Assembly (NCBI RefSeq): GCF_000022205.1
Contig: NC_012030.1
Span: forward strand, 248,001-312,000
Source of the DNA: Halorubrum lacusprofundi ATCC 49239
Lineage (GTDB): Archaea; Halobacteriota; Halobacteria; Halobacteriales; Haloferacaceae
Direction: 5' to 3'
DNA: 64,000 nucleotides
Part shown: positions 1 to 64,000 of the stretch, piece after piece
Layout of the letters: the number at the start of each line of letters is the position of its first letter
Position numbering within the stretch: position 1 is the first letter of the stretch
The notes under the pieces: generated by a model
Seen by the model: the letters and a program-made list of their open reading frames with translations, nothing else
Told to the model about the DNA's origin: nothing
Database searches by the model: none
Program-made: the position numbers and the translations under genes

Positions 1-15
1 AGTTTCTACTTGGAT

Positions 16-147
16 TTAAGACCAATAATCGATGTTGGTATCATGGGGCAGGTAGATCTCTGATTGAGTTTCTGTGTCCAGATTAGTGCCCCGAGCATCT
101 TCCCACGAGCCAGATCCATCTAAGAAAACAGAGGATCACGAATCGCT
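16..147 (-). pseudogene. 3' remnant of an unidentified gene
   Basis: On the minus strand an open stretch of about 43 codons ends at a TAA (16-18) and is preceded by an in-frame TGA, so it has no start. The peptide is acidic and ends with the residues NIDYWS, in keeping with haloarchaeal coding bias. It may be the tail of a decayed gene. The product is not recognised and the call rests on composition only. Confidence 0.22.
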
Positions 148-243
148 CAGTACAGGGATTTGATAGACCACACGATCACTGATCAGATGGTAGAATACAC
201 GATAGGAACCGTATTACCCAGAGAGAGCGGAGAGAGCAGCAGA

Positions 244-498
244 ATGTATCGTGAGATTTCGTGGGCTGTTCCCGCTGACCCCTATATTCTAGAGGAGTTG
301 TCTTCGTACGACGGGTGGCAGACCGCGAAAAATCTTTCAATCAATACGGGCTTCAGCCACCAGTGGACCGGTCAGCGTTGTAAAGTGTTTGTTGAACACG
401 GATTGGCTAAGCGCCACGAAACTGAACCTGCGTATCGAATTACTGAACGCGGAAAGAAGGTAGTTGCTGGCGAAATTGCGTCGGACTCTCTTGATTAA
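244..498 (+). CDS. winged-helix DNA-binding protein (PhiH1-repressor-like)
   Basis: An 84-residue protein starting MYREISW. It has the small winged-helix layout common in haloarchaea: a helical start (YILEELSSYDGWQTAKNL), a recognition-helix-like stretch (GFSHQWTGQRCKVFVEHGLAKR) and a wing (YRITERGKKVVAGE). Proteins of this type resemble the phage PhiH1 repressor and bind DNA as regulators. The frame is open from 160, but the start at 244 fits the family better. The target is unknown. A lone short regulator near a recombinase is typical of integrated plasmid or virus remnants. Confidence 0.6.
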   Translation: MYREISWAVPADPYILEELSSYDGWQTAKNLSINTGFSHQWTGQRCKVFVEHGLAKRHETEPAYRITERGKKVVAGEIASDSLD

Positions 499-636
499 TT
501 CATAGGGAGTTATAGAACGGTTAGCACACCTGTCTTCTAACTCACTGATTTGGTCAAGAGAGGTCTCACAAATCGCTCAGTATAGGCATCTGACATCAAG
601 AGAATGTATTTATCAGTCCAAGAGTAACGCTGTAAC

Positions 637-1122
637 ATGCGTCGAAGAGCCCTCCTCTCGCTACTCGGGACCGTAGGTATTGGTAGCTTGGCAGGCTGTT
701 TAGCTGATTTCTCGACGATGACCACGCCTGAAATTGTATCGAGCAGTATTGAGGCCCAAAATCGGAGCTGTAGTGATACCCCGAATGAATCAGCAACGAT
801 AGCAAGTAATTCAGATGACGGGACACGAATAGAGGTCGAGGGGAGCATCGCAGTCCCACGGATCGCTGATAGATTATACGTACAAACTCAGAATGGCGTC
901 GGAGAAAGCGATCGAGACAACGCAGATATGACGGTTCACATCGATTTTGGCCCTTCCGATTCGCACGAGAACACAGATGTTCCTGAGTGCGAGGGGCAAA
1001 TAGCGTACAACGCGGAAGTCGAGTTTACACACCCTCCGAAGGACGTAATTGTTCGACACACTGTTGAGGGGGGAGGGAAGTATAGGCTGAAAACGATGAC
1101 CACTCAAACTATTACTCAATAA
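637..1122 (+). CDS. small secreted lipoprotein, haloarchaeal
   Basis: A 161-residue protein with an N-terminal signal MRRRALLSLLGTVGIGSLAGC. The arginine run suggests Tat export, and LAGC (Cys21) is a lipobox, so the mature protein should be lipid-anchored outside the membrane. The rest is polar, without membrane spans, and of unrecognised function. Two further cysteines (in RSCSDTP and PECEGQ) could form a disulphide. Monocistronic; the next gene is convergent. Confidence 0.6.
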   Translation: MRRRALLSLLGTVGIGSLAGCLADFSTMTTPEIVSSSIEAQNRSCSDTPNESATIASNSDDGTRIEVEGSIAVPRIADRLYVQTQNGVGESDRDNADMTVHIDFGPSDSHENTDVPECEGQIAYNAEVEFTHPPKDVIVRHTVEGGGKYRLKTMTTQTITQ

Positions 1123-1188
1123 GCAGGCCTCATCGACCAGCCGCTTCAGGCGATATATGTCTGAAGAATAGAATTTCAGCAGAGCCCG

Positions 1189-1566
1189 TTATTTCTCAAG
1201 TACCTCCCTCGCCTCATGGACAGGGTCGGACACATCTTTTCGCCACTTACCATCTTCCTGAATCTTCTTGACACTCCGAGCCCCGTTGTCGGCCAGCGTC
1301 GCCAAAGCTGTGCGATCGACTCTAACTGTTGACTCTTCCGTTCGCTCTATCCCGGTCTGTTCACTCATACGGTCCAGCGCAAGTTCGAGGAGCGTGTCGG
1401 CCTCAGCTCGCATGCCGACAACCTCACGGTAGTACTCAGGCTCAAGCTTGACACACAGGCCATGACGACGACCGTACCATCCAGTCCCGACCATGACTCC
1501 ATTGTACTTGTTGAAGACATCGGTCGGGATGCCGTCAACCCAAACTCGCTCAGAGCCGCCCATCAT
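1189..1566 (-). CDS. hypothetical protein (distal gene of a two-gene unit)
   Basis: 125 residues, start ATG at 1566, overlapping the TGA of the upstream gene as ATGA. This translational coupling is the best sign that both genes are real. The N-terminal half is rich in aromatic and glycine residues (GVMVGTGWYGRRHGLCVKLEPEYYREVV); the C-terminal half is helical and charged. I do not recognise a family. The location next to a serine recombinase suggests mobile-element cargo. Confidence 0.5.
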   Translation of the reverse strand: MMGGSERVWVDGIPTDVFNKYNGVMVGTGWYGRRHGLCVKLEPEYYREVVGMRAEADTLLELALDRMSEQTGIERTEESTVRVDRTALATLADNGARSVKKIQEDGKWRKDVSDPVHEAREVLEK

Positions 1567-1814
1567 AGCGTCATCTCACCAGCGGTGGCTCCCGGTGCTG
1601 GGTTGAGTTCCTCGGTGAACACCCAGCGGTCCACGCCAAAATTTTGGACCACCTTCATCGTCTTTTGGTGGTGCGACTCTTCCTCTTCTTCAACGTCAAC
1701 AACAATTTCGTCAAGAGCATCTTCAATTTCTTCACCAGTGGAGATGTCGCTCATAGTGATGTCGCTATTCCACACCGTTTTGTCGTCAGAATCGTTAGAT
1801 TTGGACTGAGTCAT
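1563..1814 (-). CDS. small acidic hypothetical protein
   Basis: 83 residues with a very acidic centre (EEIEDALDEIVVDVEEEEE) followed by a conserved-looking tail (TMKVVQNFGVDRWVFTEELNPAPG). First gene of the coupled pair ending at 1189. Function not recognised. An acidic small protein ahead of a coupled partner could be a regulator or antitoxin, but nothing in the sequence proves this. Confidence 0.5.
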   Translation of the reverse strand: MTQSKSNDSDDKTVWNSDITMSDISTGEEIEDALDEIVVDVEEEEESHHQKTMKVVQNFGVDRWVFTEELNPAPGATAGEMTL

Positions 1815-1983
1815 CTACTTTGAGTGGCAGGCAACGGTGTTTAAATCGTTCCGAGGGTTGAGTCTCGAAACCACTAGACTGAGTCGCCACGTACATCCTA
1901 ACATGTGGCACATTGCTACTTAAACCGTGACTTGAACGATACGTCCCACCAGTGACTACGGCAGGGAACTCGTCAGTCAGTGG

Positions 1984-2694
1984 CTATTCTGCAGTAGAAA
2001 CAGCGGGGTGATCTGAGTCCATCCGTTTCAAATACATCTCCCGGTTCTTGCGCACGATTTTTCCTACTCCACTTTTTGAGATTACCTTGACTTTATCCGA
2101 GATGTCTCGGTACGACAGCCCCTCTTCCCGTAGGGTGAATACACGCTCAACGGTCGGCCACTCGTCCATGTCCTTGACCAGATACTCACCGTTAGCGTCG
2201 AATCTGAGTCCGAACGGTGGGGATCCGTGATGATACCCCTGCTCCCGTCGATGCTCTACCGCTGCCTTTGATTTCTGGATTTCCTTAGCTTTCGTTTCCG
2301 TTTCTACGATCCTCTGAATTCTGAACGTGAGTCGATCATCCGGGACATCAGAGACGAATTGGAATTCGCAGTCACCTTGGAGCGCGGCGTACTGAATCAC
2401 GGAATAGAATTCATCTCGTGCGATTCTGGTATCGTCGTGTGCGATCAGGTAATCCCATTGCCCGGCGCGCAACCCTTCAATCATCTTCTGCACCTCAGGG
2501 TGAGAATCCAGACGCTCATCTCCTGGGTCTTTTCTAAACAGGCTAAAGCCCGAGTGATTATTCAGATCTACTGTGTCGATCAAGTCCGCGTCGAGATTCT
2601 CAGCCAGCGCCCGTGTTTTTTCCCGCTGCTGCTGGAGTGAGATACTGTCCTCGGTGCCTTGACTTTGCCTGATGACGCGCACCACGTCAGTCAT
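1984..2694 (-). CDS. serine site-specific recombinase (resolvase family)
   Basis: 236 residues. The N-terminal resolvase domain has the R-x-S signature near residues 9-11 (VIRQSQGTEDSISLQQQ) with Ser11 as the likely nucleophile, then the IAHDDTRIARD segment matching the conserved D-R-x-x-R block, a long connecting helix and a C-terminal helix-turn-helix (LSYRDISDKVKVISKSGVGKIV). Such enzymes cut and rejoin DNA at a specific site through a phosphoserine intermediate and serve plasmid resolution or element mobility. It overlaps the AbrB-like gene by 8 nt, suggesting co-expression. No obvious res site is recognised nearby. Confidence 0.85.
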   Translation of the reverse strand: MTDVVRVIRQSQGTEDSISLQQQREKTRALAENLDADLIDTVDLNNHSGFSLFRKDPGDERLDSHPEVQKMIEGLRAGQWDYLIAHDDTRIARDEFYSVIQYAALQGDCEFQFVSDVPDDRLTFRIQRIVETETKAKEIQKSKAAVEHRREQGYHHGSPPFGLRFDANGEYLVKDMDEWPTVERVFTLREEGLSYRDISDKVKVISKSGVGKIVRKNREMYLKRMDSDHPAVSTAE

Positions 2695-2851
2695 CGTCCA
2701 CCCGGGTAATTTTGAGAGATTTTCCTGAGTCGACCGACCACTCTACTTTTTCGCCTGCAAGTGACATTGCGTCACCAAGCGATTTGGGGATCCGGATTCT
2801 GTAGTACCCATCACTGTCCTGAACGACTGTTGTCTTCGTGGTTTCTGGCAT
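2687..2851 (-). CDS. AbrB/SpoVT-type DNA-binding protein
   Basis: 54 residues from MPETTKTTVVQ (a longer form could begin at 2881). The core DSDGYYRIRIPKSLGDAMSLAGEKVEW has the swapped-hairpin AbrB pattern: the R-I-P-K turn followed by a short helix and a hydrophobic strand. Members bind DNA as dimers and often act as antitoxins or transition regulators. It overlaps the recombinase start, so it probably controls that gene or is co-expressed with it. Confidence 0.62.
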   Translation of the reverse strand: MPETTKTTVVQDSDGYYRIRIPKSLGDAMSLAGEKVEWSVDSGKSLKITRVDDD

Positions 2852-3022
2852 GGTTTCCAATGGGAACAACTCTGTACCCATACTTGGATCTGTTGGGGGT
2901 GGCCCCGTGGTGGAGGCCCCGTGGACACATCACCGACTCGCGAACGGCAGATAGTCGGAGATCACGTCACGGTATCACGCAGCACCCAATTCCTAATCCG
3001 ACCTCAGAACGTATGCGATCAC

Positions 3023-3319
3023 ATGACTGACACAGACGAGATCAAGGGCACCGCAACCTTCCAAGCAGTTCTCGACGCCGATCGAGACGACATCCAAGTA
3101 TTCCGCCGAGAACACGGCGACGACAAGCTCGCGGAAGCTCTCGAAGTGACAATTGATTTTTTGAACGCGGAGATGACGAGGAGAATGGCCGAGACAGAAC
3201 TCAGAGTAAGCAATTACGCGGGAATCACGATAACAAACGAGATCGAAGAGGTCGTCCGAGAAATGCACGGAGGGGATCCGTGGCTCGATCGGCAGCTCAG
3301 GGATGATGTCTTCGAGTGA
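3023..3319 (+). CDS. hypothetical protein, helical
   Basis: 98 residues from MTDTDEIKGTATF. The protein is acidic and helical, with a central stretch DDKLAEALEVTIDFLNAEMTRRMAET and no membrane segment. The frame is open further upstream (to 2921), but that extension runs through unrelated-looking sequence, so the internal ATG is preferred. Family not recognised. It is divergent from the AbrB-like gene and could share regulation with it. Confidence 0.45.
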   Translation: MTDTDEIKGTATFQAVLDADRDDIQVFRREHGDDKLAEALEVTIDFLNAEMTRRMAETELRVSNYAGITITNEIEEVVREMHGGDPWLDRQLRDDVFE

Positions 3320-3612
3320 CGCACACTGAAAACATGGGGTGTACCCCCTCCCGGAAACAATACACAGAGCCTCTGAATCGCGGGTTTACACTCGCAAGAT
3401 GGAGGTCCTTTTAAGACTCAGACCTCGGAAACCCCCGAGTCTGTTGGCAGCCACTACCAACACACGAATATCACTCCACAACGGCTCTGTTGAGATCCTC
3501 AGCTGCTGATAGCTTTTTCAGGCCGTGCTGAATAGAGCGCGCGCATCCATCAGTTGACTCTTTTTGTTTCTAACCGTCATATACAGATAGTTAGCCAATA
3601 TGATGTTAGTAT
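3320..3612. other. intergenic segment with IS-end remnant and hairpin
   Basis: No gene seen. At 3483-3499 there is a sequence almost identical (GGCTCTGTTGAGATCCT) to the terminal repeat of the IS5-like element at 36908, so a third, decayed element end lies here, cut off by the ISH3 insertion. At 3413-3443 an AGACTC/GAGTCT inverted repeat with an inner CTCGG/CCGAG stem could form a hairpin. Confidence 0.45.
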
Positions 3613-5011
3613 CAGTACCTCACAAAGCATCCTCGGCTAGCTGTTTCTGCGGCCTGAGTTCTGTGTCGAAGCGGTTGTACTGACGGTCTCGACGAGAGAA
3701 TTACGGACGGATCGACGGAGAGCTGTCGCTGTCGGCGGCGGTCAGCCGCCGACGCGACAGCGTCGCCACTCACTCCGCTGGCTTGCTCGGTCGGTGGTTA
3801 GCGGTGGAATCGGTCGTCAGGTGGCCGATTCGCGGGGACGGCCCGACGCACCGCGAGGGCCGTCCACGCAGCTCGTCGAATCATATTGACGAACTCCTTG
3901 TACGGCCACCACCAGAGGCGACGCCCGCCTCGGCGGGGCGTCGCCACATACTCGTAGTGAAGGTACCGCCAGACGTTCTGTAAGAGGAGACTCACCACCA
4001 CGTACAGCAGCCGTACCGTTGGATCTCGTGTTGTCGTTGTCGCTATCGCTTGCTCAAACAAGCGATAGCTTGACTCGATACCGAAGCGTTTCGAGTAGTG
4101 GTATCGAGCGTCCCGTGGTGAGTCGATGAACGGCGCGTCAGCGGCGTAGCCGTGACGCGCCACACCGTTCTCGTCATACTTCCCATTTAGGTACGTACAG
4201 TCGATGTAGACGGGAAAATCGACGGTCCAGCTGTGACCGTCGAGTTTCCCCGTCAGATCATGCTGAATGACGCGACTCCATCCTTCCGAGAGCTCTTGCT
4301 GAATCGCCTCACCCCACCGGATGATCGGGATCACGTACGCGTAATTGTGCGCCTGAAGCAGCGTGAGACACTTACTGTCGTAGAATCCGCGATCAAGGTA
4401 GACGGCCTTGACCCCGGCGTCAAGGCCGTCGAGGACACCGAAGAACTCAGCGAGGACACTACTTGCGGTATCGCCGTCTTTGAGACGGCGTACCGCCAGC
4501 GTGTAGCGTTTGTTCTTCACACGCGCGTAGAGTGTGGCATAGGCGTGGAACGCAGTGGTTCCACGCTTCGCTACCGAGTGATAGAGGCCGTCTGTGTCGT
4601 CTTCGTCACCGTAGTAGGGCCGCAGGTGGAGGTCTGCGCAGACCTCCACCTGTTCGGGGAGCAATTCATCGAGATCCTTTCGCAGGAGCGTGTTAGCGAC
4701 TCGTTCGAGCCGTTCCGGCTCGAACTTCGTCCGAAGATGGTAGAGGACCGTGTTCCCAGCGGGTGAGTTCTGGCTCGACGCACAGAGCGTAGAGACAGAG
4801 GTCCCGTCGGCGCAAGCGCCGACGAGGACCTCATAGATGTCTTCAGCAGTGATTTCAGCGTTATTGGCTAACGAGAGCGAAACTTCCTCGTCAAGGCGGT
4901 TGACGAGAAAGTTAAGAAGCTGGTCCTCGTGGATCTCACCGTCTGCTTGTTTGGTTTTAGACACACCTTCAGCAAGCAGACGTTCTAACTAAGCGGCTTT
5001 GTGAAGTACTG
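3613..5011 (-). mobile_element. ISH3-family insertion sequence, copy 1
   Basis: About 1.4 kb, a typical ISH3 length. The ends are imperfect inverted repeats: CAGTACCTCACAAAGC at the left and the complement of CAGTACTTCACAAAGC at the right. It carries one transposase gene. The five bases on each side (AGTAT and ATGTT) do not match, so there is no target duplication, which points to later rearrangement. The right end sits inside an Orc1/Cdc6 gene whose 5' half is absent on the other side. An almost identical copy in opposite orientation starts at 62907. Confidence 0.85.
3798..4964 (-). CDS. ISH3-family DDE transposase
   Basis: 388 residues, GTG start. The C-terminal half shows the catalytic DDE region: VYLDRGFYDSKCL carries the second Asp, and the KRFGIESSYRLFEQA block is the Y-R-E type signature with the catalytic Glu found in IS4/ISH3 transposases. 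The N-terminal part is the helical DNA-binding region. The enzyme cuts the element ends and joins them to new targets. It is full length and apparently intact, and the copy at 62954 encodes the same protein over the visible part. Confidence 0.88.
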   Translation of the reverse strand: MSKTKQADGEIHEDQLLNFLVNRLDEEVSLSLANNAEITAEDIYEVLVGACADGTSVSTLCASSQNSPAGNTVLYHLRTKFEPERLERVANTLLRKDLDELLPEQVEVCADLHLRPYYGDEDDTDGLYHSVAKRGTTAFHAYATLYARVKNKRYTLAVRRLKDGDTASSVLAEFFGVLDGLDAGVKAVYLDRGFYDSKCLTLLQAHNYAYVIPIIRWGEAIQQELSEGWSRVIQHDLTGKLDGHSWTVDFPVYIDCTYLNGKYDENGVARHGYAADAPFIDSPRDARYHYSKRFGIESSYRLFEQAIATTTTRDPTVRLLYVVVSLLLQNVWRYLHYEYVATPRRGGRRLWWWPYKEFVNMIRRAAWTALAVRRAVPANRPPDDRFHR

Positions 5012-5806
5012 ATGTTCGATGAGATCAACAATGTTGACGGTACGCTCATATTGATACTGGATGAAGTCGACCACATCAAGGACGATAGTCTGCTGTATAA
5101 GCTATCCCGAGCTCACGAAGATGGAGATATAATAGACACGTTCTTTGGAGTAGTTGGCATCTCGAACGATCTTCGATATCGTGAGAACTTGAGTTCGAAG
5201 GTCCAGTCTAGTTTGTGTGAAAAAGTAGTCTCCTTCAGTGCATACGATGCAGATGAGCTGGTTGAGGTCCTATCCCAGCGCACACAAGTAGCGTTTCACG
5301 AAGATGCAGTCGGCCAGGATGTAATTTCACTGTGCGCTGCATATGGGGCGCGTAACTCCGGGGACGCTCGGAAAGCACTCGATCTACTTCTTGAGAGCGG
5401 TGATATTGCTCGGTCCAGCGACAGTGATACAGTGGAAATAGAACACGTAGAACAAGCGAAAGATCGACTAGAGACAGATCAACTTCTAGAGGGCGTCAAG
5501 AATTATTCGACTCACGGCAAGCTGACCCTTTTGGCGCTGATCACTCTGGCAGAAGACAAAAAAACGCCTTGTAGGTCGCGTTCGATCCACAAGCGGTATG
5601 TGAAAATCTGTGAGAAAGAAGTCTGTGAACCAGTCTCCAATCGTGCTGTTCGAGACTACCTTAGTGAACTAGAGGTTCTGGGGATCACGTCTTCAGAGAC
5701 ATTCAATGATGGCAAAGATGGTGGCAAGTACAAGAAACATCAATTAAGAAGGAGTGTTTCGGAGATCCAAGGCGCGTTGACGGAATCGCTGACTGCAGAT
5801 TTGTAG
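5012..5806 (+). pseudogene. Orc1/Cdc6 replication initiator, 5' truncated by ISH3 (orcA)
   Basis: 265 codons encode the C-terminal part of an Orc1/Cdc6 AAA+ initiator: Walker B LILILDEVDHI, sensor 1 (GVVGISNDLRY), the NSGDARKALDLL sensor-2 helix and a C-terminal winged helix (SRSIHKRYVKICEK...). The Walker A half is missing because the ISH3 end lies exactly at the reading-frame start. The product should not bind ATP properly. It directly precedes ORB array A, four bases from its stop, so it was presumably the initiator for that array. Either the origin is dead or another initiator outside the window serves it. Confidence 0.88.
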
Positions 5807-5809
5807 TAC

Positions 5810-6299
5810 ACCCCACTATTTCCGCTGTTAGCCAGACACATTCATCGATACTGATTATACTACCCCACTATTTCCGCTGTTAGAGTATTATATCGCGAGC
5901 AGTGATCAGACTACCCCACTATTTCCGCTGTTAGCCAGACATATTCTCGAATAGCGTTACCCCATCAGTTCCGCTGTTAGAGTGTAATAACTCGTGGGTG
6001 TACCATACTCACCCCACCAGTTCCGCTGTTAGCTTGATACATTCTCGTGGGTCATACCCCCACTAGTTCCGCTGTTAGATAGACAGTGTATACGGTGTCG
6101 AGATGGCTGTCGGTTTCCCAGATCTCGATTCAACGATCATCGTCAGGTTGCAAAGTAAACGCGAGTATATCACGGTCCTTTGCTACACGACAAGAAGAAC
6201 AGTGAGGCAGACCCACCCCACTAGTTCCGCTGTTAGTTCTGAACCGTGCAAGCAGCTGTCGACTATCCACCTCACCCACCCCACCAGTTCCGCTGTTAG
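5810..6299 (+). repeat. ORB array A (eight direct copies, one inverted at 6458)
   Basis: Eight 22-bp copies of a motif beginning ACCCCAC and ending TTCCGCTGTTAG start at 5810, 5862, 5913, 5959, 6011, 6057, 6215 and 6278. The early copies are spaced 46-52 bp, about five DNA turns. One inverted copy (TAACAGCGG...GTGGGGT) lies at 6458-6478. Inverted repeats around an AT-rich stretch next to an orc gene are the standard haloarchaeal origin design, with Orc1/Cdc6 bound at each ORB. The sequence differs from arrays B and C, in line with initiator-specific ORBs. Confidence 0.85.
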
Positions 6300-6457
6300 A
6301 CTAGCAAACAACTAGCGGTCGGTCGGCGTATTGCCGTGTTAATGTATATCTATTGAAGATAGATATATGTAGTTATGGTGGAAACGAGTCCGTAGGACGT
6401 TAACACCATACGACAAAGCACCCCCTGACATGGGGGTGGTGTAGTCGTATACGATTT
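6300..6457. other. probable unwinding region of origin A
   Basis: AT-rich stretch between the direct and inverted copies of ORB A. It contains a near-perfect palindrome at 6344-6367 (TATATCTAT, five-base loop, ATAGATATA) and no gene. Its position between oppositely oriented ORBs suggests the DNA-unwinding element of origin A. Whether the origin still fires is doubtful, because its adjacent initiator gene is truncated. Confidence 0.55.
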
Positions 6458-6523
6458 TAACAGCGGAAACAGTGGGGTGGGGGGGTACGACTAAGACGCG
6501 TCTGCAATAGGTATAGAACAGAC

Positions 6524-7510
6524 ACACCCCTCCCGCAGAGTGGAACTGAGATATGCTGACGTACCTCTTGTCCATCGCGACCTGCCACCGGAATCTCGAA
6601 GTCGACTTACCTTCTCGACTCCAAACAGACACACCCCTCCCGCAGGGTGGAGAGTCGATCAAGTGTGTATGGGTGAGCTGATTACGATGATGCACTATAT
6701 AAACAAACCAAAAATAGAGTATATAGGAAAGCAAAAACGCAAGACGCACCAGCATTACTTGCACTCATATAGAAAGGCATAACAAACACGTTACTACTAG
6801 CTAGTCTAGAACCAACTAGTTAGTTAGTTAGTACAGAAAGAGAACACAGGTACTAACAAGCTACACAGCTGGTCTACAGACGTCTTCTTCTCTAGCGACC
6901 CCCCGACCGCTTCGGCAAGTTCCACCCTGCGGGAGGGGTGTGTCTCCCCCGATCACGAGATCATTCGCCGTGCAGACCCCGGTCGACCAAACGCCGGCGT
7001 ATTGAGCCAGTGAGTCCATAGACACTCTCGATGCCGACCGGCAACTAAGTTTTCCACCCTGCGTGAGGGGTCCTCTACGCCACAGTGGGACGGTCACCTC
7101 GTTCCACTCTGCGGAAGGGGTGTCTCCCCGACATATCGGATTGGCCGAATAGTTCCACCCTGCGGGAGGGGTGTCTGTTTGTAATATATCATAATACAGA
7201 ATACTGTGTTCCACCCTGCGCTTGGGGTATTTGCCCAACATATCGGATAGATCAAATGGTTCCACCCTGCGGGAGGGGTGTCCCTATATGTCAGAACCTA
7301 TGAAAAATTCCACCCTGCGGGAGGGGTGTCCCCAACAGACCAAGATAGCTGGTCAGTTCCACTCTGCGGGAGGGGTGTCCTCGACAGATCAGAACAATAG
7401 GTCAGTTCCACCCTGCGGGAGGGGTGTCTAAATCGACTTTCAGCGAATGAAATCACAACGCTCGAACTCCATAAACCGATAATATAGATGTTTCCACCCT
7501 GCGGGTGGTG
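6524..7510 (+). repeat. ORB array B (two inverted and ten direct copies)
   Basis: Motif TTCCACCCTGCGGGAGGGGT followed by GT. Inverted copies at 6524-6545 and 6631-6651; direct copies starting at 6920, 7052, 7102, 7153, 7209, 7260, 7308, 7357, 7406 and a degenerate one at 7492. From 7102 on the spacing is 48-56 bp, again near five helical turns, so bound initiators would line up on one DNA face. The last copy abuts the orcB promoter. The array is the probable binding site of the orcB product. Confidence 0.9.
6652..6919. other. probable unwinding region of origin B
   Basis: The DNA between inverted and direct ORB B copies is AT-rich from about 6685 to 6860, with TATAAACAAACC, AAAAATAG and a short TTAG tandem run (AACTAGTTAGTTAGTTAG). 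No convincing gene is present. Its placement between opposed ORBs next to orcB makes it the likely unwinding site of the one intact origin in this part of the window. Confidence 0.6.
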
Positions 7511-7523
7511 GAAAAGGCTTAAG
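7511..7523 (+). promoter_or_regulatory. orcB promoter (BRE/TATA), next to an ORB
   Basis: GAAAAGGCTTAAG: a purine-rich BRE-like stretch and a TATA-like CTTAAG centred about 27 nt before the ATG at 7548. This is the spacing of leaderless haloarchaeal transcripts and supports that start. The degenerate ORB copy at 7492-7510 touches it, so initiator binding could repress its own gene. Confidence 0.5.
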
Positions 7524-7547
7524 TCCAACGTGTTTCATGACTTGGAT

Positions 7548-8777
7548 ATGAATCAAGACGGTGACGGTGGCAGCGATAATGGCGGCCGGGATATTTTCGC
7601 TACCAATTCGGACATCTTCGAAAATCGAGATCTTCTAAAAGTTGGTTATGTTCCTGGTCTTGACCAAATTGTTGGCCGAGAAGAGCAAATACAGAGTGTA
7701 GGCCAATCGATCGGATCTGCTACTGTTGGCGACTCTCCCGACACACTACTAATCTATGGGAAGACAGGATGCGGCAAGTCTCTCGTGGCTCGTGCAGTTA
7801 CTCGAGAGGCAAAGCAGAGAGCTGCAGAGAACGGCTACAACTTCGAATACTCATATATCGACTGCTCCGAGTATCGAACGGAGACTAAAGCGAGTAGGCA
7901 AATCGCTCGCGAGATCAAGAGGTCGATCGGTGACCCCGATCTTAATATCCCCCGGGCAGGGCTATCGGCTTCGGATTATCGGGATATGGTTTGGGAGATG
8001 ATGTTCGATTACGACATTGACTCGTTTGTCGTGATCCTGGACGAGATCGACATGCTGAAAGATGAAAACCTGATTCGTAGCCTCTCCCGAGCCGAAGAAA
8101 GCGGTAAAACGGATGGATACGTAAGCCTGATTGGAATTAGCAACAAGCTCAATTACCGAGAACAACTCGACCCACGGACTGATTCCAGCTTCCGAGATCA
8201 AGAGATCGTATTCGATCCGTACGATGCGAATCGCCTACGAGATATTCTGTACAGCAGAGAAGAAGCCTTCGTCGACGGAGCTCTCTCGGAGAGCGTCATT
8301 CCGAAGATAGCTGCACTGGCTGGGCGAGATCATGGCGATGCTCGAAAAGCAGTAGATACGCTATATGAGGCTGGACGTTCTGCAGAAGCAAAAAATGCTG
8401 ATCAGGTGAATGAGAGACACGTCGATGAAGCAATAGAGGAGGCAGAAATAAAGCGGATGCAAAAACTGGTTTCTGGTCACCCTACACATGGAAGGTACTT
8501 GCTAAGGTCACTGGCACTTCTGACAAAAAACCACGAGCAGGAGAAGAATCAATTCAAGACCTCCGAAATATATGACTTCTACAAGCAAATCTGCAAGAAG
8601 GAAGGATCTGACCCTCTCTCACTTAATCGTGCCCGAAGACATCTGAAAGAACAGGCTTTCTTGGAATTGACTGAGATAGAACACGCCTCCGAGGGTCGTG
8701 AAGGTGCTTTCTTACTTCATCGACTGATGGCTGAACCCGAAATCATGATCGAGGGCCTCGATAGAGCCAATCACTAA
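7548..8777 (+). CDS. Orc1/Cdc6 replication initiator (orcB)
   Basis: 409 residues and apparently intact. AAA+ ATPase with Walker A GKTGCGKS (residues 71-78), Walker B FVVILDEID, sensor 1 SLIGISNKLNY, sensor-2 helix HGDARKAVDTL and a C-terminal winged-helix domain (FKTSEIYDFYKQICKKE) for ORB binding. Archaeal Orc1/Cdc6 marks origins and loads MCM. The frame is open from 7488, but the first 60 bases lie in the last ORB and the TATA box, so the ATG at 7548 is chosen. It lies directly after ORB array B, its probable cognate, and ends head-on against the gene at 8778 with no gap. Confidence 0.92.
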   Translation: MNQDGDGGSDNGGRDIFATNSDIFENRDLLKVGYVPGLDQIVGREEQIQSVGQSIGSATVGDSPDTLLIYGKTGCGKSLVARAVTREAKQRAAENGYNFEYSYIDCSEYRTETKASRQIAREIKRSIGDPDLNIPRAGLSASDYRDMVWEMMFDYDIDSFVVILDEIDMLKDENLIRSLSRAEESGKTDGYVSLIGISNKLNYREQLDPRTDSSFRDQEIVFDPYDANRLRDILYSREEAFVDGALSESVIPKIAALAGRDHGDARKAVDTLYEAGRSAEAKNADQVNERHVDEAIEEAEIKRMQKLVSGHPTHGRYLLRSLALLTKNHEQEKNQFKTSEIYDFYKQICKKEGSDPLSLNRARRHLKEQAFLELTEIEHASEGREGAFLLHRLMAEPEIMIEGLDRANH

Positions 8778-10013
8778 CTATTCTTCTTGGTCTGGTGGAC
8801 TGTATGCCTCGTTAGTTTCCATGTACTCGCGCCACTCTACTGCCAACTCCCTCGTTAAGTTATCATGGACGGTGGCCAGTACTTTATCGTGAGTTGATTC
8901 TGTCAGCTGGTCTGCTGAGTCGATCCCGACTTGCTCACAGACTTTCTGATGCAGGGTTCGTGAAACATTCTCGTTCAGATCGAACGGGACCAGTGACGTG
9001 GCAGTGGAATTTGCACGTTCGAACACTGCCGTTGCCAAGTTAATCGGAACGTACGACTCTCCCTGTGATAGGATCGTAGTGTCCGGGGCCATCGGGTAGT
9101 CTTGCAGCTCCTCGGCGAACAGGGACGCGTGCTCGACGACCTCCAAGGGAGTCTCCTTATGTTCAATACTTTCGCGGTTAGTGACTTTCTTGCCCCGCTC
9201 TTCGAGCATCCTAATCATCTCTGGAGGTAGGTAACTACCATCCGGGTACTGGCAGACATACCTATCCTCACCGGCCTCAAGGAATCGACAGCGAGTGATC
9301 CCGAAGGGCGTTGTGTAGTCGACCAAGAGTGTGTGTCCCTGCTCAGTTTCTTTTTCGGTCAACTCAATGCCTTCCTCGACAACCAACGTATCGCCCTCAA
9401 ATCCTATTCCTTCAGTGTCGATCTCACGAATCTGCTCCTTTGCATTTGCTTGGAAATTCGCAATCATACGGCCTCCGTTCTGTTCTGATCCTGAGAGCAT
9501 AACATCTACCCACAACGACTCGTATTCGCGATCGGGAAGAATGGCTCTAGCAGCAAGAAACCCAGTGAGCGTATCGAAGACGCTTATTGTATCGCGGAGC
9601 AGGAAGTGAATTAGTGGCAAATCTTCGTATTCATCCTCAAGCTGCCGAAGTCTCTCAAGAATCTCTTTCGCCTCGACGAGTCTGAACATCCACTGGGTAA
9701 TCGACTCCAAATCGCGTATACTGTACCCGAACGAATAGACTGCATGTTGAACCTCGACTGGTAGTTCGTTTGGGTCCTCACCCTTGTAGCTGCACTCTTG
9801 ACGATCTTGGTCGGTTACTCTGAATCTGTACCTGTTGATGGTCTCGCCGTCGACGTATTTTACACTAACTTCTGGGTCACCCTGACTCCACTCCTGGCAC
9901 TTCACTTGGATGTATGTCCTTGCGTCTTCGTCAGCCATCTGCGGCACAACGTAGTTCTCTCCCCAGCCGAAATCGAATACTGGGACCGCGTACCGGTTTT
10001 CACTGGGCTTCAT
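8778..10013 (-). CDS. hypothetical protein, third gene of the par unit
   Basis: 411 residues, acidic, soluble, without a recognisable family. The centre is helical (DLESITQWMFRLVEAKEILERLRQLEDEYEDLP); a C-terminal part has ATVHDNLTRELAVEWREYMETNEAY. It is 155 bp downstream of the parB-like gene on the same strand and may belong to the same transcript. Its place between an initiator gene and parA/parB suggests a plasmid maintenance role, which is inference from position only. Confidence 0.65.
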   Translation of the reverse strand: MKPSENRYAVPVFDFGWGENYVVPQMADEDARTYIQVKCQEWSQGDPEVSVKYVDGETINRYRFRVTDQDRQECSYKGEDPNELPVEVQHAVYSFGYSIRDLESITQWMFRLVEAKEILERLRQLEDEYEDLPLIHFLLRDTISVFDTLTGFLAARAILPDREYESLWVDVMLSGSEQNGGRMIANFQANAKEQIREIDTEGIGFEGDTLVVEEGIELTEKETEQGHTLLVDYTTPFGITRCRFLEAGEDRYVCQYPDGSYLPPEMIRMLEERGKKVTNRESIEHKETPLEVVEHASLFAEELQDYPMAPDTTILSQGESYVPINLATAVFERANSTATSLVPFDLNENVSRTLHQKVCEQVGIDSADQLTESTHDKVLATVHDNLTRELAVEWREYMETNEAYSPPDQEE

Positions 10014-10168
10014 TGTCGGCTCCTTTTGTTTCGGTCATGCTGTTGTTACGTAATGCACCAACATATGGCTTGGTGCGAACGGACAATTCTATCCTATCCA
10101 AACATATGAACAGCAACTTTGGGAGCCTGTTCACAGGGGGTGAGTAACCAGTCTGAGGTGTCTTTGCC

Positions 10169-10699
10169 TTACTCTTCTTCGCTGGTCAATCCCAGTTCTT
10201 CACGCAGAAGATCATCGTCACGGAGGACCGTACGAAAGAGAGCAGTATAGAAATCCCAGTGTTTGTCGATCTCTTCCCCGTGTTCTCTTCTGTACTTGTA
10301 CTCAAGCTCCTTGTATAGTGTGTGAATCTCTTCCTTCACTTCAGGAGGGACGAATACATTGATATTGTCATAGAGATCTGTAATTGCCCCTACCTCCTTG
10401 TCTGGGTTGGGATATTCACGCTCCATAACCCCGCCGACCTCTTGGACGTTATCTTGTTCTTGTGGCTCTGACGAACCATCATCATCACCACCTGGCGGTT
10501 CTGATGTTGTAGACGCTTCTTGCGTTTCTAACGTTTCTGGCGGTTCTGATGATTCCACCTCGGCAGATGTTTCTAGTACCTCCTCGTCTTCAGGGTCTCC
10601 GTCGTCACCAGAGATGCCAAACTGCTCGGCTAATTCTGCAGTTTTATCCATCTCATCACGGAGACCCCCTCCGTCTCCGTCACCGTCTCCATCTCCCAT
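10169..10699 (-). CDS. ParB-like centromere-binding partner of ParA (candidate)
   Basis: 176 residues, starting one base after the parA stop, so translated together. The first two thirds are an acidic, low-complexity tail (GDGDGDGG; SEPPETLETQEASTTSEPP). The last 80 residues look folded: NINVFVPPEVKEEIHTLYKELEYKYRREHG. A small acidic protein directly downstream of parA is the usual place of the site-binding partner. No classical ParB domain is visible, so the role is inferred. The stretch coding ETLETQEA is built from 9-bp units like those upstream of parA. Confidence 0.6.
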   Translation of the reverse strand: MGDGDGDGDGGGLRDEMDKTAELAEQFGISGDDGDPEDEEVLETSAEVESSEPPETLETQEASTTSEPPGGDDDGSSEPQEQDNVQEVGGVMEREYPNPDKEVGAITDLYDNINVFVPPEVKEEIHTLYKELEYKYRREHGEEIDKHWDFYTALFRTVLRDDDLLREELGLTSEEE

Positions 10700-10700
10700 T

Positions 10701-11588
10701 CTAATTCACTCCTGCTTCGGCTCGAATATCTTCGGGTGTCATGTCTCTAGCAGCACTGATGTCGACTCCATACGATGGAGGGTTGGTCCCATCGAGAACC
10801 AGCTGAACCACTTCATCGTAGACTGGCAGTTGATCGTTCCGTAGGGATTCTTCGTAATTGTAGATCGAATTCTGACCCCACTTTGCACGGTCGAACGATG
10901 CTCTGTCATCGATCTTGACGAGTGGGCTGGTATTCTCCTCACACCAGGATATTACTTCTTTGTTCTCCGTTGTTAGCTTGTTCGAGATGTATGTCAGTGG
11001 GTATGCGAGGTAGTTAACCTCGAAGTCGTGCATCATACCGAGGACTTGCAGAGCTTGCCATTGATCTCGCACCGAGAAGATCGTCTCCGATTCGGGTTTC
11101 ATTGGGACTACGACATTCCCACTCACAGTGATCGCATTCTTCGTGTACGCGGAGAGATCCGGTGGGCAGTCGCAGACAATATAGTGGTAATCTTTACTCA
11201 GTTGTTCAAGGGCCTTTCCTAGACGCTTTTCGGAAGCCGAAGCTGTATCTAAAGGCGTCTTGTTACCTTTGAATGTGGTGTTTGCGGGGATGAAATCGAA
11301 TTCTTCGTGATCCGTCAGCACGACGTCGTCGATCTGACTCCACTTCTCAACATCCATTAGTACTTCATCGAGGGAGAGCCTATCGGCGTCCTCGAAGACC
11401 TCACGTTTGCCTACATTCGCAGTCAATGATCCCTGTGGATCGAGATCGATCAACAGAACCTCGAGATTCCGTGCGTTGAGTCCTCCTGAAATCATTAGCG
11501 AATTGAATGTTTTGCCTGTCCCCCCTTTTTGGAATGAAACTGCGATTGTTTCTGGGCTTGTTTCAACCGCGCTCGTTTCTGATGCCAT
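10701..11588 (-). CDS. parA: ParA/Soj-family partition ATPase
   Basis: 295 residues with the deviant Walker A KGGTGKT (residues 21-27), Walker A' (VLLIDLDPQGSLT) and Walker B YHYIVCDCPPDLS, the hallmarks of ParA-type plasmid partition ATPases. ParA coats the nucleoid and, with a site-binding partner, moves plasmid copies apart. The N-terminus before the P-loop is only about 20 residues, so it lacks the DNA-binding extension of type Ia proteins; a separate regulator or the ParB-like protein would have to control the operon. Its upstream region holds four blocks of phased 9-bp repeats. Confidence 0.9.
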   Translation of the reverse strand: MASETSAVETSPETIAVSFQKGGTGKTFNSLMISGGLNARNLEVLLIDLDPQGSLTANVGKREVFEDADRLSLDEVLMDVEKWSQIDDVVLTDHEEFDFIPANTTFKGNKTPLDTASASEKRLGKALEQLSKDYHYIVCDCPPDLSAYTKNAITVSGNVVVPMKPESETIFSVRDQWQALQVLGMMHDFEVNYLAYPLTYISNKLTTENKEVISWCEENTSPLVKIDDRASFDRAKWGQNSIYNYEESLRNDQLPVYDEVVQLVLDGTNPPSYGVDISAARDMTPEDIRAEAGVN

Positions 11589-11637
11589 GTAGGTTAGAGA
11601 TGTTTCTTACGTAATAAGGCTTAGTCAGACGTTAAAC

Positions 11638-12140
11638 GTTCTGAACATTAGAAACGTTAGAAACTGATGAAAATGGGGTGTTGGAAGCGTCAGAAACGTT
11701 AGAAACTGAGGGGTTGGGAATATTAGAAACATTCTGAACGTTGGTCGAGTGGCATCTTGATTAGTGATTGAATCACGCGCACATGGCTGTATGAAGTGCT
11801 AAAATCTATTCCATCAGTCTGGATTGATCAACCCGAAATACGTTGAGCATATTTCTACCGTTGGAAGCATTAGAAATAGTAGAGCTATTAGAAGTAATGA
11901 GAGATTCAAACACGATCTTCAGCCGTTCCATTGTGTATGTTATTGATCCTCATAACATCAGAACTATTGGAGCTGTTGAATACGTTAGAAACAATGGGAA
12001 CGATAGAATCTATAGAAATCACCTAAGACAACCCTGCCCCGATCTGCTCCTTTATCATTGTAAGAACTGTTGGCTATCTCTCCAATGGCTCTACTATAGA
12101 GAACGTTAGAAATATTGGAGATATTTCGAACAATAGAGCT
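11638..12140. repeat. phased 9-bp degenerate repeats, probable partition site
   Basis: Directly upstream of parA, units of the form RTTAGAAAC follow each other head to tail with exact 9-bp phase in four blocks: about 11638-11748 (several runs), 11842-11904 (seven units), 11957-12019 (seven units) and 12105-12140 (four units). Examples are ATTAGAAAC-GTTAGAAAC at 11647 and GTTGGAAGC-ATTAGAAAT at 11860. Purine-rich cores recur on one strand. Iterated short sites beside parA are typical plasmid centromeres and also serve for operon autoregulation. No reading frame accounts for the pattern. Confidence 0.75.
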
Positions 12141-12199
12141 CACACCAATCCGAGAGGTTCAAGATCATGACTCAGTCGGTCACCGGCTATATCTATTAT

Positions 12200-13635
12200 C
12201 GGTACTTCCCGAACGCTGCTTTGTGAACTGTGCTGAGTCACGCTCCATTGGATCAAACGCTGCGTGGTTACTCTGTGAAGAATGGAATAGGTTTCACAGA
12301 TCAACAGAACCGAGCGGAGAGAACTCATGTAGCCGTCAGAGACGAGTGCTGTAGCTCAGTAGACGCTTACCTGAGGCCGCGGGCTGGCTCAGCCCGCGGC
12401 CGCTGCGTACGCTTCCGGCACACCGACGCCGTTCATTTTGATCTCCCAACTCCGCTCAAGTTCCTCCTCTAATGCGTGTCTGATCCAGTCAGAGAAGGTC
12501 TTGAACGTGAACTCTTCGGGTAGGTCGCGCCCGCCCCGCCGTGGGCGGGCGACGACCGCCCACCGAAGCACGAGCCAGAGGTTCTCCAGCAAGAACCCAA
12601 CCAAGACGAACCCAAAGCGGACGATTGAATCCTGAGTCGTCGTTACCACCCGTGCTTGGCGGAATACGCGATAGCTGGTCTCAATCGCTGAGCGTTTCCG
12701 ATAGAGTTGTTCGACCCGCTTCGGCGTGCGATCAGCCAGATCGCACGCCACATACCCTCTAACGACCTCTCCGCTCTTGCCACGATCTCCGGCTTGGTAG
12801 GAGACAGCGACTGCAAGTGGGAATTTCAGTTCCCGCTTGCAGTCTTTGTACATCCGATAGGTCGTCATGTACGAACAATGCGTGTCTAGCTTCTTCTTCA
12901 TGCGTTTACCCTTCTTTTGGACGGGAACGACAGTCGCAGCGATGTCATGTGACCGACGTAGGATACGTTCGTTGTAGAAGCCGCGATCAGCCAACAAAAG
13001 GTCTATATCGAAGGGATAGGCCTCGACGCGGTCGAGGACACGCTCGACCGCGTCAGCCTCACTCTCATCACTCCGCACGTACGTCATAGCCAGCGTCACC
13101 GGCTTCCCGTTTGAAACGAGGTATGCTGAGCAGTAGCGGTGACACGTTGTTGTACCGTCTTTAGCAGCCATCCGACAGAGTTCGCCGCTCTCATCGGCGT
13201 ACGTCCCGTGGTAGGGGTTATCGACGAAATCAATGGAGACTATCCTCGACCGGTCGGGGTCGAGGATCGTCATTGCCATCTCCTTCAGTAGGTCGTTAGC
13301 AATCCGCTCTAGCCACTCTCGGTTGAGAGTATGGAGCCAGTCCATGACAGTATCGTCACAGGGAGCGTTGTCGTTGTCTTTGCAGGTTTCCCAGACAGAA
13401 GTCTGGTTGACTGCTGCAAGGGTAACGACGGCCCAGATCTCGCCGGAATCGAGGGGCGAGCCCTCGATTCCCGGCAGCGGGAGCTGTTCAACGATATCTT
13501 CCGCTAGTTCTTTCACGTCTGTGGCTGAAAGATGCCCGTCTGGCTGAGGAATTGTGAACACATTCACTCAACCAGACATCTTCTTGATGACAGTTACGTT
13601 TCAGCTACAGCTCTCAAACCGGTTGGGAAGTACCG
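12200..13635 (-). mobile_element. second ISH3-family insertion sequence (different subtype)
   Basis: About 1.44 kb bounded by inverted repeats CGGTACTTCCCGAAC (left) and the complement of CGGTACTTCCCAACC (right, ending 13635). It carries one transposase. The flanking bases (ATTAT and AATGT) do not match, so no target duplication is evident. It sits next to the last block of 9-bp repeats and may have cut the repeat field short. The ends and the protein differ clearly from the element at 3613. Confidence 0.75.
12389..13567 (-). CDS. ISH3-family DDE transposase (second subtype)
   Basis: 392 residues from a GTG start. DDE features: SIDFVDNPYHG with the first Asp, LLLADRGFYNERIL with the second, and the signature YRKRSAIETSYRVFRQA with the catalytic Glu. 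A hydrophobic patch and the RPRRGGRD motif near the C-terminus parallel those of the transposase at 3798, showing common family membership despite low overall similarity. It appears complete, with no frameshift. Confidence 0.87.
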   Translation of the reverse strand: MNVFTIPQPDGHLSATDVKELAEDIVEQLPLPGIEGSPLDSGEIWAVVTLAAVNQTSVWETCKDNDNAPCDDTVMDWLHTLNREWLERIANDLLKEMAMTILDPDRSRIVSIDFVDNPYHGTYADESGELCRMAAKDGTTTCHRYCSAYLVSNGKPVTLAMTYVRSDESEADAVERVLDRVEAYPFDIDLLLADRGFYNERILRRSHDIAATVVPVQKKGKRMKKKLDTHCSYMTTYRMYKDCKRELKFPLAVAVSYQAGDRGKSGEVVRGYVACDLADRTPKRVEQLYRKRSAIETSYRVFRQARVVTTTQDSIVRFGFVLVGFLLENLWLVLRWAVVARPRRGGRDLPEEFTFKTFSDWIRHALEEELERSWEIKMNGVGVPEAYAAAAG

Positions 13636-13662
13636 AATGTTCGGAGCAGTGTTCGCCGCCGA

Positions 13663-14271
13663 ATGGAAGAGCTGTTAGATGATCTGAGGTTGCTACAACA
13701 CCGACAGCCCGATTTGTTTGAAGACGCCGTACTGATGTTAGACGGTGTTGAGTGGGCCGATTCCGAGACAGTCTACAGTAATGACGAGACTGCTGATTCC
13801 ATCGCCCCGATAGCCGATGGGGAACCACTCGATCCTCGCACCGATATCGAAGAACATGGGCAATCGGGTGGTTGTTCGTGGAGTTATACTGGTGCAGGTT
13901 CCCAACAGTTAGCCCTCGCGATCCTTGCACACGCGACTGATCCTGGTGTAGCCCGACGTCGGGCACAGGGATTCGCCGCTGTGTATATACAATCGTTAGA
14001 CGACGGATGGAAATTGACAGCTGAGGAAGTCCAGAAATGGGTTCGGATTGTGGAAAACGAAGATAGGGATCTCAACCTGGAAAAATTGGATATGTCCCCT
14101 TACGAGCGAAAGCTCAATCAGGTACACGACATCTTCGAAAGCGAGATCGAGGCGTCTGATCTCACAGAAGACGAAAGAGAAAGGCTGGAATCGGCAGTTA
14201 GTGAGTTTGTTGAGTCACGCTTCCCCGAGGAACCTCTTGGCAGTCAAGACACATCCGATAGCACTGAATAA
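13663..14271 (+). CDS. DUF6166-like haloarchaeal protein
   Basis: 202 residues. The central segment GGCSWSYTGAGSQQLALAILAHATDPGVARR matches the pattern (G-x-W-x-Y-x-G-x-G-P/S-x-Q-L-A-L-A-I-L) that I associate with DUF6166, widespread on haloarchaeal plasmids. The C-terminal 60 residues are helical and acidic. The biochemical role of the family is not known to me. It begins 28 bp after the ISH3 right end, so its promoter may have been changed by that insertion. Confidence 0.6.
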   Translation: MEELLDDLRLLQHRQPDLFEDAVLMLDGVEWADSETVYSNDETADSIAPIADGEPLDPRTDIEEHGQSGGCSWSYTGAGSQQLALAILAHATDPGVARRRAQGFAAVYIQSLDDGWKLTAEEVQKWVRIVENEDRDLNLEKLDMSPYERKLNQVHDIFESEIEASDLTEDERERLESAVSEFVESRFPEEPLGSQDTSDSTE

Positions 14272-14308
14272 TTGACATCCTCCCCGCGCTAAAACGCGAG
14301 GATTCCTC
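14272..14308. mobile_element. end remnant of an IS200/IS605 (TnpB-type) element
   Basis: The sequence GACATCCTCCCCGCG, then CTAAAACGCGAGGATTCC, reproduces the hairpin end that follows tnpB genes in haloarchaeal IS200/IS605-family elements. It directly follows the stop of the DUF6166-like gene. No tnpB or tnpA coding sequence is found nearby, so only the end remains. Confidence 0.5.
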
Positions 14309-14339
14309 CATTTAGTTAATGCTTCTCGCTCGTTGGCTG

Positions 14340-14540
14340 CTGATCTCCGTTCGTCGACTGCCGAACAGCTCCTCCCACTCTATGAGAACCGTTCGGCGAT
14401 CGCTGTTTTCCGGTCGCTTGACGCCGTTTCCCAATCGTTGGTTGACTATTTCCGTTCGTCGACTGTCGAACGGTCTTTCCCATCCTATGAGACCCGTTCG
14501 ATGATCGTCGCTTCCCGGTCACCGGTCGACGTTCCCTGGT
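14340..14540. repeat. imperfect tandem duplication of about 105 bp
   Basis: The sequence from about 14347 (TCCGTTCGTCGACTG...CTATGAGAACCGTTCG) recurs with changes at about 14452. Further GTCACCGGTCGAC-like short repeats follow at 14515-14555. Both strands are open through the repeat, but composition and repetition argue against a normal protein. It lies just outside the TnpB-type end and may be the decayed interior of that element. Confidence 0.5.
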
Positions 14541-14691
14541 CACCGGTCGACTCTTCCCGAACGCCAACTGCCAATCTCCGGTTGCCGACTGCCGAGTTAC
14601 ATTCCCTCGGCGTTCTGGAGGGCCCATATAGGACTTTTCTCCCGATGAGAGGGTTTGAGCCACTTTTCAGGGGCTAATGGTACGTTCAATT

Positions 14692-14710
14692 TGCCCTTCA
14701 GTAGAGGGCA
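14692..14710 (-). terminator. short hairpin downstream of the integrase gene
   Basis: TGCCCT, a seven-base loop and AGGGCA form a six-pair stem 76 bp beyond the integrase stop. Archaeal termination mainly needs T-rich runs and none is strong here, so this may only be a chance hairpin or part of an attachment region. Confidence 0.25.
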
Positions 14711-14785
14711 GAATAACCGAAGCAGACAATATATCAGCATATAGTTTACAGCCAGTCTAAAACGTCGAAATCAGCAATAACAGAG

Positions 14786-16030
14786 TCAGACGTTGCCGAA
14801 TACAGCTTCCAATTCTTCGCCAAAAACCTCTCTCCGGTACTTGCGACGTTCTGATTCGGAGATGTAATTCGAGACAATAATCTCTGCACTCGAGGACCCC
14901 TGATCAGCAGCGACCTCCTCCAACTCCTCAGCCAGTTCGGTCACCGCATTCTTATACATCGTGTACCAGAGTCTCCTTCCCATCTTAGCCGTCGGTGTCT
15001 CACCGTCAACAGTCACATCAACGGCTGTAGCGAGTCTCTTGAACCGATTATTGATCGTCTCCCCGGTTCGATGCCCACTCGACGATTGACTCGAGGGGAA
15101 CAGGTAACCGTTCCATCCAGGACCTTCGAGATCTGCAATGCGGTCTTGAACAGCGTCGACACCGAACATCAGGTTGACGGTGCCCGGTCCATTCTTGCGC
15201 TCCTCGAACTCAATGTAGTCGTCGCTGTAACTACCGTCATCATTCTCAGTATCGAAGACGAACTGGGAGACGTGCAGCGAAGCCACCTCATCAGGCCGTA
15301 GACCCCACGCACCAAGGCCCAGTACCAGCAGCTGGTCAGCGGGGTTATCTGCTTCGTGGAAGATTCGACGCATTCCCTCCCTGTCGACTGTCGGGTTGTC
15401 GGGCTTGCTCCTTTCCCAATCATATTGGTTGGCTACGGGGTTGATGGGGTTGTATCGAGCTCTCCTGAAGTTAGCAAGGTACTCATAGAACTGCCGAATC
15501 TCACTGTAGTACTTGAGTTTTGTCTCGTCATTGGCTAACTCTTGGTTGAATACATCGAAGACAGCGAGACAGCGGTCGATCTCTTCTGGGCGATCGTACT
15601 CATCGTCGAGGTGTCTTTCGAGATCGGAATGACCGTGCAGCGATTCATAGATGCGTGCAAACTGGGCGAGTCGAGATCGACGGCTGCGGATGGTTCTCTC
15701 AGCAAGATTCCCCCTGCTTCTGCGGCCTTCGAGGTACTTCTCGAACACGCTGATCATGCTTTCAGAGCTGATCCCCCAGTCGTATGCGTCACCCTCGTCT
15801 TCGCCCACTCCGACAACGTCGGTGTAAAACTCAGTGAGGGTGAGTTCGTGGTTCTTCCGGAGCGTATCGGCAAGCCCTGAAAAGCCGTTGTCGAGCAGCC
15901 ATTCGTATGGTGGAGATTCTTTCCTGGGTTCGAGACCGTCAGCAACCATCTTCGGGGCGATGGTATCGTTATAAAACGCCACCAATTCGTCGAGTGACTT
16001 GCGGTTCCAACTATACCGATATCCGCTCAT
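14786..16030 (-). CDS. tyrosine recombinase / integrase (XerC/D-like)
   Basis: 414 residues. The N-terminal SAM-like domain (residues about 85-200) is followed by the catalytic domain: LGAWGLRPDEVASLHVSQF carries the first catalytic Arg, AKMGRRLWYTMYKNAV the second conserved block, and IVSNYISES the likely nucleophilic Tyr. These enzymes integrate or excise elements, or resolve plasmid multimers, through a phosphotyrosine intermediate. It stands alone beside restriction-modification debris and a TnpB-type end. No tRNA or att repeat is seen in the window, so the host element is not defined. Confidence 0.85.
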   Translation of the reverse strand: MSGYRYSWNRKSLDELVAFYNDTIAPKMVADGLEPRKESPPYEWLLDNGFSGLADTLRKNHELTLTEFYTDVVGVGEDEGDAYDWGISSESMISVFEKYLEGRRSRGNLAERTIRSRRSRLAQFARIYESLHGHSDLERHLDDEYDRPEEIDRCLAVFDVFNQELANDETKLKYYSEIRQFYEYLANFRRARYNPINPVANQYDWERSKPDNPTVDREGMRRIFHEADNPADQLLVLGLGAWGLRPDEVASLHVSQFVFDTENDDGSYSDDYIEFEERKNGPGTVNLMFGVDAVQDRIADLEGPGWNGYLFPSSQSSSGHRTGETINNRFKRLATAVDVTVDGETPTAKMGRRLWYTMYKNAVTELAEELEEVAADQGSSSAEIIVSNYISESERRKYRREVFGEELEAVFGNV

Positions 16031-16348
16031 AGAAGGCCTCTCGCTGTGATCAAGGGTAATTCTAAGACACTCATATTCTGTACAGAGAGACTATCGTACT
16101 ATAATATAACACTTTTCCCTAATCGCTTGTCTCTCTGGGACAAGCGAACTATGGCAATATCGAGATATAACGGCGCTATACGCATAAACCATAATTCGCT
16201 ATATCAAAGTCGGGAAGCTGAAGACAGCAATAAGTCGGAGGATGGATTTTGACAAACCATCAGGCTCGTAAGGTGTTCCTCACAGGCTATTGCGCTCGAA
16301 TTCAAGAAAACGCCTTCTCAGACGAATTCATACCAGAATGAACACCAT

Positions 16349-16546
16349 TCAATCTCCGCCAAATAGCGACTCTCCCGCATCTGTCATCGTGTAGTCGTCC
16401 CAGTCCTCGTGGTTCGCCGTTGTAGTCTCCAAATCAGCGGATGGTAACTCTCCCTCGAAGTCGTGGAGTCAGGCCACCACCTCTTCGGCATCGATGGTGA
16501 TACGCGTCTCGTCCGTGTCGATGCTGGTGTTGAGTCCATCAGCGTG
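16349..16546 (-). pseudogene. remnant gene with in-frame stop
   Basis: Minus-strand reading gives GLNTSIDTDETRITIDAEEVVA, then a TGA (16469-16471), then LHDFEGELPSADLETTTANHEDWDDYTMTDAGESLFGGD and a stop at 16349. Both halves have haloarchaeal coding character and join well if the TGA replaces a Trp codon. No start is seen upstream. It looks like the 3' end of a decayed gene, product unknown. Confidence 0.4.
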
Positions 16547-16617
16547 GACTTCTTTCGGACAAATGGTTCAGAAAAGTACTACTAAGGGGAGCTATATGGT
16601 CGTAATATTCTGGGACT

Positions 16618-18702
16618 ATGAGTGAAGCAGACATCCACTTCGACTTCTTCGCGTACCTCAAGGCCGCCATCAGCGAACGGCCAGACAGAGGCTCGGTCAC
16701 CTACGGTGACGTACGAGCCGAGTACACCGACGGGTTGTCGGGTCGGGCTGACATCGTGGTCTTTGACGACGACGGCGCCCCTGTGTTCATCGTTGAGGCG
16801 AAGCGACCTGATGGTGACGGCTCTCGCGAGACCGACCCGTATTCCGCCGATGTTATCCGACAGGCATTCGGCTACGCCGGAGACCTCGGTGCGCCTTTCT
16901 TCTGCACGTACAACGAGAAACGGCTCGTGGTGTTCGACGCCTTTGAGAAGGGTGTCCCGCTCTTAGAACGGTCGCAGAAGTCGTACATTATCTCTGACCC
17001 AGAAGAGTTCGCGGACACGCTTCTTGACGAGGTGGCAGACCTCATGGAGGGCGACAAGAACTGGGACGCGGTGGATGACGTGTTCATCGAGCGAGTCAAC
17101 ACTCTCCATGAGTATATGTCGCCCCGAGTTGAAACCGAACTCGAAAACCACCTCAACGAAGACGAGGATTTCCAGTCAGATTTTGAGCAGTGGACTGCCG
17201 CACAGGGCATCGAGTACGACCGCGACGACGAGGACGAACGGGAAGAGGTTCAACGTGAATTCGCACAGCAGGCCGCGTACCTGATAATCAACAAGGTAAT
17301 CTTCTACAAGATTCTGGAGTCTTCACCGACGTATTCAAAAGACATCGACCCGTTAGTTCCGCGTCCGTCGCACGTGCAGGAAGACCTCGAAGAGTACTTT
17401 TCGCATCTGGTGGATGAGGTGGACTTCGAAGCCATCTACGAACACGACAACATCTACAGCGAGATACCGCTTGACGCCGTGGAGGGGAAGCTCCGCGCCT
17501 TCATCCTCGAACTGGACGACTACGACCTCAGCCAGTTCAACAGCGACGTGATTGGCCGCATCTACGAAGGAGTCATCCCCGCCGACCGCCGCCGTGCGAT
17601 GGGGGAGTACTACACGCCGCCAGCCATCTGCGACCTCATCACGCGGTTGACGGTCCAGTCCTCAGACGACACGGTGCTTGACCCGGCGTGTGGAAGTGGG
17701 GGCTTCCTCGTGAGTGCATACCATCGATTACACGACAAACTTCCTGAACCCGCTGGAGGTCACGAACACATCCTCAGCCACCTCTCCGGCGTGGAGATTA
17801 ACCGCTTTCCCGCGCACCTGACCGCCATTAATCTCGCCATTCAAGACCTCTCGGCCTACACTGAGTGGGTTGACGTAGAAATTAAGGATTTCTTCGACGT
17901 GAAGAAGTACCAGAAGCTCGGCGGGCGAGAGATGGCAGGGGCGGGAGGCACAGAAACTGAAGAGGGACTCGGAGACCAACGCGGCGGCTACGACGCCGTT
18001 GTTGGGAACCCGCCGTACATTCGACAGGAGAACATCGACGACAAGGACAAGGTTCGAAACCACCTCTCCAGCGACGAAATCGACGCTGAAGATATGTCCA
18101 GCTACTCAGACATCTACGCGTACTTCATCACCCACGGAACCGAGTTCCTTGCGGACGGCGTCGACTTCGGGTTCATAACAAGTGACCGCTGGCTTGACAC
18201 CCAATATGGCGAGGACGTTCAACAGTTCCTGCTCGATAACTACGAAATACGAGCGATAATCAAGTTCGACCGACAGGTGTTCGATGACGCGTTGGTGGAT
18301 TCAAGCGTCGTCATCCTTCGTCGGCAGAGCGACAAGAGCGAGCGCGATTCGAACGTCGCCAAATTTCTCCGACTGAAGCAGGAACTCAGCATCGATGACA
18401 TCGCGGCCATCGTTGAGGAGGAAGCCGAGCCGAACAAGCTCGTCACGAACGATGATTATCGGCTGGTCACGCGCAAACAGGCGGCGCTTCACCACGAGAA
18501 GAAGTGGAACGTCTTCTTCTTCGCACCCCCGCTATACTTCGACCTCGACGCCCATCCTGCCGTCGTTGAACTGGGCGACATCGCAGGCGTCAGTCGCGGT
18601 ATCACGACTGGGGCGAACCCGTTCTTCTTCGGTCACACCGACGAGTTTGACGAACTTGGGTTGGAACCCTACTCGACCCATGCGTTGAAGGCGACTGGGT
18701 AG
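16618..18702 (+). CDS. fused restriction-modification enzyme, nuclease-methylase part (interrupted by TAG)
   Basis: 694 codons. N-terminal PD-(D/E)xK nuclease: GRADIVVFDDDGAPVFIVEAK (Asp45, Glu60, Lys62). The middle is helical, followed by an N6-adenine methyltransferase with motif I DPACGSGGF (355-363) and motif IV NPPY (464-467). The start of a target-recognition domain follows. This resembles type IIG/Eco57I-like single-chain enzymes that both cut and methylate DNA. The frame stops at a TAG (18700-18702), and the very next codons continue in the same frame as the rest of the protein. Catalytic parts could still be made; specificity would suffer. Confidence 0.85.
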   Translation: MSEADIHFDFFAYLKAAISERPDRGSVTYGDVRAEYTDGLSGRADIVVFDDDGAPVFIVEAKRPDGDGSRETDPYSADVIRQAFGYAGDLGAPFFCTYNEKRLVVFDAFEKGVPLLERSQKSYIISDPEEFADTLLDEVADLMEGDKNWDAVDDVFIERVNTLHEYMSPRVETELENHLNEDEDFQSDFEQWTAAQGIEYDRDDEDEREEVQREFAQQAAYLIINKVIFYKILESSPTYSKDIDPLVPRPSHVQEDLEEYFSHLVDEVDFEAIYEHDNIYSEIPLDAVEGKLRAFILELDDYDLSQFNSDVIGRIYEGVIPADRRRAMGEYYTPPAICDLITRLTVQSSDDTVLDPACGSGGFLVSAYHRLHDKLPEPAGGHEHILSHLSGVEINRFPAHLTAINLAIQDLSAYTEWVDVEIKDFFDVKKYQKLGGREMAGAGGTETEEGLGDQRGGYDAVVGNPPYIRQENIDDKDKVRNHLSSDEIDAEDMSSYSDIYAYFITHGTEFLADGVDFGFITSDRWLDTQYGEDVQQFLLDNYEIRAIIKFDRQVFDDALVDSSVVILRRQSDKSERDSNVAKFLRLKQELSIDDIAAIVEEEAEPNKLVTNDDYRLVTRKQAALHHEKKWNVFFFAPPLYFDLDAHPAVVELGDIAGVSRGITTGANPFFFGHTDEFDELGLEPYSTHALKATG

Positions 18703-19545
18703 GTGGATAGAATCCGGGTAACCAACGAGGACGCCAGCGAATGGAGCATCATCGACTCGCACCCCTACGTAGAGGAGGCGACTGGCGACGATGCGGACTT
18801 CGGCACTACAGACGAACAACAGGTAAAGGAGTGGCTGGCTGAAAACGACCATCGAGCCCTCCTCGAATACATCGAATCAGGGGAGGAACAAGGGTATCAT
18901 GACCGCCCCACGACCCGAACACGGGACATCTGGTTCGACCTTGGCAACCTCTCGCGACCCAAGATTCTCTCCACCATGTTCACGTGGACGACACATCGTG
19001 TCTTTTGGAACGATGCCGATGCCCCGACGGGAGACCGATTCTACTACGTGGCCCCACACGGCGACGTTGACCAGAAGCTTCTCGGCGGTCTGCTTAACTC
19101 CCGCGTCGTGTGGCTCTCTAACGAGTTGAAGGGACGACGTGCTGGCGGGCAGGGGATGACTCGCCTGCAGACAAAGGTGTACGAGACGGAACTGTGGACG
19201 GTGCCGAACCCCCGCGAATTTGAGGACGAAAAAAAGGAGGCAATCAAGTCGGCGTTCGATGACCTGATGGACGCCGAACTCTCCCACGAAGAACCGACCC
19301 GCGAGGATACCGAAGCCGAGCGGGACGAACTTGACAAAGCCGTGTTGGAGACGCTGGAGATGGGAGACAGGTTAGATGAACTCAAGGAGTCAATTGACCT
19401 GATGCTACAGATGCGAGAAGAGGGAGCCGGAGAACTCACGTCCGTCCTCGTCGGGCGAGAGGCGAGACAGGAGGCAGACTCCGATGTTGTGGACCTCCCC
19501 GGAGTCGCAGAAGCTCGGGAAAACACCACGCTGGGCGACTTCTAA
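18703..19545 (+). pseudogene. C-terminal specificity part of the fused R-M enzyme
   Basis: 280 codons in the same frame as the preceding gene, separated only by its TAG. The content fits a target-recognition domain (WFDLGNLSRPKILSTMFTWTTHRVFW; KLLGGLLNSRVVWLSNELKGRRAGGQGMTRLQTKVYETELWTVPNP) followed by a coiled coil, as in the C-termini of Eco57I-like enzymes. A GTG directly abuts the TAG, so restart by termination-reinitiation is possible. Otherwise this is the lost tail of a 975-residue protein broken by one nonsense change. Confidence 0.7.
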
Positions 19546-19554
19546 CAGCCAGTA

Positions 19555-20790
19555 TTAGAGCGCCCGAATTCGCGTATTAACCGTTTCATCGAGATAGTAC
19601 ACGGCGTCTTCGAGGAACTCGTCGCTCATCGCCAGCCCCATCTCCTTGGGTTCGGGGTCATCTTTGGCCAGCGCGGTTCGGAGGTTTCTGATATGCCGCT
19701 CGCGGAGCTTCTCCTCGAACGCGCCCCGCATCTGTTCCTCGGTCTGCTGGTACACCGACAGAACCAACTCTGCCACCGACTCTGTAGACTCATCGGCGGA
19801 CAACGCATCGCCGTACTCCTCATCCAACAGCGCGTTGATTGCCTCACGAGCCCGTTCTTCACGCGTCGAACCCGCTAACTCCTGCTCCGCCTGTTCGACT
19901 TCGACCTCAAGCTCACGAAGCCGCTCCAACGCCTCCTCACTGGTCAGGGAGTTATCATTCCACCGGACCGCGATTTCTTGGACCTTCTCACTCAGCATCT
20001 TGTACTTGGGCGACATCTGTTCGAGCGCATCCAGCGTGTCGAGCAGGTCATCCTTCTTGCGGGCGATGCGGACGGGAGCCGCTTCGATGTCTGCACCATT
20101 AATTGTCCGCACGTGTTCGCCTCCCTCAGACTCCTTGTACACCTCAACGTACTCGTCCACCAGTTCAAGCGTGCGACTCCTGAAATCATCCTGTGGCGGC
20201 GGTTGCGACGTATCAACCGCTTGGGCGAGCGCCTGTATCCAGCGGTAGTCGTCTTCGAGCCGTTCACCGTCCTTCAGCAGACGTTCGTCCGGCGCTATGT
20301 TCGCGCGGAGCCGCTTCAGTTTCCGCCACTTCTGAAGGAATTTCTCCAACTTGGGCTCGGTATCGAGGCAGTCGTACCACTTGTTGAACACGGCGGTTCC
20401 CTCGCGGTCGTCGCGGTCGAGACCGTCGAACATCGCGAAGATGTCGTTGATGAGTGCCTCGTACTGCTCGATGAACTCGTCCTTGTCCTCGTCAAGGTAG
20501 GCGTCCATCTCGTCCTCGGCGTACTCAAACATCCCATCGATGTCACGAGTGATGCCCGTGTAGTCGATGATTTCACCAAACTCCTTTCCCTCCTGTGTTC
20601 GGTTTGTTCGCGCAATCGCCTGCAGGAGGTTGTGGTTCTGAATAGGGCGGTCAAGGTACATCGTCCGCAGAATAGGTGCGTCGAAACCCGTCAACAACAT
20701 ATCGCACACCACGAGCATCAGTGGAGACTCGCCCGGTCGCTTAAACTCGTCCACGATGGATGTGCGTTCCTCCGTCGTTGTGTGGAACTG
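19555..20790 (-). pseudogene. hsdR: type I restriction HsdR, C-terminal fragment
   Basis: The last 400 or so codons of a type I restriction R subunit: the second RecA-like domain (SPLMLVVCDMLLTGFDAPI and motif VI LLQAIARTNRTQEG) and the EcoEI-type C-terminal helical region. The nuclease and the Walker A half are absent. The open frame runs on to 21042, but its first 80 codons are low-complexity, Arg/Asp-rich and antisense to transporter-like sequence, so the real fragment ends near 20790. It converges on the fused R-M gene with 9 bp between. Confidence 0.82.
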
Positions 20791-21090
20791 CGCGAGTCGC
20801 TCATCGTCGTCGGGTTGACGGCCATCGGTTTCCTCGCCTTTACCGCGCTGCTCGCGGTCGGCTGTGTCTCGCTCGTCGGCCGGGAGCGTGCTATCTCGCT
20901 TTTCTTCGCAACAGGGCTCCGAAACCTCGGTATCGGTGTCGCGGTCGCGACGACGTTGCCAGTCAAGGGAGCTGTCGTGGCGGTGGTCGCCTTCTACGTA
21001 GTCCAGCAGCTCACCGCTGCGGTTGCCGCCGAGGGACTTCACGAATCTGTTCTTACGTCTCTTGTGCGCCCGCTGCCTCTCGACGACTGA
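20790..21090 (+). pseudogene. C-terminal fragment of a BASS/SBF-like membrane transporter
   Basis: From about 20790 the plus strand encodes three hydrophobic segments, including LIVVGLTAIGFLAFTALLAVGCVSLVG, then ISLFFATGLRNLGIGVAVATT and VAVVAFYVVQQLTAAVAAE. The F-x-x-G-x-R-N-x-G pattern is typical of the last helices of bile-acid:sodium symporter (SBF/ACR3-like) proteins. It has no start of its own and is fused head-on to the hsdR fragment, marking a recombination junction. Family assignment is tentative. Confidence 0.5.
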
Positions 21091-21174
21091 AAATAAGACC
21101 TCCGCTACATCCTCGGGTTGGAATGTCGGACCACGTACAACTCGATGGAGATTTCGAACCGGTGTGTGATCTCT

Positions 21175-21543
21175 TTACGAGACGGGTTCGAACCGGTAGC
21201 CGTCCCACTCCTGGTCGACGTCTTCCGGCTTGATGCCGGCACCGGGTTCACGCACTTCCTCGACGTAGACTGGTTCGACGGTATCGCCAATCTCGATATC
21301 CTCTGTCGTCACTCCTCCGAGTGCGCGGACGGCTTCGCCGTCGACGTCGAACTCGACGATGGCGAGCATATTCGGCTGGCGGACGCCAGGTGGCGTCGCC
21401 GTACTCTTCGTCCACGTGACGACCTCGGCGGTTCGCTCGCTCAGGTCGATTGCCTCCTCCTGCGGTTCGCCACACTCCGGACAGAGCGGATGTCCTGGGA
21501 ACGTAGCGTGTCCGTTCTCACAGCGGTATGCGTCGAATCCCAT
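21175..21543 (-). CDS. DUF35 Zn-ribbon/OB-fold protein, thiolase partner
   Basis: 122 residues. An N-terminal zinc ribbon (YRCENGHATFPGHPLCPECGEP) is followed by an OB-fold rich in strands (TPPGVRQPNMLAIVEFDVDGEAVRALGGV). In archaea such DUF35 proteins pair with thiolase-family enzymes and bridge acyl-CoA binding. It starts two bases after the thiolase stop, so the two are translated together. Last gene of the minus-strand catabolic run. Confidence 0.85.
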   Translation of the reverse strand: MGFDAYRCENGHATFPGHPLCPECGEPQEEAIDLSERTAEVVTWTKSTATPPGVRQPNMLAIVEFDVDGEAVRALGGVTTEDIEIGDTVEPVYVEEVREPGAGIKPEDVDQEWDGYRFEPVS

Positions 21544-21545
21544 TG

Positions 21546-22700
21546 TTAGTTCGCCTCCATGATAGTCGTAATCACACAGTTGCCGAAACCACCAACGTTA
21601 CAGGCCAGTCCGGTATCAGCGTCGACCTGCCGTGGACCGGCTTCGCCCATGAGTTGTTCGTAAATCTCGTATCCTTGAGCGACGCCAGATGCGCCCAGTG
21701 GGTGGCCCTTTGATTTCAGTCCGCCGGACGTGTTGATCGGCAACTCGCCGTCCTTCTCCGTTCGGCCGTCCTCGATGTGTTTCCACGCCTCGCCCTCGTC
21801 GGCGAAGTCAAGTCCCTCCATCTGGAGGAACTCGAGGATGGTGAACATATCGTGGAGTTCGGCCACGTCGATGTCGTCCGGTCCCAGACCCGCCATCTCG
21901 TATGCTTCCTGGCCGGACTCGACGACACCGCCCATCGTTGTGGGGTCGTCGCGCTCGTGGACGACGTGCGTGTCCGTCGCGCCGCCGACGCCAGAGACGA
22001 CAACGTAGTCGTCTGCGTACTCTTCGGCGACATCGACCGGGCAGAACATGAGCGCTGCGCTACCGTCCGTGACGGGACAGAAGTCGTACAGCCGAAGCGG
22101 GTCTGCGATAATCGGGCTCTCCATCGCCGTCTCAATGTCAATCTCCTTCTGGAACTGTGCCTTCGGATTGTCGACGCCGTTTTTGTGGTTCTTGATAGCG
22201 ACTTTTGCGAGACTCTCGCGTGGTGCATCGTACTTGTCGAGATACAGCCGCGCTGTCATCCCGGCAAAGGAGGGGAGAGTGACACCGTGCTTGTACTCTT
22301 CAGGATGCGTAATCGACGCGATAACCTCCGTCGACCCGGCGGTGTCCTTGTGGGTCATCTTCTCGCCGCCCACGAGTAGCGTCATGTCGCTGGCGCCCGA
22401 AGCGACCGACTGCCAGGCACCGTAGATACCCGCCGCGCCACTGGAACTGGTCTGGTCGATTCGCTGGCTGTAGGCGGGCATGAGTCCGAGGTCGTGGGCG
22501 AGGGCGTTCATGATGCCCGTCTGTCCCTCGAACTCACCGCTTGCCATGTTCGATACGTACACGTGTTCCACGTCGTCGGGGGTAACTCCGGCGTCGTCGA
22601 GGCACGCTTCGCCCGCCTCCGCGAGTAACTCGCGGACCCAGGCGTCGCGCTCCCCGAACTTCGTCATAGAGCCACCGATAATGGCGACTTGGTTACTCAT
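21546..22700 (-). CDS. thiolase-family acyl-CoA acetyltransferase (non-canonical)
   Basis: 384 residues from MSNQVAIIGG; the 39-codon upstream extension is low-complexity and rejected. Thiolase features: an N-terminal GGSMTKFGER, a C-terminal ELHDMFTILEFLQMEGL region with the catalytic-type His, and the SGGLKSKGHPLGASG motif. In the place of the usual Cys nucleophile (CASG) the sequence reads QTSSSGAAG, so the Cys seems replaced by Ser. The enzyme may act in CoA-ester condensation or cleavage together with its DUF35 partner, but the missing Cys suggests altered chemistry or a binding role. The TAXI transporter genes lie upstream on the same strand. Confidence 0.85.
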   Translation of the reverse strand: MSNQVAIIGGSMTKFGERDAWVRELLAEAGEACLDDAGVTPDDVEHVYVSNMASGEFEGQTGIMNALAHDLGLMPAYSQRIDQTSSSGAAGIYGAWQSVASGASDMTLLVGGEKMTHKDTAGSTEVIASITHPEEYKHGVTLPSFAGMTARLYLDKYDAPRESLAKVAIKNHKNGVDNPKAQFQKEIDIETAMESPIIADPLRLYDFCPVTDGSAALMFCPVDVAEEYADDYVVVSGVGGATDTHVVHERDDPTTMGGVVESGQEAYEMAGLGPDDIDVAELHDMFTILEFLQMEGLDFADEGEAWKHIEDGRTEKDGELPINTSGGLKSKGHPLGASGVAQGYEIYEQLMGEAGPRQVDADTGLACNVGGFGNCVITTIMEAN

Positions 22701-22788
22701 TGCTCTATAGGGAGGTCTCCGGGAACGGTTGTAAGTCTTGCTGTTGTCGATACTCGATGGCCTCCTGTCGAGAGTATTGGCGACAGTT

Positions 22789-23235
22789 CTACTCGTCGGA
22801 TTTCGGGATGACGACAACCGGACACTCGGCGGAAAGCAGTATACTCTGCGTCACACTTCCCAGTAATACCTTTCCAACCGGACTTCGCTGGCGACCGGTC
22901 ATGGCGATTCCGTCTGCGTCGATATCCGCTACACAGTCCAAAATGGATTCGGTGATGTCGCCGTGTTCGCGTCTGATATCGACCGTGTAGCCCGCCTCAG
23001 TGAGGGTTTCCGTGGCCATCGTCACTGTCTCCGGGACCTGCTCTTCCTCGAACAGCGCCTCCGAATCGATATCGATACCCTTCGTCATGAACTGCTCGTC
23101 TGGGTCGAACTCTTCAAAGACGTTGACAATTGTAATCCGAGTGTCGGTGCCGATCTGCGGGAAATCGATAATGCCGTCGACGAGCCGCTTCGTCTGACTC
23201 TCCTTACGACTGACTGGAACGACTATTCCTGACAT
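22789..23235 (-). CDS. universal stress protein (UspA family)
   Basis: 148 residues with the alpha/beta UspA fold: first strand GIVVPVSR, and a C-terminal nucleotide-binding pattern [35 protein letters not shown] matching the G-x2-G-x9-G-(S/T) motif of ATP-binding members. Usp genes often accompany TRAP transporters in bacteria and archaea. It lies between the cupin and thiolase genes, likely in the same transcript. Confidence 0.88.
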
Positions 23236-23283
23236 ACAATAGAGTACTCTCTGCTGGGTCTTATAAGCCCGGGAACTGCTCGG

Positions 23284-23694
23284 CTATTCGCGCTCTGCGA
23301 GCAACTCCTCGAAGGTCTGTACCTGTTCGACCGGGTATCGTCCCTCTGGTGGCCAGCCGATGGCCATGAGCCGGCACGTCTCGTCGAACGGGTTGTGGAC
23401 GAGGTGTGTGCCAGGCTCGCCGGCGTCGAACTGGACCGTATCCCCCTGTTCGGCGACGAAACGGTCGTCGACAACTTCGACGCGACACCGGCCTGCCGTA
23501 ACGTGGATAAGCTCTTCTTGGTTCTCGTGGTAGTGAAAGTGGTTCTGTGAGAGTCGTTCACCGGGTTCCAGGATTGCGACGTTGAGGTTGAACGCATCGA
23601 TGTCGAGTTTCGGTGAGAGTTCCCACCGACGGCCTGGTTTGTCGTCCCGTGTCTCAGACTCGTCTAACTGATATCGCTGCCATCCATCAGACAT
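23284..23694 (-). CDS. cupin-domain protein
   Basis: 136 residues with a single cupin barrel: motif 1 HFHYHENQEELIHVTAGRCRVEV (two His and a Glu as metal ligands) and motif 2 DTVQFDAGEPGTHLVHNP. It could be a small metal-dependent isomerase or dioxygenase, or a sensor of the transported acid. It starts 73 bp after the TRAP permease stop, on the same strand, which argues for a role in the same pathway. Confidence 0.85.
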   Translation of the reverse strand: MSDGWQRYQLDESETRDDKPGRRWELSPKLDIDAFNLNVAILEPGERLSQNHFHYHENQEELIHVTAGRCRVEVVDDRFVAEQGDTVQFDAGEPGTHLVHNPFDETCRLMAIGWPPEGRYPVEQVQTFEELLAERE

Positions 23695-23766
23695 ACTGAC
23701 CTCTTGTCGAGAATGAAGATAAATCCCCTGCTTACGTCGAAACGGGAGAGAGAAAGATGTGCTGCG

Positions 23767-25791
23767 TTACTCGGCCGGTTGTCCGAGCCCGAACGTAGTG
23801 GGACGGACAAAGTAGACCAAGGCTGCGAAGATGGCGACTCCGAGTAGCGCCTGTCCGATGATCGTCGGGAGGAAGATTGCACCGAGTCCGAGTCCGATGA
23901 ACACTGGCCGGAGCACCGTGGGAATGTCCTCCGAGATGCGTCCGATGAGACCGATACTCACCGCGACGAACCCGGCGAAGACGACGACGAACATCACTGG
24001 CGTCATCGCGCTCGGGTACAGCAGGGCCTCGTTGTAGAAGAACGAGAAGGGGAGCAGGAACATCGGGAACCCGATGCGAAGCGACTCGAAGGCCGTTTCC
24101 CAGAACTCCGAGCCGGATATCCCCTGAGCGATGATCACCGACAGTGCGATCGGCGGCGTGATGTTCGAGACGATGGCAAAGTAGAACACGAACATGTGTG
24201 CCGTGTACGCCTGCACGCCGATGTTGACGAGCGACGGGGCGACGAGCACGGCCACGATCATGTACGCTGCGGTCGTCGACATCCCCATTCCGAAGGCGAT
24301 CGACGCTGCCATCGCCAGGAACAGCATGATGATGACCGAGCCACCAGCAACCGACACCAGATACGACGACACCTGCTGAGCGAATCCAGTGACGATGAGC
24401 GCTCTGATGACGATGCCGAGACTGGCGAGTAGTATCGTGATATCAAGGGTCGCTTCTGCACCGCGGCGGATACCTTCGAGACTCTCGCGCAGGTACAGCC
24501 TGAACTCCGACTGCATGTCTTTTCCTTGCAGGGCAATACCTCGTACGACCTGCACCAGGCGGAGGCCGACGAGCGTGACGATGGCGTAGAAGCCAGCGAC
24601 CATCGGGTCGGCGCCGACAGGGATGAGCCAGTACAGCAAGACGGCGAACATCCCGATATACTCGAAGGCGCCTGCGACTCCTTTGATCCGGCTCCACCAG
24701 CCTTCGGATGTGGAGTTGACCTGGATCTCCATCGAGACGTCCTTACTCGTAATCAGCGAGATGGCGACAGCAACGGTGAGGAAAAACAGGATTGCGGGTG
24801 CGGCCGCACCAATGACAATCTCAGCGTAGTTTGGCTCGATGAGTTCGGCCATGAGGAAGGCCCCGGCGCCCATGATAGGCGGAAGGACCTGTCCACCACA
24901 CGAGGCGACTGCCTCGATGGAGGCGGCGATTTTCGCCCTGTAACCGTTCTCTTTCATCAGCGGAATGGTGAACGCACCAGTCGTCGCGGTGTTCGCTGCG
25001 GTCGACCCGTTTATCGACCCCATAAACATACTCGCGGCGACTGCAACCTGTCCAATCTGGACGCGCTTACTCCGAGCAGCGATACGCGTCATCCCCTTGA
25101 TGAACGACGCCATACCGCCGTACTTCTCCATCAACCCAGCCAGCAGCAGGAAGATGACGACCCACGTCGCAGATATCTGCAAGAGGGTTCCGAACAGTCC
25201 CTGCATCTCGACCGTGTTCATCGTAATGATACGACGGGGGGTCAGCCCGCGATGGGCCAGAATTCCCGGCATGTAGGACCCGAAATACGAGTAGACGAGT
25301 CCAAACACTACGATACCGCTGATGAGACGGGAGATGTGCAGCAGTGCGATGAAGACCAATACGATGACGAGGACTCCGAGGTACGCCTGCTGGTCGCTGT
25401 AGATACCCGCAGCCTGGACGATACTCTGATAATCACGCTGGAATATGTACAGCGGTATGACCGATATAACGCTGTATAGCGCGTACGCGACGGTTTTGGC
25501 TTTACCCTTACGGGTGTTCCAGTCACTCTTGAGCATCTGGAAGATGCCCCATAGTCCGAGCACCATCGCAAGGTGAATGATTCCGTGACGAGAGCCCGGA
25601 ATCGCGAACGTCAGAGAGTACCAGAGGTGATAGAAGAAGAAAATTACTGTTACACCATACAGAAGCAACTCCACAGGGCTTTTTTGCCAGATGGCCTCCG
25701 TATAGGTATCGCGGAACTTCTCATCAATAGTCCGCTCGATGTCCGCGAGTGTGCGCTCGCTTTGTTTGTGTTTATCTGTCTCTGAACTCAT
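23767..25791 (-). CDS. TAXI-TRAP transporter, fused membrane subunit
   Basis: 674 residues, almost wholly hydrophobic. It joins the small (DctQ-like, 4 spans) and large (DctM-like, about 12 spans) subunits in one chain, as usual for TAXI-type TRAP systems. Recognisable blocks are SMFMGSINGSTAANTATTGAFTIPLMKENGY and SIAFGMGMSTTAAYMIVAVLVAPSLV. It should import an organic acid with sodium or proton co-transport, using the binding protein encoded 26 bp upstream. It is probably co-transcribed with the binding-protein, cupin, Usp and thiolase genes. Confidence 0.92.
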   Translation of the reverse strand: MSSETDKHKQSERTLADIERTIDEKFRDTYTEAIWQKSPVELLLYGVTVIFFFYHLWYSLTFAIPGSRHGIIHLAMVLGLWGIFQMLKSDWNTRKGKAKTVAYALYSVISVIPLYIFQRDYQSIVQAAGIYSDQQAYLGVLVIVLVFIALLHISRLISGIVVFGLVYSYFGSYMPGILAHRGLTPRRIITMNTVEMQGLFGTLLQISATWVVIFLLLAGLMEKYGGMASFIKGMTRIAARSKRVQIGQVAVAASMFMGSINGSTAANTATTGAFTIPLMKENGYRAKIAASIEAVASCGGQVLPPIMGAGAFLMAELIEPNYAEIVIGAAAPAILFFLTVAVAISLITSKDVSMEIQVNSTSEGWWSRIKGVAGAFEYIGMFAVLLYWLIPVGADPMVAGFYAIVTLVGLRLVQVVRGIALQGKDMQSEFRLYLRESLEGIRRGAEATLDITILLASLGIVIRALIVTGFAQQVSSYLVSVAGGSVIIMLFLAMAASIAFGMGMSTTAAYMIVAVLVAPSLVNIGVQAYTAHMFVFYFAIVSNITPPIALSVIIAQGISGSEFWETAFESLRIGFPMFLLPFSFFYNEALLYPSAMTPVMFVVVFAGFVAVSIGLIGRISEDIPTVLRPVFIGLGLGAIFLPTIIGQALLGVAIFAALVYFVRPTTFGLGQPAE

Positions 25792-25817
25792 GAATAAATG
25801 TGCCGTAACCAGCTATT

Positions 25818-26873
25818 TCAGGCTTCCGGTGGTGGGGTGAGGTCGTAGTCCTCCCAGAGACCTTCCTCGGTGTAGTAGTCGTAGGCACCCTTGTGGACCG
25901 GGATGTCAGGGTGTAGCTGACCCATGAACTGATCTGGGTCCGGGAAATAGCCCATTACGGAATCTCGGTCGACCAACTCGTCGCCATTCTCGTAGGTGAA
26001 CTTCGTGATGTCGTAGATGCGGTCGTCGTCGCGGTCGGCCTTCGCCACGTACAGATACGTGAGCGTGAACGTGTCGAGCGGTTCACTGTAGTTCTCGGTG
26101 TTCTGTGCGACCGTATCCTCGTCCAGCTGGACGTACGTCAAGTAGGCCAGGTCGTTCTGAAGCTTGTCCCGGGTTGCTTCGGAGATCGGGAGCGGTTCCC
26201 AGTTGACTGTTGCGTCGACCTCCTGGAATGCGCCCTGCGGGTTCGTCTTGTTGACTGTCCAGGTAAACATCGCGTCTATCTGACCGGACCGCATCGCGGC
26301 CGGCATGTCGGCGAAAGCCATGTATCGGGCGTCGATGTTGTCCATACCAACTTCCTGGTCGACAAGCCATTCGACCGGTGGTCGCGTCCCGGACCCTGCC
26401 GAGGAAATAGCAACTGAGCTCCCCTCGAGGTCGTCCCAGCCGTCGACCTCGTCTGCGTTGTACAGGCCGAAGTTGTAGAAGCCCATGTAGCCTCGAATCT
26501 GACGGATGTTATCGAAGTCCTGGAGCGGCTCGTCTTCGTACGGGCCAGTGTCGGGGGACGCTGCGAGCAGTTGCGTCGTCGTCCCGCTCAGTTCGAAGTC
26601 GCCTCTGTCCATACGTCGATACGATGCACCGGTCCCCTCGGTGATCACCGCGTCGACTTCGAAGTCGAGTGCGTCGTTTTGACTGGCGTACTCCGTCCAG
26701 TTTGATCCAATTGCGAACGATGAGGACCCCTCGGAAGAAGTGCCAAGTGTCCAGGCCCCGCCGTCGCCGTCGCCGCCGGCTGACTGGTCGAGACAGCCTG
26801 CGAGTCCAAGAACACCTGCGACTGATGCGCCTTTAAGAAAGGAACGTCTGCTGCGGTTCATATCATTTGCCAT
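25818..26873 (-). CDS. TAXI-family TRAP solute-binding lipoprotein
   Basis: 351 residues. Tat lipoprotein signal: twin Arg in RSRRSFLKGASVAGVLGLAGC with lipobox Cys. The mature protein has the TAXI pattern (WTLGTSSEGSSSFAIGSNWTEYA near the start; LEGSSVAISSAGSGTRPPVEWLVDQEVG mid-chain). It captures the substrate outside the cell and delivers it to the fused permease. TAXI proteins often bind dicarboxylates or amino acids; the substrate here is unknown. Divergent from the oxidoreductase at 27763, with an IS6 element inserted between. Confidence 0.92.
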   Translation of the reverse strand: MANDMNRSRRSFLKGASVAGVLGLAGCLDQSAGGDGDGGAWTLGTSSEGSSSFAIGSNWTEYASQNDALDFEVDAVITEGTGASYRRMDRGDFELSGTTTQLLAASPDTGPYEDEPLQDFDNIRQIRGYMGFYNFGLYNADEVDGWDDLEGSSVAISSAGSGTRPPVEWLVDQEVGMDNIDARYMAFADMPAAMRSGQIDAMFTWTVNKTNPQGAFQEVDATVNWEPLPISEATRDKLQNDLAYLTYVQLDEDTVAQNTENYSEPLDTFTLTYLYVAKADRDDDRIYDITKFTYENGDELVDRDSVMGYFPDPDQFMGQLHPDIPVHKGAYDYYTEEGLWEDYDLTPPPEA

Positions 26874-27024
26874 GTGTCATCACGCCCGAAGAGCAACTCT
26901 CCGGACTTGTTCAAACAAGATTTAGCGGGGAAGGATAAAAGTTTGCATCTCAGTTCAATTTTCCCCTTGATACCGTTGGTCACAGTAGCTCAACGTATTG
27001 TATTATGTACCACTCCATACGATT

Positions 27025-27715
27025 GGTCGCGTTAAGTTTGGCGTGAATTGTGGTAGACGGCGAAGGCTTCGAGCCAATTTTGAGCTGTCTCAAGCGCGAC
27101 ATTGCTGAAACTATTCGCAAACGATGATGTTCGACGTTCTATTTCCCAAAAGACACGTTCGATAGCATTCCGATTTCCATGCCGAATCACTCGGAATCGA
27201 TAGCCATCTTCAGCGAGGACTGGTCCAAGATAGTCTGCGTCATCGACGAGAAATTCCACGTCATTGAGCCTGTATCGCTGGTGTAGATCGGTCAGAAACC
27301 ATCGCGTCGTCTGTTTCGTTGTGGTCGGATAGAGGCTCACATGAAGGATTTCGTTGGTATATGGATCAACCGCGCCGTACAGCCAGAACTGCTGGCCGTG
27401 GAGGCGGATCATCTTTTCATCAACCGCGAGTTGATCCGCAGAAACCGTCGAGATCGGTTGTAGATCGGCTTTATGAACCCAGTTGTGAATAGCGACATGA
27501 CTCCGATCAACCCCAAATCTTTCGAGATGCTTACTTACCTCTCTCAGTGACATACCGGCTAAGTGACAGCGGATCCCTACTTCAATCGCCCAGCGCGGCG
27601 TTCGATCTCGCTCCACAAACGACAAGTCAATCCACGCGATACCTTCGCTGAGGCGGTCGAATTCTGCCATAGACACTCAGAACTCGTCCGCCTCATCCTC
27701 TAACTTAACGCGACC
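27025..27715 (-). mobile_element. IS6-family insertion sequence with 8-bp target duplication
   Basis: 691 bp, bounded by the inverted repeat GGTCGCGTTAAG at both ends and flanked by perfect 8-bp direct repeats ATACGATT at 27017-27024 and 27716-27723. This marks a simple, fairly recent insertion. It carries one transposase and lies in the divergent promoter region between the TAXI and oxidoreductase genes. Confidence 0.93.
27032..27676 (-). CDS. IS6-family transposase
   Basis: 214 residues with the IS6 DDE domain: LAVDEKMIRLHGQQFWLYGAVDP (first Asp), FLVDDADYLGPVL (second Asp) and GNRNAIERVFWEIERRT (Glu). A helix-turn-helix (MSLREVSKHLERFGVDRSHVAIHNWV) precedes it. Full length for the family. 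IS6 enzymes transpose by cointegrate formation, so they can fuse replicons, which fits the composite look of this window. Confidence 0.92.
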   Translation of the reverse strand: MSMAEFDRLSEGIAWIDLSFVERDRTPRWAIEVGIRCHLAGMSLREVSKHLERFGVDRSHVAIHNWVHKADLQPISTVSADQLAVDEKMIRLHGQQFWLYGAVDPYTNEILHVSLYPTTTKQTTRWFLTDLHQRYRLNDVEFLVDDADYLGPVLAEDGYRFRVIRHGNRNAIERVFWEIERRTSSFANSFSNVALETAQNWLEAFAVYHNSRQT

Positions 27716-27732
27716 ATACGATTTGGACGGTG

Positions 27733-27740
27733 TTTTAATA
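27733..27740 (+). promoter_or_regulatory. TATA box of the oxidoreductase gene
   Basis: TTTTAATA lies 23-30 nt before the ATG at 27763, the leaderless haloarchaeal spacing. The IS6 target duplication ends only 10 bp upstream, so the insertion replaced whatever regulatory sequence stood before the TATA box. Confidence 0.5.
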
Positions 27741-27762
27741 CCCCTCATCCCAATGGTGAGGC

Positions 27763-28749
27763 ATGCGAGCTGCACGATACCACGAATACGGAGACGAGAG
27801 TGTACTGACTGCCGAAGAGGACGTTCCGGAACCGACCCCGAGTGATGACGAGGTTCTTGTCCGCGTCGAAGCAGCAAGCGTGAACCCTATCGACACGTAC
27901 GTTCGCGAAGGAAACGTCGAACCTGCCGGCGGCCTGCCGCACGTCGGTGGGTCCGACATGGCTGGCGTCATCGAGTCTGTCGGCAGCGATGTGGGAGACT
28001 TTGCTGCCGGTGACCGTGTCTTTGCAACGGGACTCGGTGTCTTCTCTCCGGGAACGTACGCTGAATACACTGTCGCACCAGCGGACATGCTCGCGCCGCT
28101 TCCGGACTCGGTGTCGTTTCAGACTGGCGCTGCAGCTGCGATGGCGTTTGCGACGGCCTGGCGCGCACTCATCGACCGAGGCGAACTCTCGCTCGGGGAT
28201 GCGTGTCTGGTCCACGGCGCGTCCGGCGGCGTCGGCCACGCAGCTACACAGATTGCAGCAGCGGCAGGTAGCCACGTCGTCGGGACGGCCCGAGATGGTG
28301 ACCCCGCTTCGCTAGTCCGCTCGCTCGGGGCGGATGCGGTGGTCGACTACCGATCAGAAGACCTGGCAGGTGAACTGGCCGAAGCGACGGACGGCCGCCC
28401 ACTCGATGTCGTCTTCGAACCCCACGCGGATTCGAACCTGGAGGCGGACCTCACCCGCCTCGAACGCGGTGGGCGTATCGTCATCATCGGCGAGGAATCA
28501 CCGATTGCTATCGACAGCGGTACGTCGATGACGGCAAAACAAGCTGACGCCGATCTCCGATTCATGTCGATTGTGGCGTCAGCCGAAGACCAGGCTCCGA
28601 TTCTGCGTCGCGTCGGAGAACTTCTCGCAGACGGGACCTTCACCGTCGAGATCGACCGTACATTCGGCCTCAACGAACTGTCGGAGGCCCACGCTTACCT
28701 CCAGTCGTCGGGGACGCTCGGAAAGGTCGTTATCGACACGCAGTCGTAA
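27763..28749 (+). CDS. zinc-independent quinone oxidoreductase (MDR family)
   Basis: 328 residues of the zeta-crystallin/QOR branch of medium-chain dehydrogenases: an N-terminal GroES-like fold (EVLVRVEAASVNPIDTYVREG) and a Rossmann domain with GASGGVGHAATQIA for NADPH. The usual zinc-binding Cys/His set is not evident, as in quinone reductases and enoyl reductases. It could reduce a quinone or an enoyl-CoA in the nearby pathway. Convergent with the CoA-transferase gene, two bases between the stops. Confidence 0.88.
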   Translation: MRAARYHEYGDESVLTAEEDVPEPTPSDDEVLVRVEAASVNPIDTYVREGNVEPAGGLPHVGGSDMAGVIESVGSDVGDFAAGDRVFATGLGVFSPGTYAEYTVAPADMLAPLPDSVSFQTGAAAAMAFATAWRALIDRGELSLGDACLVHGASGGVGHAATQIAAAAGSHVVGTARDGDPASLVRSLGADAVVDYRSEDLAGELAEATDGRPLDVVFEPHADSNLEADLTRLERGGRIVIIGEESPIAIDSGTSMTAKQADADLRFMSIVASAEDQAPILRRVGELLADGTFTVEIDRTFGLNELSEAHAYLQSSGTLGKVVIDTQS

Positions 28750-28751
28750 GC

Positions 28752-29999
28752 CTATTCGGAGGGAACAACTCCCTCTGCTCGTAATCGCTCGATTTCCGCG
28801 TCGTCGTATCCCAGGTCCCGGAGTTTTGCCTCCGTATCTTCGCCCAGCAACGGTGGTGCCTCTCGGAACCCGGACTCCGAGTTTTCGAAGTTGAGGGGGT
28901 GTTCGAGTACCTGAATCTCGCCGGCGGCCGGATGTTCCAGTGTCGTCACGGCACCCCGAGCTTCGACCTGCTCGTTCGTCAGGGCCTCCCCGACATCGAA
29001 GACGGGACCGACCGGCAGTTCGTGCTCTTCGGCCAGCAGTTCCACCCACTCGTCGGTCGTCTGGGTCTCGAAGGTAGCGGTGAGCTCTTCCTCCAGTTCG
29101 TCCATGTGCTCCACTCGCTTGCTGTTCGACGCGAACCGCTCGTCCGATTTCAGCTCTGGACGGTCGATGGCGTCACAGAGTTGTTCCCAGAGACGCTGAT
29201 TTCCACAGGCGACGTTGAGGTAGCTGTCTTTCGTGGAGTACATCTGGTACGGCGCAAGAACCGGGTCTTTCGTTCCCATCCGCTTTGGCTCTTCGCCTAC
29301 GAACGATTTTCCTGCCTGCTTGGTCAGCCACGGGAGCGTCGCGTCGAGCATCCCGAGTTCGACTCGGTCACCTTCGCCTGTCAACTCCCGACTGAAGAGG
29401 CTACTGACGATACCGAAGGCGGCCCACATCGCGGTAATAAGGTCCGTCTGCGGGATGCCCACTTTTGCGGGGTCCCCGTCCGGGTAGCCCGTCACGTCCA
29501 TCAGTCCGCCCATCCCCTGTGCCAGGAGGTCGTAACCGGGACGGTCGCTCCAGGGCCCGGTTTCACCGAAGGCGGAGATCGAGCAGTAGATTATCGAGTC
29601 GTTGTACTCTTTGATGGTCTCGTAATCGACACCGAGCTTCGCTGCTGTCCCCGGCCGGAAGTTTTCGACGAAGACGTCGGCCTCAGCGGCCAGTTCGTAC
29701 AGTATCTCCTTCCCTTCGCTGGATTTGAGGTCGAGTTCCACGCTCTCTTTCCCGTAGTTAATTGTCCAGAAGTACGGCGATTCCCCTTCTTCGGCTGCGG
29801 AGCGTCCCGGTAACTCGTCGTCGTCGACCTGGACAAACGGCGGTCCCGAGTAGCGGTTGTCGTCGCCGACGCCCGGCCGTTCTATCTTGACGACTTCTGC
29901 ACCCTGATTTGCGAGCATTAGTGTCGCAAACCCCCCGGTGACAAAAGTTGTCAAATCTAGTACCTTTATACCGTCGAGTATCCGCTTGTCTTCGCTCAT
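28752..29999 (-). CDS. class III CoA-transferase (CaiB/BaiF family)
   Basis: 415 residues from MSEDKRILDGIKVLDLT; the frame is open to 30074, but homologous sequence begins here. CaiB/BaiF features: GGFATLMLANQGAEVVKIERPGVGD near the N-terminus, DVFVENFRPGTAAKLGVDYE, and GMLDATLPWL with the catalytic Asp. These enzymes move CoA between carboxylic acids, so this one may activate the acid imported by the TAXI-TRAP system. It is separated from that operon by the oxidoreductase and the IS6 element. Confidence 0.9.
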   Translation of the reverse strand: MSEDKRILDGIKVLDLTTFVTGGFATLMLANQGAEVVKIERPGVGDDNRYSGPPFVQVDDDELPGRSAAEEGESPYFWTINYGKESVELDLKSSEGKEILYELAAEADVFVENFRPGTAAKLGVDYETIKEYNDSIIYCSISAFGETGPWSDRPGYDLLAQGMGGLMDVTGYPDGDPAKVGIPQTDLITAMWAAFGIVSSLFSRELTGEGDRVELGMLDATLPWLTKQAGKSFVGEEPKRMGTKDPVLAPYQMYSTKDSYLNVACGNQRLWEQLCDAIDRPELKSDERFASNSKRVEHMDELEEELTATFETQTTDEWVELLAEEHELPVGPVFDVGEALTNEQVEARGAVTTLEHPAAGEIQVLEHPLNFENSESGFREAPPLLGEDTEAKLRDLGYDDAEIERLRAEGVVPSE

Positions 30000-30113
30000 G
30001 AGAGGGTCACACAGAGAAATCGACGAAGTGGCCAAATAAGCTTTTCCCATAGCATCCTCAACTCTCTCAAACAAAATTGCAATATAAAGCGAGACAATAC
30101 TAGCCCCTTAGAT

Positions 30114-31313
30114 TCAGAGCCACCGGAGGACAAGGAGGCAGAGACATCCGGTCGCCGCCAGCATAGCCAGTGCGACGAACAGTATCGTTGTCGTCGCGTA
30201 CGTCAGCAGCGTGCCGGCAATCGTTGCCCCGAGGGCCCCGATGCCGAACATGGCCAGGTAGGTGAAGCCATAGGAGAGGCCGTGACTCTCGCTCGGAACG
30301 TGCTCGGCGATGACGACCTGATAGATGGGTGCCGTCGCGTAGACGAAAAATCCGAGCGCCAGACTGACCAGAACCAGCGGCACGAAGCCCTGTCCTTGGA
30401 CGAGAATAAAGAGGAGGGCAAGCACAACGAGCGAACTCAACGCACCGAGAAACGCCGTCCGACTCGGGATACGGTCGGTGAGTTTTCCGCCGGCGTACTG
30501 TCCCGCGATTCCGAAGGTCAACATGCTGGTGTAGATATACTCCGCGGGTCCCAACGAGTAGCTCAGAATTGTCAGGTCGTCCAGCGAGGAATTACCCAGT
30601 ATGTCCGGCAAGAACGTCAGGAGACCACGGTAGTAGGTTCCGTACAGCAGTACAGTGATGAATGCGATGCTGAATCCGACTGTGAACAGCCGACGTGAAT
30701 CGACAAGTGTCTCTGTGAACGCACCTCGCATCGAGTCCGGGTTATCGCCGTCCTTCGATTTGATATCGTCGAACGAGATCCGCATTCCGACGAAGGCGGC
30801 GACAGCCGCTGGGACGAATAGAACTACCGCCGCTATGCGCCAGTGAAACACCGATAGCAGGAGAGCTGTACAGAGCGGTCCAGCTGCCGTCCCGATATTG
30901 CCGCCAGCACCGTGATAGGCAAACACCGTTCCTCGTTCGGAGGCCCCCCGGCTAATCAACGAGAGTCCTGCAGGATGGTACAAACTTGCAAATGCTCCCC
31001 AGAGTACGACACAGGCTGCCAGCGACAGGGGCCCCTGTGCTGCTCCAAGCAGGGCGAAGCCACCACCCATTCCGAGCACGGATAGAAGTATCAGCCGCCG
31101 AGACCCGAAATAATCTGAGAGGACGCCACTGACTGGTGCTCCAATTCCAATAAGCGCGTATCCTGCCCCAACTACGAGGCCGGTCAGTGCTGCAGAGAGA
31201 CCGAATTCGGTTATCCACAGCCCGATGAAGAGCGGAATCGACAACTCGTACGTGTGAAACAGTGCGTGACCGAGCGTCGTGAAACTGGTTATCTGTCTAT
31301 CGCTGGCCTGCAT
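30114..31313 (-). CDS. MFS transporter
   Basis: 399 residues with about 12 membrane spans and the MFS loop signature GAPVSGVLSDYFGSRRLILL between spans 2 and 3. Substrate unknown. Being on the same strand as the CoA-transferase and next to an IclR regulator, it may transport a pathway acid or an intermediate. No signal or extra domain. Confidence 0.88.
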   Translation of the reverse strand: MQASDRQITSFTTLGHALFHTYELSIPLFIGLWITEFGLSAALTGLVVGAGYALIGIGAPVSGVLSDYFGSRRLILLSVLGMGGGFALLGAAQGPLSLAACVVLWGAFASLYHPAGLSLISRGASERGTVFAYHGAGGNIGTAAGPLCTALLLSVFHWRIAAVVLFVPAAVAAFVGMRISFDDIKSKDGDNPDSMRGAFTETLVDSRRLFTVGFSIAFITVLLYGTYYRGLLTFLPDILGNSSLDDLTILSYSLGPAEYIYTSMLTFGIAGQYAGGKLTDRIPSRTAFLGALSSLVVLALLFILVQGQGFVPLVLVSLALGFFVYATAPIYQVVIAEHVPSESHGLSYGFTYLAMFGIGALGATIAGTLLTYATTTILFVALAMLAATGCLCLLVLRWL

Positions 31314-31354
31314 CTTGAAACGACTTCTACAGACAGCGTACTAATAGGTTGCCA

Positions 31355-32125
31355 TCACCTGACCGAATGCTGGATATGCAATTCGAGTTCGTTCACCGCT
31401 CCGAGAAGTTGTTGTGGCAACTCTTCCATTAGTACGTCCCCTTTCAGACGATGCGCGGGGCCAGAGACGCTCAGCCCACCGAGTACGTGGTCGTCAGAGT
31501 CGGTTACGGCTGCGCCCACGGCGTGGACGCCGTTCGTCGTCTCCTGTCTGTTAAACGCGTACCCGCGTTCTCTGATCTCTTCGAGCCGTCCGAATAATTC
31601 GGATTCGTCTGTTATCGTGTTTTTGCCTGTTTTTGGCAGTCCTTTGCGGTCGAGGATTTCGTGAACGCGCTTTTCGGGGTAGGCCGCCAGAATCGCCTTC
31701 CCAGCAGCGCTGCAGTGGAGAGGACCGCGTTTCCCATTCTGTGCACCCGTTTCGACGGCACTCTGTCCGACCGAGGTGTACAGGTACACTCGTTCGCCGT
31801 TCTCGTTGACGATGAACTGCGTTCGTTCACCCGTATCAGTGGCCAGATCGTCGACAGTACTTTTGATACTTGGATATGCGTCCCAGTTTCGCTGTGCGTA
31901 CCCACCGACGGTGAGAAACATGAGCCCGATCCTGTACTCCCCGTCTTCCTGTACGACGTATCCACGCTCTTGCAGTGTTACAAGATGTCTGTGGACGGTG
32001 CTCGTCGCTATTCCGAGGTACTCGGATAGCTCTTCCAGGTCTGCTCCATCTACTTGTCGCAGCGTGTCGACTATCTCAAGCGATGTTTCCGTCGTTTTCG
32101 CCCGCGTTTTTACGCTGTCATTCAT
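31355..32125 (-). CDS. IclR-family transcriptional regulator
   Basis: 256 residues from MNDSVKTRAKTTETSLEIVDTL. An N-terminal winged helix (LEELSEYLGIATSTVHRHLVTLQERGYVV) and the C-terminal IclR ligand-binding domain (GPLHCSAAGKAILAAYPEKRV; GYAFNRQETTNGVHAVGAAV). IclR proteins control catabolic operons in response to a pathway acid. It is immediately upstream of the MFS gene on the same strand and is the best candidate regulator for the surrounding catabolic genes. Confidence 0.92.
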   Translation of the reverse strand: MNDSVKTRAKTTETSLEIVDTLRQVDGADLEELSEYLGIATSTVHRHLVTLQERGYVVQEDGEYRIGLMFLTVGGYAQRNWDAYPSIKSTVDDLATDTGERTQFIVNENGERVYLYTSVGQSAVETGAQNGKRGPLHCSAAGKAILAAYPEKRVHEILDRKGLPKTGKNTITDESELFGRLEEIRERGYAFNRQETTNGVHAVGAAVTDSDDHVLGGLSVSGPAHRLKGDVLMEELPQQLLGAVNELELHIQHSVR

Positions 32126-32259
32126 ACTCACACGTAGAAGACCACCCATGATAAATCTTGCATACTCGGATAGAGGGGAGAGACGTCCAGTATGGCCAGT
32201 CCCAGACCAGATACTCGCTTCTGCCGAAAATGTGCCGCTATAACGGTCCCACAAAGTAG

Positions 32260-32860
32260 GAAGGTGGATACTCGAGGTCGTGCTTACTTACGTACCATCT
32301 ATCCACTGAATGCCTGTAAGATTGCTATACTTACAACTGAAAAAAATTACAGACATATTGTTGTAATGGGGAGTGCGAAGACGGTGTCAATTTAACTCCA
32401 CCAATAAATAATAGAAAAGATATATAAACCGAATTCTACCACGAAGATTATAATTTGGAACCTTCCACTGAAAGAGCCATGTGAAGTCTAATCAGCAAAG
32501 AGTCGATGTATTCTATAGGCGAACATCTTGCACCTATTTCACACAATAATTTTAATAGGTTTTAAATTTCGGATATAACTTAGAATGTATAAATATATAC
32601 TCGAAATTAATAGAAATATCCTACACCATCAGTGTATTACTTTTAAAGTTTGAAATATCGATATGCGAAATTATATTGGATATATTTATATTAATGAAAT
32701 ATGGTATGTTGTATGCAGGATTCTCTGGTAGGATTCAACGCTCGTTGCTGGTCATATCTCGGTGCGAGAGGATGATACTACGATCTACTCTCAGTTGGGG
32801 CACGAATACTGTGGGCTAACCACTCACAGCAGGTTTTTCACGGTTTCCGAATATCTCGGA
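32260..32860. other. AT-rich gene-free stretch
   Basis: From about 32290 to 32720 the DNA is strongly AT-rich (runs such as TTTTAATAGGTTTTAAATTT and TATATTTATATTAATG) with no plausible gene. It contrasts sharply with the GC-rich neighbours. No ORB-like repeats are seen in it, so it is not obviously an origin. It may be transferred or decayed DNA. Confidence 0.5.
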
Positions 32861-32865
32861 AGAGG

Positions 32866-33195
32866 TTACGTCTGCGGCGTTCTCTCGTACGTGTTAGCAA
32901 CGGCGGTATCGAAATCGCGGGCTGCAGCGAGAACGTCGCTGTCGGGATTTACCGAAAAGTAGGCTTCAGAATCTTCCTCGTCGCTGTCGACTCGGTTGAG
33001 AAGGCCGATATCCACGAATTCGTCCATCGCGTCCGCGAGATAGAGCGTCTTTAACGGTATATCGGCGGCATCGGCGATCTCTGAGCGGGTGTACTCCGCG
33101 CCAGCATCTAACGTTACCGCTGCACGAAACAGTGCAGCTGCTTCGTCTCGCTGTGCGACGAGTTCCCAACCAGTTTTGGGGGGGTCTGAGCGCAT
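32866..33195 (-). CDS. winged-helix transcriptional regulator
   Basis: 109 residues. The core AAALFRAAVTLDAGAEYTRSEIADAADIPLKTLYLADAMDEFVDIGLLNRV is a winged-helix domain like those of haloarchaeal MarR/ArsR-type regulators; the tail is acidic. Target unknown. Divergent from the Lrp/AsnC gene at 33324, with which it may share control. Confidence 0.65.
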   Translation of the reverse strand: MRSDPPKTGWELVAQRDEAAALFRAAVTLDAGAEYTRSEIADAADIPLKTLYLADAMDEFVDIGLLNRVDSDEEDSEAYFSVNPDSDVLAAARDFDTAVANTYERTPQT

Positions 33196-33267
33196 TCATG
33201 GGGTATACGGCGTCGCTCATCATAAAATCTTGAATTAGCTCTGTTGCTAAACTTGCAGTTCAGGACA

Positions 33268-33300
33268 GTCGTGAACGACCACGTGTAGCAAGTCTTTATA
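33268..33300 (+). promoter_or_regulatory. lrp promoter with palindromic operator
   Basis: GTCGT-GA-ACGAC (33268-33279) is a palindrome just upstream of a TATA-like TTTATA (33295-33300), which is 24-29 nt before the Lrp start at 33324. The layout suggests autoregulation by the Lrp protein at the palindrome. Confidence 0.4.
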
Positions 33301-33323
33301 CGGTCGCACGGCGGTTTATCGGT

Positions 33324-33812
33324 ATGAGCAGTCGCGACGTGGTTCTAGAGCTACTCCGTGAGAACGCCCGCTACTCCGTCGAGGATATCGCCCGCCAAAC
33401 CGACGCAGACGCCGAGACAGTCGAGAAAATCATCCTCGACCTCGAATCTGAGGGTGTCCTGAGAGGGTATCGCGCTGTCGTCGACTGGGATAAACTCGAA
33501 CAGGAGACCGTGCGCGCGGCGGTCGAACTCAATCTCACACTCGACCGCGAGACCAGTTACAACGACGTCGCCGAGCGTATCGCCAAGTTCCCGATGGTCG
33601 AGTCGCTCCACCTCGTTAGCGGGGATTACGACTTCATGATGGAAGTCGAGGGCGACTCGATGCGCGAAGTGTCCCACTTCATCAGCGAGAAGGTCGCGCC
33701 CGTTCCAGAAATCACCCAGACAGTGACCCACTACGTCATGGAGTCGTACAAGGAACACGGCATCGAGTTCGGTGACGGCGACGACGACGACAGACTCTCC
33801 GTCTCACCATGA
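33324..33812 (+). CDS. Lrp/AsnC-family regulator
   Basis: 162 residues. Helix-turn-helix at the N-terminus (ARYSVEDIARQTDADAETVEKIILDLESEGVL) and a RAM-type ligand-binding domain (VESLHLVSGDYDFMMEVEG) that senses amino acids. Its TGA overlaps the ATG of the aminotransferase as ATGA, so regulator and enzyme are made together and the regulator probably responds to the enzyme's amino-acid substrate. Confidence 0.92.
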   Translation: MSSRDVVLELLRENARYSVEDIARQTDADAETVEKIILDLESEGVLRGYRAVVDWDKLEQETVRAAVELNLTLDRETSYNDVAERIAKFPMVESLHLVSGDYDFMMEVEGDSMREVSHFISEKVAPVPEITQTVTHYVMESYKEHGIEFGDGDDDDRLSVSP

Positions 33813-34954
33813 CGTTCGACATTGCAGACCGGGTCGACGCGGTGCCACCGTCGGGTATCCGACGCTTCTTCGAGTTGGCCGAAGAGATGGACGATATCAT
33901 CTCGCTCGGGGTTGGAGAGCCGGACTTTTCGGCACCGTGGGCGGCACGAGATGCTGCAATCGCCTCACTGGAACAGGGTAAAACCTCGTACACCGCGAAC
34001 CGCGGTCGACGAGATCTTCGAGAGAAGATCTCTGACCACGTCGACGATCGGTACGACCTCGATTACGCTGCCGAAGACGAAATTCTCGTCACCGCGGGCG
34101 CGAGCGAAGGGATCGACCTCGCCTACCGGGCGCTGGTCGACCCCGACGACACAGTCGCCGTCGTGCAACCGTGCTACGTCTCCTACGTTCCCGGCGTCAT
34201 CTTCACCGGCGGTAACGTGCTCTCGGTCGAGACCCGCCGCGAGGACGAGTTCAAACTAACGCGGGAGGTACTGGAGTCGTCCGGTGCAGCCGACGCAGAC
34301 GTCCTCGTGCTCTGTTACCCGAACAATCCAACCGGCGCGACGATGACCGGCGAAGAACTCCGACCGGTCGCCGACTTCGCCCGCGAACACGACATGACGG
34401 TGTTCTCGGACGAAATCTACGCCGACCTGACGTACGAACACGAGCATACATCTATCGCGACGCTGCCGGGAATGCGCGAACGTACTGTCGTGTTTAATGG
34501 CTTCTCGAAGGCCTACGCAATGACGGGAATGCGCCTGGGGTATGCGATGGCTCCGCCAGAGGCGACGGCAGCAATGAACCGCATCCATCAGTACACGATG
34601 TTGTCTGCACCGACGACGGCCCAGTACGCTGCTATCGAGGCCCTCGAATCGTGCGATGACGTCGTTGCAGACATGAAAGCCCAGTACGACCGTCGCCGGA
34701 AGTTCGTCCTCTCGCGGTTCGCGGACATGGGTATCGATTGTTTCCGGGCCAGCGGTGCGTTCTACGCTTTCCCGGAGTGTCCATGGGACGATGCCAGCGA
34801 GTTCGCCGAAGCCCTCCTCCACGAAGAGGGGGTCGCTGTCGTACCCGGCACGGCCTTCGGAGAGGGCGGCGAGGGCCAACTACGTGTCTCGTACGCGACG
34901 GGACTCGACGAGTTGAAAGAGGCAATGGCCCGTATCGAGCGGTTCGTCGTCTGA
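33809..34954 (+). CDS. class I/II PLP-dependent aminotransferase
   Basis: 381 residues of the aspartate-aminotransferase fold. The PLP lysine is in VVFNGFSKAYAMTGMRLGYAM; the substrate-binding region PNNPTGATM and YADLTYEHEHTSIA fit the subgroup found beside Lrp in haloarchaea. It transfers the amino group of an amino acid to a keto acid; the substrate cannot be told from sequence. Coupled to the Lrp gene by a 4-base overlap. Confidence 0.92.
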   Translation: MTFDIADRVDAVPPSGIRRFFELAEEMDDIISLGVGEPDFSAPWAARDAAIASLEQGKTSYTANRGRRDLREKISDHVDDRYDLDYAAEDEILVTAGASEGIDLAYRALVDPDDTVAVVQPCYVSYVPGVIFTGGNVLSVETRREDEFKLTREVLESSGAADADVLVLCYPNNPTGATMTGEELRPVADFAREHDMTVFSDEIYADLTYEHEHTSIATLPGMRERTVVFNGFSKAYAMTGMRLGYAMAPPEATAAMNRIHQYTMLSAPTTAQYAAIEALESCDDVVADMKAQYDRRRKFVLSRFADMGIDCFRASGAFYAFPECPWDDASEFAEALLHEEGVAVVPGTAFGEGGEGQLRVSYATGLDELKEAMARIERFVV

Positions 34955-35079
34955 CCATTGCTGTCCCGGTGTTTGGCCATCCAGACGTTCGGCGACCGTG
35001 AATTCAGATCTGCTACTGTATGCCGTCGGCGGTGTTTCTGGCGTAAAGCTTTTTCACGCCTAAGGGCAGATGAATTGTA

Positions 35080-36918
35080 ATGGCAATCGATGACACAGGG
35101 GGAGGCAATGAACAGGCTGATTCCGGGGGTGGAGTTGGTAGGGATCCGGCCACTACTGTCGGGGACTACTCCTGGAGTGATTTTCGCCGTGAAGAACACG
35201 ATGGGGGACAGTTCGACCGGACGGCGTATCTCGGCTTCGACCCGAGAGACCTCCCTCGGAAGCTCGAAGCCGGCGCGAGCGCCGGCAAGACACTTCAAGA
35301 ACAGTTCGAGGAGTTCTGTGACCCTGAACGCACCCCTGTCGTAAAGGACACGTACTCCTGGGAACACTTCAAACGGGAGTACTACTACGACAAGAACGGG
35401 AACGCGCCTCGGTCGAGCGACGGGGAAAAAGAACCGTTCGAAGCAGCACAGTATCTCGGCTTCGACCCCGACGAAACCGATGACCGATTAAGCCACGCCC
35501 AGTCGATCACGTCAGACCTCGAGAATCTCGTTGACGAACGGACAGTCAACGTCGCCGAGGAACTCGACGAGGACGCATTCTTCTCGGACCGTTACGGCAA
35601 CACGACAGTCGTCAATCGGTACGATCTCGAAAAGTCTGTTCCGTTGGAGAAGAAGACCCACTTCGTCGAAGAGAACCGCTACTGGGTGAACAAGCCCTAC
35701 GCCTGTGTCATCATCTTTCACTCCCGAAAAGAAAATGAGCGCAAATACTACGTTATCGAACCGCACCTCAACGACATCGAGAACGAACTGAAGGATTTCC
35801 TCTCCCGGAAGCTCAAAACCGCTATCAAATACTCCGAAGACGACGTCATCGTCCAGGGCGACGAGAACGACCGCGCAGAGGTCATTCAGCGCGAGGCCGA
35901 ACGGCTTTTGCAGCGCTATGGACTCTACGACGGGACGATAACAGACGACACTGGGTCCGCCGAGAGCGGCGGCATGATGGGCTCGCTCAAGGAGATGCTC
36001 GGAATGGACGATGTCCAACCGGAGGTCGAAGAGAGCGGAGTCGACGGTATCGAAGTCCGTCCCGAACCGATTATACTCGAAGAGGACCCCGACACACTCA
36101 CCGAGTACCAGGTCGAGAAACTCCTCTATCTGCTCAAGCGAAACTTCATCGGTTACGCCAACATCGACCCGGTCAAACACGATATCAACGTCGAGGACAT
36201 CTCCTGTGACGGGTACAACAGCCGCGTGTTCGTCTACCATACAGACTACGAACAGATAATTTCGAACGTCACGCACGGCGAGAAGGATCTGGACGACTTT
36301 GTCGTCAAACTCGCGCAACGCTCCGGCAAGGGCATTTCGAAACGCCAGCCGCAGGTAGACGCGACGCTCCCGGACGGATCGCGTGCCCAGCTCACACTCG
36401 GCCGGGAAGTCTCCGACCACGGGACTAATTACACCATCCGTCAGTTCAAGGACGTTCCCTTCACCCCAATCGACCTCATCAACTGGAACACGTTCAATCT
36501 CGACGAGATGGCTTTCCTCTGGCTCTGTATCGAGAACCACAAGTCGCTCATCTTCGCCGGCGGGACGGCGTCCGGGAAGACGACCAGCCTGAACGCTATC
36601 TCTCTGTTCATACCTTCGAACGCTAAAATCGTCTCAATCGAGGACACCCGCGAGGTCGAACTGCCCCAGCGAAACTGGGTCGCCAGCGTCACTCGTCCCT
36701 CCTTCGGACAGGATGACACCGGCGACGTCGACGAGTTCGACCTGCTGGAGGCTGCACTCCGTCAGCGGCCCGACTATATTGTCATGGGTGAGATTCGGGG
36801 TGAGGAGGGTCGAACGCTGTTCCAGGTCATGTCGACTGGACACACTACTTACACCACGTTCCACGCCGACTCCGTGGGCGAGGTCATCAAGCGGTTTACG
36901 ACTGAACGGCTCTGTTGA
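35080..36918 (+). pseudogene. type IV pilus/secretion ATPase, 3' truncated by IS
   Basis: 612 codons of a PilB/TadA-like secretion ATPase. The N-terminal part repeats a short motif twice (DYSWSDFRREEHD...YLGFDP and TYSWEHFKREYYY...YLGFDP). The ATPase core has Walker A FAGGTASGKTT, Asp box and Walker B region (PDYIVMGEIRGEEGRTLF) and the His box GHTTYTTFHADS. The frame then enters the IS terminal repeat and stops within it. The C-terminal part and the membrane platform gene that usually follows are missing, so the system is broken here. Confidence 0.88.
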
Positions 36919-36959
36919 AATCCTTGAAGATTTACATGTTTGTCGTGTAATTCCATGAG

Positions 36960-37781
36960 ATGAAGACCCTCCCGAAGTCGCAGATTCTCCGTTTTACTGA
37001 GAAGGCGATCCACCTAGCACGCCGAGCAGTCTCTCGATACTCCTCGAAGTTTTCTAAACACCGCTATACACTCCCGCAGCACGTTGTTCTACTGTGTCTC
37101 AAAGTTCGGAAGAACACGACCTATCGTGGTCTGCTTGACGAACTGATCGAGATGCCACGCATTCGTCAAGCTCTTGGATTAACTGAACTACCTACGCCAT
37201 CAACGCTCTGTAAGGCGTTCAATCGGCTTGATATGGCTGTATGGCGTGTTGTATTGACTCTCTCAGCGACGCTACTTCCGACGAGTGGAATCGTTGGAGT
37301 TGATGCGTCAGGGTTCGACCGCAGTCACGCCTCAAAACATTACACGAAACGGGCTGAACTCACGATTCAGCAGCTCAAAGTGACGCTGTTGGTAGATACG
37401 AAAGTGAACGCAATTCTCGATCTGCACGTGACGACGACACGAAAACACGATAGTCAGATCGCTCCATCGTTGATCAAACGCAACCCCGAGACCATCGACA
37501 TTCTGCTCGGTGACAAAGGCTACGACGACCAGAAGATCAGACGACTTGCCCGTCACCACGAGGTTCGGCCACTGATTAAGCATCGTGAGTTCACATCTCT
37601 CCACAAGGCATGGAACGCACGCTTAGACGCTGATCTCTACGGACAGAGAAGTCAATCAGAGACGGTCAACTCAACGCTCAAACGAAAGTACGGTGCCTTC
37701 GTTCGCTCCCGACAATGGTGGAAACAGTTCCGTGAACTCGTTCTTAGATGTCTTGTCCACAATATCGACCGAGCCCTCTAA
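36960..37781 (+). CDS. IS5-family DDE transposase
   Basis: 273 residues. First Asp in SGIVGVDASGFDRS, second in IDILLGDKGYDDQKI, Glu in QRSQSETVNSTLKRKYG: the DDE pattern with the Y-DD and S-E-x-V-N-S blocks of haloarchaeal IS5-type enzymes. It starts 52 bp inside the left end. Apparently intact. Confidence 0.9.
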   Translation: MKTLPKSQILRFTEKAIHLARRAVSRYSSKFSKHRYTLPQHVVLLCLKVRKNTTYRGLLDELIEMPRIRQALGLTELPTPSTLCKAFNRLDMAVWRVVLTLSATLLPTSGIVGVDASGFDRSHASKHYTKRAELTIQQLKVTLLVDTKVNAILDLHVTTTRKHDSQIAPSLIKRNPETIDILLGDKGYDDQKIRRLARHHEVRPLIKHREFTSLHKAWNARLDADLYGQRSQSETVNSTLKRKYGAFVRSRQWWKQFRELVLRCLVHNIDRAL

Positions 37782-37840
37782 GATCAGTACAGAGCAAAGG
37801 TCCCACAATCGTTATCTCATCAGGCATTAACCCATTATGT

Positions 37841-38014
37841 ATGTCAAAAGTAATTTGGACACTTGCTGTAGCATATGGTCTCGTTGGACTCGGTCTATTC
37901 TACAGTTTAGCAGTAGATTCTAGTGAGCTATTTTTAGCCATGACTACCGTCATCTATGTTCTAATGCTTCCATTAGCATATCTAGTCTATAAAAAACGGG
38001 TTGTAAGTGAGTAA
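37841..38014 (+). CDS. small two-span membrane protein, IS passenger
   Basis: 57 residues, MSKVIWTLAVAYGLVGLGLF then SELFLAMTTVIYVLMLPLAYLVYKKR: two membrane segments, with a positive end. It lies inside the IS between transposase and right end, so it moves with it. No known family. The element at 58476 with similar ends also encloses a two-span protein of 69 residues, which argues that such passengers are real genes. Confidence 0.45.
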   Translation: MSKVIWTLAVAYGLVGLGLFYSLAVDSSELFLAMTTVIYVLMLPLAYLVYKKRVVSE

Positions 38015-38117
38015 TCGCTCAAGAAACAGCCAATTCCCACATCTACGTAGCAGCTGTGTCACTGCTAAAAGTGTTAGTTCAATAGGATTTCAACAAAGCC
38101 GAATATGTTTGTAGACG

Positions 38118-38741
38118 GTGGCTGCGCTCACGCTGGGATTGAGTTCCTCGAGTTCGTACATCGACGGGAACTGGTCGGAAGACCAACTTGACGAGGAAGA
38201 AATAACGCTGGCCGACAACGAGGAGATCCTCCATGCCTTGAGTGAGTTGACTCCGGTCTACGAGAACGACCGATCGTATTTCGTGTTGGGGAACTACGAC
38301 CGGGAGCCGATCCGACGGCTGAACTTAGTGGTCGACCGACTCAACCGCCGGCAAGACGCCTACGCCTTTCGGATGGTCGATATCCGTGGTGAATGGGACA
38401 ACAGCATCCAGAAATTCTGCCTGATCGCCGATATCGTGACGTACCTCGTTGGTGTCGCCGAGACGGAGCCAAGTGACTTCCTCGTCGAACAGGGATTGCT
38501 CGTCGGCACGACCGAGTACTTCGCGAAAACTCACGTCCTCAAGCGAGAGTATGAGGGCGAGGAGCACCCGTTTGGCTGGATGCAGGACGGTGTCTTCGAA
38601 CTATTTGACCAGGAGGAACGGCTCTATTGCTGGCAGACTGAGGAGGATCTGGTCGCCGTAACGGGTGAGCCCAGGGCAACTGTCCTCGGTTACACATCGA
38701 TAGAGGGGTGTGTGCGAGTACACCCTCAAACACATCGATAG
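38118..38741 (+). CDS. hypothetical protein, probably 5' truncated, ending in ORBs
   Basis: 207 codons, soluble and acidic (ILHALSELTPVYENDRSYFVLGNYDREPIRRLN). It follows the IS right end by 17 bp and has no good start, so the original N-terminus may be gone. The last 15 codons are read through two ORB C repeats (38692 and 38730), and the second one supplies the stop. Function not recognised; its position beside an origin suggests plasmid maintenance. Confidence 0.5.
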   Translation: MAALTLGLSSSSSYIDGNWSEDQLDEEEITLADNEEILHALSELTPVYENDRSYFVLGNYDREPIRRLNLVVDRLNRRQDAYAFRMVDIRGEWDNSIQKFCLIADIVTYLVGVAETEPSDFLVEQGLLVGTTEYFAKTHVLKREYEGEEHPFGWMQDGVFELFDQEERLYCWQTEEDLVAVTGEPRATVLGYTSIEGCVRVHPQTHR

Positions 38742-38978
38742 AGGGGTCTCTGGTAGGGGATCCGTTGGCTGAGATCGGTCCGGAATTTCGAGGATAAGTA
38801 CATCCAGAGGAGATAGCGTCCAAATTATGGCACCTCGAGCCTTCTAGACGGTTTCTACACATCGATAGAGGGGTGTCAAGATTCCTCGTTTGGATGAGAC
38901 AGGTTAGATGAGAAAAATAACAGAATCACCATTTATGGGCTGATAACAGACTGACTGTACACATCGATAGAGGGGTGT
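38692..38978 (+). repeat. ORB array C, downstream group (four direct copies)
   Basis: Copies of ACACATCGATAGAGGGGTGT at 38692, 38730 (last bases differ), 38857 and 38959, all in one direction, beyond the 3' end of orcC. The first two lie in coding sequence of the ORF ending at 38741. With the upstream copies they bracket the initiator gene on both sides. Confidence 0.88.
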
Positions 38979-39017
38979 CTGCTGGAGAGTCGTATTCCGG
39001 ACGGAGCTTTGGTCCAG

Positions 39018-40481
39018 CTACGTTTGGTTTCGGATCTGTGCTTTGACGACGGATTGAACCTCACTCTCGGAAACCATCTCGATGCGAGAGTCCTCACGGA
39101 GTGTTTCGAGAATCGTTTCAGGCCGTTCTCCGAACTGAAATTCGAGAAACATACCAGAGCTGGGGCCGTGACTCCGCCGTTCGAAATCGACAAGCGAGTA
39201 CGTCGTGAGCTCTTTCATCTTGTTAACGTACGTTTCTTGGTGATACTGATCGGCGTCGATCGCATCGGTTAGGTACTGATACACTCGGTACCCAGTCGTA
39301 CTCCGAGCCGTCCCGTCAGCCGTTTGTGAAGCGACCGCCGCTGTTGCGTACAGACAAAGTTTCTTTTGGGTGCTGATCCCACGAACCACCTCTAACACCC
39401 GGTTCTTCTCGACTTTCGCCTGTGCGGCTCGAACGTGGCCCTCGCAAACGCGAGCGTCACCTTCGCGTTCAGCAAGCTCTCCAGCGACTCGCATGAGATC
39501 GATCGCTTTGCGTGCGTCACCGTGCGTCTGCGCTGCAAACGCCGCTGCAAGCGGGATCACATCGTCGTCGACGACATCGTCGTGGAACGCGTCTTGGCGC
39601 CGTCGGAGGATCGCCTGAAGCTGGTTCGCGTCGTAATCGTCAAAGTGGACGTCTTCGGGGGTGAACGAACTAACCGCTCGACTCCCGACCGCGTCCATCA
39701 TTTTCGTGTCGTTCGAGATGGCGACGACCGAGATGTACGCGTTCAGTTCGTCGTTCGCACCGGCTCGCGAGAGCTGATACAGGAGTCGCGAGAATGCGGG
39801 GTCCTGTTTATCCCGCCGTCCAACGAGCATGTCCAACTCATCGAGGACGAACACGACCGAGTCGAAGTGCTGGTTCACGATTCGGTAGAGTTCGTCCCAC
39901 TTCTCTTTGGTCGCAACCCCGTGTTTCGGAACCTGAACGTCGACGCCGGCCTCATCCGCGGCTTGTTGAGCGAGTTCGTACACCGCAACGCCGAGCGTGT
40001 CCAAGTCCTGGCAATTCACCTCGATAGTGCCGAACCGGATATCTCGGGAGTCACAGATGCGACTGATGTTGTTACAAACCGCTTTCGTGATGAGGGATTT
40101 ACCGGTTCCAGACGGTCCATAGAGGAACAGATTCGGCGGCCGGTTGTCCCCGAGGGCAACGCGAAGCATCTTCGTGACCTCTTGAAGTTGCGCATCGCGT
40201 CCCACGATGCGGTCCTCTTCGACCACAAAATTTGGATCGAGAAGCGATCGGTCTCGGATGAGACCTTTCTGTTCGTCAAACTCAAGGAGCATGTCCTCGA
40301 TCGACTGTGAGGAGCTCTCGGCATCCCTCGCAGACGATTGGTCGGTAGCGGTCACGTGCGGCGGTGAGTCGTGTTGTGATGTATGAGATTTCGTCGCACT
40401 CGAAAGATCGGTTTGAGCCCCCGTCTCATCCTCCGGAGACCCCGATTCAGTAGAGGGGTCATCGGAGTCGTCAGTACCCAT
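39018..40481 (-). CDS. Orc1/Cdc6 replication initiator (orcC)
   Basis: 487 residues and intact. An acidic, Ser/Thr-rich N-terminal extension of about 65 residues precedes the AAA+ domain: Walker A GPSGTGKS (122-129), Walker B SVVFVLDELDML, sensor 1 SVVAISNDTKMM, sensor-2 helix HGDARKAIDLM, and the C-terminal winged helix (TGYRVYQYLTDAIDADQYHQETY). It should bind ORB C repeats, which occur on both sides of the gene, and recruit the replicative helicase. It differs clearly from orcA and orcB, so it defines a third replication system. Confidence 0.93.
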   Translation of the reverse strand: MGTDDSDDPSTESGSPEDETGAQTDLSSATKSHTSQHDSPPHVTATDQSSARDAESSSQSIEDMLLEFDEQKGLIRDRSLLDPNFVVEEDRIVGRDAQLQEVTKMLRVALGDNRPPNLFLYGPSGTGKSLITKAVCNNISRICDSRDIRFGTIEVNCQDLDTLGVAVYELAQQAADEAGVDVQVPKHGVATKEKWDELYRIVNQHFDSVVFVLDELDMLVGRRDKQDPAFSRLLYQLSRAGANDELNAYISVVAISNDTKMMDAVGSRAVSSFTPEDVHFDDYDANQLQAILRRRQDAFHDDVVDDDVIPLAAAFAAQTHGDARKAIDLMRVAGELAEREGDARVCEGHVRAAQAKVEKNRVLEVVRGISTQKKLCLYATAAVASQTADGTARSTTGYRVYQYLTDAIDADQYHQETYVNKMKELTTYSLVDFERRSHGPSSGMFLEFQFGERPETILETLREDSRIEMVSESEVQSVVKAQIRNQT

Positions 40482-40502
40482 GGAACGACCGATACAGGCT
40501 AG

Positions 40503-40537
40503 TAGTAAAAAGGTTCCCCACCCCTATCGAAGTGTGA
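40503..40537 (-). promoter_or_regulatory. orcC promoter overlapped by a degenerate ORB
   Basis: On the minus strand a TTTTACTA TATA-like box (40503-40510) lies 22-29 nt before the ATG. Directly upstream, 40519-40535 reads CACCCCTATCGAAGTGT, a degenerate form of the inverted ORB C. OrcC could bind here and control its own expression, the same arrangement as at orcB. Confidence 0.5.
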
Positions 40538-40646
40538 TCTCCCGTTTTAGAATCTCGTTCGCTTTTGTGAAGCCGGTGTCAGCAAATAAATGATGGAAAT
40601 ACGTAACCGCCGGCGATGTGTTTAGCCGACACACGGTCAAACACAC

Positions 40647-41131
40647 ACACCCCTCTATCGATGTGTTCGATGTCTTCGGTGGGTGGGGGGTGAGTCGAGC
40701 CACTCGGTCGGGTGGATCGTCGGGAGATGCCGAGAAACCACTTAGATCACGCAAGACATCGTCTGATAGAACCTCCTCGTTTCTCTGTCTTCCTCTTCTT
40801 CTTCTTCTTCTTCTTTTCTAACAACAAACAACACACACACACCCCTCTATCGATGTGTTCGATGTGTTCGTTAACGCCAAATTCTGTTGGTGTGATAGCG
40901 CCAAAATTCTACCTACATTATTCAGCGCTATTCGGCGCTATTCGACGCTATTCACCCTTAATTCACCGTATAACGTCGCCTTCTCGGCTGATACCCACGA
41001 GTACCCGACAACAAGTCGCCGTCCTCTGACTGTTGTCCGGTCGACGCCAATCGGTCGAACACATCGATAGAGGGGTGTGTGTCTCTAATTGGATCCACTG
41101 ATCTGGAGTGAACACATCGATAGAGGGGTGT
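40647..41131. repeat. origin C: two inverted and two direct ORBs around an AT-rich core
   Basis: Inverted copies at 40647-40666 and 40839-40858 and direct copies at 41059-41078 and 41112-41131 of the 20-bp ORB C motif. Between 40859 and 41058 there is an AT-richer region with short repeats (CAGCGCTATTCGGCGCTATTCG), the likely unwinding element. A CTT-repeat tract lies at about 40797-40817. This is the classical haloarchaeal origin layout, upstream of orcC. Confidence 0.88.
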
Positions 41132-41457
41132 GTCATGGAGCGAGATGTGTGGTGCCGACTGTCTCGAGTCAGTTCGTGTCACTCGATCTCCTCGGATCGC
41201 CAGTGATCTCGGCTGAAGTCGTGAGGTTCCACCTTCGATCTTGGTCTTAGGTCTATATCATAGATATTCATCTTAGATCTGCATCTCAGGCTTGTGTCTT
41301 AGCTACTGGACTCGTTGCAGGCGGCGATACCGATGATGTTGAGTTCTGTCACCGCTTCAACATCGAGTGTCTCCGGGCGGCGTGACGGCTGCAGTCTAAG
41401 CGGGCCGATGAACGACTCTGACTGTCGCGATGAACTACCCTCACTGCTGGGGAGCTT
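41132..41457. other. intergenic region with degenerate short repeats
   Basis: No gene seen. Between about 41236 and 41302 short units resembling TCTTAGRTCT recur (TTGGTCTTAGGTCT, CATCTTAGATCTGCATCTCAGG, GTGTCTTAGCT). They could be regulator sites or remains of a longer repeat. The end of the region precedes the stop of the EamA gene. Confidence 0.35.
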
Positions 41458-42399
41458 TTAGGAACTACTGCCGACGAACTGACCGTCGACGGCACGCCTG
41501 AGTACTCCCGAAACGCCGGTTGGGAGACCACTGACGAGCAGGAAACCGACGAAGATGACTCCAAACCCGACCAGTGAGACGAGCGACAGCGTCTCTCCAA
41601 GCAGGACCCAGCCCCCGACCGCCGAGACGATCGGGACGAAATAAAACAGGAGATTCGCTTGCGTCGCATCTGTCTCGTCGATGAGCGCAAAGTAAGCGAG
41701 ATACGCGATCGCTCCCGAAAAGACGCCGACGTAGAGCAGCGCTGCGAGCGCGACTGGGGGCACCGAGAGCCCGGTGACGGATTCACCGGCCGAGAGGCTG
41801 AGACCGTGCGAGAGAACGGCCGCCAGCGGGACGCCCCAGACGGTCCGCGCCGTGCTCGACATCGTCGACTCAGCGCGACGAATCACCACGGCACCGAGCG
41901 CGCTCGTCACGGCGGCGCCGAACAGCAGCGGAATCCCGATCCCGCCACCAAGCAGCGCCGTCGAATCGGGATTCGCGACCAGCCCGACGCCGAGCAGCCC
42001 CAGCACCATCCCCGCCGAGCCGCGAACCGAAAGCCGATCTTCCGAAAGCAAGACGGCGGCGAACACCGGCGTCAGAATCGGGTTCAGGCTGAAGACGACC
42101 GCGGCCACACCGCTGGTCACGTCCTGTTGACCGACGAACAACAGCGCGTTCGTTAGCCCGATGACGAGCACGCCCGTTGCGAGGATGCCGATGATGTCGC
42201 CGACGGTCCGCGGCCGTAACTCCGACCGAGAAAGGCTGGTCGCTGCGAACGCCGCCAGGACGACCGCTCCGATGTCGAAGCGAACGGCGACGAAAAACAG
42301 CGGCGGAAAGTACGCCAATCCGGCCTTCGCTGCGATGAAGGTCCCACCGAACAGAACCGCCGAAACGAGAAACAACGCGCCGGTTCGCTGCGAGAACAC
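41458..42399 (-). CDS. EamA/DMT-family transporter
   Basis: 313 residues, about ten membrane spans in two EamA repeats: the first begins LFLVSAVLFGGTFIAAKAGL and the second LALLYVGVFSGAIAYLAYFALI, with LLGETLSLVSLVGFGVIFVGFLL near the end. Drug/metabolite transporters of this type usually export amino acids or metabolites. Substrate unknown; monocistronic. Confidence 0.88.
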   Translation of the reverse strand: MFSQRTGALFLVSAVLFGGTFIAAKAGLAYFPPLFFVAVRFDIGAVVLAAFAATSLSRSELRPRTVGDIIGILATGVLVIGLTNALLFVGQQDVTSGVAAVVFSLNPILTPVFAAVLLSEDRLSVRGSAGMVLGLLGVGLVANPDSTALLGGGIGIPLLFGAAVTSALGAVVIRRAESTMSSTARTVWGVPLAAVLSHGLSLSAGESVTGLSVPPVALAALLYVGVFSGAIAYLAYFALIDETDATQANLLFYFVPIVSAVGGWVLLGETLSLVSLVGFGVIFVGFLLVSGLPTGVSGVLRRAVDGQFVGSSS

Positions 42400-42544
42400 G
42401 CTACGGCAACACCTCAGAAACAGATCCGACCGCTTGCGTGATTCTCTCCGAAATAGCAGACATATATTCGCATAGTTCCCGAAGACGGATAACGGAATTC
42501 GTAAAATATTCCGTGGAGAGAAACAGACGTATGCGGTGAGACAC

Positions 42545-42629
42545 GATCACGGTATGAAATCGATCACGGTATGAAATCGATCACGGTATGAAATCGATCA
42601 CGGTATGAAATCGATCACGGCGTGAAATT
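42545..42629. repeat. 17-bp tandem repeat, five units
   Basis: GATCACGGTATGAAATC repeated four times exactly, plus a fifth variant (GATCACGGCGTGAAATT), with no spacers. It lies 73 bp upstream of a truncated regulator gene. It may be an operator array or a slippage-prone minisatellite. Confidence 0.9.
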
Positions 42630-42701
42630 CCGTACCGAAACAATTCTTTAACGAAACGAAGGAACGAAGCGGGTTTATCAGGGCGGCCACTCCATCCTCG
42701 C

Positions 42702-42896
42702 ATGGAGGCCCCGCTTGAGGAGATTGAGTTTCTCGCCCGGTCGCAGAACCGGGTCGCGGTGTTGCGACTGCTGGCCACCGAGTCACACACACGCCGGAGC
42801 CTCGCTGCGGCCACTGGGGCCTCGCAGGCGACGCTGGGGCGGATCCTTGAGGACTTCACCGGACTCTCGGTCACGTCTCCGGGTGGGCCAAAATAG
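42702..42896 (+). pseudogene. truncated winged-helix regulator
   Basis: 64 codons: LEEIEFLARSQNRVAVLRLL and TRRSLAAATGASQATLGRILEDF match the N-terminal helix-turn-helix of a common haloarchaeal regulator family. After residue 52 the family pattern is lost and the frame soon stops. The wing and sensor domain are missing, so it is probably a broken gene. Confidence 0.6.
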
Positions 42897-42940
42897 CGCT
42901 TCTGGAAGGAATACCGCCCGAGCCTCCGACCCACTTATAA

Positions 42941-43354
42941 ATGAAAACTGCCATTACGTCGGAGAACGAACATGCAGACGGGCAGATGACAACAAATCCA
43001 GCCGACAATCAACTCGTCACGATCGTCCTTCTCGTCCTCGCGACCGTGATCGCCGTGCCGATACTGTTCATGAGCTTCGGCATGCTCGGCTCCGGTCCGA
43101 TGATGGGTGGAATGTGGGGTTCTCAGGCGTGGGGCGGTGGAACAGCGCCGTGGTGGATGCTCGCCGCCGGACTGGCGGTGCAGCTGTTGTTCCTCGTTGC
43201 CGCCGTCGCCGCCGTTTACCTGCTCTACCGTGCGATCACAGGAACCGGCGACGCAGATCGAGCCCTTGAGGAACTCCGACTCGCATATGCCCGGGGTGAC
43301 ATCACTGATGAGGAGTACGAACAGCGCAAAGACGCTCTCGAACGAGATTCCTGA
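42941..43354 (+). CDS. small membrane protein with SHOCT domain
   Basis: 137 residues (or 122 from the ATG at 42986). Two membrane spans, NQLVTIVLLVLATVIAVPILFMSFGML and WMLAAGLAVQLLFLVAAVAAVYLLY, with a Met/Gly/Trp-rich loop, then a C-terminal SHOCT motif (ALEELRLAYARGDITDEEYEQRKDAL). SHOCT is a short helical oligomerisation module. Function unknown; such proteins often sit near metal-related genes. Confidence 0.75.
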   Translation: MKTAITSENEHADGQMTTNPADNQLVTIVLLVLATVIAVPILFMSFGMLGSGPMMGGMWGSQAWGGGTAPWWMLAAGLAVQLLFLVAAVAAVYLLYRAITGTGDADRALEELRLAYARGDITDEEYEQRKDALERDS

Positions 43355-43413
43355 CTGTTGTCTCTCCCCCGCGCCGCAGCTCACCGATTCCCGCGATGAA
43401 ACCGCGTGGGGCG

Positions 43414-43803
43414 TCAGTTGTCTCGGATGATCATGACTTTGACCCGGTTCACGCCGTCGAAGTTACGGAGTCGGTACGTTAATTCTCGAACGCGCTCGCC
43501 GCCTCCCTGACAGTATACGGATTCGAGACACCATTCTCCCTGGTGCGTGTGACTCGTGTTGAGAATCACGTCCTGGTACTCGTGCTGGACGCCGTGGAGC
43601 TCCCCGATCACCTCGTGATGACGATAGTCGAAGGCAACGAGCGCGACAACGTCTGCAGTGAGCTCTTCAAGCCGTGAATGGGACTCGATATACTCCTGCA
43701 TTGCTTCGCGAACTGCCCGCGACCGATTGTCGAGTCCCTGGTCTTGCCACACCTGATCGAACTCTTCGACGGTCGGATCTGGAATACTGAAACTTGTTCG
43801 CAT
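43414..43803 (-). CDS. NikR-like CopG/RHH metal-responsive regulator
   Basis: 129 residues from MRTSFSIPD (an ATG at 43827 is also possible). The ribbon-helix-helix N-terminus TSFSIPDPTVEEFDQVWQDQGLDNRSRAVREAMQEYI is followed by an ACT-like domain with His74 in VQHEYQDVILNTSHTHQGEWCLE, His85, His87 and Cys92. The His-x10-His-x-His-...-Cys pattern is that of NikR nickel sites, with one residue less before the Cys. The long upstream open frame is a shadow of the MFS gene. It lies 71 bp downstream of that gene on the same strand. Confidence 0.82.
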   Translation of the reverse strand: MRTSFSIPDPTVEEFDQVWQDQGLDNRSRAVREAMQEYIESHSRLEELTADVVALVAFDYRHHEVIGELHGVQHEYQDVILNTSHTHQGEWCLESVYCQGGGERVRELTYRLRNFDGVNRVKVMIIRDN

Positions 43804-43874
43804 CCGTGTGCATTCGTGGGGGCTCATACAAGAGTTGCGAGTGTGCGCTCTCTCGGATTGAGGGGTACCGATCG

Positions 43875-45095
43875 TCACCGCTCGATCGGTGCCTCCCAAA
43901 GCAGCACCCCTGTTGCACCAACGACGAGCACACCACCAGCCACAGCGAGCGCGAACAGTGGCGAAGCGACGTCGGAGAGGATCCCGCTCCCGAGTTGAAA
44001 CGGAACGACGGCGAGACCACTCACCATCGCCATCGCGCTGAGTACGGTCGCGCGCCCCATCGTCCCGATTCGGTCGTTGATGTACTGTCCGGCGAACGAC
44101 CGCGTCACGTCCGAAAGTCCCCGAATCAGTAGGAACGTCGGAAGCGCGAGCACCGGAACGAAATACATCCCTATCAGCGCGCCGCCGACGATGAAGGGGA
44201 GCCACAGAAACCACGTTCGAAGCCCGAGACGAGCCCGAATCGCACCAGTGTAGTAGCTCAGTCCCGCACCGAAGAGACTGTACGTTGCGTAGAACCATCC
44301 GAGGAGGGATTTCACGCGTGACTGCGACACCCCGAGGTCGAGCACGACCGTCTCGAAGATCGGCTGCAGGAACACGAACACGAGGTATGTCACTGCCGCG
44401 TAGAGGACGTAATAATACAGCACGAACGCCCGAATGTTGCGCTGTGAGAGCGTCTGTCGGACGATCAAGATCGTCCGTCGGAGGCTCAAATCATCGGTGT
44501 CGGTTCGCTCGTAGGTCTCCGACTCATCTACCGTCAGGAGGACGAGCACGCCGACCGCCGTCATCGCGGAAGCGACGAACCACGGATACGAGAGGTCGAT
44601 GCTTCCGAGATACCCTCCGGTGATAGCCGCCGCGGCGCCGATTGCCAGTGCGATGGACTCTCCCCGCCCACGGACGTTCGCGAATGCGTCCTCGGAGCGG
44701 CCGTCTGTGAGGGTGTCGTACAGCCACGCGTCTTCGCTTCCAGAGCGGAAATTGTACCCTGCTGACCAGCAGACGTACAGCACCGCGAGCGCTTGGAACG
44801 AACTGGAGAGGCCGATGCCAACGAGTGTGAACGAGATGAGGGTCGTGCCGACGAGGAGACTGTTGCGCCGACCGACACGGTCGCCGATGTAGCCTGTCGG
44901 GATCTCACCGACTAGCGTCGTCAGATTGTATATCGCCTCGAGAATAGCGATCTGCGTAAAAGTGAGCCCCTGTGCGAGAAAAAAGAGATACATAATTGGG
45001 CGGTAAAACTCGACGGCCTTGGTCGATTTGTAGAGATAATATTTCAGAACGTTCGTTGGGGGAAGCGTAGATGAATTCCAAAATGGAACCGCCAT
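43875..45095 (-). CDS. MFS transporter beside nikR-like gene
   Basis: 406 residues, about 12 spans, with the MFS loop GEIPTGYIGDRVGRRNSLLVG between spans 2 and 3. It is on the same strand as, and just upstream of, the NikR-like regulator, so it may be metal-responsive, perhaps a nickel or metal-complex transporter. This is inference from neighbourhood; the sequence only shows a general MFS protein. Confidence 0.85.
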   Translation of the reverse strand: MAVPFWNSSTLPPTNVLKYYLYKSTKAVEFYRPIMYLFFLAQGLTFTQIAILEAIYNLTTLVGEIPTGYIGDRVGRRNSLLVGTTLISFTLVGIGLSSSFQALAVLYVCWSAGYNFRSGSEDAWLYDTLTDGRSEDAFANVRGRGESIALAIGAAAAITGGYLGSIDLSYPWFVASAMTAVGVLVLLTVDESETYERTDTDDLSLRRTILIVRQTLSQRNIRAFVLYYYVLYAAVTYLVFVFLQPIFETVVLDLGVSQSRVKSLLGWFYATYSLFGAGLSYYTGAIRARLGLRTWFLWLPFIVGGALIGMYFVPVLALPTFLLIRGLSDVTRSFAGQYINDRIGTMGRATVLSAMAMVSGLAVVPFQLGSGILSDVASPLFALAVAGGVLVVGATGVLLWEAPIER

Positions 45096-45251
45096 ACCGG
45101 GAATGGATGTCCCGAAAAAATGGGTGTTTCGTTATGACACATCTGGTATTTCGTAATACGATCGTTGGCGTTGGTGAATCGCCAGCAGGCGTTATTTCAC
45201 GTTTTCACGGCTCGCTCGATGTTGAAGACCGTATCTGCACGCGGTTTGGAA

Positions 45252-46487
45252 TCACTCATTTCCTTCCGGAAAATCGAAACTATCACCCGTGAGCCACCAC
45301 CCATAGAGGGTCTCTTGCTCTCGGCTGTCAGGACGCTTTTTCGACCGCCGGTATGTTTTCCCCTTGAGTATTTGCCGCTCGACTTTGTTCGCGGCCAGTC
45401 TGAGAGCGTGCGAGGCACCGTATCCCTCCCCATCGGCTGTGAAATAGCCGCGGTCAGTCACCAGCCGAATCCGTGCGAGCACCAGCGGCATACCTCGAGA
45501 CTGTTCTTTGTGTTCATGGAGCTCGATGCTGGCTTTGATCACACTCATGTCTCCATACTTTGAGGTCATGTTTTCGATCAGCGCAGAGACACCATCATAG
45601 TCCATTCCATCCAGCAGGTCCAGTCCGAACACCTGCACTGCATTCCGGTCTTCCTGTTCCCAGGTGAGCGCCTCGAGGACGTCTGTTTTCGTGACTACGC
45701 CAATGGGTTCACTACTCTGATCTCCGAGAACCACCAACGAGGAGATCTCTCGCTCGAACATCGTTTCGACGACCTCGTCAAGTGGGGCACTTCGTCGAAC
45801 CGTGACGACGACGTCGGACATCAGGTTCCGCACCGGTAGATCGAGCATGCGATCGGAATCTCCCTCACGCGCTCCGAGGCCACCGTGTCGCTCACCGCCG
45901 TGACGGCCCCCAAAGTTTCCCGGTGAGCCGCCCTGGCTCTTGGTCCCGCCCCGCGTCGTGAAATCGACGATGTCGTACAGGCTCACCATCCCAACTGCTT
46001 CGCCGTCGTCGACGACCGGGAGGTGTGCGATCCGACCTTCTCGAAGTGTGTTGAGGGCTTTACCGATCGTCGTGTCGGGGGCCGCGCTGATCAGCTTCTC
46101 CGTGTATGCATCCGCGACCGTTACGGCGCTGAGGAAGGATTGAACCGCCTCAAGGATGCTGTCACCCGTGACGATACCGACGACGCGATCATCGTCCAAC
46201 ACGGGAAGCGTTTTGGCGCCGCTGCCGATCATGAGCCGGGCGACCTCTCGGACGTCTGCAGTCCGATTAACCGTCGGGACGTGCTGTACCCGTGATCCAA
46301 CTTTCGCCGACGGCTGGTTGGACGACGAGGCCAACTGTCGGCGGCTAACGACGCCGCGATACTCGTCACCGTCTGTCACCACGACAGCGTCGAGTTCCTG
46401 ATTTTCGAACGCCCCGGCGACTTTGGAAAGCGGGGTTCCGATATCGAACTCGGTGAACTTCGGCGAGAGTATTTCCGAGATGTTCAT
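45252..46487 (-). CDS. CBS-domain protein with C-terminal HPF-like domain
   Basis: 411 residues. Four CBS motifs in two pairs (residues about 1-165 and 205-275), with a Gly-rich linker (GGSPGNFGGRHGGERHGG) between. The C-terminal 110 residues (MSVIKASIELHEHKEQSRGMPLVLARIRLVTDRGYFTADGEGYGASHALRLAANKVERQI) have the pattern of ribosome hibernation factors (HPF/RaiA). CBS pairs sense adenine nucleotides, so the protein could tie energy state to ribosome dormancy. Monocistronic. Confidence 0.85.
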   Translation of the reverse strand: MNISEILSPKFTEFDIGTPLSKVAGAFENQELDAVVVTDGDEYRGVVSRRQLASSSNQPSAKVGSRVQHVPTVNRTADVREVARLMIGSGAKTLPVLDDDRVVGIVTGDSILEAVQSFLSAVTVADAYTEKLISAAPDTTIGKALNTLREGRIAHLPVVDDGEAVGMVSLYDIVDFTTRGGTKSQGGSPGNFGGRHGGERHGGLGAREGDSDRMLDLPVRNLMSDVVVTVRRSAPLDEVVETMFEREISSLVVLGDQSSEPIGVVTKTDVLEALTWEQEDRNAVQVFGLDLLDGMDYDGVSALIENMTSKYGDMSVIKASIELHEHKEQSRGMPLVLARIRLVTDRGYFTADGEGYGASHALRLAANKVERQILKGKTYRRSKKRPDSREQETLYGWWLTGDSFDFPEGNE

Positions 46488-46835
46488 GTGTGATCCAGAA
46501 CAGGCGACCGGACAGTAATTTGGGGCCTATTGGGCACTGAGGGGTGCTATTTTGCCTCGCTCGGGGTGTTATACGCCTTCGTTGAGATCGCAGACGTAGT
46601 CTGTACCGATGATGATCCTCCAGTGTGTCATGATCTGTTCTGTGAATCGACTGCGAGAGCGGTTTCGGTCAGGATCTCGAACGGCGACGCCAGGACGTGC
46701 TGGCACTTCTGACCGCCGGTCTGTTAGATACGCTGTGGCTAACTAACCCTCGCCGTCGGTTCCTTGTAGCGATGAGACGCATACACAGCCGCGTCACACA
46801 GAGCATCGTATCCCGGTACGGAGGGGGCGAATGAG
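46488..46835. other. intergenic region, no clear gene
   Basis: Nothing convincing is seen. A minus-strand stretch around 46632-46725 reads VLASPFEILTETALAVDSQNRS before a stop and could be a gene remnant, but it has no start and no recognisable family. Confidence 0.3.
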
Positions 46836-47114
46836 TCACTCCGCGCTCGTCGCCGGCTCGTCCACGTCGGCTTCGGGCCGATCTTTCCAGATGACGGTTC
46901 GCTGGCTGCTGGTGAAGTAGCGGTATGCGGCGTATAGTAGGTTCGGAACGCCCATCGCCCACCAAATCGTCAGGATGGCGATGAGGAGGTGAATTCCCGG
47001 GTCACCGAACTCACGCTGCACAAGCGTGACTCGATCCTGGGTTTCCTCCTCGATCCGCCATCCTGTTTCGACCTTCGCAGTGACCTCACGCCGGTAGGAG
47101 TCGGAATGGTCCAT
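46836..47114 (-). CDS. small haloarchaeal membrane protein
   Basis: 92 residues. A polar start (TAKVETGWRIEEETQDRVTLVQREFGDPG) and one or two membrane segments (IHLLIAILTIWWAMGVPNLLYAAYRYF), then a charged tail. This pattern, a short beta-rich cytoplasmic part before a Trp-rich span, recurs in haloarchaeal proteins of unknown function. Confidence 0.68.
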   Translation of the reverse strand: MDHSDSYRREVTAKVETGWRIEEETQDRVTLVQREFGDPGIHLLIAILTIWWAMGVPNLLYAAYRYFTSSQRTVIWKDRPEADVDEPATSAE

Positions 47115-47165
47115 AAGGTACTGTAAGGCGGCGCACCGGGAAGTGGTTTCGCTACTGGTTGAGTA

Positions 47166-47666
47166 TCAGTTTGTGAACTCACCAGTTATTTCCGCGTTTG
47201 CTGAATTCGTCATTACACTCCGGAGTCCTTTCAAGGCGTTGTGTTTTCGTGTGTATCCCTCGCCACTTGTCGCAATGATGTTTCCGTTGCGGTGGCGAAG
47301 TCGCCAGCGCCATTCCTCATCTCGGGCCTGATAGACTTCGAACCGAGCTAGTGATTGTGCTGCATCAGCGGCTCCCGCAAGCGGGATTTCTTCGTCCTCA
47401 TTTTCGGGAGTGATGTCGAGGGACGAAACAGGAGTCGCTTCACCCGAGACGGCCCACTCCAGTTCCAGTTCGAGACTCATCTCGCCGTCTTCGGTTTCAA
47501 GCTCGATTTCTAGCGTGAGTTCGTCGGGCGTTTCGACAGTCACAGCATCCGTGTTATCACCTAATCGAATGGCGCCTGTTCGAATGCCGTCTGCCACACC
47601 GCTTAGTACGGATGCGATCTCTTCTCGATCAGCTGTCAATTCTTCTTCGTAGTCGCCTTGGGACAC
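47166..47666 (-). CDS. amphi-Trp / DUF1508-like protein
   Basis: 166 residues. The N-terminus YEEELTADREEIASVLSGVADGIRTGAIRLGD is the amphi-Trp domain pattern; the C-terminus ARFEVYQARDEEWRWRLRHRNGNIIATSGEGYTRKHNALKGLRSV is a DUF1508/YegP-like repeat (HVO_2922 type). Both are small strand-rich modules common in haloarchaea, function unknown. The fusion of both in one chain is seen in the family. Confidence 0.82.
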   Translation of the reverse strand: MSQGDYEEELTADREEIASVLSGVADGIRTGAIRLGDNTDAVTVETPDELTLEIELETEDGEMSLELELEWAVSGEATPVSSLDITPENEDEEIPLAGAADAAQSLARFEVYQARDEEWRWRLRHRNGNIIATSGEGYTRKHNALKGLRSVMTNSANAEITGEFTN

Positions 47667-47833
47667 AGTAATAATTGGATGGAACCCATCATAAAGTACC
47701 GCTGATGTTCAGAGTGCTAACCCCGGAAGAATATGAGAACAAAACCTCTAGGCACGTGACACCTGTCACCGAAGAGACCGCTACGATAGATAGATTCGTT
47801 CGATCACTGAAAGCGATCTGATCGGGGGTACCG

Positions 47834-48256
47834 CTAGTTTTGATGAACGAACTCGTTGAGTTGTGTTTCGATGAGTGTCGCGACGTGCTCGCTGTATTTC
47901 CAGAGCGCGGCGTTGAGCCGCTCTTCGGTCTCGTCGTCGAGGTCGTCCCCTCCGCGGAGGACGGAATCTGTGGTGATCTGTGGATGGTAGACGCAGACCA
48001 CCCCGAGTGAGGTATTCGAACTCGAGGTCCCCGTCGTGTGAATTCCGTACTGATCGGTCCCCCAGACACCATCGCCGCCCTGTCGCTCCAGTTCCGAGTC
48101 GAGCGCATCGAGCAGTTGCATCTCTTCGGGGGAGAGAACGGGATCGTCGCCGTCGAACAGTTCAACGTACGCCTCTCTCCGAGCACTCTTCGTCCACCGG
48201 TCCAACTGGGAACGCGCTCCGAGTACGAGCTGTCGTTCGTCTGGAAGCTCGGCCAT
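47834..48256 (-). CDS. haloarchaeal hypothetical protein
   Basis: 140 residues: a helical N-terminus (DERQLVLGARSQLDRWTKSARREAYVELFD) and a middle with GVWGTDQYGIHTTGTSSSNTSLGVVCVYHPQ. Composition and frame are clearly coding. I do not recognise a function. Flanked by gene remnants, so the region seems to be decaying. Confidence 0.65.
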   Translation of the reverse strand: MAELPDERQLVLGARSQLDRWTKSARREAYVELFDGDDPVLSPEEMQLLDALDSELERQGGDGVWGTDQYGIHTTGTSSSNTSLGVVCVYHPQITTDSVLRGGDDLDDETEERLNAALWKYSEHVATLIETQLNEFVHQN

Positions 48257-48315
48257 ACGTCTCGTACGACCGCTAGGCGAATTAACGTTTGTACGACGCC
48301 CCGCTCTGAGAGCGA

Positions 48316-48483
48316 CTACTCTGGGTTCGTGCCCCCGTACGTTGGTCCCACGCAGACAGTGAGCGACTGCGGATCCGGATACTCTCGTTCATCCGCGAAC
48401 TGGCGAACGTCGTCGACGTGATCTACCGTTCCACTCGTCGGATTCAGGATAACCAGTGCGTGCCGGCACCCACCACTCCGCGA
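48316..48483 (-). pseudogene. possible gene remnant
   Basis: The last 55 codons of a longer minus-strand frame look coding (HALVILNPTSGTVDHVDDVRQFADEREYPDPQSLTVCVGPTYGGTNPE), while the part before is Arg/Ser-rich and shadow-like. Probably the 3' end of a lost gene; product unknown. Confidence 0.3.
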
Positions 48484-48619
48484 TTTCGAGCGCGGGGGTG
48501 TTGACCGATCGAACCAGGATGACGAGATGATGCTGTCGATGCGGTGTCGAACCCTTGGGACAGCCCCTTCACGGACGACGTGGGCGGCCTGCGTGGTACG
48601 AATTTGAATCTGTAGTTGG

Positions 48620-48780
48620 TTAGCTAAGCTTGGGCGGCCCCATCGAGAGAGTCTGTCTGGCGAGCGTTGCGAGCCGCAAGATGTAGGATGTAAACAGGAG
48701 AAACGGTAGCGTGGAGATGGCAAACGCGGCGCTAACAACCCAGAGAATGCTCTCGATGCCGAGGGAGTAGGGTAGGGTAG
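48620..48780 (-). pseudogene. remnant of a membrane-protein gene
   Basis: Without any start, the minus strand reads TTLPYSLGIESILWVVSAAFAISTLPFLLFTSYILRLATLARQTL and stops at 48620; a TAA precedes it. Two hydrophobic segments indicate the tail of an integral membrane protein. The rest of the gene is missing. Confidence 0.4.
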
Positions 48781-48821
48781 TTTACAGAGATGACCGAGAT
48801 CGAGCGGCGACAGCCTCGGTG

Positions 48822-49334
48822 TCAGGGCTCTTCGAGCAAGGAGCGAGCTCGCTGTACGTAACTGTTCGCGCCCCAGCTACGGGCGTCGCTAATCTCATCG
48901 AGGAGCAACCGCGCATCGGCAGCTGATAGGTGCTCAGTTCGAACGAGAACAGAAAGCAGTGTCGGTGTCGTGACGAGTCGGGTATCAGCGAGTGAGGCGT
49001 GGATCAAACCAAGTTGATTGAACTCGTCACAGAGGAAGAGCGCAGCATCGAGATCGTTCGCGAGCGTGACCGCCGCGTTTTCACCGTCATCGAGTGGAAA
49101 CTCGGCATCGAGGTCGACCGACTGTGTCATGAATGACTTTGCTTGGTCGAGTACGGCGGACGCAGCGTGCCCATGGGCATCATCGTACGAGGCAATCTCT
49201 CGCAGTTCATCGATGACCGCTGTTGGGACGACGACCTCGTACCGGGATAGACAAAGTGCGAGTGGGTCGGGGTTGTCGTCAGCAACGATTCCGAGACTCA
49301 CGAGGGCGGAGGCGTCTGCGATAAGCCGCGACAT
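48822..49334 (-). CDS. PIN-domain toxin-like nuclease
   Basis: 170 residues with the PIN pattern of acidic residues: IADASALVSLG at the start, VPTAVIDELREIA, DDGENAAVTLAND and ALFLCDEFNQLG. PIN toxins cut RNA with metal bound by these acids. Its ATG follows the antitoxin stop without a gap, the usual order for a type II toxin-antitoxin pair that stabilises plasmids or islands. Confidence 0.85.
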   Translation of the reverse strand: MSRLIADASALVSLGIVADDNPDPLALCLSRYEVVVPTAVIDELREIASYDDAHGHAASAVLDQAKSFMTQSVDLDAEFPLDDGENAAVTLANDLDAALFLCDEFNQLGLIHASLADTRLVTTPTLLSVLVRTEHLSAADARLLLDEISDARSWGANSYVQRARSLLEEP

Positions 49335-49637
49335 CTATGCGTCGGCGACCTCGTCGACGAAGTCCTCGTCCAACTGCTGTTTCAACACTCGGAGGTTTGC
49401 CGCCTCCTCGGCCCCGACGAGCGCTTTGAGCTGCTCGAAGGTGATCTCCTCGTCGTAATAGGCGGCGGCGATCTCCTGAGTGAGTGCGTCGTCGTGAGCG
49501 GCGTTTTGGAGGTACTCCCGAAGTGCGGTCACGAGGACGTCTGTTCGGTCCTCCCCGAGGACTGCGGCCAGTGCGTCAGCCCGGCCGATGAGCCGATTGG
49601 GGGCCCGAAACTGCACGCGCTTCTTATCGGTGCTCAT
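49335..49637 (-). CDS. RHH-type antitoxin of the PIN toxin
   Basis: 100 residues from MSTDKKRVQFRAP (frame open to 49712). The N-terminus KRVQFRAPNRLIGRADALAAVLGEDRTDVLVTALREYLQN is a ribbon-helix-helix DNA-binding domain; the C-terminus (YYDEEITFEQLKALVGAEEAANLRVLKQQLDEDFVDEVA) would wrap the toxin. It directly precedes the PIN gene and probably represses the pair. Confidence 0.85.
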   Translation of the reverse strand: MSTDKKRVQFRAPNRLIGRADALAAVLGEDRTDVLVTALREYLQNAAHDDALTQEIAAAYYDEEITFEQLKALVGAEEAANLRVLKQQLDEDFVDEVADA

Positions 49638-49824
49638 GATGTGTACATTGTGAGCCAACACACTTAGCCGTTTTTGTGTGTACGATGTGAGCCTCACTCG
49701 GTCGAGCGTCACTCGTCAATGAGCCGTTCCTTGAGGGCATGCGTCCAGTACGTGGCGGGCCCACCGGAGATACAGCGAACACAAAGCTGTAGCGGCCCCT
49801 CGAGAGGTAGTGTTCAGATATGCA

Positions 49825-49941
49825 GATTCCATTCGAAAGCGAACGATCTGAGCCACTCGTTTGCAAGTTCTGCTTTGGCGTTGCTGAAACAGTTTAGAAA
49901 CTGGCAGTTCTGCGTTTTACCTCACGAAAAACACGTTCAAC
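49825..49941 (-). pseudogene. IS6-family transposase remnant
   Basis: Minus-strand translation gives VERVFREVKRRTASF, a frame break, then NCFSNAKAELANEWLRSFAFEWN. This matches the Glu-containing C-terminal end of IS6 transposases (compare AIERVFWEIERRTSSFANSFSN in the element at 27032). Start, rest of the gene and ends are missing. Confidence 0.6.
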
Positions 49942-50037
49942 AGAGCCACAATATCTTATATAGTAATCAATATCCACAATATCAGCACTGCGGTATACCG
50001 CTGGCCCAGTATCTAGATATACGGATATATCAACCTA

Positions 50038-50045
50038 TTATAAAC
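50038..50045 (+). promoter_or_regulatory. TATA box of the pst operon
   Basis: TTATAAAC about 33-40 nt before the pstS ATG, allowing a leader of a few bases. The preceding 60 bp are AT-rich with TATCTAGATATACGGATATAT, which may hold a phosphate-responsive element. Confidence 0.4.
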
Positions 50046-50077
50046 CACTTTAATCCATTTCGAGGTATCCACACCTG

Positions 50078-51238
50078 ATGTCACGCGACTCAGGGCGTCA
50101 GGCGAGCGCGGTATCACGTCGAAAGTATCTGCTGACGTCGGCCGCCATCGGGACGGCGGGCCTTGCCGGGTGTAGCGACAGCGATAGCGGAGGCACCGGA
50201 AGCGACAGCGGAGGCGACGAGGGCAGTAACTCTATCGAATCTGGCTCCTCGGGGCCTTCGACGGTGACCGCCGAGGGATCCTCGACGGTGTACCCTATCT
50301 CGAACAGGGGGAGTTCCTACTGGAACTCGAACTCGCCGGCGAGCGACGGCGAGTACTGGGGCTCGAACGACGAGTCGTCGGTCGCCGGCTGGGACCAGAT
50401 CGAGACCGACCAGAACATCGCCGACTACTTCGCGAGCCTCTACGGCTTCGAAACGACCGGTGAACGGTCGAACCCGCCGTTCGCCACTCGCGTCGCACTG
50501 AGCCACTCAGGGACCGGCTGCGAGGCGGTCCGAGACGGCCTCGTCGACATCGGGAACTCCTCGGGACCGATAACCGCAGAACTCGACATCAGCGAAGAGC
50601 AGCGCGACGAGAACTACGTCGACCACGTCGTCGGCCGCGACGGTCAGCCGGTGTTCGTCAGTCAGGCAATCTACGACGCCGGCGTCGAACAGCTCACTGG
50701 TGAGCAGATCCGCGGAATCTACCAAGGCGACATCACCAACTGGAGCGAGGTCGGCGGCCCGGATCGGGAAATCTTCGTTGTCGGCCGCGCAGAGGGATCG
50801 GGTACGGACACCTCGTTCCGACTGAACATGCTCGGCGACGCCGACGCGCCGATGGATGTCGACAGTCGCTTCGGACAGAACCAGCAGGTCCAGCAGGTCC
50901 TCCAAGACAACGACAACGCCATCGGCTACATGGCGCTAGCGTTCTCCGGGTCGGGGATTCAGGCGATCGGCATCGAGTTTGAGGGGACGTTGTTCGAGCC
51001 GGATGCCGACGCCGAGAACACCATCTTCGACTCGGAGTACCCGCTGAACCGGGACCTCCACATGTACACCCGGATCAACGAGGATACGCCCGAGGGGACA
51101 GACATGCGTGAGGCCGCCTTCCTCAACATGTTCCTGACCGAGTTCGGCCAGCAGACGTTCGTCGAGGACGTCAACTACATCACGCTGCCCACCTCCGACA
51201 TCGAGGCCGAACGCGAGAAGCTCCCCGACCAGGCGTAA
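50078..51238 (+). CDS. pstS: phosphate-binding lipoprotein PstS
   Basis: 386 residues. Tat lipoprotein signal (RRKYLLTSAAIGTAGLAGC), then an acidic Gly/Ser linker and the PstS fold: VTAEGSSTVYPIS phosphate loop, RVALSHSGTGCEAVRDGLVDIGNSSGPI, and FVVGRAEGSGTDTSF. It captures phosphate outside the cell for the PstCAB importer. First gene of the operon. Confidence 0.93.
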   Translation: MSRDSGRQASAVSRRKYLLTSAAIGTAGLAGCSDSDSGGTGSDSGGDEGSNSIESGSSGPSTVTAEGSSTVYPISNRGSSYWNSNSPASDGEYWGSNDESSVAGWDQIETDQNIADYFASLYGFETTGERSNPPFATRVALSHSGTGCEAVRDGLVDIGNSSGPITAELDISEEQRDENYVDHVVGRDGQPVFVSQAIYDAGVEQLTGEQIRGIYQGDITNWSEVGGPDREIFVVGRAEGSGTDTSFRLNMLGDADAPMDVDSRFGQNQQVQQVLQDNDNAIGYMALAFSGSGIQAIGIEFEGTLFEPDADAENTIFDSEYPLNRDLHMYTRINEDTPEGTDMREAAFLNMFLTEFGQQTFVEDVNYITLPTSDIEAEREKLPDQA

Positions 51239-51283
51239 TTCTTCGGTCGCGCGGACGCTCGCTTCGCGGCCCGACCCCATTAT

Positions 51284-52408
51284 ATGTCACTTACCCCCCA
51301 AACCGATTGGCGCGCTAGCATCGAGCGACGGCTGACCAGAACACAGAAGTTCATCGACGACACCGACCCGGAGGCGCTGGCAGTGGTCCTCGTGTCGATG
51401 GGGTCGCTACTGGCCGCCTTCGTCGGGTTCCTGCTGGCGTCGCCGTGGACGGCTGTCCCGCTCGGGACATTTCTGATCGCCACCGGCTACGGCTGGGCGC
51501 GCCATCAGGCGCTCGTCGCCCGCGCGGTCACCTTCGCGATGACGACGGTGACGCTCGTGACGCTCGGGCTCATCGTCGTCTTCATCTTCGCCGAATCGAT
51601 CCCGGCGTTTCAGTACGAGACGGCGAGCGTGTTCGGCGTCTCTGTTCCGGGACTCGGGATGTTTACACAGGCCCGTTGGGACGCCGTCTCGGAGCCCGTT
51701 CGCTACTCGCTGCTCCCGATGATCCATGGGACGGTGATGGTGACCACCATCGCGACGCTTGTGGCGGCCCCGCTCGGCGTCGCCGCGGCGCTGTTCATCG
51801 CCGAGATCGCCCCGCCGCGGGTTCGCGAGCTCGTCAAGCCGGGGATCGAGGTGTTGGCGGGCATCCCCTCGATCGTTTACGGTTTCATCGGCTTCACCGT
51901 GATCAACCCGTGGGCGGGCGGCGCGTTCGCACTCAATGGCGGGTCGACGTATCTGTTCGTTGGCATCGTTGTCGGGCTAATGGCGTTGCCGACCGTCGTC
52001 TCCGTCGCTGAGGACGCGCTCACGAGCGTCCCGAGCGTGATGAAAGACGGGTCGCTCGCCCTCGGGGCGACCGACTGGCAGTCGATGACCTCCATTACGC
52101 TTCCCGCGGCCTTCTCGGGCGTCTCGGCGGCCGTGCTCCTCGGTGTCGGACGCGCCATCGGTGAGACGATGGCCGCGACGGTGATGCTGGCCGGCGTTCC
52201 GCGGATCAGCGAGCCGCTCGTGAACGTCTTCTACGGCTACGAGACGCTCACCTCGCTCATCGCTCGCGGCTACGGTAGCGCAAACGGCGTTCACGAGAGC
52301 GCACTGTTCGCCGCCGGCGTCGTCCTGTTCGTGACCGTGTTGTGTCTGAGTCTCGGCTCGCAGTACATCGAGGCGCGTATGCGTCGCCGCCTCGGGGGTG
52401 TCGAATGA
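51284..52408 (+). CDS. pstC: phosphate ABC transporter permease PstC
   Basis: 374 residues with about seven membrane spans. The permease signature EDALTSVPSVMKDGSLALGATDWQSMTSITLPAAFSG is the EAA-like loop contacting PstB; TMAATVMLAG follows. Its stop overlaps the pstA start as ATGA. Confidence 0.92.
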   Translation: MSLTPQTDWRASIERRLTRTQKFIDDTDPEALAVVLVSMGSLLAAFVGFLLASPWTAVPLGTFLIATGYGWARHQALVARAVTFAMTTVTLVTLGLIVVFIFAESIPAFQYETASVFGVSVPGLGMFTQARWDAVSEPVRYSLLPMIHGTVMVTTIATLVAAPLGVAAALFIAEIAPPRVRELVKPGIEVLAGIPSIVYGFIGFTVINPWAGGAFALNGGSTYLFVGIVVGLMALPTVVSVAEDALTSVPSVMKDGSLALGATDWQSMTSITLPAAFSGVSAAVLLGVGRAIGETMAATVMLAGVPRISEPLVNVFYGYETLTSLIARGYGSANGVHESALFAAGVVLFVTVLCLSLGSQYIEARMRRRLGGVE

Positions 52409-53973
52409 GCCGCGCCACTCAGACCGCCCTCATCCAGGACGACCGCACGGTGTACGAGGCTGCCGCCGGGACTGCGGTCGGACTCTCCGGAGTCACGTTC
52501 GCTGTCGGCTTGGCGGCGCTGCTGGGCCTTGTGGCGATCGACGCCCCCGTTGCTGGTCTCGAGTTGTCGGTGGTGTTCGGTGCACTGCTACTCGCCCTCG
52601 GGACGTCGGTAGCGGGCTTCGGGGCCGCCTCACGATTCGGGTACGTTGACGCGGCACCCCAGCCCAGCGCGGGGATCGTCGCCGCGGCCGCGTTCACGGG
52701 GATCTGGTTCATCGTGGGCGCAATTGTGTCCGGGGCAGTTGGGCTCGGAACGGGCGGCCGGCTCGGAGTCGGGATAGTCCTCGGGGGGATCGCGTTCGCG
52801 ACGACCGCGCTCCCTCGCGAAGATATCGGATCGACGGTGCCCGCAGGGGCCGTCGCCGGCCTCTGTGGGCTCTCGCTCATCACCGGCGTCGTCGGCCCCG
52901 GATGGAAGCAGGTGCTCGTCGGGTACAATGCGACGCTGTTCGGCGACACCGTCGTTCCTCTGGTCGTGTTGTTCGCCTCGCTGGTGAGCGGCTGGAGCGC
53001 CGCGAAAGCGTACGGCGGGTTCGGTGCCCGCGGGCGTAACGTCGGTGCATACGTGCTCATCTATCTCGTCGTCTGCTCGATACTGGCCGTGCTCATCGGG
53101 CTCGTCGCTTTCGTCACAGTGAAAGGGCTCCCCGGGCTGTTCAACGGGTTCGGAGTCGGGGGCGCAACTCTCGTCAGCTGGCCGTTCCTGACCAACGGTG
53201 CCGGGCTGTTGGCCGATATCGCCGGTGTGTTCCCCGCACTCGTCGGGACGGTCTGGTTGGTCATCGGTGCCGTCCTCTTCGCCGTGCCGACCGGCGTTGG
53301 CGCCGCCGTGTTCCTCAGCGAATACGCCGAACAGGGCCGGTTCACGGGAGCCGTCGAAGTGGCGACTAACGGCCTCTGGAGCACGCCGAGCATCGTGTTC
53401 GGGCTGTTCGGCGCCGCCTTCCTGATCCCTCGCTTCGGCAATCAGAAATCGCTGATAGCCGGGATGTTGACGCTCGGGTTCATGCTGCTGCCGTTGGTGT
53501 TGATCACGAGCCGGGAAGCGATCCTCTCAGTACCCGACGATTACCGCGACGCCAGCGCGGCACTCGGCGTCTCGAAGTGGCAGACGATCCGAAGCGTCGT
53601 CCTCCCCGCGGCGATTCCGGGAGTCACCACGGGCGTGATCCTCGGTGTCGGCCGCATCGCCGGTGAGACCGCCCCCATCCTACTGACAATGGGCGGTGGC
53701 GTCCTCCCGGCGAAATCGGCTGCCCCCAACGTGTTGGGTAGCTTCCAGCTGAGCGGGTCGCCGCCGTTCGTTAGTAACCCCGCGCTATTGGAGGCGACGA
53801 GTGCGCTACCGTATCAGTTGTACGCACTCATCACAGCGGGGCTGAGTGGAAACATCCAGAACCCACAAGAGTACGCGTGGGGGCTGGCACTGACGCTGCT
53901 GCTCGTTGTGTTGATCTTCTACGCGATCGGTATCACGACGCGCTACTACTTCAGACGGAAACTCCACCAATGA
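52405..53973 (+). CDS. pstA: phosphate ABC transporter permease PstA, with extra N-terminal membrane domain
   Basis: 522 residues from [11 protein letters not shown]. The C-terminal 300 form the usual PstA ([72 protein letters not shown]). The first 220 residues add about six further spans, so it is much longer than a typical PstA of about 290. Overlaps pstC and pstB by four bases each. Confidence 0.9.
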
Positions 53974-54884
53974 GTCAGACAGACACCGCAGAGACGACGG
54001 CGAACCGCACCGACGGCCAGGAGGTCTCCACGACCGCCGGCGAGACCGTCGAGGAGACACGTTCCGAGTGGACAGACTACGAGGCCGGCGGCGAGACGAA
54101 ACTCGCCGTCGAGGACCTCGACGTTCACTACGGCGACGACCATGCGCTGAAGGGTGTCTCGATAGACATCCCTGAAGAGAGTGTGACGGCGCTCATCGGC
54201 CCGTCTGGCTGTGGAAAGTCGACGTTCCTCCGGTGTCTCAATCGGATGAACGACCGTATCCGAGCCGCCAACGTTGACGGAATGGTCGAGCTCGACGGCG
54301 AGGATATCTATCAGGACGGCGTCGATCTCGTCGAGCTTCGGAAGCGGGTCGGGATGGTGTTTCAGAGTCCCAACCCCTTCCCCAAGTCGATCCGCGAGAA
54401 CGTCTCGTACGGACCACGGAAACACGGCGATATCCAGACGGGTCTGCTCGCACGCTTGACCGGGCGCGCAGAGCCCGACCGCGAAGAGGCACTCGTTGAG
54501 CGCTCGCTCGAACGGGCCGCGCTGTGGGGGGAGGTGAACAACCGGCTGGACGACAACGCGCTCGGACTGTCCGGCGGTCAACAACAGCGACTCTGTATCG
54601 CTCGCTGTTTGGCCGTCGACCCGGAGGTCATCCTCATGGACGAGCCGGCCTCGGCGCTCGATCCGATCGCCACCTCGAAGATCGAGGATCTCATCGAAGA
54701 TCTCGCGCAGGACTACACCGTCGTCGTCGTCACTCATAGCATGCAACAGGCCGCCAGGGTCTCCGACCAGACCGCCGTCTTCCTGACCGGCGGCGAGCTC
54801 GTCGAGTACGACGACACGGAGAAGATATTCGAGAACCCCGAAAGCCAGCGCGTGGAGGATTACATCAGCGGGAAGTTCGGGTGA
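53970..54884 (+). CDS. pstB: phosphate ABC transporter ATPase PstB
   Basis: 304 residues from [10 protein letters not shown]. Walker [10 protein letters not shown]-loop [15 protein letters not shown], signature LSGGQQQR, Walker [14 protein letters not shown]. The first 45 residues are an acidic extension common in haloarchaeal PstB. It powers PstC/PstA. The start overlaps the pstA stop; the stop overlaps the phoU GTG start. Confidence 0.95.
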
Positions 54885-55558
54885 TCACCGTGCCTCGGGA
54901 GGACTATCGCGAGTCGCTTGATGCGTTGCGGAGCGACATCGAGTCGATGTCGGAGGACGTCCTGGATCAGCTCCTGTGCGCGCTTGACGCTCTCGAACGC
55001 GATGACCATGAACTGGCCCGGGAGGTGATCGACGGCGACGACCGCATCAATCAGCAGTACCTCAATCTTGAGGGCGACTGTGTCGATCTGATCGCGCTCC
55101 AACAGCCCGTCGCCTCAGATCTCCGATTCATCGTCGCGTCGTTCAAGATACTCACCGATCTGGAGCGGATCGGTGACCTCGCAACGAACCTCGCCAGATA
55201 CGCCCTCTCTGGCAGTTCAGAGATCTTCTCGAAAATCCGGATCGAAAATATCGGCGAGACCGCGTACAGTCAGCTTCAGATGGCCATCGAGGCCTATATG
55301 CACGCGGATTCCGAGGCGTGTCGAGTAATCAGCGACCGTGACGACGAGCTCGACGCGTCGTGTCAGACCGCCAGCGAAGCTATCGTTCGCGACCTTGTCG
55401 CCAGCGAGCCTGATCGCTGGGAAATTGAGCAACTGCTCGATGATGTGTCTCGGTTGCTACTCACGGTCCGAGATCTGGAACGAATCGGTGACCACGCCGT
55501 CAATATCGCTGCCCGCACACTGTACGCGAACGACAGCGATCGCAAACTGATCTACTGA
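54881..55558 (+). CDS. phoU: phosphate signalling protein PhoU
   Basis: 225 residues from GTG at 54881 (another GTG at 54890 is possible). Two PhoU three-helix repeats, each with E-R-I-G-D-x-[19 protein letters not shown] and [18 protein letters not shown], the metal-binding signature. PhoU restrains phosphate uptake when phosphate is plentiful. Overlaps pstB. Confidence 0.93.
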
Positions 55559-55560
55559 GT

Positions 55561-56580
55561 ATGGAGACGAGGAAACTACAAGAAGTCGGCGGCGGAACAT
55601 TCACGGTGTCGATTCCGAGAGCATGGGCGGAAAACAACGGCTTTGAGGTCGGCATGGAACTACAGCTGTACACCCATCGTGATGGGTCGATTCTCGTCCG
55701 ATCTTCGGATACAGACATCAACTGTTTGGACGAGGCAACGATCGAAGCTGCTGGTGAAGGTCCTGAAGCCGTCCGTCGTGCGGTTCACACGGCTCACGCG
55801 ATCGGGTTCGAAACAATAGTGCTACGTCAATCAGAGACGTTCTCAGACCCTATGGTGAAGGCGGTCCGGTCGACAGTTCGAGATCTCATCGGAGCGAACA
55901 TTCTTACCGAGACTGACACGGAGATCACGATCAAATACCTCTTAGACACGTCGTCTATCTCGATCCGCCAGTCGATCGTTCAACTCCAGTACGCGGTTGC
56001 TTCCCTCCTCCGCGACGCGACCGATGCCTTCGTCGATGCCGTCGATACGCATGAGCGAATTCACGACCGAGCTGACGAAGCACGACGATCCGCAGAAATG
56101 GTCACGCGACACTTCTCACGGTCGCTCATCTCACACGCTGAACTCGACGCGCTAGACATGTCTCGGGCCGAACTGTTCGCCTGCTACGTGATCGCATCTC
56201 GCCTCAAAACGGTCACCGATCGGGCAGTCGAGATCTCGAGTATCGGGAAGAAACTGTCCGGGCCGCTCGCTAATGGGGTGACCACGGACATCTGTTCCGT
56301 AGCGGATGATGTCGCCTGCTCAGTCGATAACGCGGCTATCGCCGTCCTCAGCGGAGATATGACGAACGTACAGCAAGCGAGGAATCGGTGTGATAGTGCA
56401 ACAGAGACTATTAGCGCGGTTGAAAGTCGGTTATACGACGGGAACGTGACCGAATCGACATCGACATCGGCTGCCCTAGCAAATACGCTCTCCAGCTTCC
56501 GGCAAGTGGCTGGTTGCGGTCACAGAATGGCCGATGTTGCGGCGATGGCCGTACTTCGTGACGAAAATATCGAGGTCTGA
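55561..56580 (+). CDS. AbrB-PhoU regulator of phosphate uptake
   Basis: 339 residues, starting two bases after phoU. The N-terminal AbrB/SpoVT domain (METRKLQEVGGGTFTVSIPRAWAENNGFEVGMELQLY) binds DNA; the rest contains two PhoU-like helical repeats. Haloarchaea use such AbrB-PhoU proteins near pst operons as probable transcriptional regulators. Confidence 0.88.
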   Translation: METRKLQEVGGGTFTVSIPRAWAENNGFEVGMELQLYTHRDGSILVRSSDTDINCLDEATIEAAGEGPEAVRRAVHTAHAIGFETIVLRQSETFSDPMVKAVRSTVRDLIGANILTETDTEITIKYLLDTSSISIRQSIVQLQYAVASLLRDATDAFVDAVDTHERIHDRADEARRSAEMVTRHFSRSLISHAELDALDMSRAELFACYVIASRLKTVTDRAVEISSIGKKLSGPLANGVTTDICSVADDVACSVDNAAIAVLSGDMTNVQQARNRCDSATETISAVESRLYDGNVTESTSTSAALANTLSSFRQVAGCGHRMADVAAMAVLRDENIEV

Positions 56581-56624
56581 ATGCGCGGATGTCGGCGATA
56601 TTCGAGAGCGTTGGGGAGGTCCCT

Positions 56625-57572
56625 TCACTCCTTAGGACGATGTTCCTCAACGGCTGCTTCGACTTCGGCCCATGAGACCGGCGGTTCCATCTCTTCGAGC
56701 ACTTCGTCGACTGCCGTCAACTGATCGCCGTACTGTGTTCTCCATTCCCGCTCGGCACGCGCAGTAAGTCGCCCTCCGACGGCCTCGTGTCTGTTTCGTA
56801 TCTCGCCGAGCCGGGACTCGACGTTAGACGGCGGCGTGTCACCTTCGCGTTCGGCCCACGTTCGAAGCGTCGCCAGCTCGGATCGCAGATCCGTGATCAT
56901 CAGCGACACGACGCGGTGGCGAACGGTTGCCGCAGCCCACGTACGCGCCGCGTCATTCTCGGCGGCTCCGTCATCGACCTTGATGCGGTCGACAACGTCA
57001 TCGAGTTCACCCACCGACTCTGCTACCGCATCGACATCGGTGGTGAGCTCTTCGGTGCGCCGGTCAGCGTCGGTGAGCCACGCCTCGAACGAATCGAGCT
57101 CAAACTGTAAGTCGTCAGCGGCACGCTGGACCTCAGTAGCAGCGTTTGTGAGCTGTCTGATCCGTTGTGCGATCTCATAGAGATCACCGTGATCTCTCAT
57201 TTCGAGTATCTCTTGGACCGTCTGCCCGAGTTCGTCTGATCGGGTTTCAACGACGTCGCGCCGTTCCACAAAATCGTCGATACGGGCTGAAACAAGATCC
57301 AAATCGGGCACGGATGCGGACACCTCGCGCACGTCGTCCAGCTTCTTCTCCGCGAGCTCGACCCGCGTCTCCGCGGTCGTCACCACTTTTGACGCGTTGG
57401 CAAGTGCGTCGTCGACACTCGTTCGGCGGACGACTCCGTCCTGAGAAACGATCGCGAGTGTCTCCCGCACCGTTCCGGAATCGTCCTTGTCGTCGACCAC
57501 GATGTCTACTGCCTGTTCGACGGAGAGTCCGTTGAGGTCCGTTCGACTGTCACCATGTTCTGTCTCAGTCAT
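56625..57572 (-). CDS. coiled-coil protein ('halo transducer' type)
   Basis: 315 residues. A start of about 70 residues (LSVEQAVDIVVDDKDDSGTVRETLAIVSQDGVVRRTSVDDALANASKVV) precedes a long alpha-helical coiled coil and a C-terminal PPVSWAEVEAAVEEH segment. This is the family often labelled halo transducer protein. No membrane span or kinase motif. It converges on the AbrB-PhoU gene. Confidence 0.68.
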   Translation of the reverse strand: MTETEHGDSRTDLNGLSVEQAVDIVVDDKDDSGTVRETLAIVSQDGVVRRTSVDDALANASKVVTTAETRVELAEKKLDDVREVSASVPDLDLVSARIDDFVERRDVVETRSDELGQTVQEILEMRDHGDLYEIAQRIRQLTNAATEVQRAADDLQFELDSFEAWLTDADRRTEELTTDVDAVAESVGELDDVVDRIKVDDGAAENDAARTWAAATVRHRVVSLMITDLRSELATLRTWAEREGDTPPSNVESRLGEIRNRHEAVGGRLTARAEREWRTQYGDQLTAVDEVLEEMEPPVSWAEVEAAVEEHRPKE

Positions 57573-57730
57573 ATATCTCGAACGCTACCTGTACTTCGTT
57601 AGTGAGACGGTGTTTCATCTCTCCCACACGTGTTGAGCAGACGGCTACTGAAACGGTGGCGATCGCTACTGATCGAACCCAGTGGCGACGGTCATCGGCC
57701 GGGCGGCGACTGAGTGTGTTCACGGTGGTG

Positions 57731-58186
57731 TCATTCCATGGATACCGATTCCGGGACAGCGTCATCGAACACCGCATCGACGCGTTCCGCAATTTCGTCG
57801 CGGATAGCGCGGACCTCCTCGATCGGACGTCCATGTGGATCGTCGAGCCCCCAGTCACGGTTCTCGCCGTTCCACGTCGCTGGGCACACGTCCGAGGCCG
57901 AACAGCCCATGGTGACGACGAGGTCGATCGCTTGTAGCTCATCGGGGGTCACCTCTCGGGGCGTCCGGTCGCTGATGTCGATGTCCACTTCTGCCATCGC
58001 CTCAACGACGATGTCGTGGACGTGATCCGCGGGCTGTGTCCCGCCGGTGACGATCTCGATCCGGTCACCCACGCCGCGTCGGTCGCGTTCCTGCTCGGCA
58101 AACGCGGCGGCCATCTGGCTCCGTCCCGCGTTCTGGACGCAGACGAAGGCGATCCGATGGCCCGACTGTTCGCTGTGTTGAGTCAC
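57731..58186 (-). CDS. arsC: arsenate reductase / low-molecular-weight phosphatase
   Basis: 151 residues. P-loop CVQNAGRS (C-x5-R-S), and the acid loop ends in DDPHG. Thioredoxin-linked ArsC enzymes of this fold reduce arsenate; the tyrosine phosphatases are close relatives. Placement beside a phosphate importer, which also takes up arsenate, favours arsenate detoxification. No arsenite exporter is seen. Confidence 0.82.
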   Translation of the reverse strand: MTQHSEQSGHRIAFVCVQNAGRSQMAAAFAEQERDRRGVGDRIEIVTGGTQPADHVHDIVVEAMAEVDIDISDRTPREVTPDELQAIDLVVTMGCSASDVCPATWNGENRDWGLDDPHGRPIEEVRAIRDEIAERVDAVFDDAVPESVSME

Positions 58187-58475
58187 AACTCGTTATGCGG
58201 GAGGCACCAGTATAGTCGTTACTTCAAACCGCTATGGAGTGCTATCGAGTGGTATATACTGTGAATTGAAACGGCCCTGATCTATTCATGAGGGTGGTGA
58301 GTAAATATAAGGCACGCATCAATCTTATCCTCCGAGATTGTGATATTTGTGAGCGTGAACTGGCACCCGAACCAGCATTGAAAGTTAATATTTAGTTCCG
58401 CATGGAAGAACCATGATATTTAGACATATTATAGATAACTGATGATTTTGGTGTCAAAACGATTTTGAAATTACA

Positions 58476-58937
58476 GGCTCTGTTGAAATCCTATTCTTCA
58501 GATATGTTCTCGTCTGAAATAGCCGGTCGCTGAGAGCTGCGTGTTGATTGAGGCGTGAGTTTCCCGTACTGACCGCGACCGGCCCAGAATGAATCACTTG
58601 CTGAATATTTCAACAAATCTTCGCATTAAAGTACAAGTGAATAGGATGCTACATCGATAATATGTCCATTAAATCGAAGAAAATAGCAGGCAATATGAGG
58701 ATCAAACCAGTTCATATTTTGTTAGCTGTCCCCGTTTGGATGGCGATATCGATAGCTGTCCCTTTGGGAACTACCGTGAGTCTTATCATTCTAGCTACAT
58801 TACTAATATGCTACTTTCTGCTTCGTATTTTAGTTTCGTTAGAACGTTTGCGTTTTGATATGAGAGAGTAGTTGAGCGCGTTGTACGGACCGAGACTGGG
58901 TCGGAATATGTCACTTGATGAGGATTTCAACAGAGCC
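58476..58937. mobile_element. MITE-like element with IS5-type ends and a small cargo gene
   Basis: 462 bp between GGCTCTGTTGAAATCCT (58476) and the complement of GGCTCTGTTGAAATCCT (ends 58937), a perfect match. The ends equal those of the IS at 36908, but there is no transposase, so it must be mobilised in trans. It carries a 69-residue membrane protein. The right end cuts the AddB-like gene. No target duplication is evident. Confidence 0.75.
58662..58871 (+). CDS. small two-span membrane protein in the MITE-like element
   Basis: 69 residues: PVHILLAVPVWMAISIAVPLG and VSLIILATLLICYFLLRILV are membrane segments; both termini are charged. Family unknown. A protein of the same layout, little alike in sequence, is found in the IS at 36908, suggesting a recurrent passenger. 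Confidence 0.45.
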   Translation: MSIKSKKIAGNMRIKPVHILLAVPVWMAISIAVPLGTTVSLIILATLLICYFLLRILVSLERLRFDMRE

Positions 58938-59862
58938 AGTTCTCTCTATCTCGAAGCCGCTCGATTTCATCAGCGACATTCTTGATCTGTTCGTCGGCGC
59001 TCTCTGTCGGGATGACGTTCACCTCCCCCGCTTCGGGATCTTCGTGAACGGTTTCAGTCGCCAAGTACGCACCCGTCGCAGCCGGTCGGGATGGGGGTAC
59101 TGTCCTTGCAGTAGACTCTGTCCTCGAAAATGAGACGTAGTCAGTAATTGGTCCCGGCTCGATCCATGTCCGCCGAACACTCGCGTTCTCTTCTGCTACA
59201 CATACGAGCTCCAACCCATCCGCCACGGTAGCAAGATAGCGACGGTCAAGCGGCAGGAACTCCTCAAACTCGACGGCGAGGACTGCCTCGACATCGACTA
59301 CGTCATCTCGTTTCTCGGTCTCCGACAGCGCCGCATTCGCCTCAGTGATTAGCTGGCCCCGTTCTAGGTGGTTATGGCCGTCGAGCCATTCGTGGAACGC
59401 TTCGACGAGTTCCGCAACTTCAACTAGCTCTGGCGTCTTCTCGAAGGAAACATCCTGCCACGTGGCAGTTTCCATGAGCTGGGCGATATCACTCAGGAAG
59501 GAGGGTTGTTCGGCTGCACGCTGGAAATGCTCACTGTCCCACTCTTGCTCTTCGAGGAACCGATGGACGAGCTCGCGCCGCATCGCGTCTGAGAGAATCG
59601 CTCGGTTATCGGTCTGGTTCACGACATCGGTCGCTTGCACGACCAGGGACGTGACACGTGGGACAGCTGATCCGGGTGCTATGTCTTTGAGTTCCTCTCG
59701 AAACGTCTCCATGCTCGTCGGAGACCCAGTGATGACGAGGATGTCTTCTGGATTATATTCCTTGAGAAGGGCCTGATACTGCTCAGTTGCTGTTGACCTG
59801 GGCTCTCCAGTGCCGAATGGAACCGTAATGAGCGTCCCGTCGAAATGCTGGACCTCAGACAC
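58927..59862 (-). pseudogene. AddB-like helicase/nuclease, 3' truncated by the MITE-like element
   Basis: 311 codons of an AddB/RecC-like N-terminal part: a first strand (DGTLITVPFG), a helical stretch, NPEDILVITGSPTSMETF, ILSDAMRRELVHRFLEEQEW and a strand block VDVEAVLAVEFEEFLPLDRRYLATVADGLELVCV. The frame stops in the terminal repeat of the element. The C-terminal PD-(D/E)xK nuclease of such proteins is missing. Divergent from the AAA-ATPase gene, with about 240 bp between; this fits a shared defence or repair function. Confidence 0.55.
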
Positions 59863-60071
59863 ACTTATCGTCCCCCGCAGCCACCAGTTGTTCCTTTGTG
59901 GATCGGAGGCTGGCCCAGTATCTCCTTGTCTGAGAGCCTGCTGCTGATTTGTAGGGTAAGTCGAAAACGAATCTAGGCAATCGGGGACATATCATATTGA
60001 GGGTCCTCACAGTCCACCTACAAGAACGTTGGTGCTACGCTAAAACCGAAATTTGCTTCATCAGGATGCTA

Positions 60072-60080
60072 CATATTTAT
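60072..60080 (+). promoter_or_regulatory. TATA box deciding the start of the AAA-ATPase gene
   Basis: CATATTTAT lies 25-33 nt before the ATG at 60105 but only 4 nt before the ATG at 60084. The haloarchaeal leaderless spacing therefore selects 60105. Confidence 0.45.
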
Positions 60081-60104
60081 ACTATGCCGGGGTCAAGTTC
60101 CTCT

Positions 60105-61811
60105 ATGACAGACCCATCTGACGGTTCTGATTTCATCGCAGACGCTGAATGGCATAACGAATGGTGGGATACAGGCAATGGTTCGCTATCTGAGTTAGAG
60201 CAAACCGCTTCTCTAGACCCCAGATCAGACTTACTCAAAGTACTGCAGTCCATTGATGACGAGCGAGAAGACGGTACTGAGTGTCTCGTGTATCCCATTT
60301 ACGGACCGACCGGAATCGGCAAAACAACGCTTCTTCAGCAATTCATCGCTGCAATCCTTGATTCAGACACCGTTGACTTCTCTCCCAGCCATCGTGATTT
60401 AGATATCGTCGGCTCCGTTGATTCACGCCAGATCCTCTATGTCCCTCTTGAGGATTCTCTCTACCATCTCGAACCTTCAAGCAGTGCTGTGGAAAAACTC
60501 GAAAACGTTATCGACTATTTCCGCTCTCACGTCGCTCCACGTCGAGGTCGTAAGTACATCATCCTCGACAATATCGGGGCTCTGCGACTCGATGAAGATG
60601 AACAGAGTGCTCTTCTAGACTTGGTCGATGATGATACCTATCTACTGCTGACCGGAATTGTAGAATCCCAGGTCGACTTGAGTGGGATCTCGGCTTCGAG
60701 CGAGCCCAAAATCAAGTATCCTCGTGCGATGCTACCGATGAAGTTCATCGACACCATCAAGCAAGGGGCATATGATGACTCTGCGTTACTCGAGACAGAC
60801 CCTGATTTTGCTCTTCGTGTGGAGTCCGATCAAACGAGGAGTATGGACGGTGAGGCCCTGATAAAGGATGTCCGGAGTAATTTGTCTGAATCGGAAAACT
60901 TGGATGACGCGGTCGCGTCGTTGAATCAGCTTTACTTTGAAGCCTTCTCCGACGTTGAGCGAGATGGCCTGTATGAGGCCGCTCGTGAGTACCTGCAGAA
61001 AGGGGGAATCTTCCTACGTGCTACGGAAACCCCGGTCAAAAACGAACTCATTCGATCTCATCTCCTCCTGTATCTCTACAAGGAACTCGCAGAGTATGAA
61101 TCGATTCAACGACCTGAGAATCTCCATCGAATCGCTTCATTAGCTGCGAGCCAAGCTGGGAATGAGCTTCGATATACCGACATCAGCGACCAGCTGGAAG
61201 TCGATCGGCGGACTGTCGATTCGTACCTGTCCGTGCTGGATGACGGACTCTCCGTTTCGGAATCCCACGACTTCTCACTTCAACGCCACCGCCGTACTCG
61301 ACTCTATCTCCGGAATCCGCGCCACGTTGTACTTCTGTCCCAACGTCAGGAACACCACGGGTTCGAGACATACGAGAAGACGCGATCGCTCAATCACGAG
61401 TTCGAGTACAAGTTAGCTCGAACCGTCGCGTTCGACCATGCTAAGCGACTGGCATGGAGGGTTGGCGGCTCAGGTGATGAGGATCCCCAGGTTGAATACT
61501 TCGAGACTGAGGCGGGGACAGTCGACTACATCCTCCACAATGAGGATGGGGTAGTTGTCCCGTTCGTTCTCTCCTATCATCCACACGCAGGGAATGCCGA
61601 TGAAATCGCAGTAGAATTCGATCCCACTGTCGGGAAGCATCCAGTACCCGGGGAAGAGGAGCTTCTCGATCTCGATTACGAAGCTCCCTACCGGTTCATC
61701 ATTGCTGATAGCCTTCCAAAGGAAGTGACTCGAACCGGGTCACTCGTTGTGGAACGGGATGGCGTCGACCTCTGTTACATTCCTTACTGGCTGTTCCTCC
61801 TCATCTGCTAA
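60105..61811 (+). CDS. AAA ATPase with winged helix and DUF4143-like C-terminus
   Basis: 568 residues. Walker A GPTGIGKTT (67-75), Walker B KYIILDNIGAL, then a winged-helix segment (ELRYTDISDQLEVDRRTVDSYLSVLDDGL) and a C-terminal DUF4143-like domain that looks like a PD-(D/E)xK fold (VEYFETEAGTVDYILHNEDGVVVPFVLSY). Proteins of this plan (COG1373) are ATPases often found in defence islands. It starts a row of three same-strand genes ending in a DNA methyltransferase. Confidence 0.78.
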   Translation: MTDPSDGSDFIADAEWHNEWWDTGNGSLSELEQTASLDPRSDLLKVLQSIDDEREDGTECLVYPIYGPTGIGKTTLLQQFIAAILDSDTVDFSPSHRDLDIVGSVDSRQILYVPLEDSLYHLEPSSSAVEKLENVIDYFRSHVAPRRGRKYIILDNIGALRLDEDEQSALLDLVDDDTYLLLTGIVESQVDLSGISASSEPKIKYPRAMLPMKFIDTIKQGAYDDSALLETDPDFALRVESDQTRSMDGEALIKDVRSNLSESENLDDAVASLNQLYFEAFSDVERDGLYEAAREYLQKGGIFLRATETPVKNELIRSHLLLYLYKELAEYESIQRPENLHRIASLAASQAGNELRYTDISDQLEVDRRTVDSYLSVLDDGLSVSESHDFSLQRHRRTRLYLRNPRHVVLLSQRQEHHGFETYEKTRSLNHEFEYKLARTVAFDHAKRLAWRVGGSGDEDPQVEYFETEAGTVDYILHNEDGVVVPFVLSYHPHAGNADEIAVEFDPTVGKHPVPGEEELLDLDYEAPYRFIIADSLPKEVTRTGSLVVERDGVDLCYIPYWLFLLIC

Positions 61812-61813
61812 CC

Positions 61814-62005
61814 ATGAGATGGACCATCCCAGAACTGAACGGGAATTTTTACAACGGCTGGCCAGAAAGACCGCGACATAGCCTCATGCGGATGGTCAAA
61901 TATGATACGGAAGACGGATTTGACGCACGGCCATCCAACAAGAACAGTGGGATTGCGGTCCTCGATGCATGGCAGTTTGATCAATCCCTCCAGTCACGAA
62001 CCTAA
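61814..62005 (+). CDS. small hypothetical protein between ATPase and methyltransferase genes
   Basis: 63 residues (MRWTIPELNGNFYNGWPERPRHSLMRMVKYDTEDGFDARPS...). It begins two bases after the ATPase stop and ends two bases before the methyltransferase start, so it belongs to the same operon. No family is recognised. Tight spacing on both sides supports it being a gene. Confidence 0.5.
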   Translation: MRWTIPELNGNFYNGWPERPRHSLMRMVKYDTEDGFDARPSNKNSGIAVLDAWQFDQSLQSRT

Positions 62006-62007
62006 TC

Positions 62008-62906
62008 ATGTCTACGCAAACTACACGAGACGGAAATCGAGAACAGCTTCAGGAATTGCTACGGGATCTCTTCCAGTTCGACGCTGCCGATCTCGACTTT
62101 GGTATCTACCGCATATTGAACCAGCGTCGAGACCGTATTGAACAGTTCATCGAAGAAGATCTCCTCGACTCCGTCGATGAGAGTCTCGAGTCTCTGGCCG
62201 ACGCGAAGCGCGCGGAGATCGAAGAGGAGCTCGAAGAGAAAGCCCCAGAACTGCGTCAGGACTGGGATGACGATATCTTCAATCCCGATGGGTCGCTGAA
62301 GGACCAGTACACAAACCTCGGACAGAAAGACCTCGAAGAGTACCAGGACCTCTATGAGACGCGGGAAGATGTCGCCGTCGCTGAGGAGACGGAATCCCGT
62401 ATCTTCAACGACTTATACCGGTTCTTCTCTCGGTACTACGAGGACGGAGACTTTCACACCAAGCGCCGTATCTCCTCGAAGGACTCGAAGTACTACGTCC
62501 CGTACAACGGAGAGGAGACGTACTTCCACTGGGCGAACAACGACCAGTACTACGTCAAAACGGGCGAGCACTTCACCGATTACCGGTTCGAGGCCAACGA
62601 GTGGACCGTCGAGTTCCGTTTAGAGGAAGCGGATGTGCCGCAGGACAACGTTAAGGGGGACAGCCGATACTTTGTGCTCGGCCGTGGCGACCCGGTTTCG
62701 ACGGACGCTGACGAGCAGACGGTGACAATTCGGTTCCAGTACCGACAGATCACCGAAGACGAGGCCGACGACTACGTCGAGGCGTACAACGAGGCGGCGG
62801 ACGATGATCGTAGCTCCTTCGCGCACATGACGCCCAAGATGCGGTGTGACGCCCTCGAAGGACGCATCCTAGGCTACGTCGAGGACGCAGGTGCCGAACG
62901 TATCCT
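62008..62906 (+). pseudogene. Mod-like DNA methyltransferase, 3' truncated by ISH3
   Basis: 300 codons of the N-terminal part. The sequences ELLRDLFQFDAADLDFGIYRILNQRRDRIEQFIEEDL and IFNDLYRFFSRYYEDGDFHTKRR, GEETYFHWANNDQYYVKTGEHFTDYRF recall the N-terminal regions of type III-like (Mod) site-specific adenine methyltransferases in archaea. The catalytic DPPY and SAM-binding motifs would lie further on and are cut off by the IS. The frame ends 43 bases into the element. Confidence 0.72.
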
Positions 62907-64000
62907 CAGTACTTCACAAAGCCGCTTAGTTAGAACGTCTGCTTGCTGAAGGTGTGTCTAAAACCAAACAAGCAGACGGTGAGATCCACGAGGACCAGCT
63001 TCTTAACTTTCTCGTCAACCGCCTTGACGAGGAAGTTTCGCTCTCGTTAGCCAATAACGCTGAAATCACTGCTGAAGACATCTATGAGGTCCTCGTCGGC
63101 GCTTGCGCCGACGGGACCTCTGTCTCTACGCTCTGTGCGTCGAGCCAGAACTCACCCGCTGGGAACACGGTCCTCTACCATCTTCGGACGAAGTTCGAGC
63201 CGGAACGGCTCGAACGAGTCGCTAACACGCTCCTGCGAAAGGATCTCGATGAATTGCTCCCCGAACAGGTGGAGGTCTGCGCAGACCTCCACCTGCGGCC
63301 CTACTACGGTGACGAAGACGACACAGACGGCCTCTATCACTCGGTAGCGAAGCGTGGAACCACTGCGTTCCACGCCTATGCCACACTCTACGCGCGTGTG
63401 AAGAACAAACGCTACACGCTGGCGGTACGCCGTCTCAAAGACGGCGATACCGCAAGTAGTGTCCTCGCTGAGTTCTTCGGTGTCCTTGACGGCCTTGACG
63501 CCGGGGTCAAGGCCGTCTACCTTGATCGCGGATTCTACGACAGTAAGTGTCTCACGCTGCTTCAGGCGCACAATTACGCGTACGTGATCCCGATCATCCG
63601 GTGGGGTGAGGCGATTCAGCAAGAGCTCTCGGAAGGATGGAGTCGCGTCATTCAGCATGATCTGACGGGGAAACTCGACGGTCACAGCTGGACCGTCGAT
63701 TTTCCCGTCTACATCGACTGTACGTACCTAAATGGGAAGTATGACGAGAACGGTGTGGCGCGTCACGGCTACGCCGCTGACGCGCCGTTCATCGACTCAC
63801 CACGGGACGCTCGATACCACTACTCGAAACGCTTCGGTATCGAGTCAAGCTATCGCTTGTTTGAGCAAGCGATAGCGACAACGACAACACGAGATCCAAC
63901 GGTACGGCTGCTGTACGTGGTGGTGAGTCTCCTCTTACAGAACGTCTGGCGGTACCTTCACTACGAGTATGTGGCGACGCCCCGCCGAGGCGGGCGTCGC
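62907..64000 (+). mobile_element. ISH3-family insertion sequence, copy 2 (runs off the window)
   Basis: The left end CAGTACTTCACAAAGCC is the exact complement of the right end of the copy at 3613. The 1094 bases visible match it in reverse, and I noted only one base difference. The remaining 300 or so bases lie beyond the window. It interrupts the Mod-like gene. Confidence 0.9.
62954..64000 (+). CDS. ISH3-family transposase (partial at window edge)
   Basis: The first 349 codons of the same 388-residue transposase as at 3798, from the same GTG start, including LDRGFYDSKCL and the KRFGIESSYRLFEQA block. The last 39 codons are outside the window. The one difference seen is silent (CTC/CTT). Confidence 0.9.
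   Translation, partial: MSKTKQADGEIHEDQLLNFLVNRLDEEVSLSLANNAEITAEDIYEVLVGACADGTSVSTLCASSQNSPAGNTVLYHLRTKFEPERLERVANTLLRKDLDELLPEQVEVCADLHLRPYYGDEDDTDGLYHSVAKRGTTAFHAYATLYARVKNKRYTLAVRRLKDGDTASSVLAEFFGVLDGLDAGVKAVYLDRGFYDSKCLTLLQAHNYAYVIPIIRWGEAIQQELSEGWSRVIQHDLTGKLDGHSWTVDFPVYIDCTYLNGKYDENGVARHGYAADAPFIDSPRDARYHYSKRFGIESSYRLFEQAIATTTTRDPTVRLLYVVVSLLLQNVWRYLHYEYVATPRRGGRR

Follow-up and report, generated by a model that had tools for sequence, protein, structure and literature searches.

The form of archaeal plasmid centromeres is listed as an open question of the field (PMC5120986), and a par locus of Halorubrum lacusprofundi raises it directly: what are the phased 9-bp repeats upstream of its parA gene, and which protein reads them? 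We analyzed this locus in a stretch of 64 kb, called the window here and used for all coordinates, which covers positions 248001-312000 of a 431,338-bp replicon (genome of 3.69 Mb, three contigs). The initial annotation read the repeats as an undescribed type of archaeal partition site, with the product of the gene at 10169 as its binder. Comparative evidence from sequence now favors that reading, since the operon is conserved, locus-specific fields lie beside many homologs, the C-terminal domain of the candidate binding protein correlates with the repeat unit, and the unit is confined to the locus. The reading was incomplete in two respects, as it overlooked a second array inside the gene of the putative centromere-binding protein (CBP) and the presence of the system in known haloviruses and on plasmid pR1SE. 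We propose, with a probability of about 0.84, that the upstream field and the intragenic array together constitute a partition centromere (parS), to which the product of the small gene at 10169-10699 binds.

Results

The replicon, parA and its promoter

The gene at 10701..11588 (minus strand) encodes a ParA-type ATPase of 295 aa, matching Pfam AAA_31 from residue 13 (E=1.3e-32) and NCBIfam ParA_partition (5.9e-21). The protein has a deviant Walker A motif (KGGTGKT) about 20 residues from its start and is without an N-terminal HTH extension. On its upstream side the field is bounded by an ISH3-family transposase gene. Window positions 3608-16227 (12.6 kb, replication and partition genes included) are 99.95% identical to the Halorubrum lacusprofundi plasmid pR1SE, which is transferred in vesicles (PMC10818511); if the 431-kb replicon and pR1SE were in one cell, competition for one shared partition site would be expected. 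An orc1/cdc6 gene lies near the par locus at 7488-8777, and immediately before it the 24-nt repeat TTCCACCCTGCGGGAGGGGTGT occurs ten times (6918-7513, mostly at a spacing of about 50 bp), likely as the replication origin. A 5'-truncated orc1/cdc6 (profile positions 120-366) is found at 5012-5806, beside a transposase-like ORF (3798-4964), and is followed by seven copies of a 37-nt repeat family, CCGCTGTTAG (5809-6313).

The parA promoter region carries a GTCTGAC box (11624..11630, minus) and then a TATA-like element, TTATTA (11612..11617, minus), which lies 29 nt from the parA ATG, a position compatible with leaderless transcription. The box is conserved: 63 of 90 loci match it at 7/7 positions, versus 0.4% in shuffles, mostly 40-60 bp before parA, and a TATA-like TTWT element comes after it. 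For halovirus phiH1, the mapped parA transcript T7 begins 5 nt ahead of the ATG, with TTTATC at about -29 and the GTCTGAC box at about -41 to -35, counted from the mapped start; the field thus sits upstream of a near-leaderless promoter. Because the box persists in loci with differing 9-bp units, its ligand is probably a host factor or ParA and not the locus-specific CBP.

A phased 9-bp field upstream of parA

Within 11590-12200, lag 9 is the top autocorrelation lag (match rate 0.38, z=6.84), a value reached by none of 2000 dinucleotide shuffles, in which the highest z at any lag was 4.3. With harmonics at lags 18 (z=3.8), 27 (z=3.6) and 36 (z=3.1), the peak at 9 and its multiples that had been predicted to exceed shuffled sequence was found. 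Lags 3 and 6 are at background level, so the field is not coding-like.

Earlier, four blocks of RTTAGAAAC variants had been described in this field; the strict 9-bp phase inside blocks stands, and the count becomes six, plus one pair. All are on the plus strand. Block 1 (11638..11664; autocorrelation and unit matching) holds three units, GTTCTGAAC ATTAGAAAC GTTAGAAAC, as do block 2 (11680..11706; unit matching and PWM scan), GTTGGAAGC GTCAGAAAC GTTAGAAAC, and block 3 (11713..11739; unit matching), GTTGGGAAT ATTAGAAAC ATTCTGAAC. Blocks 4 (11842..11904) and 5 (11957..12019), both recovered by unit matching and the PWM scan, each contain seven phased units in 63 bp and start exactly where the initial annotation had put them, and block 6 (12096..12140; unit matching) contains five. 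The weaker pair GTTAGAGAT, GTTTCTTAC (11593..11610) lies between the promoter and the parA start. The six blocks sit in differing 9-bp phases, and their units are often degenerate, with 6-8 of 9 matches and a few weaker ones within runs. By simple arithmetic, seven units are 63 bp or six turns of B-DNA, which is true of two blocks. Dyad symmetry of the unit (TATC-A-GATA, GTTA-G-AAAC, GGTA-N-TACC) was considered and is suggestive; it was given no weight because the PWMs were trained on the two strands together and, for class B, from a palindromic seed.

The extent assigned to the field, 11638-12140, holds as far as it goes, but a further phased run at 10497-10577 (minus), inside the downstream gene, had been overlooked. 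When the PWM was trained without the window, phased runs of at least three units in the 64 kb were confined to the field and the CBP gene; a PWM including the window's field gave four such runs, versus 0.01 per shuffled window. A search of all 3.69 Mb of the genome for pairs of neighboring units in phase, with up to two mismatches allowed, gave exactly three matches, two in the upstream field (11647 and 11689) and one in the CBP gene (10524, minus), and a control pattern gave none.

The field flanks the conserved parA promoter and type Ib CBPs also act as repressors (PMC5016525), both of which could be taken to mean that the units are operators only, through which the CBP or another regulator represses parA, with no role as a centromere. 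However, six blocks over about 500 bp, reaching 550 bp upstream and recurring 1 kb downstream in a gene, are more than repression needs, and the array of halovirus ChaoS9 lies entirely within ORFs. We therefore consider a purely regulatory role unlikely.

The small protein downstream of parA

The putative CBP (10169..10699, minus; 176 aa) is encoded directly downstream of parA after a gap of 1 bp; its counterpart in pR1SE has the accession WP_012660222. Profile searches of Pfam, NCBIfam and PDB sequences yielded no relatives, and the ParB/Spo0J domain by which type Ia is recognized was absent in Pfam and NCBIfam; the protein matches PHROG_26668, a family of unknown function. In the AlphaFold model of the full protein, residues 30-110 mostly have pLDDT <50 and form a disordered middle linker, and confident helices at 119-140 and 148-159 come after an extended stretch, NINVFVPPEV, an arrangement known from RHH proteins. 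This putative DNA-binding domain (10220..10369, minus; strand NINVFVPP, long helix, second helix) has a mean pLDDT of 76.7 when modeled alone. Foldseek gave no significant PDB match for it and HMM/profile searches likewise found none, so that we infer the RHH-like fold from the predicted order of these elements. An arginine lies within residues 4-35 in 29 of 30 cluster CBPs, as expected for a ParA-activating tail, though this is no proof of one. Loci that are closer in their C-terminal domains also have more similar units (Mantel, 0/2000 and 2/2000), which fits this domain reading the unit, though shared ancestry contributes.

Conservation of the layout across loci

Relatives of the CBP were found in 23 of 97 close genomes, in 21 genome loci and on named plasmids from about ten genera, and a profile search detected homologs in 102 of the order's 392 genomes. 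The parA gene is directly upstream in 90 of 99 loci (window counted), most pairs overlapping by 4 bp (ATGA), and these 90 loci fall into 30 clusters at 80% ParA identity. Six loci (L049, L052, L134, L144, L149 and L153) have CBP homologs with no parA detected in the stretch examined. Over the upstream 450 bp of 29 non-redundant clusters, the mean z is 2.77, 2.01, 1.66 and 1.29 at lags 9, 18, 27 and 36, and lags that are not multiples of 9 stay within 0.65, except lag 1 at -1.6. A lag-9 excess also seen in downstream and far-upstream control DNA was set aside, as it accompanies coding-type lags (3 and its multiples) once split by region. By these measures, about 21 of the 30 clusters have z>3 upstream or in the linker and about nine are without a clear array. 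The array is present on named plasmids of Natrinema, Halosimplex, Haloarcula, Haladaptatus, Haloplanus and Natronomonas.

What is conserved is the layout and not the sequence. The unit GTTAGAAAC is shared by the window, Natrinema, Halosimplex, Haloarcula and Haladaptatus; TCAGATACA by Natronomonas and several Halorubrum; a GGTATTACC-like unit by Haloplanus, Halobellus and Halorientalis; and other loci have GAAACGAAC and further variants. Describing each locus by its single best 9-mer word proved too noisy, and PWMs and whole-array matching were therefore used. Orientation also varies, RTTAGAAAC being on the strand opposite to parA in the window and largely on the same strand in Natrinema and Halosimplex. 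Judged from sequence, many related archaeal plasmids and viruses appear to share one layout with different sites, which looks like a widespread, undescribed handle for DNA segregation.

This distribution bears on whether the units could instead be replication-origin iterons of the nearby Orc1/Cdc6 initiator, which we regard as extremely unlikely. The gene at 7488-8777 is close, and orc1 also adjoins the locus in N. pellirubrum and Haladaptatus, but the repeats flanking orc1 in the window belong to the 24-nt and 37-nt families, neither of which is shared with the field. Moreover, the 9-bp array is kept in loci without a nearby orc1, and its unit tracks the CBP.

An array inside the CBP gene

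The overlooked run (10497..10577, minus) consists of 9-bp units within the linker-coding part of the CBP ORF. On the gene strand, from 10550 down, it reads ATCAGAACC GCCAGAAAC GTTAGAAAC GCAAGAAGC GTCTACAAC ATCAGAACC, with a further unit, ACTAGAAAC, at 10569-10577. The unit of the field repeats here in frame, and since nine bp are three codons the array can pass through the coding sequence of the linker. The protein consequently carries tripeptide repeats, ETL/ETQ in the window and SDT, TET or KTS in relatives, written in codons such as TTA GAA ACG (window, class A), TCA GAT ACA for SDT (class C), ACT GAA ACG for TET (L035 and ChaoS9) and TCA RAG ACA (L126). The 5' end of parA also carries units in L035 (MTETAETAETIET) and in ChaoS9.

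Acidic low-complexity linkers are common in haloarchaea, and the lag-9 signal of the linker is partly a property of the protein. The tripeptides might then have been selected only as a flexible linker, the upstream repeats being unrelated or products of slippage, and tests by own locus and by codon were needed for this reason. Linker DNA fits the upstream 300 bp of its own locus above those of other loci (0/20,000 permutations as good). The DNA coding for the C-terminal domain has no such own-locus match (8108/20,000), and a mid-parA stretch gives a small own-locus signal (42/20,000), so that some locus-wide composition effect remains. Compared with synonymous sequences drawn from local codon usage, the linker has an excess with a mean z of 2.78, versus 0.59 for the C-terminal domain and 1.11 for mid-parA; single-PWM counts with synonymous resampling are individually weak in several class A loci. 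The linker DNA thus fits the noncoding field of its own locus beyond synonymous expectation, and the units, degenerate yet phased, lie in blocks 1 kb apart and are specific genome-wide. Selection for the linker alone is therefore very unlikely. A trade-off between upstream and linker signals was also sought, and the negative correlation was not significant (rho -0.26, p 0.23).

Discussion

Comparison with known partition systems

By analogy, the locus would work like a type Ib ParABS system, with an iterated parS that the CBP is predicted to bind and ParA to move. Four of the five type Ib features that we examined are found here (ParA without HTH, a downstream co-operonic CBP, an unstructured CBP N-terminus and the architecture of an upstream repeat centromere). 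For the fifth, the RHH fold, the helix order and strand-like segment of the CBP fit, with no significant Foldseek/HMM match. Close parallels exist with pSM19035 delta/omega, a type Ib system that likewise combines a small ParA without HTH, a small CBP and contiguous short sites. Its centromere consists of contiguous 7-bp sites, in 7-10 direct or inverted repeats over promoters, on which omega dimers wind as a left-handed spiral, and at least four contiguous sites are required for ParA activation (PMC9499535). In the window, by contrast, the system is archaeal, the period is 9 and not 7 bp, the unit differs and varies by locus, the CBP linker is much longer and the array enters the CBP ORF; no sequence relation was detected, and the pSM19035 site WATCACW is not enriched in the window.

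In TP228 ParF-ParG-parH and pCXC100 ParA-ParB, the CBP has a disordered N-terminal tail and a C-terminal RHH, and the iterated centromere is upstream (PMC7308502, PMC5016525). The parH site is made of tetramer boxes with AT-rich spacers and that of pCXC100 of direct repeats only, both unlike the window, and no intragenic array is reported for either in the open-licence papers examined. Among archaeal systems, SegAB pairs a ParA-like SegA with an RHH SegB encoded by an overlapping downstream gene, and some SegB sites lie within segAB (PMC12284271, PMC5120986). SegB, by contrast, has as its site a palindrome of 13 bp, TCTAGASTCTAGA, whose copies are mostly dispersed over the chromosome; this palindrome is not enriched in the window (7 matches versus 14.6 expected) and does not occur in 11590-12140, even with three mismatches. 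The archaeal plasmid partition system of pNOB8, AspA-ParB-ParA, has a CBP that makes a left-handed helix on DNA (PMC5120986), but it comprises three genes and its AspA, a winged HTH protein, spreads from a 23-bp palindrome, whereas the window has two genes and a pre-written array. Finally, in SCP2 ParA-ParT-parS the CBP gene contains parS within its coding sequence (PMC12260392), a precedent for an intragenic centromere. That parS, however, is one inverted repeat of 18 bp belonging to a clamp-type relative of ParB and not a codon-phased tandem array; of the latter we found no description in the open-licence literature.

A model for partition

We propose that dimers of the CBP occupy successive 9-bp units next to one another, in the upstream blocks as well as in the intragenic block. 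The coated blocks would offer N-terminal segments of the CBP to nucleoid-bound ParA and stimulate its ATPase, and the plasmid would be relayed apart. The CBP may also co-repress the parA promoter, which lies between the blocks and the gene. A 9-bp step corresponds to about -51 degrees, and this value, together with the analogy to omega of pSM19035, makes the superhelical filament suggested by the initial annotation plausible in the form of a left-handed spiral of CBP. We further favor, if by a modest measure, the broader view of a widespread archaeal family in which the period is fixed at nine bp because this is three codons, and in which part of the centromere lies within the ORF of its own binder, sometimes also within that of ParA. 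Linker and site would then evolve as one text, and a private unit for each replicon could set incompatibility.

This candidate centromere would serve a large family of plasmids, secondary replicons and viruses in haloarchaea, pR1SE and the classic model virus phiH1 among them, and it comes with a testable site and a candidate binding protein that until now was annotated as hypothetical. The unit sequence could allow the compatibility of replicons to be predicted. In addition, the codon-phased array within the gene of its presumed binder appears to be under selection in two roles, as a protein linker and as a DNA site, which is unusual for a single sequence.

Partition genes of haloviruses

The parA-CBP pair is also present in the myohaloviruses phiCh1 (ORF46/47), phiH1 (PhiH1_265/260/255) and ChaoS9. 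Their CBPs are annotated as uncharacterized or HNH, and in the halovirus literature that we examined only ParA is named as a partition protein. In contrast to the window, the upstream field is weak or absent in these viruses and the array is mainly in the CBP gene. ChaoS9 is without an upstream field; its CBP gene holds an extended array of ACTGAAACG (z9=10.9), which is also found at the parA 5' end. The L-region of phiH1 is a 12-kb plasmid (PMC6210493). In this virus (L160, 2863-3698), PhiH1_260 and PhiH1_255 resemble tandem CBP paralogs, and PhiH1_255, annotated as an HNH endonuclease, looks like a fusion of an HNH domain with a CBP C-terminal domain.
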